In this document: piece by piece, positions 1 through 64,000 of the stretch
How the letters are laid out: every line of letters begins with the position of its first letter
How positions within the stretch are numbered: position 1 is the stretch's first letter
Source: Ctena decussata
Lineage: Eukaryota; Mollusca; Bivalvia; Lucinida; Lucinidae
Direction: 5' to 3'
DNA length: 64,000 nt
Assembly: GCA_963989385.1 (NCBI GenBank)
Contig: OZ022508.1
Span: 56,273,087 to 56,337,086, forward strand
The notes under the pieces: model-generated
What the model saw: the letters and a program-made list of their open reading frames with translations, nothing else
Told to the model about the DNA's origin: nothing
The model's database searches: none
Position numbers and translations under genes: made by a program

Positions 1-483
1 ATTTGCCCATAAAAGTGGTCAAAAATGAACTTTCGGTATGCTTCATAATTTCCACTGAAATGCGTTCCTCTGACCTCCCTATAATTGGGACAAAAACAAG
101 TTCTCAGGTACGAATCACACAGACTGATATTTTTGGTGTAAAAAGCATGTTTTTATCATTGAATGTATGGAAAATAGGAAAAGTGTTATAAAGATACTTC
201 CCCCCCCCCCCGTGCCTCAGCTACTTAGCTAGCCACTTTGCATGCATGTGTGTCCTGTCAATATACACATTATATGAGAGTGGCAAGCTGAGGCACGTGT
301 GTGTGGGGGGAATGATAGTCTATAGCTGAAAAACTGAAAAGTGGGTGGGGTAACTAGACCCTCTGCATATGAAAATAAGGCTAGGATACTTTTTCTTTAT
401 ATATTATTGTATGCTATAATGCAAATATAGTGATTCCTTTATTATAAACATGTTTAACAGGATACAGGGTTCTCACTTGAATT

Positions 484-572
484 TTAAAAATAGGAGTCCG
501 GGACTCCTCCTTTTCCAAAAATAGGAGTCCCATCTGAAAAGTAGGAGTCACATCCTGAAAAATTGGAGTCCC
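484..572. repeat. Short tandem array with GGAGTCC core
   Basis: Four imperfect units of roughly 20-27 bp, each carrying (A/T)GGAGTC(C/A) after an A-rich stretch. The first unit also holds an inverted GGACTCC, so it can form a small hairpin. Function unknown. Confidence 0.6.
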
Positions 573-1337
573 ATATATTTTAACATAAAATTTAGCCTAT
601 TAATACTCTTATTTATCTAGTTTAATTTGTTCTTTGATATTGTCCCTGAGGGATACAAAAGATGAAAAGGGCCTGTACAGGACTGGACAGGGAAAGGGCA
701 ATGCTTATGTGATTGGACATCAAATGATTATGTTATAGAAATGTAAAAAGATATGACATTGACAATTAATGTGTAAATATTCCATTTTAAGTCAAAGGTA
801 TTAATTTACTTTTCCCTTCAGCAGAGGTGTAACATGTAATAGCTACAGTTCAGTACTATTCAGTGATGTTCAGTCCACTGCAACATTGCTTTCAGTAATA
901 ATTACAACTTATCTCAACCATCTCCCCCCCCCCACCCCACCTCGGCGCACCTTACCCCACCCGCTGACATCAAACGCAGAAATCCGTTTACATGTAGATC
1001 TATTTTGCCTTTCTTAATTTGAGACACAGACTGATTGTTTATGTCCAAATCGTGTTTGATTTACACTTGAATGAATGCATACCTGTCGTTAAATCTTCCT
1101 TAGTTTATTGAATTATACATTAACTGCGAATATCTGCGCATATCTGTATCAATAAGACCGCGTGTTGAAATGTCTGTTTAGAACTCGCGGATTTCCCCAA
1201 AGCGTTATTTATAGATCTGTACTGGTACTCGTTCAGCACGTGGTGCGCGAGATATGGCGGGAAACAGATTAAAAACGGCGGGAAAGAATTTTAAAGTGCA
1301 CGAACCGAAGATCTAAAAAGTCATCGGTTTCCGGGAA

Positions 1338-1388
1338 TTGCAACAACTGGCCTTGATAAAATTGCAACAACTGGCCTTGATAAAATAT
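1338..1388. repeat. Tandem duplication of about 25 bp
   Basis: The segment beginning ATTGCAACAACTGGCC occurs twice in direct succession with no visible difference, so the duplication appears recent. No coding context. Confidence 0.7.
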
Positions 1389-2639
1389 TACCTCTGACGG
1401 CCACTTCTAGCAACTTGAAATTACCGATTACATTTTCCAAGTTAAAAAAACCTAATTTAATACACGTGTAGCGCCCATCAAGCACAGCGCACGAGCGTAC
1501 TACAAACAGACGGGAAATAGAAAACGTGCCTTAGAAAAAGCTCATACTTCGGCAGGCTAGATCTACCTGACAATCAAAATTTTCTCGTAAAAGATTCTCT
1601 TTTATGAGACGGCAGTTGCCCCTCTCGGGCTCTCATCCAAATGGCGAGAGTAATATATTATAATTTTAATTTTCTGACACAGCCACTGTAAAAGTCGCAC
1701 CTTCTGTCAATTAATGCCAAGCGGTACTTCTAAAGATGTAAACTGACCAATCATGCGAAGCGGTAGATCTAAGACAAAGATACCGTGTTGACCGAATTTG
1801 TTTATATCGGTCAAAAGATCGCCGGTTATTAGCGCCGATTATAAGTAATACTGACACGTGCCCTAATACCGTAATGGGGATTAAGAAGGTGTGAAATTCC
1901 ATGTAAATAACAGGTAGCATTTACGACGATTTTATTGATTATCGGCTCCTCTATAGTTCTGTCAAAGGTGTCAGCAACGTGTGTCTTCTTCACAACTTGT
2001 GAAAACTGACATTTTAGGAGATTTTAAAGGAGTACAGCCAGAAAAATACCGCGTCCGCGGGAATCCTCGGAAGGCAATTATTGGCGTCCGGGTCGGAATT
2101 TACGCGTCCAGGGACGCCGAATTCAGCGTCCCCGAGATCCCTGGATAGAATTCAGTAAATATGAAAAATCGAAAATTTGATGCATTTTGGATGACTGAAA
2201 TTTTCACTTACCCTTCTTAAGAAAGTCAGCCCAAGTTAGTCTGCAGACATGATATTTCTTCAAAATTAGTATCAGAACTTCTTTAAAATGCATATGTCTA
2301 CATGTTAATGCTAAAATCATTAACATTGGCCTCCCATGAAAACTGCAATAATTAGTCAAAAAATAGGCAAATTTGCATTGAAACTGTCAGAGGTCCTTTG
2401 ATGCCTTCGTTTGTGATGTCAGCTCTCCAGGTGCCTGGTCATCAGCAAAGCTACTGTGGCTTCTGCGCCCCAGACCATCGCCCCCAACCCCCATTAATAT
2501 TATTAACAGTTTTTTATGGCCATAAAAGCAGAAGAAAAAGTGCAAGAATTGCAGACAAAATTTAAACAGACCATTAATAATCTGCATAATTTATTATTAA
2601 CATGTCAGAAAAAGAAAATGATCTTTGTGTGTTCATACA

Positions 2640-2885
2640 AGTTTTGATTGAGATCAGTATGGTGTGTGTGTGAAGGGTAGCTGGGATGGGAGATGGGGTG
2701 GGGGATGGGATGAGGGTGGGTCATAAACTGTTTTGTTACCAATCTGGGGTCGGAAATAAATACTGGTGAGACTGGGGGTGGGGTGGGGGTCGGAAAAATA
2801 TTGGTGAATGATATAAAAATGTCCCCCTCCCCCCCAAATGTCCCCCTCCCCCCCCCCACACACACACCAACACACACACACCTGA
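2640..2885. repeat. Low-complexity G/C-rich and CA-rich tract
   Basis: Runs of GGGGTGGG-like sequence are followed by CCCCTCCCCCCC and a CACACA block. Apparent open frames across it are compositional artefacts. Confidence 0.7.
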
Positions 2886-3204
2886 TAATAAATGACTCGT
2901 CCTTTAACCAATGAAGCCATTTTATGCCTCGTGTTACATAAAAAGGGACAATGGCAAACTGCGGATCCAGATCTGACGCCACAAAATGCGGTTTCTTATC
3001 ATGATCTACATGATTTGCATTATACAAATAAATATTTTTATTAAAGATAAAATTAAATAACAAAATATGAACTAAACCAGACATCCAGACACCCCTTCAT
3101 TGCCATATGCAGGGCCTACTGATTCAATTTATAAGGACAGTCGAGTCCACTAGGTATAAATGGGTTATTGCCCTTGGCCTCAAAACATGAATCTATGCGA
3201 ACAG

Positions 3205-3345
3205 TAAAGATAAGGGCGTAACTGCCTTTTCACAAATACGCAGGTGCGTATTGAAATTGTCAGATTGGCAAAATTTCAAAACGCACCTGCATATTTGATG
3301 ATGCTGATATTTTGAAAAAAATGACAAAATTTCAAAAGTAACTGC
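3205..3345. repeat. Degenerate copy of the CAGGGGCGTAACTA element
   Basis: Contains GGGCGTAACT and the paired motifs ATACGCAGGTGCGT and ACGCACCTGCATATTTG around a TTTGTCA-rich centre. The same building blocks occur in the intact copies at 14943-15169 and 23076-23301. Termini are not preserved. Confidence 0.55.
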
Positions 3346-3738
3346 AAACGGACGCGAAGTCCTACATGAAATATGTTCGGGGCTTAAGTCTTATCCTTGC
3401 CATCAAGGGATATAAAACAAACAGTGCGTAACATGTAATTACCCTTAGTTACGCTAAGTTAGACTCAGCTCAGACACCGCAGAAGGTCGCGTCAAATCGT
3501 GTGTCTACAATTTTTTGAAATCAAAATAACAAATAACACTTTCTGAACAGACCATCCCTATCCCCTATGATAGTAAATCGACTGGTCTCATGCAAACAGT
3601 AAAGGCCAAGAGAGACCGCATCTGATCGTACTCTACACTGTTTGAAATTAAAACAACACTTTCTGGACAAACTACCCCTATGACTATATAAGCCGACTAA
3701 GTCGCGCGCGCGAACCGGAAAACTGTCTACTTTCTTAC

Positions 3739-3835
3739 CTGCTGCAGTCATAAACTCTTCCATATTTTCATCACGATCAACCATCCATGTTCCACCGAAT
3801 ATTTTTACCAGCTCATCATAGTCCTGAGTAGACAT
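3739..3835 (-). CDS. First exon of fatty-acid-binding-protein-like gene (partial)
   Basis: Starts at an ATG (3833-3835) and ends at a consensus donor, CAG followed by GTAAGA, in phase 1. It encodes 32 residues with FGGTWMVDRDENMEEFM. This matches the start of the intracellular lipid-binding protein (FABP/CRABP) fold, where the family has a GTW motif followed by a short helix ending before intron 1. In FABP genes intron 1 is phase 1 and follows about 24 codons; here it follows 32 because the N terminus is somewhat longer. Members bind fatty acids or retinoids in the cytosol. The remaining exons, expected at lower coordinates on this strand, were not found. The open frame continues into the intron but loses similarity after the donor. 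Moderately sure of the family, not of the subfamily. Confidence 0.6.
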
Positions 3836-4217
3836 TTTGTACGTCTGCTTAAGTCCTAAATTGTTGAATAATTCGCACGCCTGTCAAAAATGATTTCCAC
3901 TTTCTAAATAATAGGTTTGATAAACAACATAAAACTACAGTTCAATGTAAATTTAGTTCGTAATGTTATTGAGAAAAAAACTATTTTTGGAAGTATCCAT
4001 GCAAGACCAGACTGCGCATATACACCATGCGATACCCCCGGGGGCTTGCCCTAACAATAATTTAAGACTGTACTTGCAGAAACGGTCATCTCTGTTAGCC
4101 CAGTTGCCTGGGTCCAAAGACAGACTGTTTCTTAACGCGGCTTAAGTAGAGGTGATTGAGTGCATGAATATCAAAAACACATTTACGAGTAACCTTTCTT
4201 TGTGTGAATAAGAAATA

Positions 4218-5219
4218 CGAGGGTTGATCCAGAAGTAATGTCACTGCAGCTATAAAATCGTGTAGAATAAAGAGAGAGCAACAAAATTTCGTATCCGTAT
4301 ACCTTATTCTATTTGCAGTATAGTCTGAAAATGTCATAAAATTATAGTGATATCAAGATAGACAGAAGGCATGGTAACGACACGCGCCGCACGTCAATGA
4401 CGTTGTTGGCGTTTCAGACGAAGTTTGGATATTGTGTCATGTCTTAAGTAGCATATGCATTGTTCTAGCATAGCACTATTATCTGTTCACCCATGTTTAT
4501 CTCGTCTTTCAATGTTATTTGAACAGCCACGCAGCTCATGTTCAAGAATTTACAATATCTTCGAATTGCAGAACATCGATCATCATATATGGGGACCAAG
4601 CAAGATTGACGTCATTGTCTGTCGTTGCACATTAAGGTCTTCCGGTGTTCGCACGATCCTCAAGCGACTCATCTGCACCCTTACAGCGCTGATTGCACCT
4701 TTACACAAATCTCATAAGCATGGTTATATACCCGCATGTCTAGTGAAACGGCCAAGAGTCTCTAATTGTGATATTCGTAATTTGTGGCAAAACCGCATAT
4801 TTATCTGCAGACGCGTTTGTCGAGTCAGCATTTTTTCACTTGGCAGTTACTAGCATATGCACTACCTGGCGAACTTTAAACGGCAATGACGATATTAAAG
4901 TTTCAACAGTGGGTGGCAGGAATATATTTCGTCGCCGTATCAATTTTTCATCTAATTTGGCGCGTTAGTTTGATTTTGATTTGTGTTTGCCTTTGAAAAT
5001 TATGTTCATGTAATTAACGTTATTCTAACGTGCGGCGCGATGGCGACTATGGCATACTCTGAACGTCTCTATAACTGGAACGGGAAAAGATTCCAACTTT
5101 ATATTTATTCTGTTAATCAGAACTGAACTACAATGTATCTTGATATATTTTTCATAATAATACTACGATGAATAAGCGCGCAGTGGATACAGTGACATTA
5201 CTTCTGGATCAACCCTTGT
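4218..5219 (-). pseudogene. Degenerate mariner-like transposon
   Basis: Two inverted ends of about 29 bp begin CGAGGGTTGATCCAGAAGTA at 4218 and end as its complement at 5219. Each is flanked by TA, the target duplication of Tc1/mariner elements. Read on the minus strand, the interior keeps a fragment of the transposase helix-turn-helix region near 4648-4680 (SLEDRANTGRP, like the family's S-V-E-D-R-x-R-S-G-R-P), directly followed by a stop codon and then CATTDNDV. No open transposase frame survives, so the element is dead and about 1 kb long, slightly below the usual 1.3 kb. The antisense open frame at 4455-4853 is a shadow. Confidence 0.85.
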
Positions 5220-5524
5220 ACAGCAGCGCTTTCAATTTTAGTCCTATCGAGCCGATGGATGGGTTACGTACAGTGAAACCCCACTCACCGTCGGATAAAA
5301 TTCTGCCTAAACGAGAATCTCACATGGACCACAAACTTAGCAGGCTAGCGCTTAACCCACTGAAGAACTGAGTGATTATGAGGCCTATGAAAAAAGATCT
5401 ATCGACGATCATAATTTGTACGGTTTTATTTGTGGTAAACCAGTCGAGGGACTTTTTCATCACGCATATTTATGAAGGTTAAGTGGTGATTCGTGGCATA
5501 TACAAAAATGTGAATAAAACTATA

Positions 5525-5748
5525 TTTGGTTGGTTGGTTGATTTGATGCTTAACGTCCACGGTAAACAGCTAAGGTCGTGTCGGGACGGTCGGTTAACCT
5601 AACCACACTATTCCTGGGCAGGCTTAGACCTCCTAAGCGGTTAATCAGTACTAAGTGCACATACTTTCGCCAGTAACTGACAATTGCCCTTCTTGAATCA
5701 GAGGAAGGAGAAACGAAAGTATGTGGCCAGACCGGGTTTCGAAATAAA
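5525..5748 (-). mobile_element. tRNA-derived SINE, minus orientation, head truncated
   Basis: Reverse complement of the SINE body seen at 59576-59755. It has the same blocks: AAGAAGGGCAATTGTCAGTT, a TTAACCGCTTAGGAGGTCTA-like block, TTAGGTTAACCGACCGTCCC and CCGTGGACGTTAAGC. At the right end only the tRNA 3' part (TCGAAACCCGGTCTGGCCA on the minus strand) remains, so the promoter head is mostly lost. A TTGG repeat lies at the tail side. Confidence 0.8.
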
Positions 5749-6389
5749 ATATAATAAATTATCGTATCTGCCTGAAAGTTAGAGGATTTCTTAGTTTTGT
5801 TGAGCTCTACAGTTTGAAATACAAAATATTTGACTCAGATGAAAAGATTAACAGGTATATACGTGCCACTGAGTAACTCTGTACAGATTAACTAATAGAC
5901 AGATGTAAATATTGACCATTCTGAGGCTGTTACATAAATAAACTTACTCCCTTGTTAAAATATCTTCTAAAAAAAGAAACTTTAAAGTTTCAAAATATAA
6001 TTTTGAGGTAAATTATAGATTAGTTATGTATAAGATAGGCATTAAGGATGCGCTTTACTTCACACTGATAGCTGTGGTAGTTTTAGAGATATTTAACAAA
6101 ATGACCTGTTTTATAGACAGCATATGGCCTATACAGAAGGGCCAAATGGCAATTTAAATGTAGAAACGTCATACTGATCATCGCCAGTAGATTGAATTGC
6201 CATTTTAGTTAGCTGGATTGACAATAAAAACGTTATGGGTGATCATCAGAAATGTGCTGGTTGGAAAACCATAAATCCCCCCAACTGTAAACGAACCGTC
6301 CCGTTTTTTGATGGCTACCTGTATAAATAAGCCACTGTTTCTTTTTTTTTGTCCGACATAACACCAGTAAAAGGAAATTCACCCGGTTT

Positions 6390-6850
6390 ATATAAACCAA
6401 TGTCTAACACGGACTTACATGACTTGAGCATAAGTACGATTTTTTTGGAGAAAATCTGAGTTTCTGATGAAAGCATTCCAGTTTGTAACGTCATTGAAAA
6501 ATTGGCGGAGCATGGTATACCCTGTTTGCCATGCTGGCATACTAATGACGTCATATATGTTATTATAGCAACTAAGAGCTCAAACTAATGTCAAAGTGAC
6601 GTCATCGAGATGTCATTCTGCCAAGCTACATGTACTAAGCACATTTAGTTATTCCATAGTTGCTATGGTAACAGATCTATGGCGTCATCTCTCATAATTC
6701 AAGACGAGCATGGCATACAGTGTATGCAAGGCTTCTCTCGACTCAGATGCTACCTTAAATTCATCTAATAGAAAAGCGTGGTTTTCTCAAACTTACAATT
6801 CATTGTCAAGTGATTTAATTCCGTGTTGTCTTTAGAAACCACTGTTAGGC
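6390..6850. repeat. Dispersed repeat, copy A
   Basis: Shares long stretches with 43130-43480: GTCATTGAAAAATTGGCGGA, CCAATGACGTCATA-like, TGACGTCATCGAGA and CTATGGTAACAGAT. Rich in TGACGTCA motifs, which resemble CREB/ATF sites, but here they are part of the repeat. No coding potential was recognised. Confidence 0.65.
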
Positions 6851-7694
6851 TTTCGTTTTGGTTTTCACTTTACACCGGTTTCTCTATACCAAATACTATA
6901 GACCTGAGCGATCAGGCAAAGCCATATCAGACTGCCCCTGAAGGAGGTTTGATTGGGGTCTATACTCTTTGCCAATAAAGCAGCATACGTAACTTTTACT
7001 CGTAATTACGGAAATGATTTTTAGGTGTCACAATTTTTATAATTTTTACCGTACTCTTTCTTTCAGCATGCGAGGAAGGTGAATGACTGTTTCATAAGAA
7101 ATTATCAGCATTATGTTGCCGGAGAGCCGTTGGAAGGGGTACTGGACTGGAAACAAGGATACTGACACCAGAATATTTGGGTCTCAATCAAAATATTGCA
7201 CGCTGCCAACAACCAGGACAACGTTCATTTTCTGTTTGCTGTAATTCCAAAATGGTAGAGATACATCATATATACTCGAAAAAAATAAGGGGTCAGACAT
7301 TTACCCTGCGATTTCTGGAGCATTTCAAACATCTTGCTGACCTCAGAAAGGATTAAATTTGATGACTATCGAGCAATTTTGCAAAATATTCATGGATTGG
7401 TGAAATCGAAAATTTTCGGTGAATTTTCTCCTAACCTTATGGACTTCTGACCACTTTGATTCTGAGGGTAGTGTGAATTGAAGCCTGGAGCTGGTCAAGA
7501 CAATAGCTATAGGTTCAAACTTTATGTGTACAAAACTTGCAAAAATAAATACAGTGGAAGGCAGAAATGATTTATTTTACCAAATATTCGAACTGTTCCA
7601 GAAACCGCAGGGTAATAGTTTGACCCTTTAATTTTTATTTTTCGAGTAAAGGTGATGACTGAATACACTGATTAAAATGAAACAGATAACTAAC

Positions 7695-7958
7695 CTGGGT
7701 CCAGTTTCACAATCACTCTTAAAGTTAAGGATCACCTTAAAGTTAAGGTGGAAAAGCTTGACCTTAGAAAATCCATATTTAAACCATATTAAAAACTGCA
7801 TTTTTTGCGTGAATCTACTGACAATTGACATAGAAATGTAATACGAAAGACAAATCAAATACAAGTAGTTTTTGTAAGCTTTTATTTACATTTGAAATTT
7901 TACACCTTAACTTTAAGGTCGTCCTTAAGTTTAAGGAATGATTGTGAACCTGGGCCCT
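7695..7958. mobile_element. MITE with GGGTCCAGTTTCACAATCA termini
   Basis: Inverted ends: the left reads GGGTCCAGTTTCACAATCAC and the right ends with ATTGTGAACCTGGGCCC. Inside are paired AAGTTAAGG and CCTTAACTTTAAGG blocks. About 260 bp, no protein. Overlapping open frames at 7628-8111 are artefacts of the palindrome. Confidence 0.75.
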
Positions 7959-8184
7959 GGTCTTATATTTTCTTAAAGTCTTGGCGCGCAAAAGGCGCGC
8001 TTCGGGTTGCGCAGTGCGCCAAGAGCCATGCTGAGGCTTTAATTTGTTTACACATTTTTGAAGAGAGCTAATTCGTACAGATTTCTCTCCATTGAAGTCT
8101 TTTGACTGCACTCACGCGTGTATCTACGTTACGCAGGTGTATATGATACCTTGGAGAAACTAAGTGTTTTTGAAGCAAGAATAA

Positions 8185-8640
8185 GACTTTGTTTACACGG
8201 GCAAAGGCTTTTTGACAAAGTGGGTATGGCTAATTATAATATGTCTATGTAAATGAAAATGTATGCCACATTTTCATTGCCAGAGATATATGGTAAAGTT
8301 TATTTGACCTGCACAATTTGTTTGCCATTTACAATACAAAGAAACTGGTTATGGAGATGAAAGCAGAAAACTTTCCTTATATTAATCAAATCTGTTTGAT
8401 TCCGAACATAGTATATTCAAAGAAAATGTGACATGTTTGGCCGTTTACACGTGCAAAGTTCAATTGATGAGAATCTTTGTTCATGTGACCACTTTTCATT
8501 GCTAAAGTTTATTTGGCAAGATTCTTTGTTACATGTTTCTGTGACAAATGATTTGCTCCGTTTGAAGCCAAAATTTCGTCGCTATAGTGTCTGTGACAAA
8601 TAAAACTTTGCTCGTGTGAACAAAGCTAAAACAGTTTTTA
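8185..8640. mobile_element. Non-autonomous element with GTGTGAACAAAG ends
   Basis: Ends are inverted: TTTGTTTACACGGGCAAAG on the left and CTTTGCTCGTGTGAACAAAG on the right. A related fragment (TCTTTGTTTGTGTGAACA) lies at 63411-63470. The interior is AT-rich and non-coding. Confidence 0.55.
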
Positions 8641-8875
8641 TAAGTATTTATTTTTGCCTTGTAAAGCGGCCTATAAAACTGATTAAAATTTCCAGTAGTT
8701 TTACTGATGCCTTGTTTTTATGTTTGATAGTTCTAGTGAACATTGAGATTTTCCTGTTAAGGAAGAAAGAGCTGGCTACTTTATTTGTTATTTGACCCGC
8801 GATCTACAGATCTGTATGTTAATCTGAGTCGTCCTCGCTATTCAAGCATGCTATATTCCATAATACTTTAAAATT

Positions 8876-9107
8876 TGAGCGGCGACACGACAAAATCAAA
8901 AAAGTGACGTGCGCCAATCGGAGACCCATATCAGATCAGCATGGGCATCCGCCTAGTCTGATTAGAGTCTTCGTTGTGCGCTTCAAGGGTAGCTAAGGGT
9001 TTCAGCTATCTCCTTGCGGACAGCGGAAGAAACGGATCAGATATGGCGGGTGCCCATGCTGATCTGAGTCTCCACTGAGCGCTCATGCCACTCAAAAAAG
9101 GGAGCTT
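8876..9107. mobile_element. 240-bp palindromic MITE, copy 1
   Basis: Diverged member of the family best preserved at 40218-40455 and 61752-61992. It has GCGACACGACAAAATCAA, TCAGCATGGGCATCCGCC, GCGGACAGCG and GCTGATCTGAGTC in order. The right terminus is decayed. It lies 227 bp beyond the stop codon of the minus-strand mucin-like gene. Confidence 0.8.
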
Positions 9108-9334
9108 AACGCATACGCGAACAACAAAGGCTTGGACCAACTTGCATTGAGTGACCTCATTTAGTACAGAAAGTGTATGGTATTCTAAACTAGACGTAAT
9201 TTCAAGTGTGGGCATAGTTAGTGAGGCCTGCACGAACACACACTGTTTTGTGGCACAAGGTTAACAAATTAGCACGACAGGACAAAACATGAAGCTGGCA
9301 TCCTGAAAATCCGGCATTTTAGGGACATGACGTC

Positions 9335-9365
9335 CTACACAGCTACCTTTCTCTGTTCACGTCTT
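9335..9365 (-). CDS. Minus mucin-like gene, exon 6 (basic tail)
   Basis: A strong acceptor, CATTTCTTTGTCTTTCAG, precedes this exon. Read in the phase 2 set by exon 5, it gives a short basic tail, RRREQRKVAV, then TAG. The plus-strand paralogue also ends in a short basic tail in the same phase. The exon is tiny and supported only by the splice site, the phase and the charge pattern. Confidence 0.6.
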
Positions 9366-12300
9366 CTGAAAGACAAAGAAATGGCATTCTCAGTTTGCTA
9401 TCAACGGAATAATATGTCCGTTTATAAAGCAATGTCATTGTCAACTACAATACATATGACAATTCACGAAAAGGTATGCCCTTTGTCGCATTGTATGTAA
9501 TTGAAAGATAAACGTTTCTTTTTACTTTTCAATGAATTATAGAGATTTCTCGGCGAAATCAAAACTTATCATCTCACTGTTTTAAACAGTGAAATTATAA
9601 CTTTAGAATTTTCGTGAAATAGTCTCATTTATTTGTTAATTAATTGGCCCAGCCTTATCTAGCGGGACATTAATTACGTCACGCATGTTTGCACGTCATT
9701 ACGACGTCGATGGCATCACTAACGTGCCAACGTAACATTGTTAATGCACGCGACGTCAGGCCGCCTAAGTCTCCTGTAGGCATTCTATGTTGTAAGGTAA
9801 ATCAAAAGCTCACTATCTTATAAACATCACAAATGTCGTTCACTGTACTAAATGGCAGTGTGAAGCTACGACATGCCGTCAGCTGAATTAAAGAGTGACA
9901 ATGTAAAAAAAATATTAAAATAATGCCATTCTCAATATGTCGTCAGATAGATAAATGGCTGTGTGAAATAAGATAAAAAGTCACGCCTTCCTCCGTATGT
10001 CTTCAGCTGAATAAATGAATAACAATGGGAAATAAAATAAACAAAAGCGTCGTTAGCTGAATAGATTGATGGATGAGTGAAATAATATAAAAAGAAAATT
10101 TCGTTCTTAGTATGTTGTCAGCTAAATAGATTAATGGTATTGTGAAATGATATAAAAAAATCGTTATGGTTGAGTCATTTTCTCGATGTTCCAATACAAA
10201 CTGTGTCTTACCTTAAACACCTTGAGCTTGTCCCACAGTACCTAGACCACATGGCGTAAATAGACGATATGAGGGCACCCACGACAACAAGGGCACCTAC
10301 TGAGGACACCATAGCTACGTTTTCCAACTTGTCAAGGAAGCTTTTGGGACCAACCGCTGAAGTGGCGATAAAAGGTGATGTTCCTAATGAAGATACAGTT
10401 GAAACAACTGTTGCATAAGAATCGACCACACTACGCGACGTGGAAGTAGACATACTGAATTGTGTAATGCTCGAAGTGGAATGTTCGAGTGTGACTGTCA
10501 ATAATCTTGTTTTTATAGCTGAAAGCTGAGGACTATCTGTTTTAATCGGTGTTGGTGATGATTTTGACAATGCAGCTGCTGTTGATGGTGTCTTTTGTCG
10601 TGCAGTTTTCTCTGATGAACTCTGTAGTGTAGTTCTTGACAGACTTGACGATGCACTAGTCGGTACTCGTGTTGTTGGCTGGACGATATTTGATATCGCC
10701 GACGTTGTAGATGCTTGAATAGTCGTTGATGCGGAGAGCCGAGTCGGCGTTGTCGATGGTTTGACAGTTGTAGGTGAAGAAATTAAGGCCAGTGATACAG
10801 ATGCTTTCAAAATTGTAAATGTAGAAATTGGAGCAGAATATGTCGATGGTTTTACGGTTGTTAACGTAGAAATCAGAGTTGACGTTGTACCTTGTTTGAT
10901 AATTGTTGATGTTAAAGTCGGAGTACGTAATGGTTGGTAGGTTGTTGCTGTAGCTGTCTGGCGTGACGTTATTGATGGTTTTAGTGCGCTTTTGATGGTC
11001 AATGTGGAGTCCAAACTAGACGTTGGAGATATTTTGATAGCTGTCGACAAAGGAGTCGTAGTCGACAGTCTCGAAGGTTTGATTATTGTTGATTTAGAAA
11101 CAGGAGCCGATACCAATGAAGATTCGATAATTGTTAATGTAGACATAAGTGGAGATGCTGTCGAAGGTTTTATAATCGTCGAAGTAGAAACTGGAATCGA
11201 CATTGTTGATGATTTGATAGTTGTCGATGCAGCGGTAGGAAATGGCGTTAATAATGGTTTGATAACTGGTGTAGTAGCTGTTCGAAAAGATGCCGATAGT
11301 TTGGTATTTGTTGTCGTAGAAGTGGGTCCTGATATTCTAGATGGTTCTATTACAGTCGATGCAGAACTAGAGTGAGGCGCTGCTGTTGTCGATGATTTCA
11401 TAGGAAGTGGTGCAGATATTGGAGTTGACGTTGTTGATAGTTGGATAGCGTTTGATATATATAATTGAGCTGACGTTGCTAATAGATTCAAGGTTTTTAA
11501 TTTAGAAATCGGTGTCGATGTCATTAATGAATTGATAATTGTTGATCTAGACACCAGAGTCACTGTTGCTGATGGTTTGACAATTGATGTAGAAATTAAA
11601 GCTGAATTTGGAGATGACGTTGTCGCTGATTTGATAACTGTTGATGTTGAAGTCGAAGCCGAAGTTGTAAAAACTTGCACAGTTTTGGATGTAGAAAAAG
11701 GAGCCAGCGTGGCCAACTGTTCGATAGATTTTGGTGTAGAACTCGGAGCTGACATTGTCGAAGGTTTAATTTTTAGGAATGAAGAAATCGGAGTCGATGC
11801 TATTGACGGTTTGATGGTAAGCGATGTTGAAGAAGGAGTCGATGTTATCGACGGTTTGATAGCTGTTGACATTGAAATCGAAGTCGAAATTGTCGACGGT
11901 GTGATTGCTGTTAATGTAGAAGTCGGCGACGACATTGTCGTTGGTGCAAAAGTTCTGAATGTTGACATATCAGTTTGTGTTGTATATATTGCTATGGTAA
12001 TGGTGGTCAGTGGTACTGTTGTGAATCGACAAGTGTCATTTCTTTCAATTGTAATAAAGAAGCCAGTTATACTTGATATTTGTGGTAAAAACATGTTTAT
12101 GCTAGCATCGCTGCAAAAAGCGGTGAGATAGTACTGATACCCGTATTTTATTCCTACTGCAGTTGTCAAAATGGTTGCTCCTAAAATGGACAACAAAGAT
12201 ATTTAAATCAGATTTATCAAGAATAAAAGTGGGAATATCGGGTGGGTGCATCGTATTGCTACTTTCGTTTTTAATGTAATTAATTTAGTTTTGGAATCAT

Positions 12301-15300
12301 GTCTGTCCCATACCTCCAAAACTCTTGAAAGGTATTTGCATAAAAAAATGTTTAAAATATAAACATTATTAGATGATGTGCAGAAAGCAAATCTCGTTAC
12401 CTTAGTTTCAAATTTGGATAGATTATGCCGTATTGTAATTTTAATATTAAAATTGTGTCAGCTTTTTAATACTGAGGTTGTTTTTTACGAAACTTCATAC
12501 ATATTAAAGCCTCTTCAGATGAGTGTCAAAAGAACAGAAAAAGAACCATTATTCCAGTTTCACCGTTATTCTAGTTTCATTTTCGACGGAGGTTTGCCCG
12601 TTTACTTCTCGTATGACTATTTACTTCTTTCTGAATCTCCCCTCCATTTAGCCATTCAGGCGTTTCAGAGAGATGCAGGATTGACGATGTTGGTATTGTC
12701 TCTGTCGGATGTCCTACTTCTCTTCTCTATCCCTCTCTCAGGCAGATTGCTCGATACAGACTGAAATACTGTTTCAAAAGACCGTTAAACCCAGTACAAC
12801 AAATCAACACATAAATAAAGTAAAAGAGGGTTTGATTCAAGTGAAAAACTAAGTTTTATATGCTCAGTCTATTAATATGCATATGTACGCAAAAGCAAAC
12901 AGACAATACTGTAAATACCAAAGGCAACACCCATGTTGTGGAGCATAATTTAGCCCCGACACGAGAAAACCACCAAAGCGGTTGTGCGCCCAGCGCAGAC
13001 TCAGATAACCTTGGCATCCGCCAAAACTGATCAGACTTTTGGCTATGCGCTTAAAGGGTAGTTAAGGGTCTAAGCTAGCTCCATGCGGACAGCGAAGACT
13101 CTGATCATACTGGGCGGATGCCCAGGCTGATCTGAGTCGGCGCTGGGCGCACAACTACTTTGTTGGTTTTCTCGTGTCGCGGCTCATATGTAGAGTTGCT
13201 TTGTACAGGTTGCTTGGTTGGTTAAGTTGGGTTTAACGGCTCTTTGAGATAGTATTTTAGTCTATATCGCGCTGTCTCTCAGAGAAAGGGAGAAAGATAA
13301 AACAGAAACGATAAAAAGAAAGTCCAAACAACCCCAGCCGCACCTACTGCAAGAACAGTTACTGCCCTACTATTATTCATTTAGCTGGACGCCCCGCCAA
13401 TGAAAGGTACCTAACAGCATCGCACGACCACGACCACCCCGCATTGTACAGAACGACTAAGATCATCAAAGTAATTGAAAGTATGATGTCCTGAAACATA
13501 ATTTCGTTGAATCAAAGATCACAAGGAAGAAAGAGAATAGGAGACTCGCTCAGGGGAGAGTCGGGTAACTTCGGACAGCGTGTAAATTCGGACAGTGACA
13601 TTGTTTCCTTTATATATGTCAGTTGTTTGGAATTAAAACAAAATTAACTGGGCAAACAGTGAAAATCCTGATGAGACGGCTCATTATGGGCCGTCTCATC
13701 TGGATTTTCATTGTTTGCCATGATTTGTCCGAATTTACCCGCCTGTCCGAAGTTACCCGACTCTCCTCTAAAATGTACCATTACCTTCATTTATCCAAAA
13801 CTGCTGCGGATACTGACATCCTTCACAAGCAACATAACAGTTGAAAGAATGGCATGGTCCTTGATTCTCAAATTTTAGCGAAGCCACAGTGATATTATCG
13901 CCCGATGTACACGTGTCCACAAATATGCTGCTGTCAGGTAGCCACTCAACGACTGGAATCTGTGAAAATGGATTTGAATCAGAAAATGGACCTTATAACA
14001 TTTGCAAACAGTGTAGACTCACATCAGTCTGCGGATCCACGAAGTCTGTTCAGAGGCTTTCCTGTTTGCATTGAACATTTAGATCTGGCACATCTGTGTC
14101 TGCTGCGTGAATGAAGAATCATAAAAGCCTGGTGCCAAATAAGAGATGTCATAAAAAATGGAAATTCTGAATGTATGGAAACAGCGAATGCTGACATTAA
14201 TCTGCAATGTTTCCTAGAAATGACAAGCTCTGAATGGATTTTTATCATGCATCCTCTGCAAAATTCACCTGATAACAGAGGTATGATAACATAATGTGAT
14301 ATGTCACTTTAGAACTGCGCTTGCGCCAATGTTATCAGGCTATGCCTTTAGAAGCGATCTCTGAAGACGATTGTTTACATACTGACGTTGGCCGCGATAC
14401 CAACGTTCGACTGGTTAAATGACGTCCCCGAATTACGTCATAACGCATTCGCGAAGTCAGCAATTTCCACAAAAATCAGCCTTTGTTTTTCATTTGGTTT
14501 AGCTCTGTTTATGCCGTAAACTCTTCTAATGATGCATGATAAATAGAAAACCACGATAGTGTCTTTTGAAATCAAGTTTAACAGGCTTGACCAGAAACAT
14601 GTCTACCTGGCTCGGCAAGCCTCGCCATTCCTACGATGTTTCTGATCTTACCTGATAAACTTGATATCAAAAGAAACTTACACGGTAATCTCTATATACT
14701 AAACTTAAACCAAGCTATTCCTGAAACAAGACCATCCAAGATGGGCAAAGTTACGTGTGTTACAGACAGTTAAACATGAAAATGGCAGTACTGCAAGTAC
14801 TGTCCTGGCAGATTCAAAAAAGGCAGTTGTCAGTTACTGGTGAAAGAAAGTTCACTTAGTACTTGTTAACCGCTTAGGAGGTCTGAGGAATAGTGTGGTT
14901 AGGTTAACTGACCGTCCCAACATGGCCATAGCTGTTTACCGTCAGGGGCGTAACTAGGGGCAATTTCATAATACGCACAACCATGTTTTAAACTCTACTG
15001 CTTGAAGGGAAAGGTAGAATTTCAGCCTCTTTGGCAATTGGTATTGAAATCTTGTCTAATTTATAAAAATTCAGCATGCAAATATGCAGGTGCGTTTTGA
15101 AATTTTGTCAATTTTGACAAAATTTCAATACGCACTTGCGTATTTGCCGTATACGTAGCTACGCCCTTGACCGTGGACGTTAAACAATAACACAACTTTT
15201 ACGCACTGTATGTCACATTTGCTCGATCTAAAGCATGCATACACATAAACCGCGGCACGACAAAACAAACAAAGTGACGTTTGCGCCAAGCGAAAACTCA

Positions 15301-18300
15301 GATCAGCCCGGCCAGTCTCGTCAGTTTTCGCTATCTACACGGAGCTAGCTCGGATCCTTAGTTACCCTTTAAGCGCACATCGTATGGAAGCCATAGCCTG
15401 GCATGTTTGAAGCATTGTAAAAATTCTAAGTCTTGGAACACATAGGTCTAAATAATGCAGGCCCAGGTCAGCATGCTTCTACTGAGGAAACAGTGCGGAC
15501 CCTGGTCAGACACCGGCCATGGTATACACTGTTTGGCATTCCATCTGCGTTTTTGGACAAATTGCTGCACTGTTACCACAAAGTTTCTGTGTTTAAGACA
15601 ATTATTGTAATACTTTGAGGTGTCCCAATGTTAAGAATTGTTACGGTAGGAGTTATAAGATTTACAAGGACCTACCGCAGCCTTGACGGTTACAGTCAAA
15701 TGACCAGGTCCACAAGCATCTTCCCCTTGTATTAGAAATGTTAATACTTCAGTAACTCTAGCCACCAGACATCTAGTAGTTCGTACATGTTCTGTAAAGT
15801 GAAAAGAAACTGAACATTCAGGAGAGTATCTAGTTTCTTTTACAGCGCTGAGGGTTAAAGGCCCCATTGCTCTATCAACATGAAAACTTTTTATCGTGAC
15901 GTTAATTTATCGCTGTAAGCTTCTCGCTATAGTTTCGTCATTGTAAATGGCCGTGATGAGCCTGCTCTAAACAAATAAAACATCATTGAGTTTCACATAA
16001 AAAGGGTTTGAAAACTTATTTGGGTTATTTTAGTTGGCGACTAAAATGGCCTACTTTCGATTTCAATATGTTGAATAAAATGGTACAAATACAATGTACA
16101 GGTGTGGAGCCCAAATCACTATCCCGCCTATGTTGATATAGCATTCCTAGCCGGGAAACCAGACCAGGAAATTGTGTTTTGTGGCGCGATTCGTTATTTT
16201 TCAAAAACTTGTTTTCTCTTCTTTTTTCCAGTTGTATGACTCAATATATGCACATCAACCCACATTTCATTACCAAACGTGAAGGCTGAACAGCTTTTTT
16301 CAATGATTTTAGTTTAGACGTTTTTACCACTGATAGGACTATTGGGTATTTTAATATTTTAAATAAATAGGCTAGTTGCTGTCGTTCATTATTCCTATCA
16401 CTGGTGCGAAACAAAACGAGGAACAAATAAATAAGCACATTGTGGGCCTGGGCCTGGTGGTTAGTGAGACTGATGTTCTTTGCACACTGAAGCATTCAAG
16501 GGAGAAAACGGCAAAAAACTAAACTGCACCATTTCCGAATCAACCGCTGCATTTCCCGGCTTCTCTTCTATTTTTCGGATATTCTTCCTTTTTATTCATA
16601 ATTCTCATAAGTTCGACTTTCGTCACCCGTTTCATTTTTTTTCACAGCAAAGTATCGAATTTCTATATACGCCCGTTGAAAAAAAAAAAAAAAAAAAAAA
16701 AAAAAAACAAGACCCGTTGCTCAGGTGGGCTTTGTCCTTGCACTGGTTTGGGTATTATTCTACTTTTAAAGTAACTCTAAATAGGCTCAATGATAATAAA
16801 GTACCACAGAAAATATGTGTGAATTGCAGTAAAGTGCAGGGAAAATTTCGTAGCAGTAACTATTTAAAAAATGAATGAATTCTGGGAAATTGACATTTGA
16901 AAGCAAAGAAACATACTAACGGAACAAAAACATTGCCAATCCCCCTCCCGGCCGATGTATGTTTTTTCAATAAAAAGGGGAAGATGGTCTTTTTTCTTTT
17001 GTGTCAGGTTGCCTTCATTTAGCGTCAATACTGTTAGAGTTGTTTGTAAATTCTAAAATAAGAAGGGCACTACATGCAATTCTACAATAACGTACTTGTA
17101 ATAAGATGATGTTTCTTTTTTTAACATTTATTTGACCGAAGGGCAGGGTAAAGACTATGAATGCTCAATTCAAACCTGTAGATTGCCCCTTGCATACTCA
17201 AAAATTCTGTATCTATACAAGTAAAATGACAAAGCAAAGATATCAATTCACTTACTTCCAGTCAATTCAAAATTAGGAGACCCTGTATCAAGCATCACAA
17301 TTTTGCTCTGAGTTTGGTCGTTACCTCTCCTGATGATACCTATTCGATATATGATGTCGTTTATTTCTGTAGCTGTACTTATAGTTATTTTATTATCAAG
17401 GTTGATGAATCCGTCTGAAAGCAATAGTGAAATAAGTATTTCAGTTAACTCTCGTTATCTTAAAGGCTCCATTGCTCTATCAGCATGAAAAAATTTAACA
17501 AGAGGTATCGCTTCAACTTTCTCACTATAGTTGGGTAATTGTAAATGACCGTGATTGGCCTGCTTTAGAAAAATAAAACATCCTTGAGTTTCACATAAAA
17601 AGGTTTGAAAATTTATTTTGGTCATTTTAGTTGGGCAACTAAAATGACCTACTTTCGATTTCATAGAATGGTAAAAATACAATGTACAAGCGTGGCGACC
17701 CAATCACCATCCCGCCTATGTTTATGTACAGTAGCATTGTTAGACGGGAAACCAGAACAGGAAATTGTATTTTTTGGAGCGATTTGTTATTTTCGACAAG
17801 CTTGTTTTCTCTATTTTTTGCTAGTTACAGGACTCAATATATGCCCACTAACCCACATTTTATTGCAAAACGTGAAGGTTGAACCGCCTTTTTTACTTTT
17901 TTTGATTTGAGTTTAGGCGTTTTCACAGCTGATAGGACTATGGAGACTTTAAACACTGATAGCTCAAAGGATATAGTTTTGATAGGTTTCCTGTTTTTCT
18001 ATGAATTTGAATTTCAACTCCAGTAACCTGAAACTACTGGTATGTCAAAGTAAATTTTCTGCAACCAGAGCACTTACTTTGGTTTAAACGATATTTAATT
18101 AACTATAAAACATAAATATACTACAATACAATTTCAAAAGTATCAGGATTTGACAGTAAGCAAAATGCTTATTTACTTTGAGATATCAGTAATTTCAGAA
18201 TCAGAATCAGAATTGTTTACTGGTGATACGTCCAAGGACAATCCTTCACCAGGACCTGTGAATCAGGGAAGCTAGTCCCTAGCCCTTATAAGAGAAGTAA

Positions 18301-21300
18301 ATTTAGTAACTGAATCCTCTGCACCCTCAGCAGCAGAAATAAGTGAATCTTCCAGGGAGTTCCAATCTCTAATGGTCTGGGGGAAGAAACTGGACTTGTA
18401 AATGTCAGTCCCAGCCAATGGGGTTTGAAATGTCAGGGAATGATGATTCCTGGTACGCCTATTTGGGGGAACAAGGTCATTTATGGGTATACTGACTGCA
18501 CTCCTCAGACCTTTGTAAAGCATTATGAGTCTACTATCTTTCCTTCTCTTTTTTAGGGATTCCCACTTAAGTTTCTCCAGAATGCCAGTCATACTCCCAG
18601 TTTCATATGTGTAATTTCCCGTTACAAATCTAGCTGCCCTTTTCTGCACCTTCTCAAGTTCATCTTGAAGAAGTATACTTTGAGGGTCCCAAACTGAACC
18701 GCCATACTCCAGGACTGGACGCACCAGTCCCTTGTATGCTGACTCCTTAACATCTTGTTGGCAGGCTGCCAAGTTACGTCTGAGGAAGCCGAGGGTCCTA
18801 CTTGCCTTTGTGCAAATATTACTGACATGTGTGTTCCATTTCAAATCATTTGCAATGGTTATGCCGAGATACTTGATAGTTTCTACATTACTGAGGACCG
18901 TTCCCTCTAAGGTATAGGAAGCATTGATCTTCTGGATCCGTTTTCTTGTAATCTGCATTATATTGCATTTAACAGCTTGAAATCTCATGCCCCACCTCCT
19001 TGCCCAACAACCTAAACGATATATATCCTCCTGAAGTTTCACCGTGTCTTCAATATCTCTGATTTCACGATAGCAAACACAGTCGTCAGCAAAAAGTCTT
19101 AATTCCGAGTCAATATTTTCTGTTATATCGTTAATGTATAACGAGAACAACAATGGTCCAAGCACGGTGCCCTGGGGGACACCCGACAAAACGGGGCCCA
19201 ATCCGACTTAACTCCATTTACAACCACACGCTGCTGCCTGTAACAGAGAAAAGAATCTATCCATTTCAGAGTCTTCCCACCAATACCATAGCCATATAGC
19301 TTACATTTAAGTAATTCATGAGGGGGAGTGTCAAAAGCTTTCTCGAAGTCCAAGATAAAAGTGTCGACCTGACCGCCCTTGTCCAAGATTTTAGCCCAAT
19401 CATTTATAACCGTGATCAATTGAGTTTCACAGCTATGTTTCTTACGGAAAGCATGTTGTCTGTCTGACAAAAGTTTATGGTCATCCAAATATGCCATAAT
19501 ATTAGAGCAGACAATCTGTTCGAGTAACTTGCATGGTACACAAGTTAGAGAAACCGGTCGGTAATATTGCAAGCCAAAGACCTATCTCCTTTTTTGAAGA
19601 GTGGGCATATATTTGCAAGAGACCATTCCTTGGGGATTTCACCCGTGTCAATGGATTGTTGGAAGAGATGAGCAAACATTGGGCCTAATTCAGATGCTAG
19701 TTCTTTTAAGACTCTAGGATGCAATTCATCAGGTCCTAAAGCTTTCGATGGGTTCAAGCCCTTAAGAAGTTTTGTTACACCTTCTGCCGAAACATGAATG
19801 TCCTCCATGAAAGGAGCCGAGCGATTAGGAAGGGGGACTTGGGTGTGCTCACTTTTGTTAAACACATCCAAAAACTGACCGTTTAATTCATCAGCCTGTT
19901 CCAACTCTGATTCGGCAACACCACCACCATTTCTCTTCTTTAGGGATGGGATACCTTGAGTATCTTTCTTTTGACTATTAATGTAGCTGTAGAAGTCTCT
20001 GGGATTAGCCTTTATGTCACCAACCAAGTTATTGACATACAAATCATGTTGCTTTTTCACATCAGCTTTAATTTCCCTTCTCAAAGATTCAAATTTTGAC
20101 CTAAGTTTGCTACTGCCAGTCTTTTTTGCCTTCGCATGTGTCTTATTTCTTCTACGAATCTTTCTTCTTATCTCAGGGGTTATCCAAGGAACAGAAGAGG
20201 TTGACCTACTGGTTTTAGAGGGGATATGCTTTTCAGCAGACTCCTGAATAAAGGAGGTTATCAAGTCAAAGTTTTCCTGAACTGAGCGATTGTCCGAGTA
20301 ACCATTGAAGTACCTATGTTTTGCGAAGTCTGATACTTCTTTCCTCATTGATTCAAAATCCCCCTTTTGGTACAAAAACACTTTCCTCCGAGGTTTCTTT
20401 TTTGGGGGCACATAAATTTTCAATGTTCCTGATATCACATCATGATCACTAAGTTTGTCTGGGGAATGTAGTTCTTGAAACTGGCCAGGAAGCGAGGTGA
20501 CAATTAAATCCAATGTGTTTTTCTCTCGAGTCGGGAAATTCACCAGTTGTTCTAAACCATGGTCATTCATGACATCAATCAACATTTGTCCCTCTGACTG
20601 ACTTAACACTGATCCTGACTTATTAAGTCGGTCTGGCCAAGCAATATCTTTGAAGTTGAAATCCCCTAGTACATGTACTGAGGGGAGCTTATTTCCCTTG
20701 TGCTTTGTCCTAATATGATCTAACTGATCACGGAACAATTGAAATTCTTCGCTTGAGCCACCAGGTTGACGATACCAGCTTGCTACATAATGAGAAGTTT
20801 TGTTTGCCAAAATTTTAACCCAAACTGATTCTGAGTCGTTTTCTATTTCTGACAAGAGCATGTGCGGAATGTCCTTATGAATGAGAAGCATCACTCCGCC
20901 ACCATGAAGGTTTCTGTCCTGTCTGAATACATTGTAGGGGAATGTTTCAGGGAACAATTCCGAAGTTGCAACTGAACTGTCAATTTGAGGTGAACTATTC
21001 TTCGAGATATCGATAGTTGACGGTAAGTTAGTTATTATTATGACAATAAGATAAGATTTAAAATAACCATAGTTACCGAGTATGTTAAGGCGTCAGCATA
21101 GAAAATGTAGGAAAAATCTAATTTGACAAAAAGTAATCTACAAAACAAAATCCGGGAGTAATTCCTATTATCTAAAGACATCGCATATATTCTGAAACAT
21201 GCACATTTATATTCGGAGCATAGTACTTTTATCATGTAGACTAAGACAGCTTCATTAATAGACTTATAATTACACTCAAGAAAACGAATAACGCTTCAGC

Positions 21301-23395
21301 GAAAATTTGGAATCTAAAGCTTTCATACAAATAAATAAGAACGCTAATTTTTATATGAGATGCTACACATATCGTATAACTTCTATTTATGTTTTCTTTT
21401 CTCAGCATCTACTACGTCTGGTTTGTGACGTTTATATAATAAGGTTATGACTATTAATGATCAGTTTAAAGCAAAGATATCGATGTAATTAAATGCCCTG
21501 GGCAATTTACTTTCCTTTCATACGTTTCCAGTGCCATATGAGCCGCGTTGCGAGAAAACCAAAAAGTGGTTGTGCGCCCAGCGCCGACTCAGATCAGCCT
21601 GGACATCCGCCTAATCCGCTTAGACTTTTCACTAAACGCTTAAAGGGCAGCTAAGGGCCTAAGCTACCTCCATGCGGACAGCGAAGACTCTGATCAGATC
21701 TGAGTCTTCGCTGGGTGCACAACCACTTTTTTGGTTTTCTCATGTTGCGGCTCATATGTATTTTAAATCGTAAAACATAAACTTCTACATGTTGTAAATG
21801 CAAATGACCCAATGGGTTGACGCGTCGTTAAATATTAAATCAGACTCATTATCATGATTTACTTTCTAAAGACTAGACGTTTTTCACCCAGTCTTAAGAA
21901 TGCATTAGCCAAAGATTTTCTTTAGAGTTTATTTGTCGAAGTTTTGTTGGTTGATAATGATTTTGCCGAAGAATTTTCCTTTTAAGGAAAATGAGACGCA
22001 GTCAGTCATACTGCAGCTTTTTTTCCAGGAAATAAAAACCAGAACTTATGAGTACGTTTACGAGGGTCACCCAAGAAGTCTTGCAAATGACGTCATAGAT
22101 TATTTATTCATGAGCCAGGATTATCAAACTATACCACAAAAAGCTCATGTAAATTATACGTATATGTGCTAAAAATCACACGTGTGACATACCTTTCCCA
22201 GAAACTGAAGGGTTTTGAATGCAAATGTGATACCGGCGGTAAAACTGTACAAACACGAGCCTTTTACAAGAGGTGAGGGGAAGAAATTCGTGTTCTAAAA
22301 TGAGTCAATTATACTTAAGAACTGATCTTCCTTGGAACAATAATAATATCTTGACTGAGGGCAATACTTTAATTTTGGTACCGTATACCTACTCCGGTAT
22401 TATTTTACGTGTCTCCCAGCAAAATTCCGATATTTACAAGCGTTCTGAACTAAGCTTAGGGATCCTAAACAGATTACTAGAAGCCACCGCCGCACTCTAA
22501 ATGTTAGTATTCTTCCGTTGCCTAGCAACGTCATTTGCAAGATCATGACGTTCCTGGAAATTTTTGACCAAAAAGAAAGAATGATGCAATGGAAGAATGT
22601 GGACTGCCTGATTCACTTTTAGTTACATGTATCAGTTGGCTGAAACTTAGCCGTTTGCAAGACTTATTTGATGGACCTCGTAGAAACGCCGAAAACGCAT
22701 AAAGTAACTGACGTCGACGTAAGCTGATGTAGACGTTATCCTTATATGGATGCGCTTCTTTTTAATTAGTATATCCTGTTGAATTCGTAAGAATTTCTCT
22801 TAAACTAGAAGACCCATTGTCTCTATCTGATACTTTAAACAGTATCCTATTTATTTTTCATCGAAAAAGTGTAGCGTTTCTGTGTCTCCTGAGTGTGTTT
22901 CTATAACATGTATATTCAGGCTGTTTTAATATTTTGTTCAAAATTATAGATAGAAAAATCAGCGTATTACTAGATCAGTTGATTTTTGTTCTGTGTGCAT
23001 ATGCTTTTCAAATCGGTTTAGACCGGGCTAATACACTACAACAAATTGTGTGACTCTCTTATTCAATACTTAGTCCAGGGGCGTAACTAGAGGTAATTTC
23101 ATAATACGCACAACCATGTTTTATTCTCTACTTCTTGAAGGGAAAGCTAGTATTTCAGCCACTTTGGCAATTGGTACTGAAATCTTGTCTAATTTATAAA
23201 TTTTCAGCATGCAAATATGCAAGTGCGTGTTGAAATTTTGTCAATTTTGACAAAATTTCATACGCACTTGCGTATTTGCCGTATACGTAGCTACGGCCTT
23301 GTTATTCAATACTTACAATTACACTGTGGTCGAGCGCTTACTCCATAATGTAATGCAATCAACAATGCTATCCGATAATTCAAAACAAAAGGCAT
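9335..23395 (-). CDS. Mucin-like single-pass membrane protein, six exons, 842 aa
   Basis: Joined exons: 23317-23395, 17256-17414, 15676-15791, 13785-13959, 10212-12180 and 9335-9365. All junctions are GT-AG, with phases 1,1,0,1,2, and the sum is exactly 843 codons with a stop. Residues 1-21 form a signal peptide. Residues 22 to about 240 form an ectodomain with conserved cysteines. About 240-790 is a Ser/Thr-rich stalk of short repeats containing I-K-P-S and S-x-P-x-S. A membrane helix follows, then a short basic tail. It is paralogous to the plus-strand gene at 39062-53538, with the same exon plan and conserved residues in every exon. The protein probably sits at the cell surface with a heavily O-glycosylated stalk; ligand and pathway are unknown. 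The ectodomain spacing suggests two cadherin-like beta-sandwich repeats, which is only inference. Intron 1 has received a LINE and several MITEs. Confidence 0.8.
10212..12180 (-). CDS. Minus mucin-like gene, exon 5 (stalk and membrane anchor)
   Basis: Acceptor TTGTCCATTTTAG, donor AAG followed by GTAAGAC. The first ~60 residues continue the ectodomain (IKYGYQYYLTAFCSD, later NDTC). About 550 residues of Ser/Thr/Pro/Ile-rich degenerate repeats follow, 17-20 residues each, typical of an O-glycosylated stalk. Near the end is a membrane helix (VGALVVVGALISSIYAMW) followed by SRYC. The open frame appears to stop with TAA only because that codon is made by the donor (AG|GTAAG); the paralogue does the same. 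Long open frames on the opposite strand (10992-11375, 11532-12131) mirror the repeats and are not genes. Confidence 0.88.
12953..13188. mobile_element. 240-bp palindromic MITE, copy 2
   Basis: Near-complete copy from CCCGACACGAGAAAACCACC to GGTTTTCTCGTGTCGCGGCT. The two halves are imperfect inverted repeats around AAAGGGTAGTTAAGGGTCTA. It lies in intron 4 of the minus-strand mucin-like gene. Confidence 0.9.
13195..13440 (-). repeat. Dispersed repeat of the GGTGGTCGTGGTCG family, copy 1
   Basis: The reverse complement shares GGTGGTCGTGGTCGTGCGAT, GGCGGGGCGTCC, a GTAGGTGCGGCTGGGG-like block and a CTCTGAGAG end with plus-strand copies at 30585-30740 and 31752-31960. Non-coding. In intron 4 of the minus-strand gene. 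Confidence 0.6.
13553..13767. mobile_element. Palindromic MITE with GGAGAGTCGGGTAACTTCGG ends
   Basis: Terminal inverted repeats GGAGAGTCGGGTAACTTCGG at left and CCGAAGTTACCCGACTCTCC at right. Inside is a second inverted pair, GCAAACAGTGAAAATCCTGA with TGGATTTTCATTGTTTGCC, around GACGGC and GCCGTC. Folds on itself almost completely; no protein. Confidence 0.85.
13785..13959 (-). CDS. Minus mucin-like gene, exon 4
   Basis: Acceptor CCATTTTCACAG, donor GTAATG, 175 nt, phase 0 start and phase 1 end. It begins IPVVEWLPDSSIFVDTC and later has CHSFNCYVACEGC and QFWINE. The paralogue's exon 4 (178 nt) has VDVDTC, CNVFNCTVVCVNC and RFWTKN with the same cysteine spacing. A palindromic MITE ends 17 nt downstream of the donor. 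Confidence 0.88.
14812..15195 (+). mobile_element. SINE body interrupted by a MITE
   Basis: Same SINE body as at 59576-59755: AGTTGTCAGTTACTGG, TTAACCGCTTAGGAGGTCT, TTAGGTTAACTGACCGTCCC and GCTGTTTACCGT, then after the insertion CCGTGGACGTTAAACAATAA. The tRNA-like head is missing. The insertion at 14943-15169 splits it. Confidence 0.8.
14943..15169. mobile_element. MITE with CAGGGGCGTAACTA termini, copy 1
   Basis: Inverted ends CAGGGGCGTAACTA and TAGCTACGCCCTTG match at 12 of 14 positions. Flanked by ACCGT on both sides (14938-14942 and 15170-15174), which in uninterrupted SINE copies occurs once, so it is a real target-site duplication of about 5 bp. The interior has a perfect palindrome, AAATTTTGTCAATTTTGAC with its complement. 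The CAGGGG start recalls hAT-type ends, but the duplication length differs from 8. Confidence 0.85.
15248..15385. mobile_element. 240-bp palindromic MITE, partial copy 3
   Basis: Contains the left half (CGCGGCACGACAAAACAAAC, AAACTCAGATCAGCCCGGCC) and a fragment through TTACCCTTTAAGCGCACA. The right half is absent. Confidence 0.75.
15676..15791 (-). CDS. Minus mucin-like gene, exon 3
   Basis: Acceptor TTTTCACTTTACAG, donor GTAGGT, 116 nt, exactly the length of the paralogue's exon 3. It encodes TRCLVARVTEVLTFLIQG and then DACGPGHLTVTV. The paralogue has ACLPAGLHEVLTFIIERD and RCAPGYLVIDV. Both cysteines, the EVLTF core and the C-x-P-G motif are conserved. Phase 1 start, phase 0 end. Confidence 0.88.
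15855..16354. mobile_element. TTAAAGGC MITE (~480 bp), copy 1
   Basis: Starts TTAAAGGCCCCATTGCTCTA and ends near CTGATAGGACTATTGGG. It shares with the copies at 17460-17952 and 31979-32457 the blocks CTTTCGATTTCA, TCCCGCCTATGTT and GGGAAACCAGA. The left end lies 64 nt upstream of exon 3 of the minus-strand gene. Confidence 0.8.
16679..16707. repeat. Poly-A run of about 29 bp
   Basis: Uninterrupted A run. It could be the tail of an old retrocopy, but no recognisable body precedes it on the plus strand. Confidence 0.7.
17256..17414 (-). CDS. Minus mucin-like gene, exon 2
   Basis: Flanked by TTGCTTTCAG before and GTAAGTGAAT after. It encodes 53 codons in phase 1/1, starting (Y)GFINLDNKITISTATEI and ending NFELTG. 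It aligns with the paralogue's exon 2 (RFIGLNDTVTLSSSTEM to YFFLEG), which is one codon longer. No open frame starting with ATG marks this exon; it was found through the alignment and splice sites. Confidence 0.8.
17460..17952. mobile_element. TTAAAGGC MITE (~490 bp), copy 2
   Basis: Full-length. Left end TTAAAGGCTCCATTGCTCTA, right end GCTGATAGGACTATGGAGAC then TTTAA. The ends are imperfect inverted repeats of about 25 bp. It sits 46 nt upstream of exon 2 of the minus-strand mucin-like gene. Open frames inside are not conserved between copies. Confidence 0.85.
18272..19201 (-). pseudogene. LINE ORF2, RT palm/thumb and C terminus
   Basis: Third frame, 309 residues, with GVPQGTVLGPLLF, LRLFADDC (catalytic FADD), the KYLGITI block and the C-terminal RAARFVTGNY region common in jockey/CR1-type elements. 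It ends at a natural stop about 60 bp before the tandem 3' tail. Confidence 0.88.
19123..19572 (-). pseudogene. LINE ORF2, RT fingers/palm segment
   Basis: Second frame of the same protein. It carries YRPVSLTCVPCKLLEQIV, the HAFRKKHSCETQL block and DFEKAFD with the first catalytic aspartate. It runs out of frame near 19195, just before GVPQG. Confidence 0.85.
19545..20957 (-). pseudogene. LINE ORF2, endonuclease part and start of RT
   Basis: Open reading of 470 residues holding the endonuclease C-terminal half, a Lys/Arg-rich linker with RRKIRRRNK, and the first RT block ending at PLFKKGD. Reading continues upstream to about 21037 without an ATG, showing that the true start lies in the lost 5' part. 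The frame is broken at its end by a shift near 19565. Confidence 0.85.
21537..21762. mobile_element. 240-bp palindromic MITE, copy 4
   Basis: Runs from GAGCCGCGTTGCGAGAAAAC to GGTTTTCTCATGTTGCGGCT with a small deletion in the right arm (GATCAGATCTGAG). CATAT and ATATG flank it, consistent with a short target duplication or extended termini. Located in intron 1 of the minus-strand gene. Confidence 0.9.
21763..23058. other. Intron 1 sequence without recognised features
   Basis: AT-rich, non-coding in appearance. Short open frames at 21933-22172 and 22273-22500 show no recognisable motifs. The intron assignment comes from the exon 1 and exon 2 positions of the minus-strand gene. Confidence 0.5.
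23076..23301. mobile_element. MITE with CAGGGGCGTAACTA termini, copy 2
   Basis: Starts CAGGGGCGTAACTAGAGG and ends GTAGCTACGGCCTTG. The 14-bp TTATTCAATACTTA occurs at 23059-23072 and 23302-23315. The right copy covers the splice donor of exon 1 of the minus-strand gene (positions +2 to +15). Three extra bases (GTC) separate the left repeat from the terminus. Confidence 0.85.
23317..23395 (-). CDS. Minus mucin-like gene, exon 1 (signal peptide)
   Basis: ATG at 23393-23395 and 26 codons plus one base, ending at T followed by GTAAGTATTG. The peptide has a hydrophobic core (IALLIALHYGVSA) and then RPQCN, a plausible signal peptide with cleavage after VSA. The exon end CN-(Y) matches exon 1 of the plus-strand paralogue (DCN-(Y)) in residue and phase. 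The donor lies beside a MITE whose 14-bp flanking repeat covers donor positions +2 to +15. Confidence 0.75.
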
Positions 23396-24339
23396 TTTGG
23401 GATATTTGTTTTAAAATTTCTCAATTAAAGATAACTGGCTGCAACGCAGCTGCATTATGAAGCAATTTAGCATGCAAATTTCAGAAGGGTGAAAAGGCGT
23501 ACATGTAGTCATGGCCAAACTTGTCTTCATGCAACCTCGTATGTATGCTGCCTTATCAAGGTTTACATAGACTGCCAAGGCACAAATTAAACTTCTTAAA
23601 TGTGTTATATAAAAAAGAGGGTTTATTTTCTGGCTAGATCGCTTATTTTTACAGGCTGGTCTGGGCTTTCGCAACTAGCATATATGCCTTAGGAAGGGTT
23701 TTATAAGGTGAAAGACCGATTATTGTCTAACATGCTTCAGATACAAAACTGTTACAGCTAGTAAACACTTGACTATGACTTTCCCTCTTATACAAATTAT
23801 ATCAAAAATTTATAGTAAAAGAAACCCTAACAAGTGAAATGGATATAATTCTTTAATAAGGATACTCCGACTTCGTGAGTTTCTATTAAAAACTGTGATG
23901 CTTTAAAGACAATTAAATCGGTCTTGCAAACTTTTCTCTTTAAAGAGAAAACTATTCATACATTCTTTGATGTAGTTTGTTCGAGTTTCTCTGTTTAAAC
24001 ATAGAAAGTAGGCCGTTATTTTTATTTAATTTAACGGCCACGTGCATGTAATTTAGCTCTGAAAATGTCAAAAATGAAAATAGTTGAATTTTCAAACAGT
24101 GTGGACCCAGATAAGGCTGCTCATAAGAAGCCTCCTCATCTGTATCTATTTTGTTTTCCCTCGGGTCATTGAATTCTCAATATCATACAGCATGGAGAAA
24201 ACATAGTTTGAATTTTTATCAGATGTAAATTTTGTCGTGTTCTTTTTCTGCGCTTTAAGGGTTAGCATATAATATAGCGTAGAAATTATCTCAAATATTA
24301 AGGCAGATCCTCAAGAGAATAGAATAAAAGGTGATCTGA

Positions 24340-24425
24340 ATTCTTTACCACTCCCCTATAACGGTTGAAAAAAAAACTGAATTCTTTACCAATCCCCTAT
24401 AACGGTTGAAAAAAAAAAAAAAAAA
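24340..24425. repeat. Tandem duplication (~42 bp unit) with A-rich tails
   Basis: CTGAATTCTTTACCA(C/A)TCCCC and TATAACGGTTGAAAAAA occur twice in succession, followed by a longer A-rich run to about 24440. Confidence 0.75.
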
Positions 24426-24514
24426 ACAAAAAAAAAAACAGAAATGCAGATTAGAAGCCTTATCCTTCTGCTACATGTAACGTAGTGAGATATCAGATTT
24501 GTACCCAACATAAA

Positions 24515-24590
24515 ATCAGTATTAAATCAACGTTGATTCAACGTCAAAATCAACATTGATTAAACATCGTATGTACGGTGCACATTGTGT
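24515..24590. mobile_element. CAACGTTGATT palindromic MITE, copy 1
   Basis: Contains AAATCAACGTTGATTCAACG and AAATCAACATTGATT, the core of a small palindromic family also present at 32490-32585 and 37775-37860. Ends are poorly preserved. Confidence 0.55.
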
Positions 24591-24883
24591 TATTTCCGGT
24601 TTTACCCCAGGGGAAATTTGGCCGGACATTTGATGTTTTATCCTGTTTCAGACAAACTCGAACGTGTCAAAGCTTTTTAACTTTCACTGGTCTATCCAAT
24701 GACAGAATGAATGAAGGTTTTAAGTTGCGTAAACGTTTCTATTGGACATTAGATTGTAAATATTATCAAATTAATTATTATTATCATTAGCATTTTTTTT
24801 TAAATTTTATAGAATATTCTACATTAAATCACCAAGAAAACAGCACAGGAAGATCCAAAAATAAAGTGTAAATATGAGAATAA

Positions 24884-25026
24884 AAATTTGATCTTTCAGT
24901 GTTTATCGTGTGAAGAAGCCAGTCGGTCGTCGCTAAAATTCTACAAGAAGCGCAAAGCGCTTCATGGAATTTTAGCTCCGCCCACTGGCTTCATCACACG
25001 ATGAACGCTGAAAAATCAAATTTCAA
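24884..25026. mobile_element. Palindromic element with ~60-bp arms
   Basis: The left arm TTTGATCTTTCAGTGTTTAT and then CGTGTGAAGAAGCCAGT pairs with ACTGGCTTCATCACACGATG and AACGCTGAAAAATCAAA. Inside, GCTAAAATTC pairs with GAATTTTAGC around a GCGCAAAGCGC centre. No coding potential. Confidence 0.8.
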
Positions 25027-25578
25027 TTCTTAAGTAAGTTTTCTTTCATTTATAAATTAATATATTGTAAAGTTTTTTTCACGAAATCTTGTTATTGAAA
25101 GGTATAACATCACCTTATGATTTCTAAAGTACCATAAAATTTCTGTCCTTTATCATTTTTTCTTTCCATTCTGTTTGACTATGAATACGGCCTATCTCTT
25201 TATTCAATTTTGTTTATACTGATGTTATTTTGGTATGATTTGGGAATTAACACTTATTTATAGGAATGTAGTCCTGTGAAATTTTGTCTTATTTACCGTC
25301 TGGCAAGAGTGGGAACTCAAGTATTGGTAGGATGATAAAACACTGGAAATTTCATTATCTTCATGATCGGAGAATGAAATTACAACATAAATGGTTGGCC
25401 ATCAGAAAAAAAGAGCCACATTAAGACTTGTACCATTTGAATACATACAACCATTTAGCCTGCGAGCCAGGCTAGTTGAAATTAGGCGCTGAAGTTTTCC
25501 GACCGAATGATGATAGGCTTTCTATAATTAATATACACCACTCCCACGTGGAGATCCGGAGAACAAAAGATCAATGTT

Positions 25579-26136
25579 TAAGTTTTAAAGGTAGGTTCCT
25601 GGGCTAGCGATGTCAATTATGTCCACAAAATAATTTCGTCTTTTTCAGAGCAGTATTGAATTCTCTTATTTTTCTGAATTTGTTGCTACTGAGAAACTCG
25701 TCAGATGTTAAAGAAAATAGTCGTTTTCCCTTTTGCTTTATTTTCTTTCGTTGGAATTCCAGTTCTAAAAATAACTTTGTTTATTATGTCTATAAGTGCG
25801 CGATTTCTGATGCCATTCTTCAAAGGTCAATTTTCCCTTGACGTGAGCTCTCCTAGAGGTCCTGGCAGGGCGGATGGGTTAAAACTATCCCAAAATGCGA
25901 TGCAGCATGACATCAGCTGCGTTATCTATTTTTGGCGCGAACTAAAAATAGCGCTAACTGGTGTGCGAAGCAGAGTTAGGAAATCCCTCGCAAAACAACT
26001 TTTTTAATATTTTTTTGATTTACACTTTTTAGTGAAACTTATTAATTCCCTTTTATAAGTGCTTTCCAACAACTTGGATGAAAGTTCATCAAGATTATGA
26101 TGCATTCCAAAGTACAGGAACCTACCTTTAAGTTAA
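25579..26136. mobile_element. Non-autonomous element, TTTAAAGGTAGGTTCCTG ends
   Basis: Inverted termini TTTAAAGGTAGGTTCCTG at left and CAGGAACCTACCTTTAA at right, flanked by AAGTT on both sides. About 550 bp. The 100-residue open frame at 25705-26007 lies inside, has no recognised motif and is not assigned. Confidence 0.7.
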
Positions 26137-27854
26137 AATGTTTGTAAAACCTCATATTTTCCAACCCATAGGATATGTTTATATTTGGCATGATGATAGA
26201 TATTGGTCCAAAGATTTATTGATACATAGTGGTCGAGGTCATAGTCTTGGATGTTACATATTACATTTCCTGTAAGTTTTCAATCTTTGTTACAGATTTT
26301 GTTTCCATTAGGCATGTTAGTAGATATTGATATATAATGTTTCAATTCTAACACAGCTCGGAGGATTGACTAAGAGGTTTATTATCAATTTAAGATTCTT
26401 AGCTTATATTTTCCTACTTTTATTATAGATTTTTTGTACAATTTGGCTTGACGTTTGACATTCGTCTTAAGGTAGTAAGATACTCAATAACTCTGTTTTT
26501 TTATTTGTTAAAACAAAACAGAGTTACTGTTCATAATGGAGTCGGTCAACTGTGGAGTTTATACAATTATAGCATACACTTACAATGTCTATCGTAATGG
26601 TCCTAAGTTTTCGCGCAGATAGATTTGTACAAACAGCGGAAACCGAGATCAGACTGCTCTTTAGGAACCATTCTGATGTAGGTCTAGACAGTTGCCATTC
26701 CATCTGCGCATTTTAATAGGTTTTACGCTATGGAAGAACCGGAATAACAGGAAAATAAATAGGAAGACAAGGACCGGCTGTGCTTGCAGCAGATGATGCA
26801 GAATGGGCGTTGTCTGTTTTTAGGATACTTTTAAACTTAAAATGTAAGTTTTATTGAAATAATAGGCATAAGCATACCCCATCAATTACATTTACGTGTA
26901 TTTTTCATGAATGTTTTTTTCCATTTAGAAAATTGAGAAAAAACCCACAAACTTATTATCAAGACATAGTATATTTCAAATATTCTATAGTATAGATTTT
27001 TTATATCCAAATGTTTTATAGCTCTTTGGGTTATTTAGCCTGTATCACCGTTGGAATGCCCCGCCAATATTTCTATTCAGTGTCTTTCTACCTTTTAGCT
27101 TTATATCAGTTCCACTACTATGAAAACTTATAGGTCGAGGTCATGGACTTAGATGTTTACATGTGATCATCAAAGTACTACTTAAGTTGACCTGTACAAG
27201 TACTGTCCGTATCAGCTCATATAATAAAATGCGGTTCGGTCTTTACAAATAAATCACATTTAATATTAAAACGTCCTTATGAAAATTTGCTGGAGCAGAC
27301 TGCTGGTATATCCGTTTCAAATAAAGATATATTTTGTAACAGGTGTAAAGTATTCAGTTTCATCCTACGTGCATATAGTTTATAAAAATGTATCATTTTA
27401 CTCAAGGACACTGTCCTGAAAAGCACACTAAGACACTGATCTTTGTGCATACTACGGTAATTACGCTAAATAATGGGTCGCACTGGCTAACTGACATATA
27501 AATTACAGGTTTTACTATCTCGGATCCGGCGATTCTTCAAATTTACTTGCGGAGTAGCGAGAAGAGCCGTTTCTGATCTGTATCCTTACCAGTCTGACAC
27601 TTGAATTTACTCCATTTGCCAAGTCTGTTCCTGTCCTACTTTCAGAGTTATCTCTCTGCCCTTATTTAGTGCGTAGTATTAATTTTAGTAATACAGAAAA
27701 TTCATTTTAACAATAGAAGATCATGAAGTTTGATGAAAATATATTTTAATGAAATTTATAAAGTGTTTGCGAAGGAATAAATTTGATATTACGTGAAGAC
27801 AAACGCAAAAACACGGGTGAACATAGCAGCAGGAATAAATACACAAGACACAGA

Positions 27855-29345
27855 ATGATGGACATCTTTGCCGTTCTCGTTATACTGGTAGCTTTGCTAG
27901 CCTCCTGGCTGTTACTGTCAAGCTACCGGCGCCTTCCGCCAGGACCTTTGTGTCTTCCAATCGTAGGAAGTTTCTTCTTTTTGAGACAACTGAGACGAAA
28001 AAGGACGCATGTTGCACTGCTGGAAGCAACCAAGAAGTATGGCAACGTTTTTTCTTTCCGGATGGGATCACAGCTTATTGTTGCACTCAACGGATACGAC
28101 ACTATAAACGAAGCTCTTGTTAAACAAGCTGATGTGTTTAGTGACAGACCAAATCATCTACCGGCTTTAAAGAATATCATGAAAGATGGTGGTGGGATAC
28201 TTTTCCAGAGCTACAACCAAAAGTGGAAAGCACTGCGAAGATTCACACTTCAAACTTTGCGTGAATTTGGAGTCGGTAAAACATCCATCGAGGAGAAAGT
28301 AATGTGTGAAATAGAAGCTGCTGTGGATGTTTTCAAGAAAACAAACGGCGAACCGTTAGACATCTCGCCAATATTGCAAAAAATGGTTGGAAACGTCATT
28401 TATGGGGTAATATTCGGCAAGAGGTATGAGTTTGACGATCCAGATTTCGATATAATAAGAAGGATGTGTAACACAGTAGTGGCGGGCCAGGGTCTTGCAA
28501 ATCCAGCAAATTTCTTTCCGAAATGGATAACAAAATTACTGGCCAGAAAAGCAAACGAAGAAATCCAAACCCGAATTGATATAATCAGAGACATTAAGAA
28601 ATATATTTTCAAGCAAATACAAGAACATGAGGATACATTTGATGACGACGATATCAGGGACTTTCTTGATCTGTATATACGCTTAACACGAGACCCAGAC
28701 GTAGGCGGGGATGACTTGATCACAAAGGAAAACATGCTAAGAATCATTCTGGAATTGTTTATTGTGGGAGTGGAAACCACTGCTACTGCTCTTAGCTGGG
28801 CATTTTTGTTTTTGGCAGAGAACCCTGACGTTCAGCAGAAATGTCAAAAGGAGATAGATGATATATTAGGTGACAGACTCATAAAATTTTCTGACAAAGG
28901 AAAACTAGTGTATGTAAATGCTACTATTATGGAAGTACTAAGACTTGGTAATGCAAGCCCATTAGGAGCTCCTCATTGCACAGCTAAGGACACTGAATTG
29001 CTAGGATATAAAATTCCAAAGAGAACTCTGATTATGAATAACATCTATTCTGCAACTTTAGATCCTAAACATTGGAAACACCCAATGCGGTTCGATCCTG
29101 AACGGTTTATCAGTTCTTGTGAGAAACTTATAGAGAACGAGGCTTTGATACCATTTTCTGTGGGGCCAAGGATGTGTTTAGGAGAACCATTAGCGAAAAT
29201 GGAAATATTTCTAGCACTTACCAACCTATTACAGAGGTTTTCATTTCAGAAAGAAAACATCGCTGTTATGCATTCCATGGCGCCAAGACCCAACCAATTA
29301 ACAAATGCCCCGATGCCATATAAACTAAGGATAAATGAGCGTTAA
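27855..29345 (+). CDS. Cytochrome P450, probably clan 2 (CYP2-like)
   Basis: A complete, single-exon 496-residue microsomal P450 of normal length. The start chosen is the first ATG (MMDIF), giving an N-terminal membrane anchor at about 3-23 and the proline hinge PPGP at 28-31. Also visible: WKALR in helix C (W124); the I-helix GVETT (305-309), where Val306 replaces the commoner residue before Glu; the K-helix EVLR (E360, R363); PERF (415-418); and the heme-binding FSVGPRMCLG with ligand Cys441. Such enzymes are ER-bound monooxygenases that take electrons from P450 reductase; the substrate cannot be told. Clan 2 is suggested by the I-helix and heme-loop wording. The lack of introns is notable, as many animal clan 2 genes are split; it could be an ancient retrocopy or a natural single-exon lineage. 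No poly-A tail or flanking duplication is seen. Confidence 0.93.
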   Translation: MMDIFAVLVILVALLASWLLLSSYRRLPPGPLCLPIVGSFFFLRQLRRKRTHVALLEATKKYGNVFSFRMGSQLIVALNGYDTINEALVKQADVFSDRPNHLPALKNIMKDGGGILFQSYNQKWKALRRFTLQTLREFGVGKTSIEEKVMCEIEAAVDVFKKTNGEPLDISPILQKMVGNVIYGVIFGKRYEFDDPDFDIIRRMCNTVVAGQGLANPANFFPKWITKLLARKANEEIQTRIDIIRDIKKYIFKQIQEHEDTFDDDDIRDFLDLYIRLTRDPDVGGDDLITKENMLRIILELFIVGVETTATALSWAFLFLAENPDVQQKCQKEIDDILGDRLIKFSDKGKLVYVNATIMEVLRLGNASPLGAPHCTAKDTELLGYKIPKRTLIMNNIYSATLDPKHWKHPMRFDPERFISSCEKLIENEALIPFSVGPRMCLGEPLAKMEIFLALTNLLQRFSFQKENIAVMHSMAPRPNQLTNAPMPYKLRINER

Positions 29346-30312
29346 ATATAACATTAACTAGTAAAACAACAAGGATTTTCAATAATGTGCAAGATGACAA
29401 TCATTTTCAAAACTGTGACACTAGGAAAATGGCAGGCACGGCGGTTCAGCTTAATAGTTCGGTTGTGCTAATGTTTCGTGTTTTATTTGTCTTTGAGGTA
29501 TTAAATAAGGTCACCTTTTCTTAGTTTGTTGCAAAACATTGCTATGCCATCCGTGATAACGTTTGATTCTTCTGTAAAAGATATTGCCAGCCTTCTAAAG
29601 AACAGTGCAAGGGAAACTTACCATAAATTAACAGATTCTCTGTTTCATTTCATATAAAAGTCATAAAATTCGCAAAAGACTCGGTTCATAAGTTTTGTGT
29701 GAAATGACCTCTAATGTTAGATTCAATGTCTTTGTAATATTAAAGCCCTTGTGTGTCAAAAGGCAATGGCTAGTGTTGATACAATGCGGTACTGATTGAC
29801 TAAAACATCTTTTGATGACTGTAATATTGATTAATCCTTAATGCGCCAGAAATTGAAGTACGGTAGCTGAAATTGGAAACTGCCTAGATACGGATCAGTC
29901 GGTCTCATATTGCCTAATATGTTAGAATTATATCGCAATGCCATGAGATACCAAGTGCATAACGCAAATATTTTGTTCATAAATATGATATTAGACAGCA
30001 TCATGATACATGTATGTACTACTCAAAAAAAGTTTCGCATCGCCGTATTTTTTTTTCCACAGAGTAAATGCAAAACAGGCATATTTTACCTTTGCAAAAG
30101 TCATATGAGTAGCAATGAAATGCATAATCATTTTGTATGATTAACAGTCTGATGTTTCAGTATTATAAATGTAAAATGTTGGTGTTCGGGTTCCGCCCGT
30201 CTCGGTAGAAAGTAAAAGCCCAATTTAGGATAATTTTCCGTATGGTTTGTCAAGAGCCAATGCCACTAGACAGTCAGAAACTTTTATCTATCCTGGCGTG
30301 GGTCAGTTCTTT

Positions 30313-30448
30313 CCTCAATTTTGACAGGTATTCACAGAGACATAAGTGTGCAAGTTACAGAAATCACAAAGCAAAACAGGGACATTCCTGTCTTGTACAC
30401 CTCTTTGAAGTAACTTGATTTAGCACTGTCTCTGTGGGAAAATTGAGG
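30313..30448. mobile_element. Small palindromic MITE
   Basis: CTCAATTTTGACAGGTATTC and CACAGAGACA at the left are partly inverted at the right as TGTCTCTGTGGGAAAATTGAGG. About 135 bp, non-coding. Confidence 0.6.
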
Positions 30449-30584
30449 TGATGCAAAACTTCTTTTAGGTAGAATATGTTTTATGGCATTTATTAAGACC
30501 GTGCGTTGTTATAATAAACTGTAGAAGGATGCAGGTTTGATCATAACAGAAAAAAATGCACAGTAGCACTAATTAAAACAGTGT

Positions 30585-30740
30585 ATTGGTGGGGTGGTCG
30601 CTAGGTGCGATGGTGCTGTGTATAACTTTCTGTGGCGGGGCGTCCTACTTTGGAACTTTTGTAGGGCGAGGGCCTACTGTCCTTGCAGTAGAAGCGGGTG
30701 GAGCTGTTTGGACATTTTTCTCTCCAGGGAACCAAACAGG
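30585..30740 (+). repeat. GGTGGTCG repeat family, copy 2
   Basis: Shares GGTGGTCG, GGTGCGATGGTGCTG, GGCGGGGCGTCCTACTT and GCAGTAGAAGCGGGTGG with the reverse complement of 13195-13440 and with 31752-31960. The open frame at 30594-30785 falls in it. Confidence 0.6.
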
Positions 30741-30810
30741 CTGTCACAAAAGTTGTTAGGAAAAGATGGAGGTGTATCAGTGTAAACGCATTTTGGAGAC
30801 ATATGCAAAA

Positions 30811-30868
30811 GTGCAGACCAAGTTCAGACGCCGCAATATGCGGCGTCTGATCATGGTCTACACTGTTT
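30811..30868. repeat. Short palindrome of the 'AGACC..TCAGAC' family
   Basis: GCAGACCAAGTTCAGACGCC pairs with GGCGTCTGATCATGGTCTAC around GCAATATGC. Similar half-palindromes with TCAGAC and GGTCTACACTGTTTGCC occur near 6898, 14010, 15450, 24091, 26630 and 44425, pointing to one widespread small MITE family. Confidence 0.75.
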
Positions 30869-31029
30869 GCTTAGAGGTATTTCTATGCAAAATGCAGTGA
30901 AAATGAAAGCATCATCATGAATTCCCTAAAACTAGAAATGAACTTATTCAAATGATAAGGTGGACGAGTCTACTTGTCTAAAAGGGTAAATATAGAACCA
31001 ATATAGATGGTACTGTGGTAATAATGGTG

Positions 31030-31745
31030 AACTCTTTGACAATATTATAGCATTTATTATTTGACAATGTTATAGCGTTTATTATTATGTATGTATGTGC
31101 CATGAACTCACTGAGGATAATGTAGCATTTTTATTATGTATGCATGTGTCATGAGCTCACTGACGATATAGCATTTATGATTATGTATGCATGTGCCATG
31201 AACTTATTGACGATATTATAGCATTTTTATTATGTATGCATGTGTCATGAACTCACTGACAATATTAAAGCTTTACAATTATGTATGCATGTGCCATTAA
31301 TTTATTGACGATAATATAGCATTTTTATTATGTATGCATGTGTCATGAACTCACTGACAATATAGCATTTATGATTATGAAAACGTGTGCCATGAACTTA
31401 TTGACGATATTATAGCATTTTATTATGTATGCATGTGTCATGAACTCACTGACAATATCAAAGCTTTAAAATTATGTATACATGTGCCATGAACTTATTG
31501 ACGATATTATAGCATTTTTATTATGCATGCATGTGTCGTGAACTCACTGACAATATTAAAGCTTTACAATTATGTATGCATGTGCCATGAACTTATTGTC
31601 GATATTATAGCATTTTTATTATGCGTGCATGTACCATGAACTCACTGACAATATTAAAGCTTTACAATTATGTATGCATGTGCCATTAACTTATTGACAC
31701 TACTATAGCATTTTTATTATGTACATGTATGCATGTGCCATTGAT
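31030..31745. repeat. Minisatellite, ~13 units in a dimeric higher-order pattern
   Basis: Units of roughly 50-55 bp contain ATTATGTATGCATGTG(C/T)CATGAA. Two variants alternate: one with CTCACTGACAATA, the other with CTTATTGACGATA. The real period is therefore a dimer of about 105-110 bp. Divergence between dimers is low. Confidence 0.9.
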
Positions 31746-31751
31746 GATCGT

Positions 31752-31960
31752 AAATCCGTGGGATGGTCGTGGTCGGGCGAAGGTGCTGGGTAATTTTCAG
31801 TGCAGGAGCGTCCTACTTATTTAGATAACAGTGGTGCAGGGGCCTAATGTGCTTGAAGCTGGTGCGGGTGGGGGTTATTTGAACCTTTTTTACTCCCCTG
31901 TCATATTTTATTTTTTCACTCCCTCTCTCTCTCTGAGAGACGACTCGATATAAACTGAAA
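31752..31960 (+). repeat. GGTGGTCG repeat family, copy 3
   Basis: GGGATGGTCGTGGTCGGGCG, AGGAGCGTCCTACTTATTTA, GGTGCGGGTGGGGG and the end CTCTCTGAGAG correspond to the copies at 13195-13440 and 30585-30740. Confidence 0.6.
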
Positions 31961-31978
31961 CACTGTCCCAAAGAATCT

Positions 31979-32457
31979 TTAAAGGCCTCATTGCTCTATC
32001 AGCATGAAAATTTTTTTCATGAGGTATCGCTGCAAGCTTTTCACTATAGTTTCGTAATGCTAAATGACCGTGATTAGTCAGCTTTAAAAAAAATAAAACA
32101 TCCTTGAGTTTCACATAAAAAGAGTTTGAAAACTTATTTGGGTCATTTTAGTTGGCAACTAAAATGACCTACTTTCGATTTCATAAAACGGTAAAAATAC
32201 AATGTACAGGCGTGGAGTCCCAATCGCTATCCCGCCTATGTTTATAACATTGCTAGACGGGAAGCCAGGACAGGAAACTGTATTTTGTGGAGCGATTTGT
32301 TATTTTTCAAAAACTTGTTTTCTCTACTTTTTGTCAGTTATATGACTCGATATATGCACACCAACCCACATTTTTTACCGAACGTGAAGGTTGAACCGCT
32401 TTTTACAATGATTTGAGTTTAGGCGTTTTTACCGCTGATAGGACTATGGAGACTTAA
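31979..32457. mobile_element. TTAAAGGC MITE (~480 bp), copy 3
   Basis: Full-length copy from TTAAAGGCCTCATTGCTCTA to GCTGATAGGACTATGGAGAC then TTAA. The same interior blocks as in copies 1 and 2 are clearly readable. Confidence 0.88.
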
Positions 32458-32489
32458 AACCAAAAACAATCAACCAACCAACGTCTGAC

Positions 32490-32585
32490 ACCCCACTTGG
32501 CACATAACATTGAATCAAAATTGATTCAACGTCAAGACATGAAATCAACGTTGATTTAACGTCGTTTCAATGTTGTGTGCCTGCT
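32490..32585. mobile_element. CAACGTTGATT palindromic MITE, copy 2
   Basis: Starts CCCACTTGGCACATAACATT and ends AATGTTGTGTGCCTGC, an inverted pair, with GATTCAACGTC and AATCAACGTTGATTTAACG inside. Confidence 0.75.
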
Positions 32586-33912
32586 TTGAATGCTCCTTGT
32601 CTTGCAGTATTGATGATGATTATCAAATGTTACAGTTATGTTTGTTTATAGCTTGTCTAAACAGCTCTATGATGTATGTCATGGAATATTTATATGACAA
32701 TACAAAGATGTATGTTTTGTGGTAATAATCCGATTAAAACAAAAGAAAAGTGCATGTCTTGGAGAATTCTTTAGAGTAGTAGAATAATGTATGGCTGTGG
32801 TATTGATAAAACAGCATCAATATATATACTCATGCATATCATCCATTTGTCTGTAACACTTAAATAATGTGTAAAATTTCAAACTGATTCGTTGAATGCT
32901 GTGAAAAAATTTGACTCCACAAATCTGCTACGCAGTATACATCTATCCTAATAATCTCTAACATTTGTAACTGTTCAAAGTGTCGTAATTTTGTCAAAAC
33001 ATTTTTATTATCAAAAATTTATATACACTCAGTATTGTTCATGCTCTAAAATTTATGCAAAGTTTCAAGCTGATTTGTTGAAAAAAAAAAACTGCTGGCG
33101 ATGTTGATTATACAAACTTACTGATGCAACTACATGTGTATTATAATAGACTTTCGAAGATCTAAGTTTTAAAAGCCGTAATTGGGTCAAAATAGTTTTA
33201 AAATAAAAAACTTACGACATTTCAGATATTTCTATAACATCTGTGCATATTTTAAATTGACATTAAAAAACCTGAATTTTCTGTTATGGACGGAGAGACG
33301 GGCATACATTGCTACTCAGAATGCCCCCACCCTCACCGTCTCACGCCCGACCTGACTATCAATATGGTCCAAAAAAATCACAGGTGTTTCGAGCGACCTC
33401 ACTAAGCATTGAGGTCGCATTGACAAAGATAACAGATCATTCAGTCAAACGTTGTAAGATCACTTGAGAAACTTGAGCCTCGACATAAGTAAATATACAT
33501 TATCTCACATGAGAAAAGTAGCAGGGTCATGGATCAGAAGGTACGGCATCCATGCAATCTGATCAAAGTCTCCGCTTATTTGCTGTTGCGAAAACGGATG
33601 GATCTGATCAGCCTGCACGGAGCCGCAGGCTGACCTGAGTTGTCTCTTTTCTTACGCTATTATATTTTCTTTTCAAGTCCTCAAATTTTCATTTGTTTGC
33701 AAATTTTGAAAGTGGAACGGAAAATTGCTGGGCCACTGAATTCTGTTTTGCAACTAGTTGTAAGTGGGTGTGAATTTAGCGACCGTTCAGATCAATGTAA
33801 TTATCGTAACACGTGAATAAGAAATAGATTCAGAAAAAAAAAGTTAAGAGAGTTTTAATAATTTCATATATAACAGTACAGAGAATCTTACAGAAGCACT
33901 GGTTTAAACTCT

Positions 33913-34023
33913 ACCCAGCGAGCACATGACGTCAAAATGACGTCGCACTGTCGTTGATGCGACGTCATTACGTCGCATCGACGTTAGTCCGACGCCATCT
34001 AGACGTCATATGCTTACTGGGTA
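33913..34023. mobile_element. Small MITE with TACCCAG ends and GACGTC blocks
   Basis: TACCCAGCGAGCACATGACG on the left pairs with CGTCATATGCTTACTGGGTA on the right. Several internal GACGTC and CGACGT words pair across the centre. 111 bp. Confidence 0.85.
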
Positions 34024-34765
34024 ACCTCTTAGTTTCAGCATGGTTTCATGACCATATAGATGTCTTGTCTTAAATATAAGTACTTATTAAATAGCGCTCC
34101 TTTGCGGCGCTAAACAGTGCCTATGCCATACTCCCGGTGTCGTTGTCAGAGTATGCGTTAGCATCTACGTCGGCGTCCGTGATCAATGTTGAGAACTGCA
34201 TTTCACTTGATGTTTAACTCTGTATCTCACTAACTGCAGCAGCTACAATCAGCATACTTGGTACGTGTTTACATCCATAATTGCAGCAGCTACATCCATC
34301 ACACAGTTGTGTGTCTTTGGCCTTTATTATGTTTAGCACTATTTAAATGAAACATTTTGCTTCTAATGATACCTTTGAGCCAAGACAGTTATATCCCTAT
34401 AAGTGCAGCAGCTGCAAAGCATTCATTCACACTCCTGTATACTTGATCTCCATTCATGGTTTAGTAATTTTGCCTCTTATTTTCAGTACACCAGAAAGTA
34501 GATATCCATTATACTTGGGCTAGTGATTCACTCTGACACTGCAATTTACCTCATTCTATTTGTAATTTTTGACCTATTTTAAGGCTCTGTGACTTTTACT
34601 TAGATATGTGCAACACTGTGTAATGAATTACTATCAAAATTGGCATAGCGAGCTAGTCTGACAACATGAACGAATTCATAGTATTTACACATCACTCTGA
34701 CCTACATTACATGGTTCGGTGATTTTACTTTATAGTTTGAGCACTATTAGTAAATACTATTAAAG

Positions 34766-34988
34766 GAGACGCGACACGACAAAACCAACAAAGTGGCTGT
34801 GCGCCCTGCGCACACTCAGATCAGCCTGGGCATCCGCCCAGTCTTCGCTGTCCGCGTGGAGGTAGCTTAGACCCTTAGCTACCCTATTAGCACTTGGCAA
34901 AGAGTCTGATCAGACTGGGCGGATGCCAAGGCTGATATGAGTCTGCACTGAGCGCACAACCACTTTCAAATTGTTGGTTTTTGTCGCA
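34766..34988. mobile_element. 240-bp palindromic MITE, copy 5
   Basis: GACGCGACACGACAAAACCA to ATTGTTGGTTTTTGTCGC with both inner GGGCATCCGCCCAGTC and CTGGGCGGATGCC blocks. A short deletion removes the TCTGATCAGAG segment of the left arm. The right end merges into the next element. Confidence 0.9.
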
Positions 34989-35900
34989 CCTGCTTTAGCA
35001 AGGTGCGATATAGGCGTCCGGTTTTCCGTCCGTCTTTCCGTCCGTCCGTCCGTCAGTCCGTTCACATTTACGTCAACCCTGGCGTTAAAGATTTGTACAG
35101 TTAATTTCTCCAAAACCACTGCAGCCGTGGTTCTCAAATTTCATATGGAGCATGATCAGTCTACAGGGCTTCAGATTACACAAATTCAGCCTGGTCGAGA
35201 ATTAAAGATGGCCGCCTGTAACTAAAAATAGCAAAACAGCATAATTAACATTTTGCCTAGAACCACTTGGTATATTTGGCTGAAACTTTGCATGGAACAT
35301 CAATAGAACCTTCTTTTTGAAAATTACGAAAATGAGAAAAATCTAAAGCGAAATTAGGTCACAGTGATCTACTTTTAGTTTACGAGTCTCAATTTTGGTT
35401 GAGTGCCTATATATCGTTAAACACTGAGTGGATTTTGCTCAGATTTAATCAGAATGATTCTTGAAAGAAGTTTTTCTCTCTTTTTTTCACATTTATGGGA
35501 ATGTATCATCCAAGATGGCCGCCACTGTCGTTACTAAAAATAGCAAAAACATGAAAATGACAATATTTCAGGGGCCCCTGAATGGGTTTGGACCAATTTT
35601 GTGTCAGAATGATCCTTGCATATAGCTATTTCGGTTTTTGGCAAATTGGCCAGCCAAGATGGCTGCCATCCACCGTTACTAAAAATAGCACAAACATGAA
35701 AATGGCAGTACCTTAAGAACCATTGGGTGGAATTTGACAAAATTTGTGTCAGAATAATGCCAGAAACTATTTTGTTTTCTTTTTATTCTTCTCAACATCT
35801 TCTCTGCTACTGTGGAAATGCAATGCAGGTGCGACATAGGATTCCGCGGAATTCTTGTCTCGTGATGCGGCACAAATATATTAGTCTGACACTGCAGATG
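34983..35900. mobile_element. Element with GTCGCACCTGC ends and internal repeats
   Basis: Begins GTCGCACCTGCTTTAGCAAG then GTGCGATATAGGCGTCCGG and CCGTCCGTCCGTCCGTC. It ends near CAGGTGCGACATAGGATTCC. Inside, a unit containing CCAAGATGGC(C/T)GCCA then a TTACTAAAAATAGCA-like block recurs about three times (near 35200, 35515, 35655). Similar in plan to the element at 44692-47350. Confidence 0.65.
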
Positions 35901-36581
35901 ATCTCAAATCTTTATAAGGCTTTGTTATCGTGATAGTCCGGCATCCACCAGGCGCGTTTCATTGTCTTCTGACAACTCTTGTTTATTATTGGCTTAACGG
36001 CCTTTTCAAGAATATTTCACTTATTAGCTGATTGTTAAGGAAAGTTTGGAAGAAGAGTTTGACAAAAACCGAAACGCTGGGGAAAACATCTGACCTTGCA
36101 AACAGAGCGTTGCTTTCTCGTGTGTGTCATTTTATGGAAGCGTTGCTTATTTAGGTAGCCCTCATATATAGCTTGAAAGCTGAAACTTTGAAGAAATATC
36201 TTAGCACTAGCTTCAACAAAATTACTGATTTTCCTGCCAATCGGTTCACTTCGTTTGTTGATATTGCAACTTGAAGTAGCCTTTGACGCTTCATCGAAAA
36301 TAAATAAATAAATAAAATGACAAATATTTTACAGAAATATTTCTTATAAAGCGCTACACCAGACATATGGATTTTGTGCCAACTGCTTTGCTGATTTGCT
36401 TACCGTATCAACCGAAAGTCTGAAAATGACTAAGAACTAATACATGTAAACGTTGGTTTTGATGGCGTGATATGAGATCTGGTTGTATTAATTCCTGACC
36501 ATTGCATATCTTTTTTCTTTTCTCTTTAACAGCCACGAGTCTGGAAAGGGTGAAACTTTGAAGAAATGTGATGAGCATAAC

Positions 36582-36913
36582 CACAGGGTAGAATCGATTC
36601 CGCTAATTTCGCTTCCTGCAGAGACTGTACATCATATTTGGCTTCCGCCGAGACTGTCCGCGAACTCTTGCTTCCTGCCGAGACTTCTGTACATGATAAA
36701 TGGCTTCCTGCAGAGACTGTCCGTGTGATTCTGCTTCCTGCCGAGGCTCTCGGCAGGAAACAGAATCACGCGGACAGTCTCGGCAGGAAGCCATTTCTCG
36801 AGGACAGTAGTCTCTGCAGGAAACAAGAGTTCGCCGACAGTCTCGGCGGAAGCCAAATATGACGGACAGTCTCTGCAGGAAGCGAAAATTGGCAGAATCG
36901 ATTATACCCTGTG
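36582..36913. mobile_element. 332-bp fold-back element with 5-bp target duplication
   Basis: Two arms of about 166 bp form a near-perfect inverted repeat centred at about 36747 (CCTGCCGAG/CTCGGCAGG). Ends are CACAGGGTA and TACCCTGTG, flanked by ATAAC at 36577-36581 and 36914-36918. Each arm is itself a tandem array of about 30-bp units with GCTTCCTGC(A/C)GAGACTGT. Open frames on both strands (36603-36920 and others) mirror each other because of the palindrome. Confidence 0.9.
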
Positions 36914-37774
36914 ATAACATCTACGCAAATTCTTATAATCAAGCCAATCGGTTCATTACTTTGATTGCTATCAAAATAGCCATTGACAGTCTGTGGAAAA
37001 AGCTAAAATTGGATCTAGTTGCCCAAATGGATGCATTTCAGTTATTATGACATCTGCACAGAAAAGTTCCTTAAAAAGGCCAGCAACAGACGTGAATTTT
37101 GTGCCAATTGCTTCAGAAGTTTGTTTGTCTTAGAAACCCCAGCTATCAAAATATCAATCTGGTAAACATATTGAAAAACAAATCAACTTCTCAGCAGCCA
37201 CGAGGCTAAAAAATCTGAACATATGCAGGAATGTTTAATGCATTATAACGTCAACAGAATATCTGCTTCTAGTAGCGATCAGTCAAGCACTTTGGTTGCT
37301 ATAACAACTTTAAGGTAAGCATTGACTGTCAGTGGGAAAATGAACAATTGGTACAGACTTTGTTAGCAGTGCTGTTACAATGACAGTACGTCACAGAATA
37401 GCTCCTAAAGGTTCCATAAGACAGATGTTTTTATGCCATTGGCTTTAAATTACCACTTTGGTTGTTATAGCCAGCGAAATGCGGAGAATGAGGAAACATT
37501 CAAATATCAAGTTCGTAGTAGCCATATGTCTGGAAAAGCTAATTCTGTTATAACTATAATAACTATTCTTATTACAAGTTTGATTCAAAATACTTCTTTC
37601 GTGACAATTGGTTTATTTGTTTTTATTTGTTTATTTTTTTGTGTTGCCATGGCAACATAAGCTACTACTGACTGTCAGGGAAAATGAATAATCTGCTTCA
37701 GGATGGCAGATGTTATGACATATCTTTCAAAGAAGTTTTCCTGCATCAGTTATAAGATATCCAGCAGGCAGATA

Positions 37775-37860
37775 ACCTTGAATCTACCTTGAATCAACCT
37801 TAATTCAACGTCATGATGTTGAATCAAGGTTGATGCAAGGTTGTGTGCCCATTGGGTATG
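37775..37860. mobile_element. CAACGTTGATT-type MITE, copy 3
   Basis: CCAGCAGGCAGATAACCTTG pairs with AAGGTTGTGTGCCCATTGGG; the interior has GAATCAACCTTAATTCAACG. Confidence 0.65.
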
Positions 37861-39061
37861 TTAATTGCCTTTAGCAGCAGGTTCTTTATTGGCTTGGTTG
37901 TCATAACAACTGAAATTCTGGACATGACAAACTATTAAAAATCAGTTCCTCAGAAGCCATAAAGCTTGATCAGCTTAAACGTTGCAAAAACGTTCTAAAC
38001 ATGAGCCTCTCACAAAATGCGGCTTTTGCATGCCATTTGTCAAGTTTTCGGTTGCTATGGAAACACGAATTGCCATTAACTTCCAATGGCTATATTGAAA
38101 ATTGGCTTTAATAGCTACAACAGTGTAGATATTGCGGGATCTAGTGATTGCCAAGTTTACATTTAGTATTACCGCATATCTAACTTTTCTGTTATTGAGC
38201 TAGGTTCTCAAACTAACGACACTGGATCTCAGGGTCCTTTTGTGCAATCAGAAAATATAATTTATGAGTATGTCTACATTTCCCCGTTACTTGATCAGTG
38301 GATTAAGCGCTGGCCAGCTGATCTAGCGGTCCCGAGTACGATTCCCGGACACGGAAATTGTTTCATCAGCAAACGGGATTCTATTGCACACAACCTTAAA
38401 TTATCACACTCCCATCGTCTTGATATGACAGAAATACTGTTTAAAAGAACGTAAAATTGCAAGTCATCCATCCATCTACTTCCCATTCCTGAATACATGC
38501 ATTTTATTTCTTTTTACTTGGTGCAATAATAGTCATACTGGAAAACGAAAAGAATTATGCATTATTCATTTTACTTGATAAATGTTAGGTTTAAAGTCAA
38601 GCGTGTTGCAAACATTTTTGGTCACCTTAAATCTTTAAGTGCTACTCTTTGTTTGTTCAGATACATAGTATTCATATCCTCAAAAACGCTCGGCAAAATC
38701 TGTATTGTATTGAATGCTTGAAGGACACCACTCTGAAAAGAATCTCTTTGTCTCTCAGACATCATGTTTGCTAATGAAACCCAATTAACATTTAAGACTA
38801 CGATAAGATATGAGACATTAGTTCGATTTCATTATTTCTGTTTTCAATGGCGGACTGTTTCTTCATCATTGAAACATCAAAGTTTTCTCCCCATTCACTT
38901 TGCGACTTTTAAAGGTATTATGGAAAGACACTTTTTAATTGGCATTCCGGCCTGACTTTTCTAATTAGTTTAATATCAAATACAAGTGATATATCCTTAT
39001 AACATTTTTTGTATTTGCCACATGTCTTTAAACATTAAGCTTGTTGTGTTGGTCCAATAGA

Positions 39062-39131
39062 ATGTCTTCAAAGTTTCTCTGTATAAGTTTTGTTTTCTTT
39101 TTTGGTTACGGGATGGCCCAAGACTGCAACT
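39062..39131 (+). CDS. Plus mucin-like gene, exon 1 (signal peptide)
   Basis: ATG followed by MSSKFLCISFVFFFGYGMA and QDCN, ending at T before GTAAGTGA (phase 1). The hydrophobic core and small residues before QDC fit a cleaved signal peptide. The CN-(Y) junction is the same as in the minus-strand paralogue. Confidence 0.75.
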
Positions 39132-42100
39132 GTAAGTGAGGGAACAAAATAAATTCAGATTTGAGCAGTGTTTGAAAATAAATAAAATTTAAAAGTTTAG
39201 AGAGAAGTACAAACGAGGAATAGAAAATACCCGGATTAGCAAAACTAATCGACTTTGTGCTTCACATCACTTGTTTGGAGGCAATACAAACTTGTTTGTG
39301 ATAACAAGTAGAACTGAATTAATTCAGTAAAAACTCACCTTTCTCTTACTTTATAGTACTGTAATTCAGTTTTCTGGTCCTTTGGGATCATTGAGACCAT
39401 TCGAAGATTTTTCGAAAACAAAGAGTTATTCTACCGTTTTGGTTTCAATAATGGCTTCATCTAGTTTGATGTATGTGCTTTTATGTTTGTATAGGTCAGT
39501 TTTGTAATTGCTCTGCGATTTGATAGGAGCTTGCGTGTAAATAAAGCAAACTATAAGCGTCACAGACATGCAGAATATTCACTCTTTTGCAGTGAAACCC
39601 ATAGATATCTACATCGATTGTAATGATAACGTCATTTTTTCAATGAATGCAAAGCACGAGTGCAAAAAAAAATCCGAGGTTGTTGTCATACGAAATGAAG
39701 AAACTTATGGTGGTCTATGCAAAAAGAGTGAATGTTCTTTTTATTAATAACTCTCCAAGGAGCCTAAATCTGCTTTTGTTATCTTAGTGCAAAAATGATA
39801 GAATTAAAAGGGTAAAACGATCCTAATGTAGCTGGATGCCGTTTCAAATTTAAAATACGAATAACCATTCTTCTGACCACCACGAAATGTTTTATAGGTT
39901 TGATGACGTTGGCGTTCCCGAACTCGACTCACCGGCTTAACGCAGCAAATGGGTCCAAAGACGCACACCGAAAAGAAAATAAAAGAAACTGAGAAACGTT
40001 CAATAATTTTGTAGTGTGTTAAAGTGTGCTCAGAAACCCATTCCCAAACTTTATGTTTTCGTAACAGATTTGTAGGCATTTGAAATTCTGCAGGAACACA
40101 CGAAGAAGACAGAAGTTTTCTACACATACCAACTAACTGGTATCAGTCACCACTAAAATAATATGGTTTCGGTTCATTGCTATTGCATGTATGAGATTTC
40201 ACTGCTACCTTTATTTGAGCCGCGACACGACAAAATCAACAATGTGGTTGTGCGACCAGCGCAGACTCAGATCAGCCTGGGCATCCGCCCAGTCTGATCA
40301 GAGTCTTCGCTGTCCGCATAGAGGTAGCTTAGACCCTTAGCTACACTTTAAGTGCTTAACGAAGAGTCTGGTCAAACTGGGCGGATGCCCAGGCTGATCT
40401 GAGTCTGCGCTGGGCGCACAACCACATTGTTGGTTTTGTCGTGACGTGGCTCATTTTGCTCTCTTTCAGATAGGTTTATTGGCCTAAATGATACTGTCAC
40501 ACTGAGTTCTAGCACAGAGATGTATGAGTTGGCACACACTATATTTCTTCATGACGTCAACAGAGACATTCCTGCGCAAGGAATAGCTTTCTTTCTCAAT
40601 GAGACATCTCAGTACTTCTTCCTGGAAGGGAGTAAGTAGAAGCTGAAATTAACAACAGTCAATTCTCGATATCTCAAAGTCGAAGTTTTTTTCAAATTAC
40701 TGATATCTCAAATTAATTTTCTGCTTGCAGAAAATTTACTTTGATACACCAGTAATTTGAGATGACAGGAGCTGAAATTTAAAGATAAATAGGAAATGTG
40801 TCAAATCTATATCTTCTGATATAAGAGGATACTTTGAGATGCATGTATCAACCTATATATTTTGATATCATGATACTTTGAGATAGCAATGTTTGAGATA
40901 ACGAAGGTCAACTGTTTATTGTGGAACTTTTTCCCAGAAAGCGTGTGTAACATTGTAAACCTTTTTAGCATGTTTAATTATTTTTTTCTTCTTATTTTGC
41001 TTTATTGTAAGCCATTCATTTCTTGTTTTACTCAGTGACCATCTTAGAACACTTATATATGCATATGCAGAAGCTGTCAGTCAAAGTCCTTTATTTTTGG
41101 ACTTACTCTTTACCTGTTTTAAATGAGGGTGAAATGAAACGATCGCTCACAATAAACATATGTCCAATTTATGGCATTGTGAAATATGTTAACAGGGTCT
41201 GAGATGCCAACAATATGCAGTACAATTTAGGTAGTCATACTTACTATACCGTTCTGCTATATTAGTTTTGACTGTGTATTTTACTTGACCCCCTTTGTGA
41301 CTGTTAGCAAAGACACAAATAAAATGAGTATTTTTCAAAGGTAATTCGGTGTGGGTTGGGGGCTATTTTTCTTTTTGCTCCATTTAAACATACATGTAGG
41401 TTGTGACCCCGCATTGGAATCGTTCAAATGAGGGGTTACGACATACAGATTAATGGCCATTTAACAAAACTTATCTAAGAATTACCTTCAACAAATATTC
41501 ACTTTATCTGGGCCTTTGTGTCACTTATGCTGATCTTCATGAAACTTGCCATGTAACTGTATTTTAATCCTCTCCACAGATTATCTGTTGGTGATTGCGT
41601 GTCTACCTGCCGGACTACATGAAGTACTGACATTCATCATAGAAAGAGACGAAAGATGTGCCCCTGGATATTTGGTTATAGACGTCACCCCTACTGTAAT
41701 TGTGTTTTATTACATCAGTTTTTAAGCCACATCTCTTACAGCCACGCATTTATTTAGTTTAAACATATTTTATTCATAATTTCACTGACCTGCAACATAA
41801 GATATACACAAAATAGAGTTAATGGGATTGGAATGAAAGCAAAATGCTTGTAAAATTCCTTTCCGCATTTATTTATCTAGAGAAGTTACTCCGTGAAATT
41901 TCATTAAATATGTCGTTGCAAATATCATCTATTAGCCAGATTCAAACAAATTGTCAAAGATGACAGACAAGCAAGGGCAGCCACAAAAGCATTAAAAATA
42001 AAGCTGGGATAAATACGATTTTTTTCTTTTCATAATACTGTAACCATTTTATGTCCTGTCAAAAAGACTTAGAGTTAAATCTGATTTCTACCTTTTCATG

Positions 42101-45100
42101 ATACTGTAGCCATTTTTATGTCCTGTCAACAAAAAAAAAAGAGTTTAAACTAATGTTCCTGTAAATTGCCAAAAATTTATAATCAGACGAGACAAAATAA
42201 CAAGGAAAAAACTACAGTGCAATAGAATGACAAATAACAACAGCTCATATCAGCCATGATAAAGCTTTGAAAGTCCATTGACATCGAATCATTACTTTCA
42301 ACGGAATCGTATTATATTGTAGTTGCCTCAAATGGCAGAAGTTATGTATTCAGGTGGCAAATAGAGTTTTGGGTTAAATAAATCAATCGAGAATGCAAAG
42401 GTGAAACGTCATGTTAAATTTGAGTTGTCTTTAATGCAGATAAAAAGAGAACAAAGAGCTCCATAGATTTCAGCCTTTATCGTGAGAGCGGTAGGAAGCC
42501 TTAGCAACATTGAACTCATAAATTTACGGGCTTCATTACGATTAGCATCTATTCTTGTCCAATAATTTTACTGCATATTTCAGGTACCAGTTTTTGATCA
42601 TATTCCTTCTAAAGTTACAGTCGACGTCGACACGTGTTCCGTGGAAGACAGAATAGAAGTGTACAACCTGCGTTTCGAGAAAAAAGAAGACTGCAACGTT
42701 TTCAACTGTACAGTGGTGTGTGTAAATTGTCCAGGAGGGAAGCGGTTTTGGACTAAAAATGGTATGTTTCGAAAGTAGGTAAGGAATAAACCGTGTATCA
42801 TACATGTATACTCATATCAGGCTGGTCCAAAAGACGGTTTGCAGAGCTCAGTTAGCAGTTTCATTCCCACTTGCAGTTTTAATAATGGATAGCCAGAATA
42901 GAACAAAGTGAATAATGCACGGGTTTCATCCAAGCAGAGCATATTAACTTGTTCTTGCTTTAGCTTTGTTGAAGATAACTGCATGATCTTCTGAAGCGTA
43001 ATGTCAATTTAGCTATTTTCAGGACTCTTGTGCTGTCTGGGGTCGGTACTTTTACGTCAAAGCAGACATTTTGACTGAATATTCTTTTCATATAACTAAC
43101 ACGGAATAAAAATGACGACTTGAGAATAATTATTTGTTAATAAAATCTGAAGATTCTGTCCAAAGAATTTCAGGTTGTAATGTCATTGAAAAATTGGCGG
43201 AGCATAGCATAGATCTACCATGCGGAAATACCAATGACGTCATAGATATGTTACCAAGGCACTTAAGATTTTAAATTGATGTCAGAGTGACGTCATCGAG
43301 ACGTCATTGTGCGAAGGCACTAAGTACAAAAGTTGCGAAATCCATAGATTCTATGGTAACAGATGTATGACGTCATTAGTATCGGAGCAGTGTATGCCAT
43401 ACTCTCTTCGAATGATAAGTGAGATGCAACCTGAAATCCATTCAATGGAAAGGTTTCGTTTTCTCAAATAATTTAATTCTTCTTGCATGTGGGTGGCAAG
43501 CAGAAGGCACAATGAGTTTTCAGACTAAGTTGGTCAAATCTAGGTTTCAGCTCTTTAATTATAGTTTTTACTGTTCAAAACCAACTGATTTCTTTAATCA
43601 GAATTTGAGACGCAACAAAATGGCATGTGCACCCAACGAAATCTCAGATCCGCCTAAGCATCCACCTAGTCTGATCAGACTCTCTTCGCTGTGCGCCTAA
43701 ACGGTAGCTAAGCATATGCAACAATGGATTTTTGACTATCCGCATAACCGATAATATGAAAGAAGTCATATGACCTTTAAACAAGTCATATGACTTCTTT
43801 CTGAATCCCTTTTGTATATTGTATTCTTGTTTGTATTGCCTATCTAATAATGTCAAAATGTTGCTTATACAAATAAAATACTGTTTACACTAACCGATAA
43901 TATATTTTGCATTAGCGCTGATGGGGAAGCAATATAAATTAACCAATAAAAACACTATTTCTTGTTTTAAGGTGGTGTTTTGTGGTAAATACAAAAATCT
44001 GCATAAAACCATAAAAAATAACGTACCTCCCTGAAAGTTTGCTGACTTCTTATTTTTGTTGTTCTCAACAGTTTAGAATACAGAATAGAGGGACATGCTG
44101 TTAAAAAAAAGTTTTATATGGAAAAATCAAAGGGCAATTTTGTGCGCATAAATCTAGAAAATTAACTTTATTCTTGAAAATATACTTAGCTCTGAAGTTT
44201 CTTTAATGCATTAAAAAGAGCGTCCTAGCATTTATTTGTTCCAACTCTTTCTCAAATTTGTAAGATAGAGCAGATGAAAACAGTCACTTTTTCTCAAATG
44301 TCTGACCATGTATGGTGCATGTACACTGCATGCATTAATTAAATACAGGTAGAGCAGTTATACCTTTACCATACTCACAGTATACCATAAAAATTCTATA
44401 TATTGAGGCAGTTAGGTCTGAGCAAATAGTGCAAACCCAGATCAGACAGGAGCAGTCTGATCAGGGTCTACACTATTTGCCATCTCATTTCCAATTTTGT
44501 GGGCTCATTACTGCACTGTAAAACCAAACTGTTCTAATTTTAGGACAGTTATGGTAGTTATTTTAGTGTCCCAATATTTAGAAATTTTACCACCATGACA
44601 CAGGTGTGTATATATGAAATTGTTCAACCTTAAAAATGGACTCTACTGTGTATTTTGGCAAATATTTGGAGACAGATGAGACCATTTTTAGCTCACCTGA
44701 GCCGAAGGCTCACAAGGTGAGCTTGTAGTATAGGCTTGGTCCGTCGTCGGTAGTCCGGCGCCCGTCCACACTTTTAAGCATTAATCTGGCCAATCTTGAT
44801 CAAATTTTATGTGTAGCATGGTTGGAGCGGGGGTTGATTGGATATAGTTTTGAGACCGATTGGTTTAAAACTGTGGTTACCATGGCAACAGAAAGGTCCC
44901 ATAGACTTATAATGGGGAAAATGTCCGGGCCCTAGCGTCTTCGTTTTTGATCGCAACTTCTTCAAACTTGCAGGTATCCAGGACATTCAAAACATCTCGG
45001 ACCAGTTCGAATTTGGGCCAGGTTGGATTATTTTTCAGATTACTTGCCCTTGAGCGATAAAATATTTTCCAATAGACTTATAATGGAGAAAATGTTGTCC

Positions 45101-48100
45101 GGGCGCTAGCTTCTTCATTTTTGATTGCAACTTCTTCAAACATGCAGGTATCCAGAACAGTTAAAACATCTCGAACCAGTTCGAATTTGGGCCAGGTTGG
45201 ATCATTCATTTCAGAGTTACTTGCCCTTGAGCGATAAAATATTTTCCCATAGATTTACCATGGAAAAAATGTTGTCCGGGCCCTAGCTTCTTCATTTTTG
45301 ATTGCAACTTCTTCAAACCTGCAGGTTTCCAGGACAGTCAAAACATCTCGGACCAGTTCCAATTTGGGCCAGGTTGGATCATTCATTTCAGAGTTACTTG
45401 CCCTTAAGCAACAAATATTTTCCCATAGACTTATAATGGGGAAAATGTTGTCCGGGCCCTAGCTTCTTCATTTTTGATTGCAACTTCTTCAAACTTGCAG
45501 GTATCCAGGACAGTCAAAACATCTCGGACCAAATCGAATTTGGGCTAGGTTGGATCATTCATTTGAGAGTTACTTGCCCTTGAACGATAAAATATTTTCC
45601 CTTAGACTTATAATGGGGAAAATGTTGTCTGGTCATCATTCTATGGAATGATTTCAGTTGTACTTCACACAAGTGATGAGTATGACAATATCTTGGACAA
45701 GAACGAGTTTCAGTGTTTGTGGGTCAAGGTGAAGGACACAGTGCCTATTTTTAGAAAAACTTTGTCATCGCTGAAGCGCCTTCAATTTGTTGACTGAATT
45801 CAATTGGACATCAATTGAAATGAACAAATTACAGAATGTTTTCTCTGGTTTTCGGCACCAGAGTATGTCAGGGTCACTGATGAGGCTTGAATAGCCGAAA
45901 CTTCGAAGTATGACCCATGTTTCTTCTTTAGAATGTGTTCTCTGCTCTTGAAGGAACTGTTTTAGATTTTAATTTGACTTCACTGCAGCTGATGTTGTGC
46001 CGTGTGGCGGCCGTAAAACGTCTCCCCGTACATCATCTATAGTGCAGATTATATTTTATTTTGTCCTTGGAGATCAGAGGATATATTCTGAGAAATCAGT
46101 AATTTTTATTGATTTAGACATATTCTAGATCATCGCTTTTTATTTCTTTAGACCACTTTCGATACTAATCAGTCTTTAAATCGACTGCCTCATTGAAATG
46201 AACAAATTACAGAATGTTTTCTCTGGTTTTCGGCACCAGAGTATGTCAGGGTCACTGATGAGGCTTGAATAGCCGAAACTTCGAAAGTATGACCCATGTT
46301 TCTTCTTTAGAATGTGTTCTCTGCTCTTGAAGGAACTGTTTTAGATATTAATCATACAAGTGATTAGTATGACAATATCTTGGACAAGTTGGCATTTCAG
46401 CGTTCTTGGGTTAAGGTCAAGGTCACTGTGGCTATTTTTAGAAAAACTTAAACATCGCTCTAGAGCCTTCATTTATGGACCCATTTTGATTAAAACCTTC
46501 ACACAAATGTTAAGTATGACAATATCTTGAACAAGCTCGCGTTTCAGCATCCTGAGATCAAAGTCAAGGTCACAGTGGCTATTTATAGAAAAACTTCGTC
46601 ATCGCACTAGCACTTTCATTTATGGACCAATTTCGATTTAACTTCAAACAATTGATAAGTATGGCAATATCTTGGACAAGTTTGCGTTTCAGCGTCCTGG
46701 GATCAAGGTCAAGGCCACAGTGGCTATTTTTAGAAAAACTTTGTCTAGAGCTTTCGTTTTGGACCGATTTTGATTTAACTTCACACAAATGTTTAGTATG
46801 ATAATATCTTGAACAAGTTTGCGTTTCAGCATTCTAAGGTCAAGGTCACAGTTGCTATTTTTAGCTCACCTGAGCCGAAGGCTCACATGGTGAGCTTATT
46901 GTATAGGCTTGGTCCGTCGTACGTCCACACTTTTAAGCATTAATATTTGCTAAAGTAAGTGGCCAATCTTGATCAAATTTTCTATGTAGCATTGTTAGGG
47001 GGGGGGGATTGATTTAATATTGTTTTGGGCCATATTGGTTTAAAACTGGGGCTACCATGGCAACAAAAAGGTCCCATAGACTTATAATGGGGAAAATGTT
47101 GTCCGGACCACAGCATCTTTAGTTTTGACTGCAACTTCTTCAACTTGCAAGTATTTAGGACAGCCATAAAATATCGGACCAGTTCAAATTTGGGCCAGGT
47201 TGGATGATTCTTGTCTTTTTCATTTTCCACCCTGAGGGTCACAGGTATGATACCGCCTATGTGTCCAATTCGCCTTAGAGTAACTTACCCTAGAGTACTG
47301 AGGCTGAATGGACTCATGTGAGCTACAGGACCAATGGTCCTCTTGTTTATCGGCCCAGCCTGAAAATGTGTGAAAAAAATGGAAAAAATAATTGCTAGGA
47401 CGCTCTCCATAATGTATTAAAGAACCTTCAGACCCTATTATATTTTTAATAGCGATGCTTATTTTTCAGATTATTGCGCACAAAATTGCCCTTTGAAATT
47501 TTCTTATATAAACCCTTTTTAACTTCAACAAGTCCTGCATCTTTGAATTCTGAATCATGCGAAACAACATAAAGAAGGCATCTGCTAATTTTGTGGAAGA
47601 TCTGTTATATTGTCAGCATTTTATGCAGATTTTTTACTTCGCCCTAAATCAGTGATTATCACCACCTTAAGGTGCTGATAGCTTTTAAAAACAAAATTCT
47701 TCAGCTTTTTATAGAACATTTTTTCAACATTTTGATTTTTCTGACACATTAGTCCTTCTTAGACATGAGACACTGCCATAGCGCGGTGGCTCAGTGGTTA
47801 GTGCACTTGACTCTGAAGCCAGAGGTCGTGGGTTGATCCCCACCCGGGGCGAAGTCTTCCTATGTCCGAACGCGTTTTTCTAGCATCAGTTGCAGGGATG
47901 ATGTTAACAAGTGTGCCGTCCTTCGGATCGGGACGTTAACTGGAGGCCCCTTGTGCAGGAAGAGTCATCCCCTGTGTAGGTTTAAGACCCTACTATAGCT
48001 ACATGGCTATATGTAGGCTTTCATCCTGCAACACCGGAGTGTACACAAGTATACCGTCTGTGTCCCCCTCGGGGATTAAAACGTAATGGAAGATGGATAG

Positions 48101-48852
48101 ATCCTATTTGTTTATATGGGAATGTCAGTATTGAAATGGCCTTTTCTGTGTTCTAACAAAGATTGTATGATTATCTGAAAGAATTATTTTCAGGCGCTTA
48201 TGGGATTATATGCACATTTTAATTTCGCGTTATTTGGCATTTTTTTTGAAAATGTGAATAAAAACATTATGGTCATTTTCTATTTTTTTCCATCATTGTC
48301 ATTAATTTTACCATTGTTTTCAATCTTTCGATTGACTGCTGAATTTTTCCAGTATCTGCTGTCAGAGAGTAGCGTTTTCCCCCTAGTAGTTTATCCCCTC
48401 GGAAAAATTGCTATGATTTTCCATAGTAGAATTTCCCACCGGAAAATTGGCTATATAATAGAACCCACCCTCCTCTTGATATATGACTATTTAGTCAATT
48501 TTCCCCAATGAAAATCTACTATACACCTTTTTGCATAGCCTTTTTCCCCCTCCAGAGTGGATTTTCCCCTAATGATACCATAGCAAGAAAATACGCTACA
48601 TGGCGGAATTTGCTCCCTCCCCAGTCATAATAGTGAGGCTCAGAACTGAAACAGAAATGCGAGTACCTGTCAAAAAAAAAACAAAAAAGAATCGCCGGAT
48701 AACAGATACTAGAACAGCACGCATGTGTCCATCAGTCTGTCTTTGGGTAAAACAGGTAGGCAGTTCGCATGTCCGTGCCAACCAAAAAAGGCTATGAGTG
48801 TACGTTGTTGTGCACATGCATTTGTATGATTTTGTGTTTGTACAAGCGTTCA

Positions 48853-48886
<34 letters not shown>

Positions 48887-51800
48887 TGGATTAGTGTTCG
48901 CCTTAAGCAGGAGTCGTGGGCTCGCCTCCGATCAGTACACGTCCGATTATTATTTTCAATCAACCCACACACACATGCACGCACGAACACATATATGCTA
49001 TAAAGCTTCTATCGGACAAAGCTATGAAGGCAATATTTTGTATAAGAAAAATACTACTTTCTGACAGACTTAATATTTTGCAACACATAAAATTATTTGA
49101 AACATGTGTAAGACCCATTTTGCTTTATTGTAGTGAATTAACTAGCATTGACGTTATTATTAGAGACAAAATTGACATTGAAAGCAGATACCATCTTTTT
49201 ACATCGGAAAAGATCCTGATCAAGTTTTCCAAAATGGTCTTAGGGGTCAACAGATCAGCAGTCAACTCTGCCGTGTTAGCAGAACTAGGTCTTTTACCTA
49301 TATCTGTAAATGCCTTAAAACTAAGTATAGGCTTTTGGTTGCATTTATTAGAAAGTGGCGAAAACAATATAGCAAAAAAGGCATATCTTGACAGTATCAA
49401 TATAAAAAGAGGTTACGGTGGTGACATTAAATCTTTTTTTATACCACACTGGTTTTGGTCATATTTGGGAACACCAGTCAACTTTTAGTAACGCCAAACT
49501 AACGAAGGCCATTTGTAAAGTCCTTTCTAATAGATATAAAGCCTTTTGGAAAAAAGGTTTATTCAATGATGATAGAACCTCAAACGGCAACAAACTGAGA
49601 ACTTACAGAACTCTTAAGACTGATATTGAAATGGAAAAATACCTTCTGACAGATATTGATAAGAAAGCTATTAACATCTTTGCTAAAATTAGAATTAGTA
49701 ATAGTAAGTTGTGTATTGAAGAAGGTCGTTTTCAAAAAGTTCCTCTTGAAAGCAGAATATGTCGATTGTGTAACAATGGAGTTGAAGATGAAATGCATTT
49801 TATTTTAAACTGTGCCCAACTTAATGGAGAGAGAAAGATCATGTTCACTGAAATTGAAAATTGCTTTCCGTCTTTTAGTTCAATGGATGCGTCTGATAAG
49901 TTCAAATTTATTTTAGGAAGTAATGATTCTGATTTGACTAAGATATGTATTAGTGGGGTCATAAGATGTATTTGTTGAGACAATCGTTGAATAATAGATA
50001 ATTATTAGCTTGAAATATGAAACTGTATTAAATTTTGTAAGATGAGTCCAGTAAAGCTTCCTCAGCGGTGACCATTACAAAGTTATTTGATTGTGTCATG
50101 TATCATTGTCAGAAGGAACAGTGCCTTTTGCACCTTTTTATTTACAGTCTATTATAATTGTGAAGAGCCAGTTTATAACACTTTGAGTGACTGTGATCAT
50201 ATCATAAGAACTTACAATACTTTAAATGATAGTAGATTTCTTAGCCTAATAAAATGAAATTATGGTGTTGAGTTTAATGATGAAGTATAGAAAAGGCATT
50301 GTTGGCTTCTGATAATTGTACAGCAGATCGTATACTGTGTATATTTGTTAACTTGCTCCTTTTTAATGCCGTACTTAGTTATTGTAGTTAGTTATTTTAC
50401 ATGTTTGTGTTTGTCTTGGTAACAATCCTAATTTTGTAAGGATTTAACCAAATAAAATTGACTTGCCTTGACTTGACTTGACATACGCACCGCCCATGCT
50501 TAATCAAACACGACTGGACAAAGCATCCGTTCACGAACAGGATCACTCAAACTGAGTCTAATTTGTCACTCCTGTCGTTGTACCAAGGTAATAATTCTTT
50601 TTATATACCCTTAATTAAGTCTAAAATGTGTAACCATTATCCAAATGTTCAGATCGTATTTAAGTTATGTGGTGTTTAAACCTATAAGTGTAGGTTATAT
50701 ATCTTCAAGTGTTCGTCACATAAATAGGAGCACTGACCTTTACAGTTAAAACAAGGGTGATACATTGGCAAACGTATGCTTTCTAAAATCAACAGTTGTA
50801 ACTAATGTGTTAATAATAGAAAACACAGTGACCCCAAATGAAGACTACCGCGAAAGGGTGTTACACCATACCTGCAGCTTTTATGTCAGATCACCTAAGA
50901 ATCTGTGTAACTTATGTTTTTTAATCGCTAGTTAATGCTTGGACAAAAAAGCCAATGCGCTTGGAACTGTGCTTATTGACGTTATTATGAGGTGCCGTTT
51001 TACTATACTGAAATCCCCTTTTTGTGATATCAATAATTCTATTTTGTAATGTTACTAATTCACTTTCGATTTGTGATATCAGAAACATGTTATTTATAGT
51101 AAAACAATACTTCATATATTATTAGGTACATCTTACTCATACGGAGACATTTTTAGCTGTTTGATCAAGGGAATTAAGTGTGTCATCGTACAGAAAACAA
51201 AGTTTAAACAACATTTTCAAATATAAACAGTCGGCTATAAGCAAACTGTATGAAAATAAGAAAAATGAATTGCTTGTCAAAGTAGTGAGGTTTCTATATT
51301 TTTGTTTCAGAAACAGTAATTGTGGCCTCTTCCAAAAATATTCGATTCGGACATCCTCACAACCTTCGGATTATATGTGTTGATGGAAGCTTGGCTGGGC
51401 AGCAGTTTGACAACTCACAGGTAACTGCATTTGCTGAACTGACTGTGGAGTTTGAGAAGCTAAATACTGTCACATGTTCGGTGCCAGTAGTAACATCTCC
51501 AAGCACTACTGAGGGTTCAGCTTCCACTGAAACATCACCTGCAGAGACGCATAGTAGCACCACTGTGCTAACTACTGCAAAATTGTCGGTTAGTTCATTA
51601 AAAACGACGACAATGGCTTTGACGTCTCTGTCGACTAAGAAGTCACAACTAAATAAGTCGACTACGACCATGCAAAATGCAAATCAGGAAAAACAGATTA
51701 CGACGAGTCCTCCAAGACCGATGAAAACGACCATGAATGATGCAATTGCAAGTACACATGCAACGAAAGAATTGTCACAGTCAATGACTACTACAGAAAC

Positions 51801-53538
51801 GCAAGGAATGACCACAGCTTCACAGACATCAGCAGACCCATCGAAATTGGTCTTCAAAACATTGAGAAATGATCGGCTTCCGCCCAAAACAACTGCATTA
51901 ACAACGCCTAAGGTCACAACAATGCATAAAGCAGGGACAAGTGTACTTACAACAACAACACTATCAAATTCAGTGACAACAACTATACAAACTACAACTC
52001 CGTCGACTAAAGAAACAACAATGAAGACATCAGTTACTACTCAACAGACAACAAAACAATCAACCATGTACACGACTATGACAGCACATAAGACAATGAA
52101 AGCTTTGCAAACAACGAACGAACCATTAACGTCAAAGTCCACAACAATGAACAATGCAATGGCATCACACTCAGCAAAAGAATCGTCAAAGTCGATGACC
52201 ACCTTATCTGGCTGGAGTACAGCCCCTGTCTCAACACCAACACCTAGTTCTATATCAGCTACTGGTATATCTCCCACAGCAGTCTCAGTTACCGCTCCCC
52301 CTACTTCGGTTTCCTCTTCTACGTCAACTTCAGGTTCTCCTACTGCTAATAACAATGGTAATGGCGGATTCTTCAACAAAACAGAGAACATTGCTGCTGT
52401 GTCTGCGGCTGGAGGTGTGGTCCTGTTATGTGCTATAATTTCAATAATTTACGCTGTTTGGTCAAAGTGTTGTCAGGAAGGCTTATCGAGCAGCGGGTAA
52501 GATACTTCTGTCTTTTTAGAGCCCACTTAATTTTTGTTAAGACGGTATATTTAAAGGACCAGTTGCCATAATGGCGTTTTCCTGGTACAGTTATAATTGA
52601 ATAATATTTTGTGAACAAGAAGCCCTATGTGGTTTTCCGCAAAGTTGGTTTGCGCAAAATACACAAATATCTAAAAATTAAAAATGTTTGACATGTTTTA
52701 GCACAGGTATCTAGTGGACGCAGACACCTTATAGCATCTTAAAGCGTGTTTACTACTCATTCAATATATGCCAGAACCTTTAGTATGTCTATTATTGGAA
52801 GATTCTAAATTACCAATTAGATTTGTTAGGGTTTACTGATATAGAATCACCCTACCCACTTTTAAGACATAGCTTACAAAAGAAAACAAAGCCCGTTTGG
52901 CTTAAAACTTTTTTTATAGATGAATGGCCCCTACATAGAGCTTATTGTTCACAAAATATTATTCAAATATAATTGTACTAGGAAAAACCCTTTATGGCAA
53001 CTAGTCCTTTCACATATAGTTCATTTTCGCCTTTATTAAATAATGGATTGGACACATGGCTTAATTTTCAAAACCGCTCCAGCTATATCAAACAGTTATT
53101 GCTCTCTTCTAGCAAACATCAGAGCAGCTTTTGTATTCAGCATGTAAGAACAAGAGCGAAACCTCGTATGTTTCAATATTCTTCACTGACGAAGGCTACT
53201 GGAGTCGTACGAGTTCTCCGAATAGTGTTTCAAGTGCTCTTTCTATAAGCTCTGGATACCCTTTAAGGGGAAGGACTCTGCCATTTTCATTTTTGTCTCC
53301 CTTCTAAATGGGGGTGGAGGCTACTCTTTAAGGAACTAATTTGCTCGCCTAAGCGCATATTCATTCCTCAACGAGTAGGCACATATTGTTCGAGGAAATA
53401 AACAAGAAGTCACAGAAGTTGTTTCCTTTTATAAAAATGGCGGGAAAACATGGCGATATACCTGATCACCTTAATTAGATTTATTTCTATTGCAGTGGAA
53501 ATAGGAAGAAAGGAAACAGAGTTTCAAACAGTATATGA
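39062..53538 (+). CDS. Mucin-like single-pass membrane protein, six exons, 584 aa
   Basis: Joined exons: 39062-39131, 40470-40631, 41580-41695, 42584-42761, 51311-52496 and 53496-53538. All introns are GT-AG with phases 1,1,0,1,2, and the total is exactly 585 codons with the stop. Residues 1-19 are a signal peptide. Residues 20 to about 235 form a cysteine-containing ectodomain with possible N-glycosylation at NDT, NET and NCT. About 235-525 is a Thr/Ser-rich stalk with TTT and TTK runs. A membrane helix then precedes a short basic tail. It is the paralogue of the minus-strand gene at 9335-23395, and probably a cell-surface protein whose stalk is O-glycosylated. The ectodomain may be two cadherin-like repeats split by the phase 0 intron, which is inference. 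Intron 4 (8.5 kb) contains a hammerhead-ribozyme element, a SINE and a LINE tail. An ATTAAA lies near 53628. Confidence 0.82.
40218..40455. mobile_element. 240-bp palindromic MITE, copy 6 (near consensus)
   Basis: Runs from GAGCCGCGACACGACAAAAT to GGTTTTGTCGTGACGTGGCT. Both arms carry CAGACTCAGATCAGCCTGGG and its complement. Best preserved of the family with 61752-61992. It lies directly upstream of exon 2 of the plus-strand mucin-like gene. Confidence 0.93.
40470..40631 (+). CDS. Plus mucin-like gene, exon 2
   Basis: Acceptor GCTCTCTTTCAG, donor GTAAGTAG, 162 nt. It encodes (Y)RFIGLNDTVTLSSSTEM through AQGIAFFLNETS to YFFLEG. Homologous to 17256-17414. A 240-bp MITE ends about 15 nt before the exon, so most of the branch-point region is transposon sequence. 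Confidence 0.82.
40656..40920. mobile_element. MITE with 'TGATATCTCAAA' repeats, copy 1
   Basis: Contains CGATATCTCAAAGTC at left and GAGATAACGAAGGTCAACTG at right. Inside is an inverted pair, TGATATCTCAAATTAATTTT with AAAATTTACTTTGATACACC. Related copies lie at 61035-61430 and a fragment at 18170-18190. Confidence 0.65.
41580..41695 (+). CDS. Plus mucin-like gene, exon 3
   Basis: Acceptor AATCCTCTCCACAG, donor GTAATT, 116 nt, the same length as its counterpart. It reads NYLLVIACLPAGLHEVLTF, IIERDERCAPGYLVIDVTPT. EVLTF and the C-A-P-G motif match the paralogue. Confidence 0.85.
41780..42540. other. Intron 3 of the plus mucin-like gene
   Basis: AT-rich, no transposon recognised. A 30-bp phrase around CATGATACTGTAGCCATTTT with TATGTCCTGTCAA occurs twice near 42035-42065 and 42098-42130. 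Confidence 0.5.
42584..42761 (+). CDS. Plus mucin-like gene, exon 4
   Basis: Acceptor TGCATATTTCAG, donor GTATGT, 178 nt. It reads VPVFDHIPSKVTVDVDTC and later CNVFNCTVVCVNC and RFWTKN. Cysteine spacing and the FW motif are as in 13785-13959. Confidence 0.87.
43130..43480. repeat. Dispersed repeat, copy B
   Basis: Matches copy A at 6390-6850 through GTCATTGAAAAATTGGCGGA, CCAATGACGTCATAGATATG, GTGACGTCATCGAGA and CTATGGTAACAGATGTATGA. In intron 4 of the plus-strand gene. Confidence 0.65.
43607..43715. mobile_element. 240-bp palindromic MITE, partial copy 7
   Basis: GAGACGCAACAAAATGGCAT then CAGATCCGCCTAAGCATCCA and GTCTGATCAGACTCTCTTCG, ending at GGTAGCTAAG. Only the left half remains. Confidence 0.75.
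44421..44482. repeat. Short palindrome, AGACC/TCAGAC family
   Basis: GCAAATAGTGCAAACCCAGA and TCAGACAGG pair with CAGTCTGATCAGGGTCTACA and CTATTTGCC. Same family as 30811-30868. Confidence 0.7.
45871..45916 (+). ncRNA. Type I hammerhead ribozyme, copy 1
   Basis: Stem I GGGTCA (45871-45876) pairs with TGACCC (45911-45916). Conserved core CTGATGA is at 45877-45883. Stem II is GGCT-TGAAT-AGCC (45884-45896). Core GAAA is at 45897-45900. Stem III is very short (A-CTT with AAG-T around CG). The cleavage triplet GTA ends at 45910. All invariant core bases are present and every stem pairs without mismatch. The very short stem III is typical of the metazoan type I hammerheads in retroelements. Confidence 0.92.
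46249..46295 (+). ncRNA. Type I hammerhead ribozyme, copy 2
   Basis: Same as copy 1: GGGTCA (46249-46254), CTGATGA (46255-46261), stem II GGCTTGAATAGCC (46262-46274), GAAA (46275-46278), stem III CTT-CGA-AAG with one more loop base, GTA ending at 46289, TGACCC (46290-46295). The only change from copy 1 is the added A in the stem III loop, which leaves pairing intact. Confidence 0.92.
47772..48105 (+). mobile_element. tRNA-derived SINE
   Basis: The head at 47779-47852 resembles a tRNA, with A box GTGGCTCAGTGGTTAGTGC and B box GGTTGATCCCC. The body follows, with CCTTCGGATCGGGACGTTAA, AGGCCCCTTGTGCAGGAAGA, ACACCGGAGTGTACACAAGT and the end CCCCCTCGGGGATTAAAACG. It differs from the SINE at 59502. 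Likely transcribed by RNA polymerase III. In intron 4 of the plus mucin-like gene, sense. Confidence 0.85.
48855..48886. repeat. (TG)n microsatellite
   Basis: About 16 TG units, shortly before the LINE tail at 48990. Confidence 0.95.
48990..50485 (+). mobile_element. 5'-truncated LINE: C terminus and 3' tail
   Basis: Two overlapping plus frames (48993-49488 and 49418-49978) form one broken protein, shifted near 49450-49490. The first has CVRPILLYCSELTSID and the KFSKMVLGVNRSA block after the RT thumb. The second ends in a zinc-binding CRLCNNGVEDEMHFILNC motif (C-x2-C-x8-H-x4-C), usual in LINE C termini. After the stop at 49976-49978 comes 480 bp of 3' UTR ending in CTTGA tandem units (50462-50482). 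The RT palm with its catalytic residues is absent. It differs from the LINE at 18190-21045. In intron 4 of the plus mucin-like gene, sense. Confidence 0.82.
50490..51300. other. End of intron 4, nothing recognised
   Basis: AT-rich intron sequence leading to the acceptor at 51310. Small open frames here show no motifs. Confidence 0.5.
51311..52496 (+). CDS. Plus mucin-like gene, exon 5 (stalk and membrane anchor)
   Basis: Acceptor ATATTTTTGTTTCAG, donor GG followed by GTAAGAT. It starts (E)TVIVASSKNIRFGHPHN and LRIICVD, homologous to the minus gene's IKYGYQYYLTAFCSD. About 290 residues of Thr/Ser-rich stalk follow, then NIAAVSAAGGVVLLCAIISI and IYAVWSKCC, homologous to the other gene's anchor. 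The apparent stop TAA belongs to the donor. Antisense open frames here are mirror images of the repeats. An in-frame GTG near 51322 is not a start; the exon is entered from the splice site. Confidence 0.88.
53496..53538 (+). CDS. Plus mucin-like gene, exon 6 (basic tail)
   Basis: Acceptor TTATTTCTATTGCAG. In the phase left by exon 5 it gives GGNRKKGNRVSNSI and TGA, a short basic cytoplasmic tail like that of the paralogue. Supported by splice site and phase rather than by strong sequence conservation. Confidence 0.65.
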
Positions 53539-53789
53539 TGCCGTCAAGACTCGCTTCCACAGCTGGAGCGACTCGGCGAACAGATAACTGTAAATACACA
53601 TACCTTGTTTTGAATGAAGATTCTAATAATTAAATTCAGACACGACTAAATCCGTAACTACCATATTTGTAGTTATATTCCTGATATTAAAGTAGGTTTG
53701 ACAAGCTGTCATCGAAATATCGAAATGACATCTCGTTTTGGCATAATAGTATTTGCTTTCCCTTCTCCGGAAGAAGAGGGGGGGGGGGG
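53539..53789. other. 3' flank of the plus mucin-like gene
   Basis: Putative 3' UTR, with ATTAAA near 53628 as a possible polyadenylation signal, then a poly-G run at about 53779-53791. Confidence 0.5.
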
Positions 53790-56700
53790 GGTACTCTTGA
53801 AGGAAAGACTTTCTCCTAGTAGTGGAGCAAATATGTTGGGCTATCTTTCAAGGGGGTGGTCTACGGAGTGTAACATTTGTTTTTGTATACCAAAATGATC
53901 GCCTGGGTCTACAGTTATCAAATTCAGCGTTTGCCACTTTGGCAAACCTTGCATAACTCTGCAGTGGCCAGTTATTTACGTTACCCCGTTATATTTTAGA
54001 TATCAAACATATTTGTTGAAGTCAATAAGAAATATGTTCAAACAATATAAATGTATCAACTATTAATATTTTCTCTAAGAATGATTAACATGCTATAAAA
54101 AAAGGCTGCTTAGAAAACAGTTCAGAACTTCTGTGCTGTTGTTTTCGTTACAGTATAATATGTAACCCTCGAAAATTTAAAATGGTACTTAGGTTGTTGC
54201 ATTAACAAATAATTTGTGATAAAGTGGCCCAAACTTCTTCAATATTCTAATTGTCTCGTTAAATACTATTCTAACAAAACAAATTTGAGACCTCCAGCTA
54301 TTATACTTTGTCAAATACATACTGTTGAACACGATTACACTTATTCCCTGTTGGTGGCTGCAAACTCATTTTCCCACAATTGTTCGTACAAAAGATGGCT
54401 AATAAGTTATTTTAAACTGACGAATTGGCCCTTTTGCAATAAGATCCTGCTAAACATGATATAAAACAATAGTTAACAAAATGTTTTGACCTAATAACAC
54501 ATATTTTAACCTAAGTAACGTACTTAACAGAATTAAATGTTTGAGTAAGCCTAGGTCTTTCCCACCACGAATATACTTTTTTGAAATTCTGACTTTTAAA
54601 CAACACAAATGTGATGACAGTAGTTGTTATTTATTTTAAACTGAATTTTTTGCTTAGTTTAATCGCCTAATTAGACAGAAAACAGTGTTATTTACATGAC
54701 TTGCAAAGCTGGGATTTTTCAATTGTTTAAATGATTATTAATCCGTACATGAAATATGAGTATTTTTTCATTAATAGCCAAATGACTTGTAAACAAAACC
54801 TAAGGTATCAAACTGGCTAATCATAACTTACAATTTTTACTCAGAAAGGTAACGTTAATAACCGTTATTTCAAAACGGTCACTAAGATTAAATATTACTA
54901 ATGCCAAATATGTGTAAGCTTTATCATTTTTAGCTGAAATGAAAATATTTTAAAAGGTGCATTTGACCGGTTTAAGGTACCCAAAGTAACTCATTATTGA
55001 AAGCTCCAAGGCAGAACATCAGTTGTGGTGTATCGAAGTTATAGTTTGTGTCGTCCACTTATCTGTAATCTTCCAAAAATCGGTAATTTTCATCACATAT
55101 TTGTTATCATTCTGCCATATATCTAGCCATATATAGAAAAAGACAGAAATTGGATGAAAAGAGGCGTTTGTGAGACTAATTATGTTTAACTAAGGCTAGC
55201 TTTGTGATCATTTGCATGGAATGGGCTGCATGTTTATTTGGCTAGTATCATCTGACTACTTGTCATAACTTCATGTTGCTATTTGCAATCTGGTATTGCG
55301 AGTGGATTGTTTCACAGAAGGAATCAATTCCTGATTGCTGCCCCTTTACCCTTCTTTCTCTGTTTTGACCTCTTCCTGTAAGCAATATATAAATCCAATG
55401 TTTAATTTTTTCGCCTAAAAACATATATTTTGATCAAAGTAACGTATATAACAGGTTGAAAGTATGGGTTATTTTATTCTACTGCAGCAAGTGTAAAGTT
55501 CCGTGAGCTTACCATGAAAAGTCTCGTCGTCCCTCATCGTACTGCAAATTATGTTTGGGTTAATCTAGGCTTATTCTGAGTCAGTTAAAAAAAAAGAATT
55601 TAGCTAAACCTGGCGCTAGGGACCATTGTCATTGTTGCAACATTATATTGCTGGGACACACACTCAGCTTAACCAAGGGTGCTAATTTGGTTTCTCTGAT
55701 GCATTCCTTGCTTCCAGAAAATCTTCCTTCAGAATTTTGTTTGGTGAATGGATGTTGTGTCTAATGAAATAACTATGATTACCTTGGCCTCCCTGTCTAA
55801 TGGGGGTAACCGTATTACTTTAAAATTATCATCAAAATGACATTTAATTGGAGTTAGTGATAATTCACTAACTTCAACTACTTGGTTTGGTAGTCAAAAA
55901 GGTAACGTAAAGCATTCAACAGTAAACGAGTTGTCAGATTACCCTTTTACTGTTAAGAAGTTTTCGTATTAATGCTAGAGTAACAAGGTGCAGAAAGTAA
56001 CCGCCCTCAGGTATAATGCAGATGTTGAAAGCAAACATTGAGCTGCCGAAGGTTAACCTAACAGAGTCTCGCCATACATCTCTGAAGGGATTTAAATATT
56101 TGATTCATCTATTCAATTGTTTTAAATAATTATAGTCCCAAAGAAAGGGCTAAGACAGTAATATAACTACCCATATTTTTTCTATATATGCATTTTTGTA
56201 TTAGTATTATGCCTGTTTTAGATGTTTTACTTAAAGGTGGTTATTGTCTGCACCTGGTAACCAGAGCATGCATATGAGACTTGATCACAGTAAAAGGGTC
56301 TGTCCCAAGAACTGAGGAACTTTTAATGATTCATCTTGCTGCATCATACCAAACAGATGATATAAAGAATAATAATTCTACTCTGACAAATCGTCTACAT
56401 TTGAATGTTTTATACGTCACCTTTTTAAATACCAAACCAAGGAGTCAAATGAAGTGAATTATCATTGACTCAATTAAAAGGCCATTTTGATACTGGTTTT
56501 AAAATAATAACGGTATGTCACAATCATATTATCTGTGCCTGATCTTGAAAGGAATCAAACCGAGTCTGCTATGTTCTTTCAAGTGTGTGTTGCTTGCTTT
56601 CATATGATCTAGTATATTTTGGAAATAATACTGTATCATCGTGAATGGACTACCTCAATGTTTTTCTACAATCTGTAATGCTTTCCTAGATGATTCCTAT

Positions 56701-58890
56701 TTCTGTGGATGATATAACCCTTCCAGAAACTGGCTGTTCTTAAAGAAACACTTTTCTCTTACAATAGCTAATTTTTCCTTTTAGAGTTTACTCCCATTGA
56801 AAAGAAAGGCCAAAGTAAAATTTGCAGAATTATTTAACATAATTATGTATCCATTCGCCTTAAATTCTTGAAATGATTATTTAAATTCTGAAGGAAGGTT
56901 TCCTGGAAACAAGGAATGGATCACAAAATTAAATAAATAAGTAAATTAATAAATGAAAAAATAAAACAAAACAACAACCTCGGTTTAACTTAGTTTATAT
57001 TCAAGAATGTAATGTTTGCAACATTGCCAGTGCCACCTAGCACCAGCTTCAGCTAAATTCCTTTTTCAAATCGACTCGTAATGAGTCCAGATGATCCCAA
57101 ATTACCAGAAAATATATGATTTGCATTTACATGAAGTACAAGAAAGAATTTTAAGGCAGCCACATGACAATTTACACTAGGCGCAGTGCAGTAAAATAAC
57201 TCTTACTTTTTCAACTGTTATATACGTTACTTTGGTTTAAATAAATGCTGTAGGGCCAAAATATTTCAACTACATTTTTATATATTGCTTTTATAGAAAA
57301 CGATCAAAACAGATAGACAGTGTAAAAGGGCACGGATCAGGAATTTTTTTTACTAGTGTCACAATTCTAGTTCCCACAACACCAAACTGTAAAAAGTAAC
57401 ATAAAATAGCAAGACATGTACTCAAACGATACTAACGGATGGCCAAATATACATCCAGCCCATTCTATGCAGAAGACCACCAACTTAGTCTTTAAAAAAC
57501 ATACAAAGGAACACATGTTATCCATTTTCACCGATTTTCTTTTTGTTTCTATATACATCAGAATGACGACCAATAAACAAACAACACAAATCATTTTTAA
57601 GGCTACAGGTAAGTGGAAGATACAAACTATAACATCAATACACCAAATCGGATGCACCGCCGTGGAAATGTCACTGATTAGTCATATAGTTTCGGTTTAA
57701 ATCAGTCGAACGGGTCATTATGAAAATATTTTTAACTCAAACTATAATAAGGCTGAGGTACATTTGGCTGTAGCAACAGCTAATCTCAGGGATTGTTTTC
57801 AAATAATGGTTACAAACATTACCTTTCAGAGTACAAAACTGGATGTTATGATTAGTTATTTTGTTATAGTGGACGTTTTAAATGTGATTCGGATATTAAT
57901 GGAAAAAGATAAAAGTGTTCCATGTACAGGTTAATTCACAAAGGCTTATTTTTTTAACTGTAGGACAATCTCACCTTTGTATGTCTTGTAAATAACACTG
58001 TTTGCTGCCCGAGTAGCCAACTTTCCACACAGAAAAATTCATTTAACGATAAATGAAACATATAGTTATCACAATTGCATTGTTTAAAAGTCAGTGTTTT
58101 CCTGGCCGGAATGATAGACGCTTTACGCAAACATTAACAATCTGTTAAGTACGTTACATTAGTTTGAATATGTGTTGTAAGGTCAAAAATATTCTCAAAC
58201 ATTTTTTTTATATCATGTTTCACATGATCTCATAGCAACCGACCCAATTTGTCTATGTAAATAGCTTATTCGCCATCTTTTGTACAAATAAGTGTGTGAA
58301 AACAGACTTTCTAGCCTCCATCACGGAATAGGTGTAACCAAGTTCAACAGTACATGGTTAACAATGTATAAAAGCTAGAGGTCTAAAATTTGCTTTGTTA
58401 GAAACATTTTGAAAATTGCTAGCTAGAATATAGAAAAAAATAGAACAGTTTGGGCTATTTTGTCAAAAAGTTTTCGTAAAATGCAACGATTTAAGTTTAT
58501 ATTTTAAATTTCCAAGGGGTACATTATATTTTGTCACGAAAATAACAGCACAAACGTTCTGAATTGTTTCCAAGGTAGCTTAAATTATAGCAAACTAATC
58601 ATTCCTACAAAAAAAATCGACATTTGATACATTTATAATGTTAAAGCATATTTCCTATTGACTTCAAGGAATACTTTTGATATTCAAAATTTAATGGGGT
58701 AACGTAAATAACTGGCCACTACAGAGTTATGCAAGGTTTGCCAAGGTGGCAAACGCTGAATTTTATAACTGCAGACCAAGACGGTCATTTTGATATATGA
58801 AAACAATTGTTACACTCCGTAGACCACAACCTCCCTTTTCTAGGCCACTTACGCAAGCGTATTTGCTCCACTATAGGGGCCAAATACTTT
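53790..58890. repeat. Diverged 5.1-kb inverted repeat (giant palindrome)
   Basis: Two arms of about 2.5 kb are imperfect reverse complements around a centre near 56.15-56.3 kb. Pairs include: GTGGAGCAAATATG (53822) with ATTTGCTCCACTATAGG (58861); GTGGTCTACGGAGTGTAACA with TGTTACACTCCGTAGACCAC; GGCAAACCTTGCATAACTCT with AGAGTTATGCAAGGTTTGCC; AACAGTGTTATTTACA with GTAAATAACACTGTTTG; AAAGTAACGTATATAACAG with CTGTTATATACGTTACTTT; and TTGGTTTGGTA near 55890 with TACCAAACCAA near 56440. No protein-coding frame is conserved in both arms. A GTAACGT word recurs several times in each arm. Confidence 0.85.
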
Positions 58891-59501
58891 TATGTAAAAG
58901 TATACATGTAAAGAAAAGCTTTTATTGCTATGATGTCGACTGGGGTGTATCAATACACCTTAAGAAAGTATGAAATAACACCGGGTAAAAGAGAGGTTAT
59001 TGTTTTTATTATACAAGTAAATAACCACAGTGGTGTTACAGCTAATGTAAGAAAACAGGAAAGAAAAGTATGAAACAAAAATGAGTAAACATACGGAAAA
59101 ATGAGGAATATGAAAGGCATCCTCTCCATTAACAGAGGGGTGGTTTTAACAATCAAATCTGTGGAATTCACTTGCATTTTACATTTTTTTTAAAAGTTAC
59201 TTTGTGTGAGGAATCCGTATTTAAGAAAATAAAATCTTGATAATACAGTAATGTACCAATCTACAGATGCACATTGCACACTAGTCTGGCATTCAACACA
59301 AGCAACGAAGGCAACGTATGTAGGACAGTTGCTTTTTCACTCATCAGGGTAAGTGTGTTTCAGCAGTATAGTCTCACAGACCATCTGATCCCGTTCTTTA
59401 CATAAGAATCAAAAGTTTTACTGAACTGATATGCATATTCTAGAAATACTAAAAAAATCGGCTACAACTTGCTGCAACGACCATAACAATCACTGTTTGC
59501 C
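58891..59501. other. Unassigned intergenic sequence
   Basis: No recognisable gene, RNA or repeat. The minus open frame at 58950-59177 shows no motif. Confidence 0.5.
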
Positions 59502-59758
59502 GGGCCGCGTAGCGCAATCGGTAGGGCGCCTGACTTATAAGCCAGAGGTCCTGGGTTCGTTACCCGGTCTGGCCACTTACTTTCATTTCTCCTGATTCAA
59601 GAAGGGTAGTTGTCAGTTGCTGGAGAAGTAAGTGCACTAAGTACTGGTTAACAGCTTAGGAGGTCTAAGCCTGCCCAGGAATAGTGTGTTTAGGTTAACT
59701 GACCGTCCCGACATGACCATAGCTGTTTACCGTGGACGTTACAGTAACACAACAACAA
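59502..59758 (+). mobile_element. tRNA-derived SINE with intact head
   Basis: The tRNA-like head at 59502-59575 has A box TAGCGCAATCGGTAGGGC, an anticodon-like loop with TTATAA, B box GGTTCGTTACC and a 3' GGCCA. The body is shared with 5525-5748 and 14812-15195. The tail is ACACAACAACAACAAT. The head could be taken for tRNA-Ile(UAU), but acceptor and anticodon stems mispair and a SINE body follows directly. Confidence 0.88.
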
Positions 59759-59824
59759 CAATCGCGGTTTATAGTCAGAAATTTTCTTTGACATATACGT
59801 TGCCGTCGTTGCCTGTGTTGAGTG

Positions 59825-59912
59825 CCTGACCAGTGTGCCCAGGCTGATCTGAGTCTGCGCTGGACGCACAACCATTTTGTTGGTTTTCTCGTATTGCGAC
59901 TCATACATGTAT
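59825..59912. mobile_element. 240-bp palindromic MITE, partial copy 8
   Basis: Only the right arm: GTGCCCAGGCTGATCTGAGT, CTGCGCTGGACGCACAACCA and TTGGTTTTCTCGTATTGCGA. A 15-bp ACTCATACATGTATG is tandemly duplicated just after it. Confidence 0.85.
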
Positions 59913-60639
59913 GACTCATACATGTATAAATAAAAGAAATTGTGAGTGTTAAATATGACAGGGGTGAGTTTTTGTTTGTATTTCTTTTTACATTCTCCTG
60001 AAGTATAAGTTGTATTTTCAAAGTGGATGAGTGAAGCAGATCTAACGACAACATCTAAGGCGATTTCTCCAACAAATAAGTTGAATATGAGAAATGTTGT
60101 TCATCAATTTAGATTTTTCGTCCGGTTTGACTAAACAGATTACTACATCATCGTGATGTCATCAGTTTCGAAATTTATCTTCTTAGATGTTGTCATCTAG
60201 ACATCCACCTAAGGTCTGTTTCATGCATCATTTACAAAAACACAACCACTACTTCGGGAGAATGTAAATGCAAAAAAACTCGCGAAATTTCCTGATTTCT
60301 CGCACTGAACAATAATAATGATTACAGGTGTTAAAATGTCAGACTTTCAGTGAGCCACATTTTTACATTGTTATCAGAAAGGAAAGGCCTAGTATAAGTT
60401 GACTTATACCCATGTGACGTTGAAATCGCTTGTGACATTCGACTGATACATGTAATAGCCGTCACTATTACCAGTCGACTGGAATTTTGCATTCCAATTT
60501 TACGCGCTCATCACAATAATTCTTAGTTTAATGAATTTAAAGAAATATAATAGTGAAAGCAAATAACATTGTCCTCAATCTAGAAAAGCTTCTATCCCTA
60601 TTGGAAATACATAGAGTATTAACACCTCTGGTTAACTAT

Positions 60640-60790
60640 TTGTATACAAGAGCTGTTACGATACGAAAAAGAGTTGTTACGAAACGCAAAAGAGCGATAG
60701 TTACCAAACGACCTGATGACCAGGTCGTTTGGTAACTATGGCTCCTTTGCGTTGCGTAGCAACTCTTTTACGTTTCGAAACATCCTTGGA
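60640..60790. repeat. Palindrome with ~70-bp arms
   Basis: TAGTTACCAAACGACCTG pairs perfectly with CAGGTCGTTTGGTAACTA around ATGAC near 60717. Further out GAAACGCAAAAGAGC pairs with GCTCCTTTGCGTTGC, then AAAGAGTTGTTACG with GTAGCAACTCTTTTACG. The open frame at 60553-60735 overlaps the left arm and is not a gene. Confidence 0.88.
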
Positions 60791-60811
60791 AACATTGTTT
60801 ACTGGGTGTGA

Positions 60812-61022
60812 TTAATAAGTATCATCTACGTCAAAATACAGTCTTCCTCTAGAGTCTTCCGCTTCCAAGTCCTTCACCGATTGGTCACCAATTTCATCTT
60901 CATCGTCAGCGTACAGATCTGTGCCTGGTAGGCGAAGCTGTCCATTCTCATCTATACTTGGTACAGCACGTTTTGGGTCGGAGTAACAGTGATTCAGAAA
61001 GTCTTTCATGGCATTGACATAC
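60812..61022 (-). CDS. Unrecognised gene, terminal exon
   Basis: Acceptor TATTTCTTTAG at 61023-61025, phase 2. It encodes 69 residues from YVNAMKDFLNHCYSDPKR to FDVDDTY and a TAA stop. Codon composition and the acidic tail look like real coding sequence. The open frame upstream of the acceptor is intron read-through. Confidence 0.68.
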
Positions 61023-61731
61023 CTAAAGAATAGAAATACACTAAACTTCCGATATCTCGAACACTGATATCTCAAAGTATATTCTTATATCAAAGAATGT
61101 ATTTCCTATTTCTGTTTACATTTCAACTCCTGTTATCTCAAACACTTGATATATCAAAGTAAATTTTCTGGTACCAGAAAATTTACTTTGAGATATCAGT
61201 AGTTTAGGCTGAAGTTCGACTTCGACATATTGAGAGTTTACTGTTCTATTGTATTCTTTGCGTACAAATTACAGTTGACTCTTGTTATCTCAAACACTGA
61301 TATCTCAAAGAACTTTCTGATATCAAAAGGTATAGTTTGGACATATGTCCTATTTACTTTACATTTTAACCCCTGTTATCCCAAACTGGTATCTGAAAGT
61401 AAATTTTCTGGGACCAGAAAATATATAGCAAGGTATGTTTTGTCCGGGCACTCCAGTTTTCGCCTTGATATGAGTGACATATTCTTGAACAGGCCGTACA
61501 CTCCGCCTCAAGAAAGAAAGGAAGAAAGAAAGAAAGAAAAAGAAAAAAGAATAAGATTGACACAACTCACTTCTGACAGTTCCAGGACCACACACTGTAG
61601 GAATTCCCTGTGCTTTCCCAAGCCTTTTCGAACTCGCCCACACGACTTGCGCAACGAGTAGAGCCGCTATATTTTAGCCGTCCCTTACTTGTACAGCAAG
61701 ATAACTGGTGATTATTGCAGGGTAGCGCCCT
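60812..61731 (-). CDS. Unrecognised gene, last two coding exons
   Basis: Exon 61571-61731 (phase 0 start, phase 2 end) joins 60812-61022 (stop TAA at 60812-60814). Together they give about 123 residues: a cysteine-rich part (ALPCNNHQLSCC), then SYSVWSWNCQKYVNAMKDFL, then an acidic tail ending RLYFDVDDTY. The N-C-Q followed by an aromatic residue resembles the second motif of LRAT/PPPDE-type papain-like domains. That is only a hint; the family is not established. The tail (DDEDEIGD) is strongly acidic. Upstream exons should lie above 61.75 kb on this strand, but I could not identify them in 62.0-64.0 kb. The start is unknown, so the entry is partial. Confidence 0.6.
61035..61430. mobile_element. 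'TGATATCTCAAA' MITE, copies 2 and 3
   Basis: Within the intron between the two exons of the unrecognised gene. Two related units: 61035-61255 (CGATATCTCGAACACTGATA ... inverted TTTACTTTGAGATATCAGTA) and 61270-61430 (GTTATCTCAAACACTGATAT ...). The interior palindrome AAATTTTCTGGTACCAGAAA is near perfect. Confidence 0.7.
61505..61555. repeat. (GAAA)n-rich tract
   Basis: Purine-rich AAGAAAGGAAGAAAGAAAG microsatellite. On the minus strand it makes a long pyrimidine tract downstream of the donor at 61570. Confidence 0.85.
61571..61731 (-). CDS. Unrecognised gene, penultimate exon
   Basis: Acceptor TTTTTACATTTTTAG, donor AA followed by GTGAGT. The reading frame, set by the phase of the next exon, is open across all 161 nt and contains six cysteines. 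Another frame over this stretch is also open but does not fit the downstream phase. A 240-bp MITE starts 20 nt upstream of the acceptor. Confidence 0.58.
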
Positions 61732-61751
61732 CTAAAAATGTAAAAATACAT

Positions 61752-61992
61752 TTAAGCCGCGATACGACAAAACCAACAAAGTGGTTGTTCGCCCAGGGCA
61801 GACTCAGATCAGCCTGGACATCCGCCCAGTCTGATCAGAGTCTTCGCTGTCCGCATGGAGGTATCTTAGACCCTTAGCTGCCCTTTAAGCGCTTAGCGAA
61901 GAGTCTGAGCGGACTAGGTGGATGCCAAGGCTGATATGAGTATGCACTGGGCGCACGACCACATTGTTGGTTTTCTCGTGTCGCGACTCATT
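61752..61992. mobile_element. 240-bp palindromic MITE, copy 9 (near consensus)
   Basis: Runs from TAAGCCGCGATACGACAAAA to GGTTTTCTCGTGTCGCGACT. Flanked by CATTTAA on both sides, suggesting a TTTAA or TTAA target. Both arms carry the CAGACTCAGATCAGCCTGG/GGCTGATATGAGT pairing. Confidence 0.93.
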
Positions 61993-63410
61993 TAAGGTCA
62001 ATGGATACACCCCCAAGGGGGATAACTCTGGCTTCAAAATATTTACCTCCCTCCTTGTAGGCGGTACAGTTTACGAGGCGATTCCGATGAGATGTCACAA
62101 CATATATTTCAATCTAACCTAATGGAATATCATCTCAAATGATCGTCAAGTGCTACTTATTACCTACATTCCTGCATGATATTGGACACAAAGCTCCGGG
62201 TGGCGGGGCTTAAGCCCCAAGCCCCACCCTCTGGATCCGGGGCTGCTGATTTGAGATGAATGGATACATGTACAGCATTTTTACAAGAATGACAATTTTA
62301 AATGAATAACATTTGATTCTCTGGTTTATTGATGGCTTTTTCAATGCACACAGGGGCTACACTTACAGAAAAGAATTTGCTCTGTAAAGAAAGAAATCTT
62401 TTTCCTTTAACCCATATGTGCCTAGTAGACAATCTATCCTTATAACTGGATGAGTTCATCTATCCAAAGCTCTAGATAATAAGGAGTTGTTACGACCTGG
62501 CAGTGGTAACAAAAAAAGATGGAAGTAAACCAGCAACAAGCCTGTTTTAAAACTTAACAAAATTTATTTACATGTACATCAAAATTAAAACAGTCATTGA
62601 TCAATCAAGAAAATATGTAATTTACGATACCTTAAATTATCCTGAATGTCCCTCAAAGTGTCCTATTTAAAACACAAGTCCTTTCACAATTTCTGATCCC
62701 AAATATTAAAGTCAGCAGAATATTCCAATAATCCCAGAATGAAAGTCACAAAGTAATCCAACATATTTAAATTCCAGTATAACTTATTTAACTATAGACT
62801 GGTGAAATTTACAAAGATGACTAAAGGAAAATTTGTGGTCTTTATATATTATCTAGGAACATTCAGGAATTAACCAGTGATAGATTTTACCAGACAGTTC
62901 TCAATTATGACATTATTTTATACCAGAAGATTCTTAATGTTTACAACTGAAATTTCTATTATTTTCTACATTACTAAAATTAGATATCCTAGAAAATTCT
63001 CGAAACATCTTGAAAGTTCTCAAAGTTTTCTGAAGCTTCCACAACATTCTTTTGACAATGGGGAGCAAATTCCAGAACTTTCCAGACAATTCTTTCTGTA
63101 TCAGGAACATTTTGAAGATTCCCCAATTTTCCAGAATGTTCTAAAGTACAGTGTAAACAACTTGTTTATTTCAAACCTAGTAAACATCTAAAAACTGCAA
63201 AATCATGGTAAAAGAAAATATTTACACCAAATTAAACACCATATTCATAAAAGAGTATTTGGAATATATAACAAAGAAACTAACTATGGCGATAGAAAAC
63301 TGTTCATAATCTATCAGTTTGATTTTGAACAAATTATAGTCTTAAATAGTTCCTTCAAGAGCAGAGAATGATTTTGAACAAAGTATATTAAAAAATGTAT
63401 GGCATAGTTG
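61993..63410. other. Unassigned sequence near right edge
   Basis: No exon or repeat family recognised with confidence. Two inverted GGGGCTTAAGCCCC-type words lie near 62205-62225. AGCTCTAGATAATAAGGAG at about 62469 resembles one end of the fold-back at 63614. The plus open frame at 62877-63191 has no motif. Confidence 0.45.
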
Positions 63411-63613
63411 ACCTTTCACATGGTAAAGTTTATTTTGCCAGGTAACTTTGAAGAGAATCTTTGTTTGTGTGAACACTGCTGCTATTTATTTCTGACTCAT
63501 TCAGTCATGATAAGAAATAACAAAGAGCGTGGGAACTTCAAGCATTAAAACCGCATCCCCGCCCCCGCCCTCACCCCATCCTCCTCCAAGTAGTCCTATC
63601 TATGGGAGTCTTA

Positions 63614-63830
63614 ATAAGAGCTCTAGATAAGAGGGTCTATTTGGTGATAATAAGGGATAATTTTTGTTAATTCTGCATAAAAACATATGTTGTGACCCCT
63701 CATCTGAACCGTCTCATCGAGACGGTTCAGATGAGGGGTCACAACATATGGTTTCGATGAGAAATAAAAAAAAAATATCCTTAATTATCATCAAATACTC
63801 CCTCTTATCTAGAGCTCTGTTAATGCGCAT
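63614..63830. mobile_element. Fold-back MITE with AGAGCTCTAGATAAGAGGG ends
   Basis: The left end AGAGCTCTAGATAAGAGGG pairs with CCTCTTATCTAGAGCTCT at right, and ATTTGGTGATAATAAGGGAT pairs with ATCCTTAATTATCATCAAAT. The centre is a perfect 31-bp-arm hairpin (CATATGTTGTGACCCCTCAT and TGAACCGTCT against its complement) around ATCG at about 63717. 217 bp in all. Confidence 0.9.
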
Positions 63831-63860
63831 CATCTTTTTCAAATAGATTTGAGTTACAAC

Positions 63861-63984
63861 ATGGATAAATGTTTCTTAACGTATATGCCGAGAGCTGAGA
63901 ATAGGGCCACTTTGCGCATCCTCGTCAAAGCCTTTGCTGATTTCATGAATTTAAAAGACTGGTTTGAGCCTTCGTTATTTGCAG
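63861..63984 (+). CDS. Possible first exon of a gene running off the window
   Basis: ATG at 63861 opens a frame of 41 codons plus one base (MDKCFLTYMPRAENRATLRI and LVKAFADFMNLKDWFEPSL) to a plausible donor, TTTGCAG followed by GTACTT. The frame also stays open to the window end, so the donor is not certain. The amphipathic, non-repetitive composition looks coding, but I do not recognise the family. It starts 31 bp after a fold-back MITE. Confidence 0.35.
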
Positions 63985-64000
63985 GTACTTTTCAGCAACT

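Follow-up and report, generated by a model that had tools for sequence, protein, structure and literature searches.

A retrozyme-like insertion with paired type I hammerhead motifs in the bivalve Ctena decussata

A 537-bp insertion in a tandem array

We analysed a 64-kb stretch of Ctena decussata DNA (hereafter the window) and found on its plus strand a 537-bp element (45814..46350) comprising about 1.4 copies of a 379-nt unit, with limits set by repeat alignment, empty-site alignment and unit positions. Repeat alignment places a left direct repeat with hammerhead copy 1 at 45814..45973 and a right direct repeat with hammerhead copy 2 at 46192..46352, overshooting the inferred end of the element by 2 nt. 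Between them lies the central, single-copy part of the unit (45974..46191, plus strand). Counted from the ribozyme cut, the element runs through unit positions 282–379, then a full unit, then positions 1–61. The two repeats are 98.8% identical over 161 aligned columns and differ in two places: copy 2 has one additional A in its stem III loop, and a T/A difference lies near the 3′ end. The repeats of 154 and 155 bp reported as near-identical in an earlier note on this DNA align over 155 columns at 99.4% identity, with one indel. The unit has a GC content of 37%. No open reading frame of at least 85 amino acids lies between 43700 and 46982, thus none overlaps the element or its central part, in agreement with the earlier statement that it holds no reverse transcriptase. 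By simple sequence criteria we found no LTR ends, PBS or PPT at the element.

Two adjacent tandem arrays occupy this region (44897–45629, units of about 177 bp; 45665–46848, units of about 147 bp), and the element lies inside the second. It is bounded by a 4-bp target-site duplication, ATCA, with its left copy at 45810..45813 and its right copy at 46351..46354 (plus strand). When the flanks were joined with a single ATCA, they aligned to three neighbouring stretches of the ~147-bp array with no gap at the junction. These stretches overlap one another, and one of the three alignments has two extra bases five positions before the junction. Because the joined flanks match the array without a gap at the junction, we conclude that the element is an insertion; the concern that it might be the unit of a simple tandem array is thereby answered. 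The 4-bp match of ATCA is weak evidence taken alone, and the insertion claim rests on the empty site. Of the limits first proposed, the start at 45814 stands, and the end at 46346 moves four bases outwards to 46350 in the empty-site alignment. No better candidate than ATCA emerged when the junctions were searched for flush direct repeats. We discarded a longer duplication seen by eye, CATCAATTG against CATACAAGTG, which would require one gap and one mismatch although the direct repeats are 98.8% identical.

Both direct repeats carry complete hammerhead motifs

The hammerheads lie on the plus strand at 45871..45916 (copy 1) and 46249..46295 (copy 2); stems, types and the cleavage triplet are named here by the standard hammerhead scheme. 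Each copy contains CTGATGA, followed by stem II (GGCT/AGCC, 4 bp with a 5-nt loop) and GAAA, together with a perfect 6-bp stem I (GGGTCA/TGACCC), a GUA (GTA) cleavage triplet and a minimal stem III of A-U, C-G and U-A pairs, to which copy 2 adds one extra pair. The topology is that of type I hammerheads, with short loops closing stems II and III and an open stem I. The predicted cuts fall after 45910 (between GTA and TGACCC) and after 46289. Every motif part claimed in the earlier note is present in both copies, and the cut sites are separated by the 379 nt that it gave.

Two complete hammerhead motifs are far above chance. A strict type I descriptor matched twice on the plus strand of the 64-kb window and not at all on the minus strand, and had no match in 20,000,000 simulated bases (first-order Markov sequence with the dinucleotide make-up of the window). 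A relaxed descriptor, requiring only the A-U pair of stem III, returned the identical two matches in the window and 1 per 10,000,000 simulated bases. The bare core pattern without pairing was less telling, with 2 matches against 0.19 expected and a count of 2 reached by 1 of 100 shuffles.

The Rfam covariance search that had been suggested as a check gave a weak answer. In a search of 901 nt both copies matched Hammerhead_3 (24.2 bits, E 0.014) and were the best 2 of 10 matches by E-value, but the gathering score of 48.5 bits was not reached. The search keeps the best of related families only, and the 24.2 bits refer to Hammerhead_3, not to the type I model. Neither hammerhead had a match at Rfam gathering thresholds, and a whole-window search at E ≤ 1 returned no hammerhead among its 19 matches. 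It is the explicit motif, and not Rfam, by which we identify the hammerheads.

The predicted RNA monomer and its folding

The two cut sites predict an excised 379-nt monomer, or RNA circle, spanning 45911..46289 of the plus strand. The linear monomer folds better than its shuffles (z −4.4; 0 of 100 as good), and the circular fold reaches −98.7 kcal/mol against a shuffle mean of −78.3 (sd 5.1), a value attained by 0 of 100 shuffles; the circular fold was computed from a sequence shifted by one base, which gives the same circle. With 59% of its bases paired, the circle is less paired than the retrozyme RNAs described in the part of PMC4918200 that we draw on (more than 70%).

The hammerhead itself is not favoured by folding energy. 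An 85-nt stretch around ribozyme 1 was no better folded than shuffles (165 of 200 were at least as stable), and the hammerhead was absent from the minimum-energy fold in all four stretches tested, namely ribozyme 1 at three lengths and the whole element with both ribozymes. Forcing the hammerhead cost 0.9, 1.7 and 2.0 kcal/mol at the three lengths, and forcing both hammerheads in the whole element cost 4.5 kcal/mol.

A truncated second copy shares the 3′ end of the insertion

The unit is present at two loci within the 64-kb window. When the element was compared with the window by blastn, one strong match lay outside the element itself (63330–63368, minus strand, 89.7% identity over 39 nt, E 2.4e-9). 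After it came a 25-nt match at 18171–18195 with E 0.097. The strong match contains a 35-nt, 5′-truncated piece of the unit (63334..63368, minus strand), which a hand count places at unit positions 28 to about 62, flanked flush on both sides by a perfect 14-bp direct repeat, TTTGTTCAAAATCA, which we read as a target-site duplication (minus strand; 5′ copy 63369..63382, 3′ copy 63320..63333). Exact 14-mer pairs within 100 bp of each other number 24 as listed for the window; 22 overlap or touch tandem arrays, and the only listed pairs clear of such arrays are the flanks of the 35-nt piece and a pair at 42047.

A 29-nt tail pattern, composed after the fact to fit these copies, had 3 matches in the window at up to 3 mismatches (2 of them inside the element), and none of 100 shuffles had any. 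Searched in prokaryote genomes, it gave a single match, in a Butyrivibrio MAG, where the bases beyond the pattern mismatch, and which we take as chance; two forms of the pattern had no match in viral contigs. A loose hammerhead pattern matched at least 120 stretches of viral contigs; at such looseness some matches by chance are to be expected.

The 3′ ends of the 537-nt and 35-nt copies fall at one unit position (61–62) to within 1 nt, whereas their 5′ ends differ, at unit position 282 in the main element and at 28, counted by hand, in the short piece. Their target-site duplications also differ (4 bp and 14 bp). Insertions that share a 3′ end but vary at their 5′ ends are characteristic of target-primed reverse transcription in which 5′ parts are lost, as in non-LTR elements. 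The two insertions thus suggest target-primed reverse transcription beginning inside the RNA. Moreover, the inserted sequence ends about 61 nt beyond the ribozyme cut, so that copying would have begun internally and not at the 3′ end of a cleaved monomer. Alternatively, the 35 nt could belong to another element that has this tail as well, and a shared 3′ end would follow in that case too. The 3′ end common to the two insertions is the part of this locus worth following.

Comparison with known retrozymes

Metazoan non-LTR retrozymes, as described in the portions of PMC7229834 (Cervera and de la Pena 2020) used here, have type I hammerheads and low GC (below about 45–50%), are without LTR, PBS or PPT, lie in repeats of more than one unit and in many genomic copies, form circles of about 170–400 nt, and have target-site duplications that, when present, exceed 4 bp. 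The element has the type I core, a 379-nt unit present 1.4 times, 37% GC and no open reading frame of at least 85 amino acids, and its monomer, more stable than its shuffles, resembles the published ones in this too. We therefore consider it very probably a non-autonomous metazoan non-LTR retrozyme, and the retrozyme-like identity first proposed fits both its anatomy and the published examples (PMC7229834 and PMC7761336, each as far as excerpted here). Against this identity, the 4-bp duplication of the main insertion is short for such retrozymes; that of the truncated copy measures 14 bp.

The closest likeness is to families of Mytilus galloprovincialis described in the same portions of PMC7229834, which share a mollusc host, type I hammerheads, units of about 350–390 bp, low GC, non-coding sequence and repeats of more than one unit. 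They belong to another species, and we likened them by description, not by sequence to the circles MN642551–MN642576; the element here stands alone, as an insertion of 1.4 units whose ends are defined and for which there is an empty site. The kind is already known: mussel retrozymes of about 350–390 bp have been published, with hammerheads of type I and RNA circles. The element is for this reason less novel than first rated. What it adds is a bivalve example in which both hammerhead motifs are complete and the empty site is readable. A literature search made mostly through listings, with subscription papers outside its scope, found neither a clam retrozyme nor a fixed internal 3′ end in one.

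Hammerhead repeats of Nematostella, a cnidarian, have 15-bp LINE-like duplications (PMC4918200, 2016, in the part used), close to the 14 bp at 63320–63382; the likeness is one of duplication length, not of sequence. The excerpts of PMC10886601 used here added nothing on animal retrozymes.

A model for copying of the element and its alternatives

We propose the following route. Read-through transcription would yield an RNA carrying two hammerheads, both of which would cut and free the 379-nt monomer, which a host RNA ligase would close into a circle. A reverse transcriptase acting in trans, most likely from a Penelope-like element, would use nicked target DNA as primer and begin copying at one fixed position inside the RNA, some 61 nt downstream of where the cut ends were joined. 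It would copy the circle for 1.4 turns (main element) or for 35 nt (the copy at 63334–63368) before stopping. Cleavage and circle formation we consider probable. An internal start of reverse transcription at a fixed site, suggested by the two insertions, seems to us an even proposition, and a Penelope-like partner somewhat less assured than that.

Since the main copy exceeds one unit and crosses the cut junction twice, its template would have been either circular or an uncut multimer. Accordingly, the template of the retrozyme might have been a linear transcript of two or more units that was left uncut, and not a circle. The repeats agree with this in differing at two places, an indel and a substitution, so that origin from a single circle is not required, and unprocessed RNA was judged the dominant substrate of a Penelope-like enzyme in vitro (PMC11167929, in the sections we cite). 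However, two complete hammerhead motifs should cut long transcripts, and in mussels circles outnumber linear forms (PMC7229834, same portions). We regard copying from an uncut transcript as improbable.

A miniature LTR retrozyme of the plant type, with the 160-bp repeats as LTRs, an LTR retrotransposon as mobiliser and a 4-bp duplication as the result, would account for the long direct repeats, which contain hammerheads and surround a non-coding centre, and for ATCA, much as in plants, where duplications are of 4 bp (PMC4918200, same part). Plant LTR retrozymes there have type III hammerheads, circles of about 600–800 nt, a PBS and a PPT, none of which we found here. The hammerheads are of type I, the repeats lack a TG start and a CA end, no TGG begins in the 33 nt that follow the left repeat, no purine tract precedes the right repeat (longest purine run 3 in 25 nt), and the second copy is 5′-truncated with a 14-bp duplication. 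These features make an LTR retrozyme highly unlikely. Least credible of all is a satellite-like or segmental duplication in which the hammerheads are mere relics, as might be thought from the adjoining ~177-bp and ~147-bp arrays, against the empty-site alignment that indicates insertion into the array, the lack of any blastn match between element and array units better than E 0.3, the completeness of the hammerhead motifs and the existence of a dispersed copy (63334–63368).

A broader and rather doubtful extension is that animal retrozymes are copied from their RNA circles by a Penelope-like enzyme that recognizes a tail about 28–62 nt downstream of the ligated junction and always starts there. 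If this were true, the role of the hammerhead would be to bring the tail into a closed template, and insertion 3′ ends compared genome-wide would show where copying starts and which element is the partner. Should the internal 3′ end prove fixed in more copies, it would be a marker of the partner and a direct test of the Penelope hypothesis.

Penelope-like elements and other candidate partners

Penelope-like elements are named as a strong candidate for mobilisation in the portions of PMC7229834 used here, and the 2020 review PMC7761336, in its excerpted text, states that animal retrozyme repeats have no conserved motif from which to deduce a partner retrotransposon. According to the cited sections of PMC11167929, an Anolis Penelope-like enzyme starts reverse transcription in vitro inside its RNA, 111–118 into the ORF, whereas its hammerhead is cut at 26 downstream of the start codon; this internal start occurs on AT-rich DNA. 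Genomic copies may carry a tail of 30–40 bp, which matches the stretch separating the two start sites. Ribozyme mutants left insertion unaffected and the ribozyme cut only when protein was added, which argues against a need for cleavage in that system.

As in the element here, the Penelope-like system of those sections has a hammerhead in direct repeats, termed pseudo-LTRs, and insertions that end internally, tens of nucleotides past the cut. Its main start lies 85–92 nt past the cut, compared with about 61 nt here; a site 30–40 nt nearer the cut would fall at about 45–62, an arithmetic that is ours and not that of PMC11167929. Penelope-like elements have hammerheads without stem III (PMC7761336, same excerpt), unlike the element here, and have an RT frame, with or without GIY-YIG, between the repeats, whereas no open reading frame of at least 85 amino acids is present in ours. 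The likeness to the Penelope-like internal start is a lead and not a test. Although 11 of the 14 bases of the longer duplication are A+T, this is not telling with respect to AT-rich Penelope targets, because the window itself is about 62% A+T.

Among the 18 of 63 window frames of at least 85 amino acids that were scanned with Pfam, none had a Penelope-type RT or GIY-YIG domain, which speaks against the reservation in the earlier note that the repeats might belong to a long Penelope element. The only RT in the 18 scanned frames is that of a broken LINE (18272–21092, minus strand), a non-LTR retrotransposon that retains pieces of its Exo_endo_phos_2 endonuclease and of RVT_1 in three overlapping frames. 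We considered it as a partner and did not accept a shared tail, because the match at 18171–18195 lies near the LINE 3′ end but corresponds to the middle of the unit. At 48907–49978 (plus strand), two overlapping frames resemble by eye the C-terminal region of a LINE protein, including a Cys/His motif, and had no Pfam match.

Other features of the window

The pair of 14-mers at 42047 is an exact direct repeat, TTTTATGTCCTGTC, with copies 67 bp apart (42047–42127), possibly marking another short insertion with a duplication. An open P450 reading frame occupies 27762–29345 (Pfam p450, E 2.3e-111). It has 268 relatives; the best among the 120 listed is 96% identical, and of the named relatives among these 120 with at least 97% coverage, those from Mercenaria mercenaria come first, at 43–49% identity. 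The P450 frame thus points to a bivalve source, probably a heterodont clam.

Low-scoring miRNA-like matches in Rfam were taken as palindromes or simple repeats. A palindromic, MITE-like structure with inverted arms (AGAGCTCTAGATAAGAGGG...) extends over about 63610–63820, with limits set by eye, and encloses a nested palindrome (63662–63772) that gave a weak MIR7533-like match. Imperfect tandem and inverted repeats surround GCTTCCTGCCGAGACTGTCC at 36611–36889, and within them 36698–36796 gave a mir-3913-like match on both strands, below the gathering threshold.
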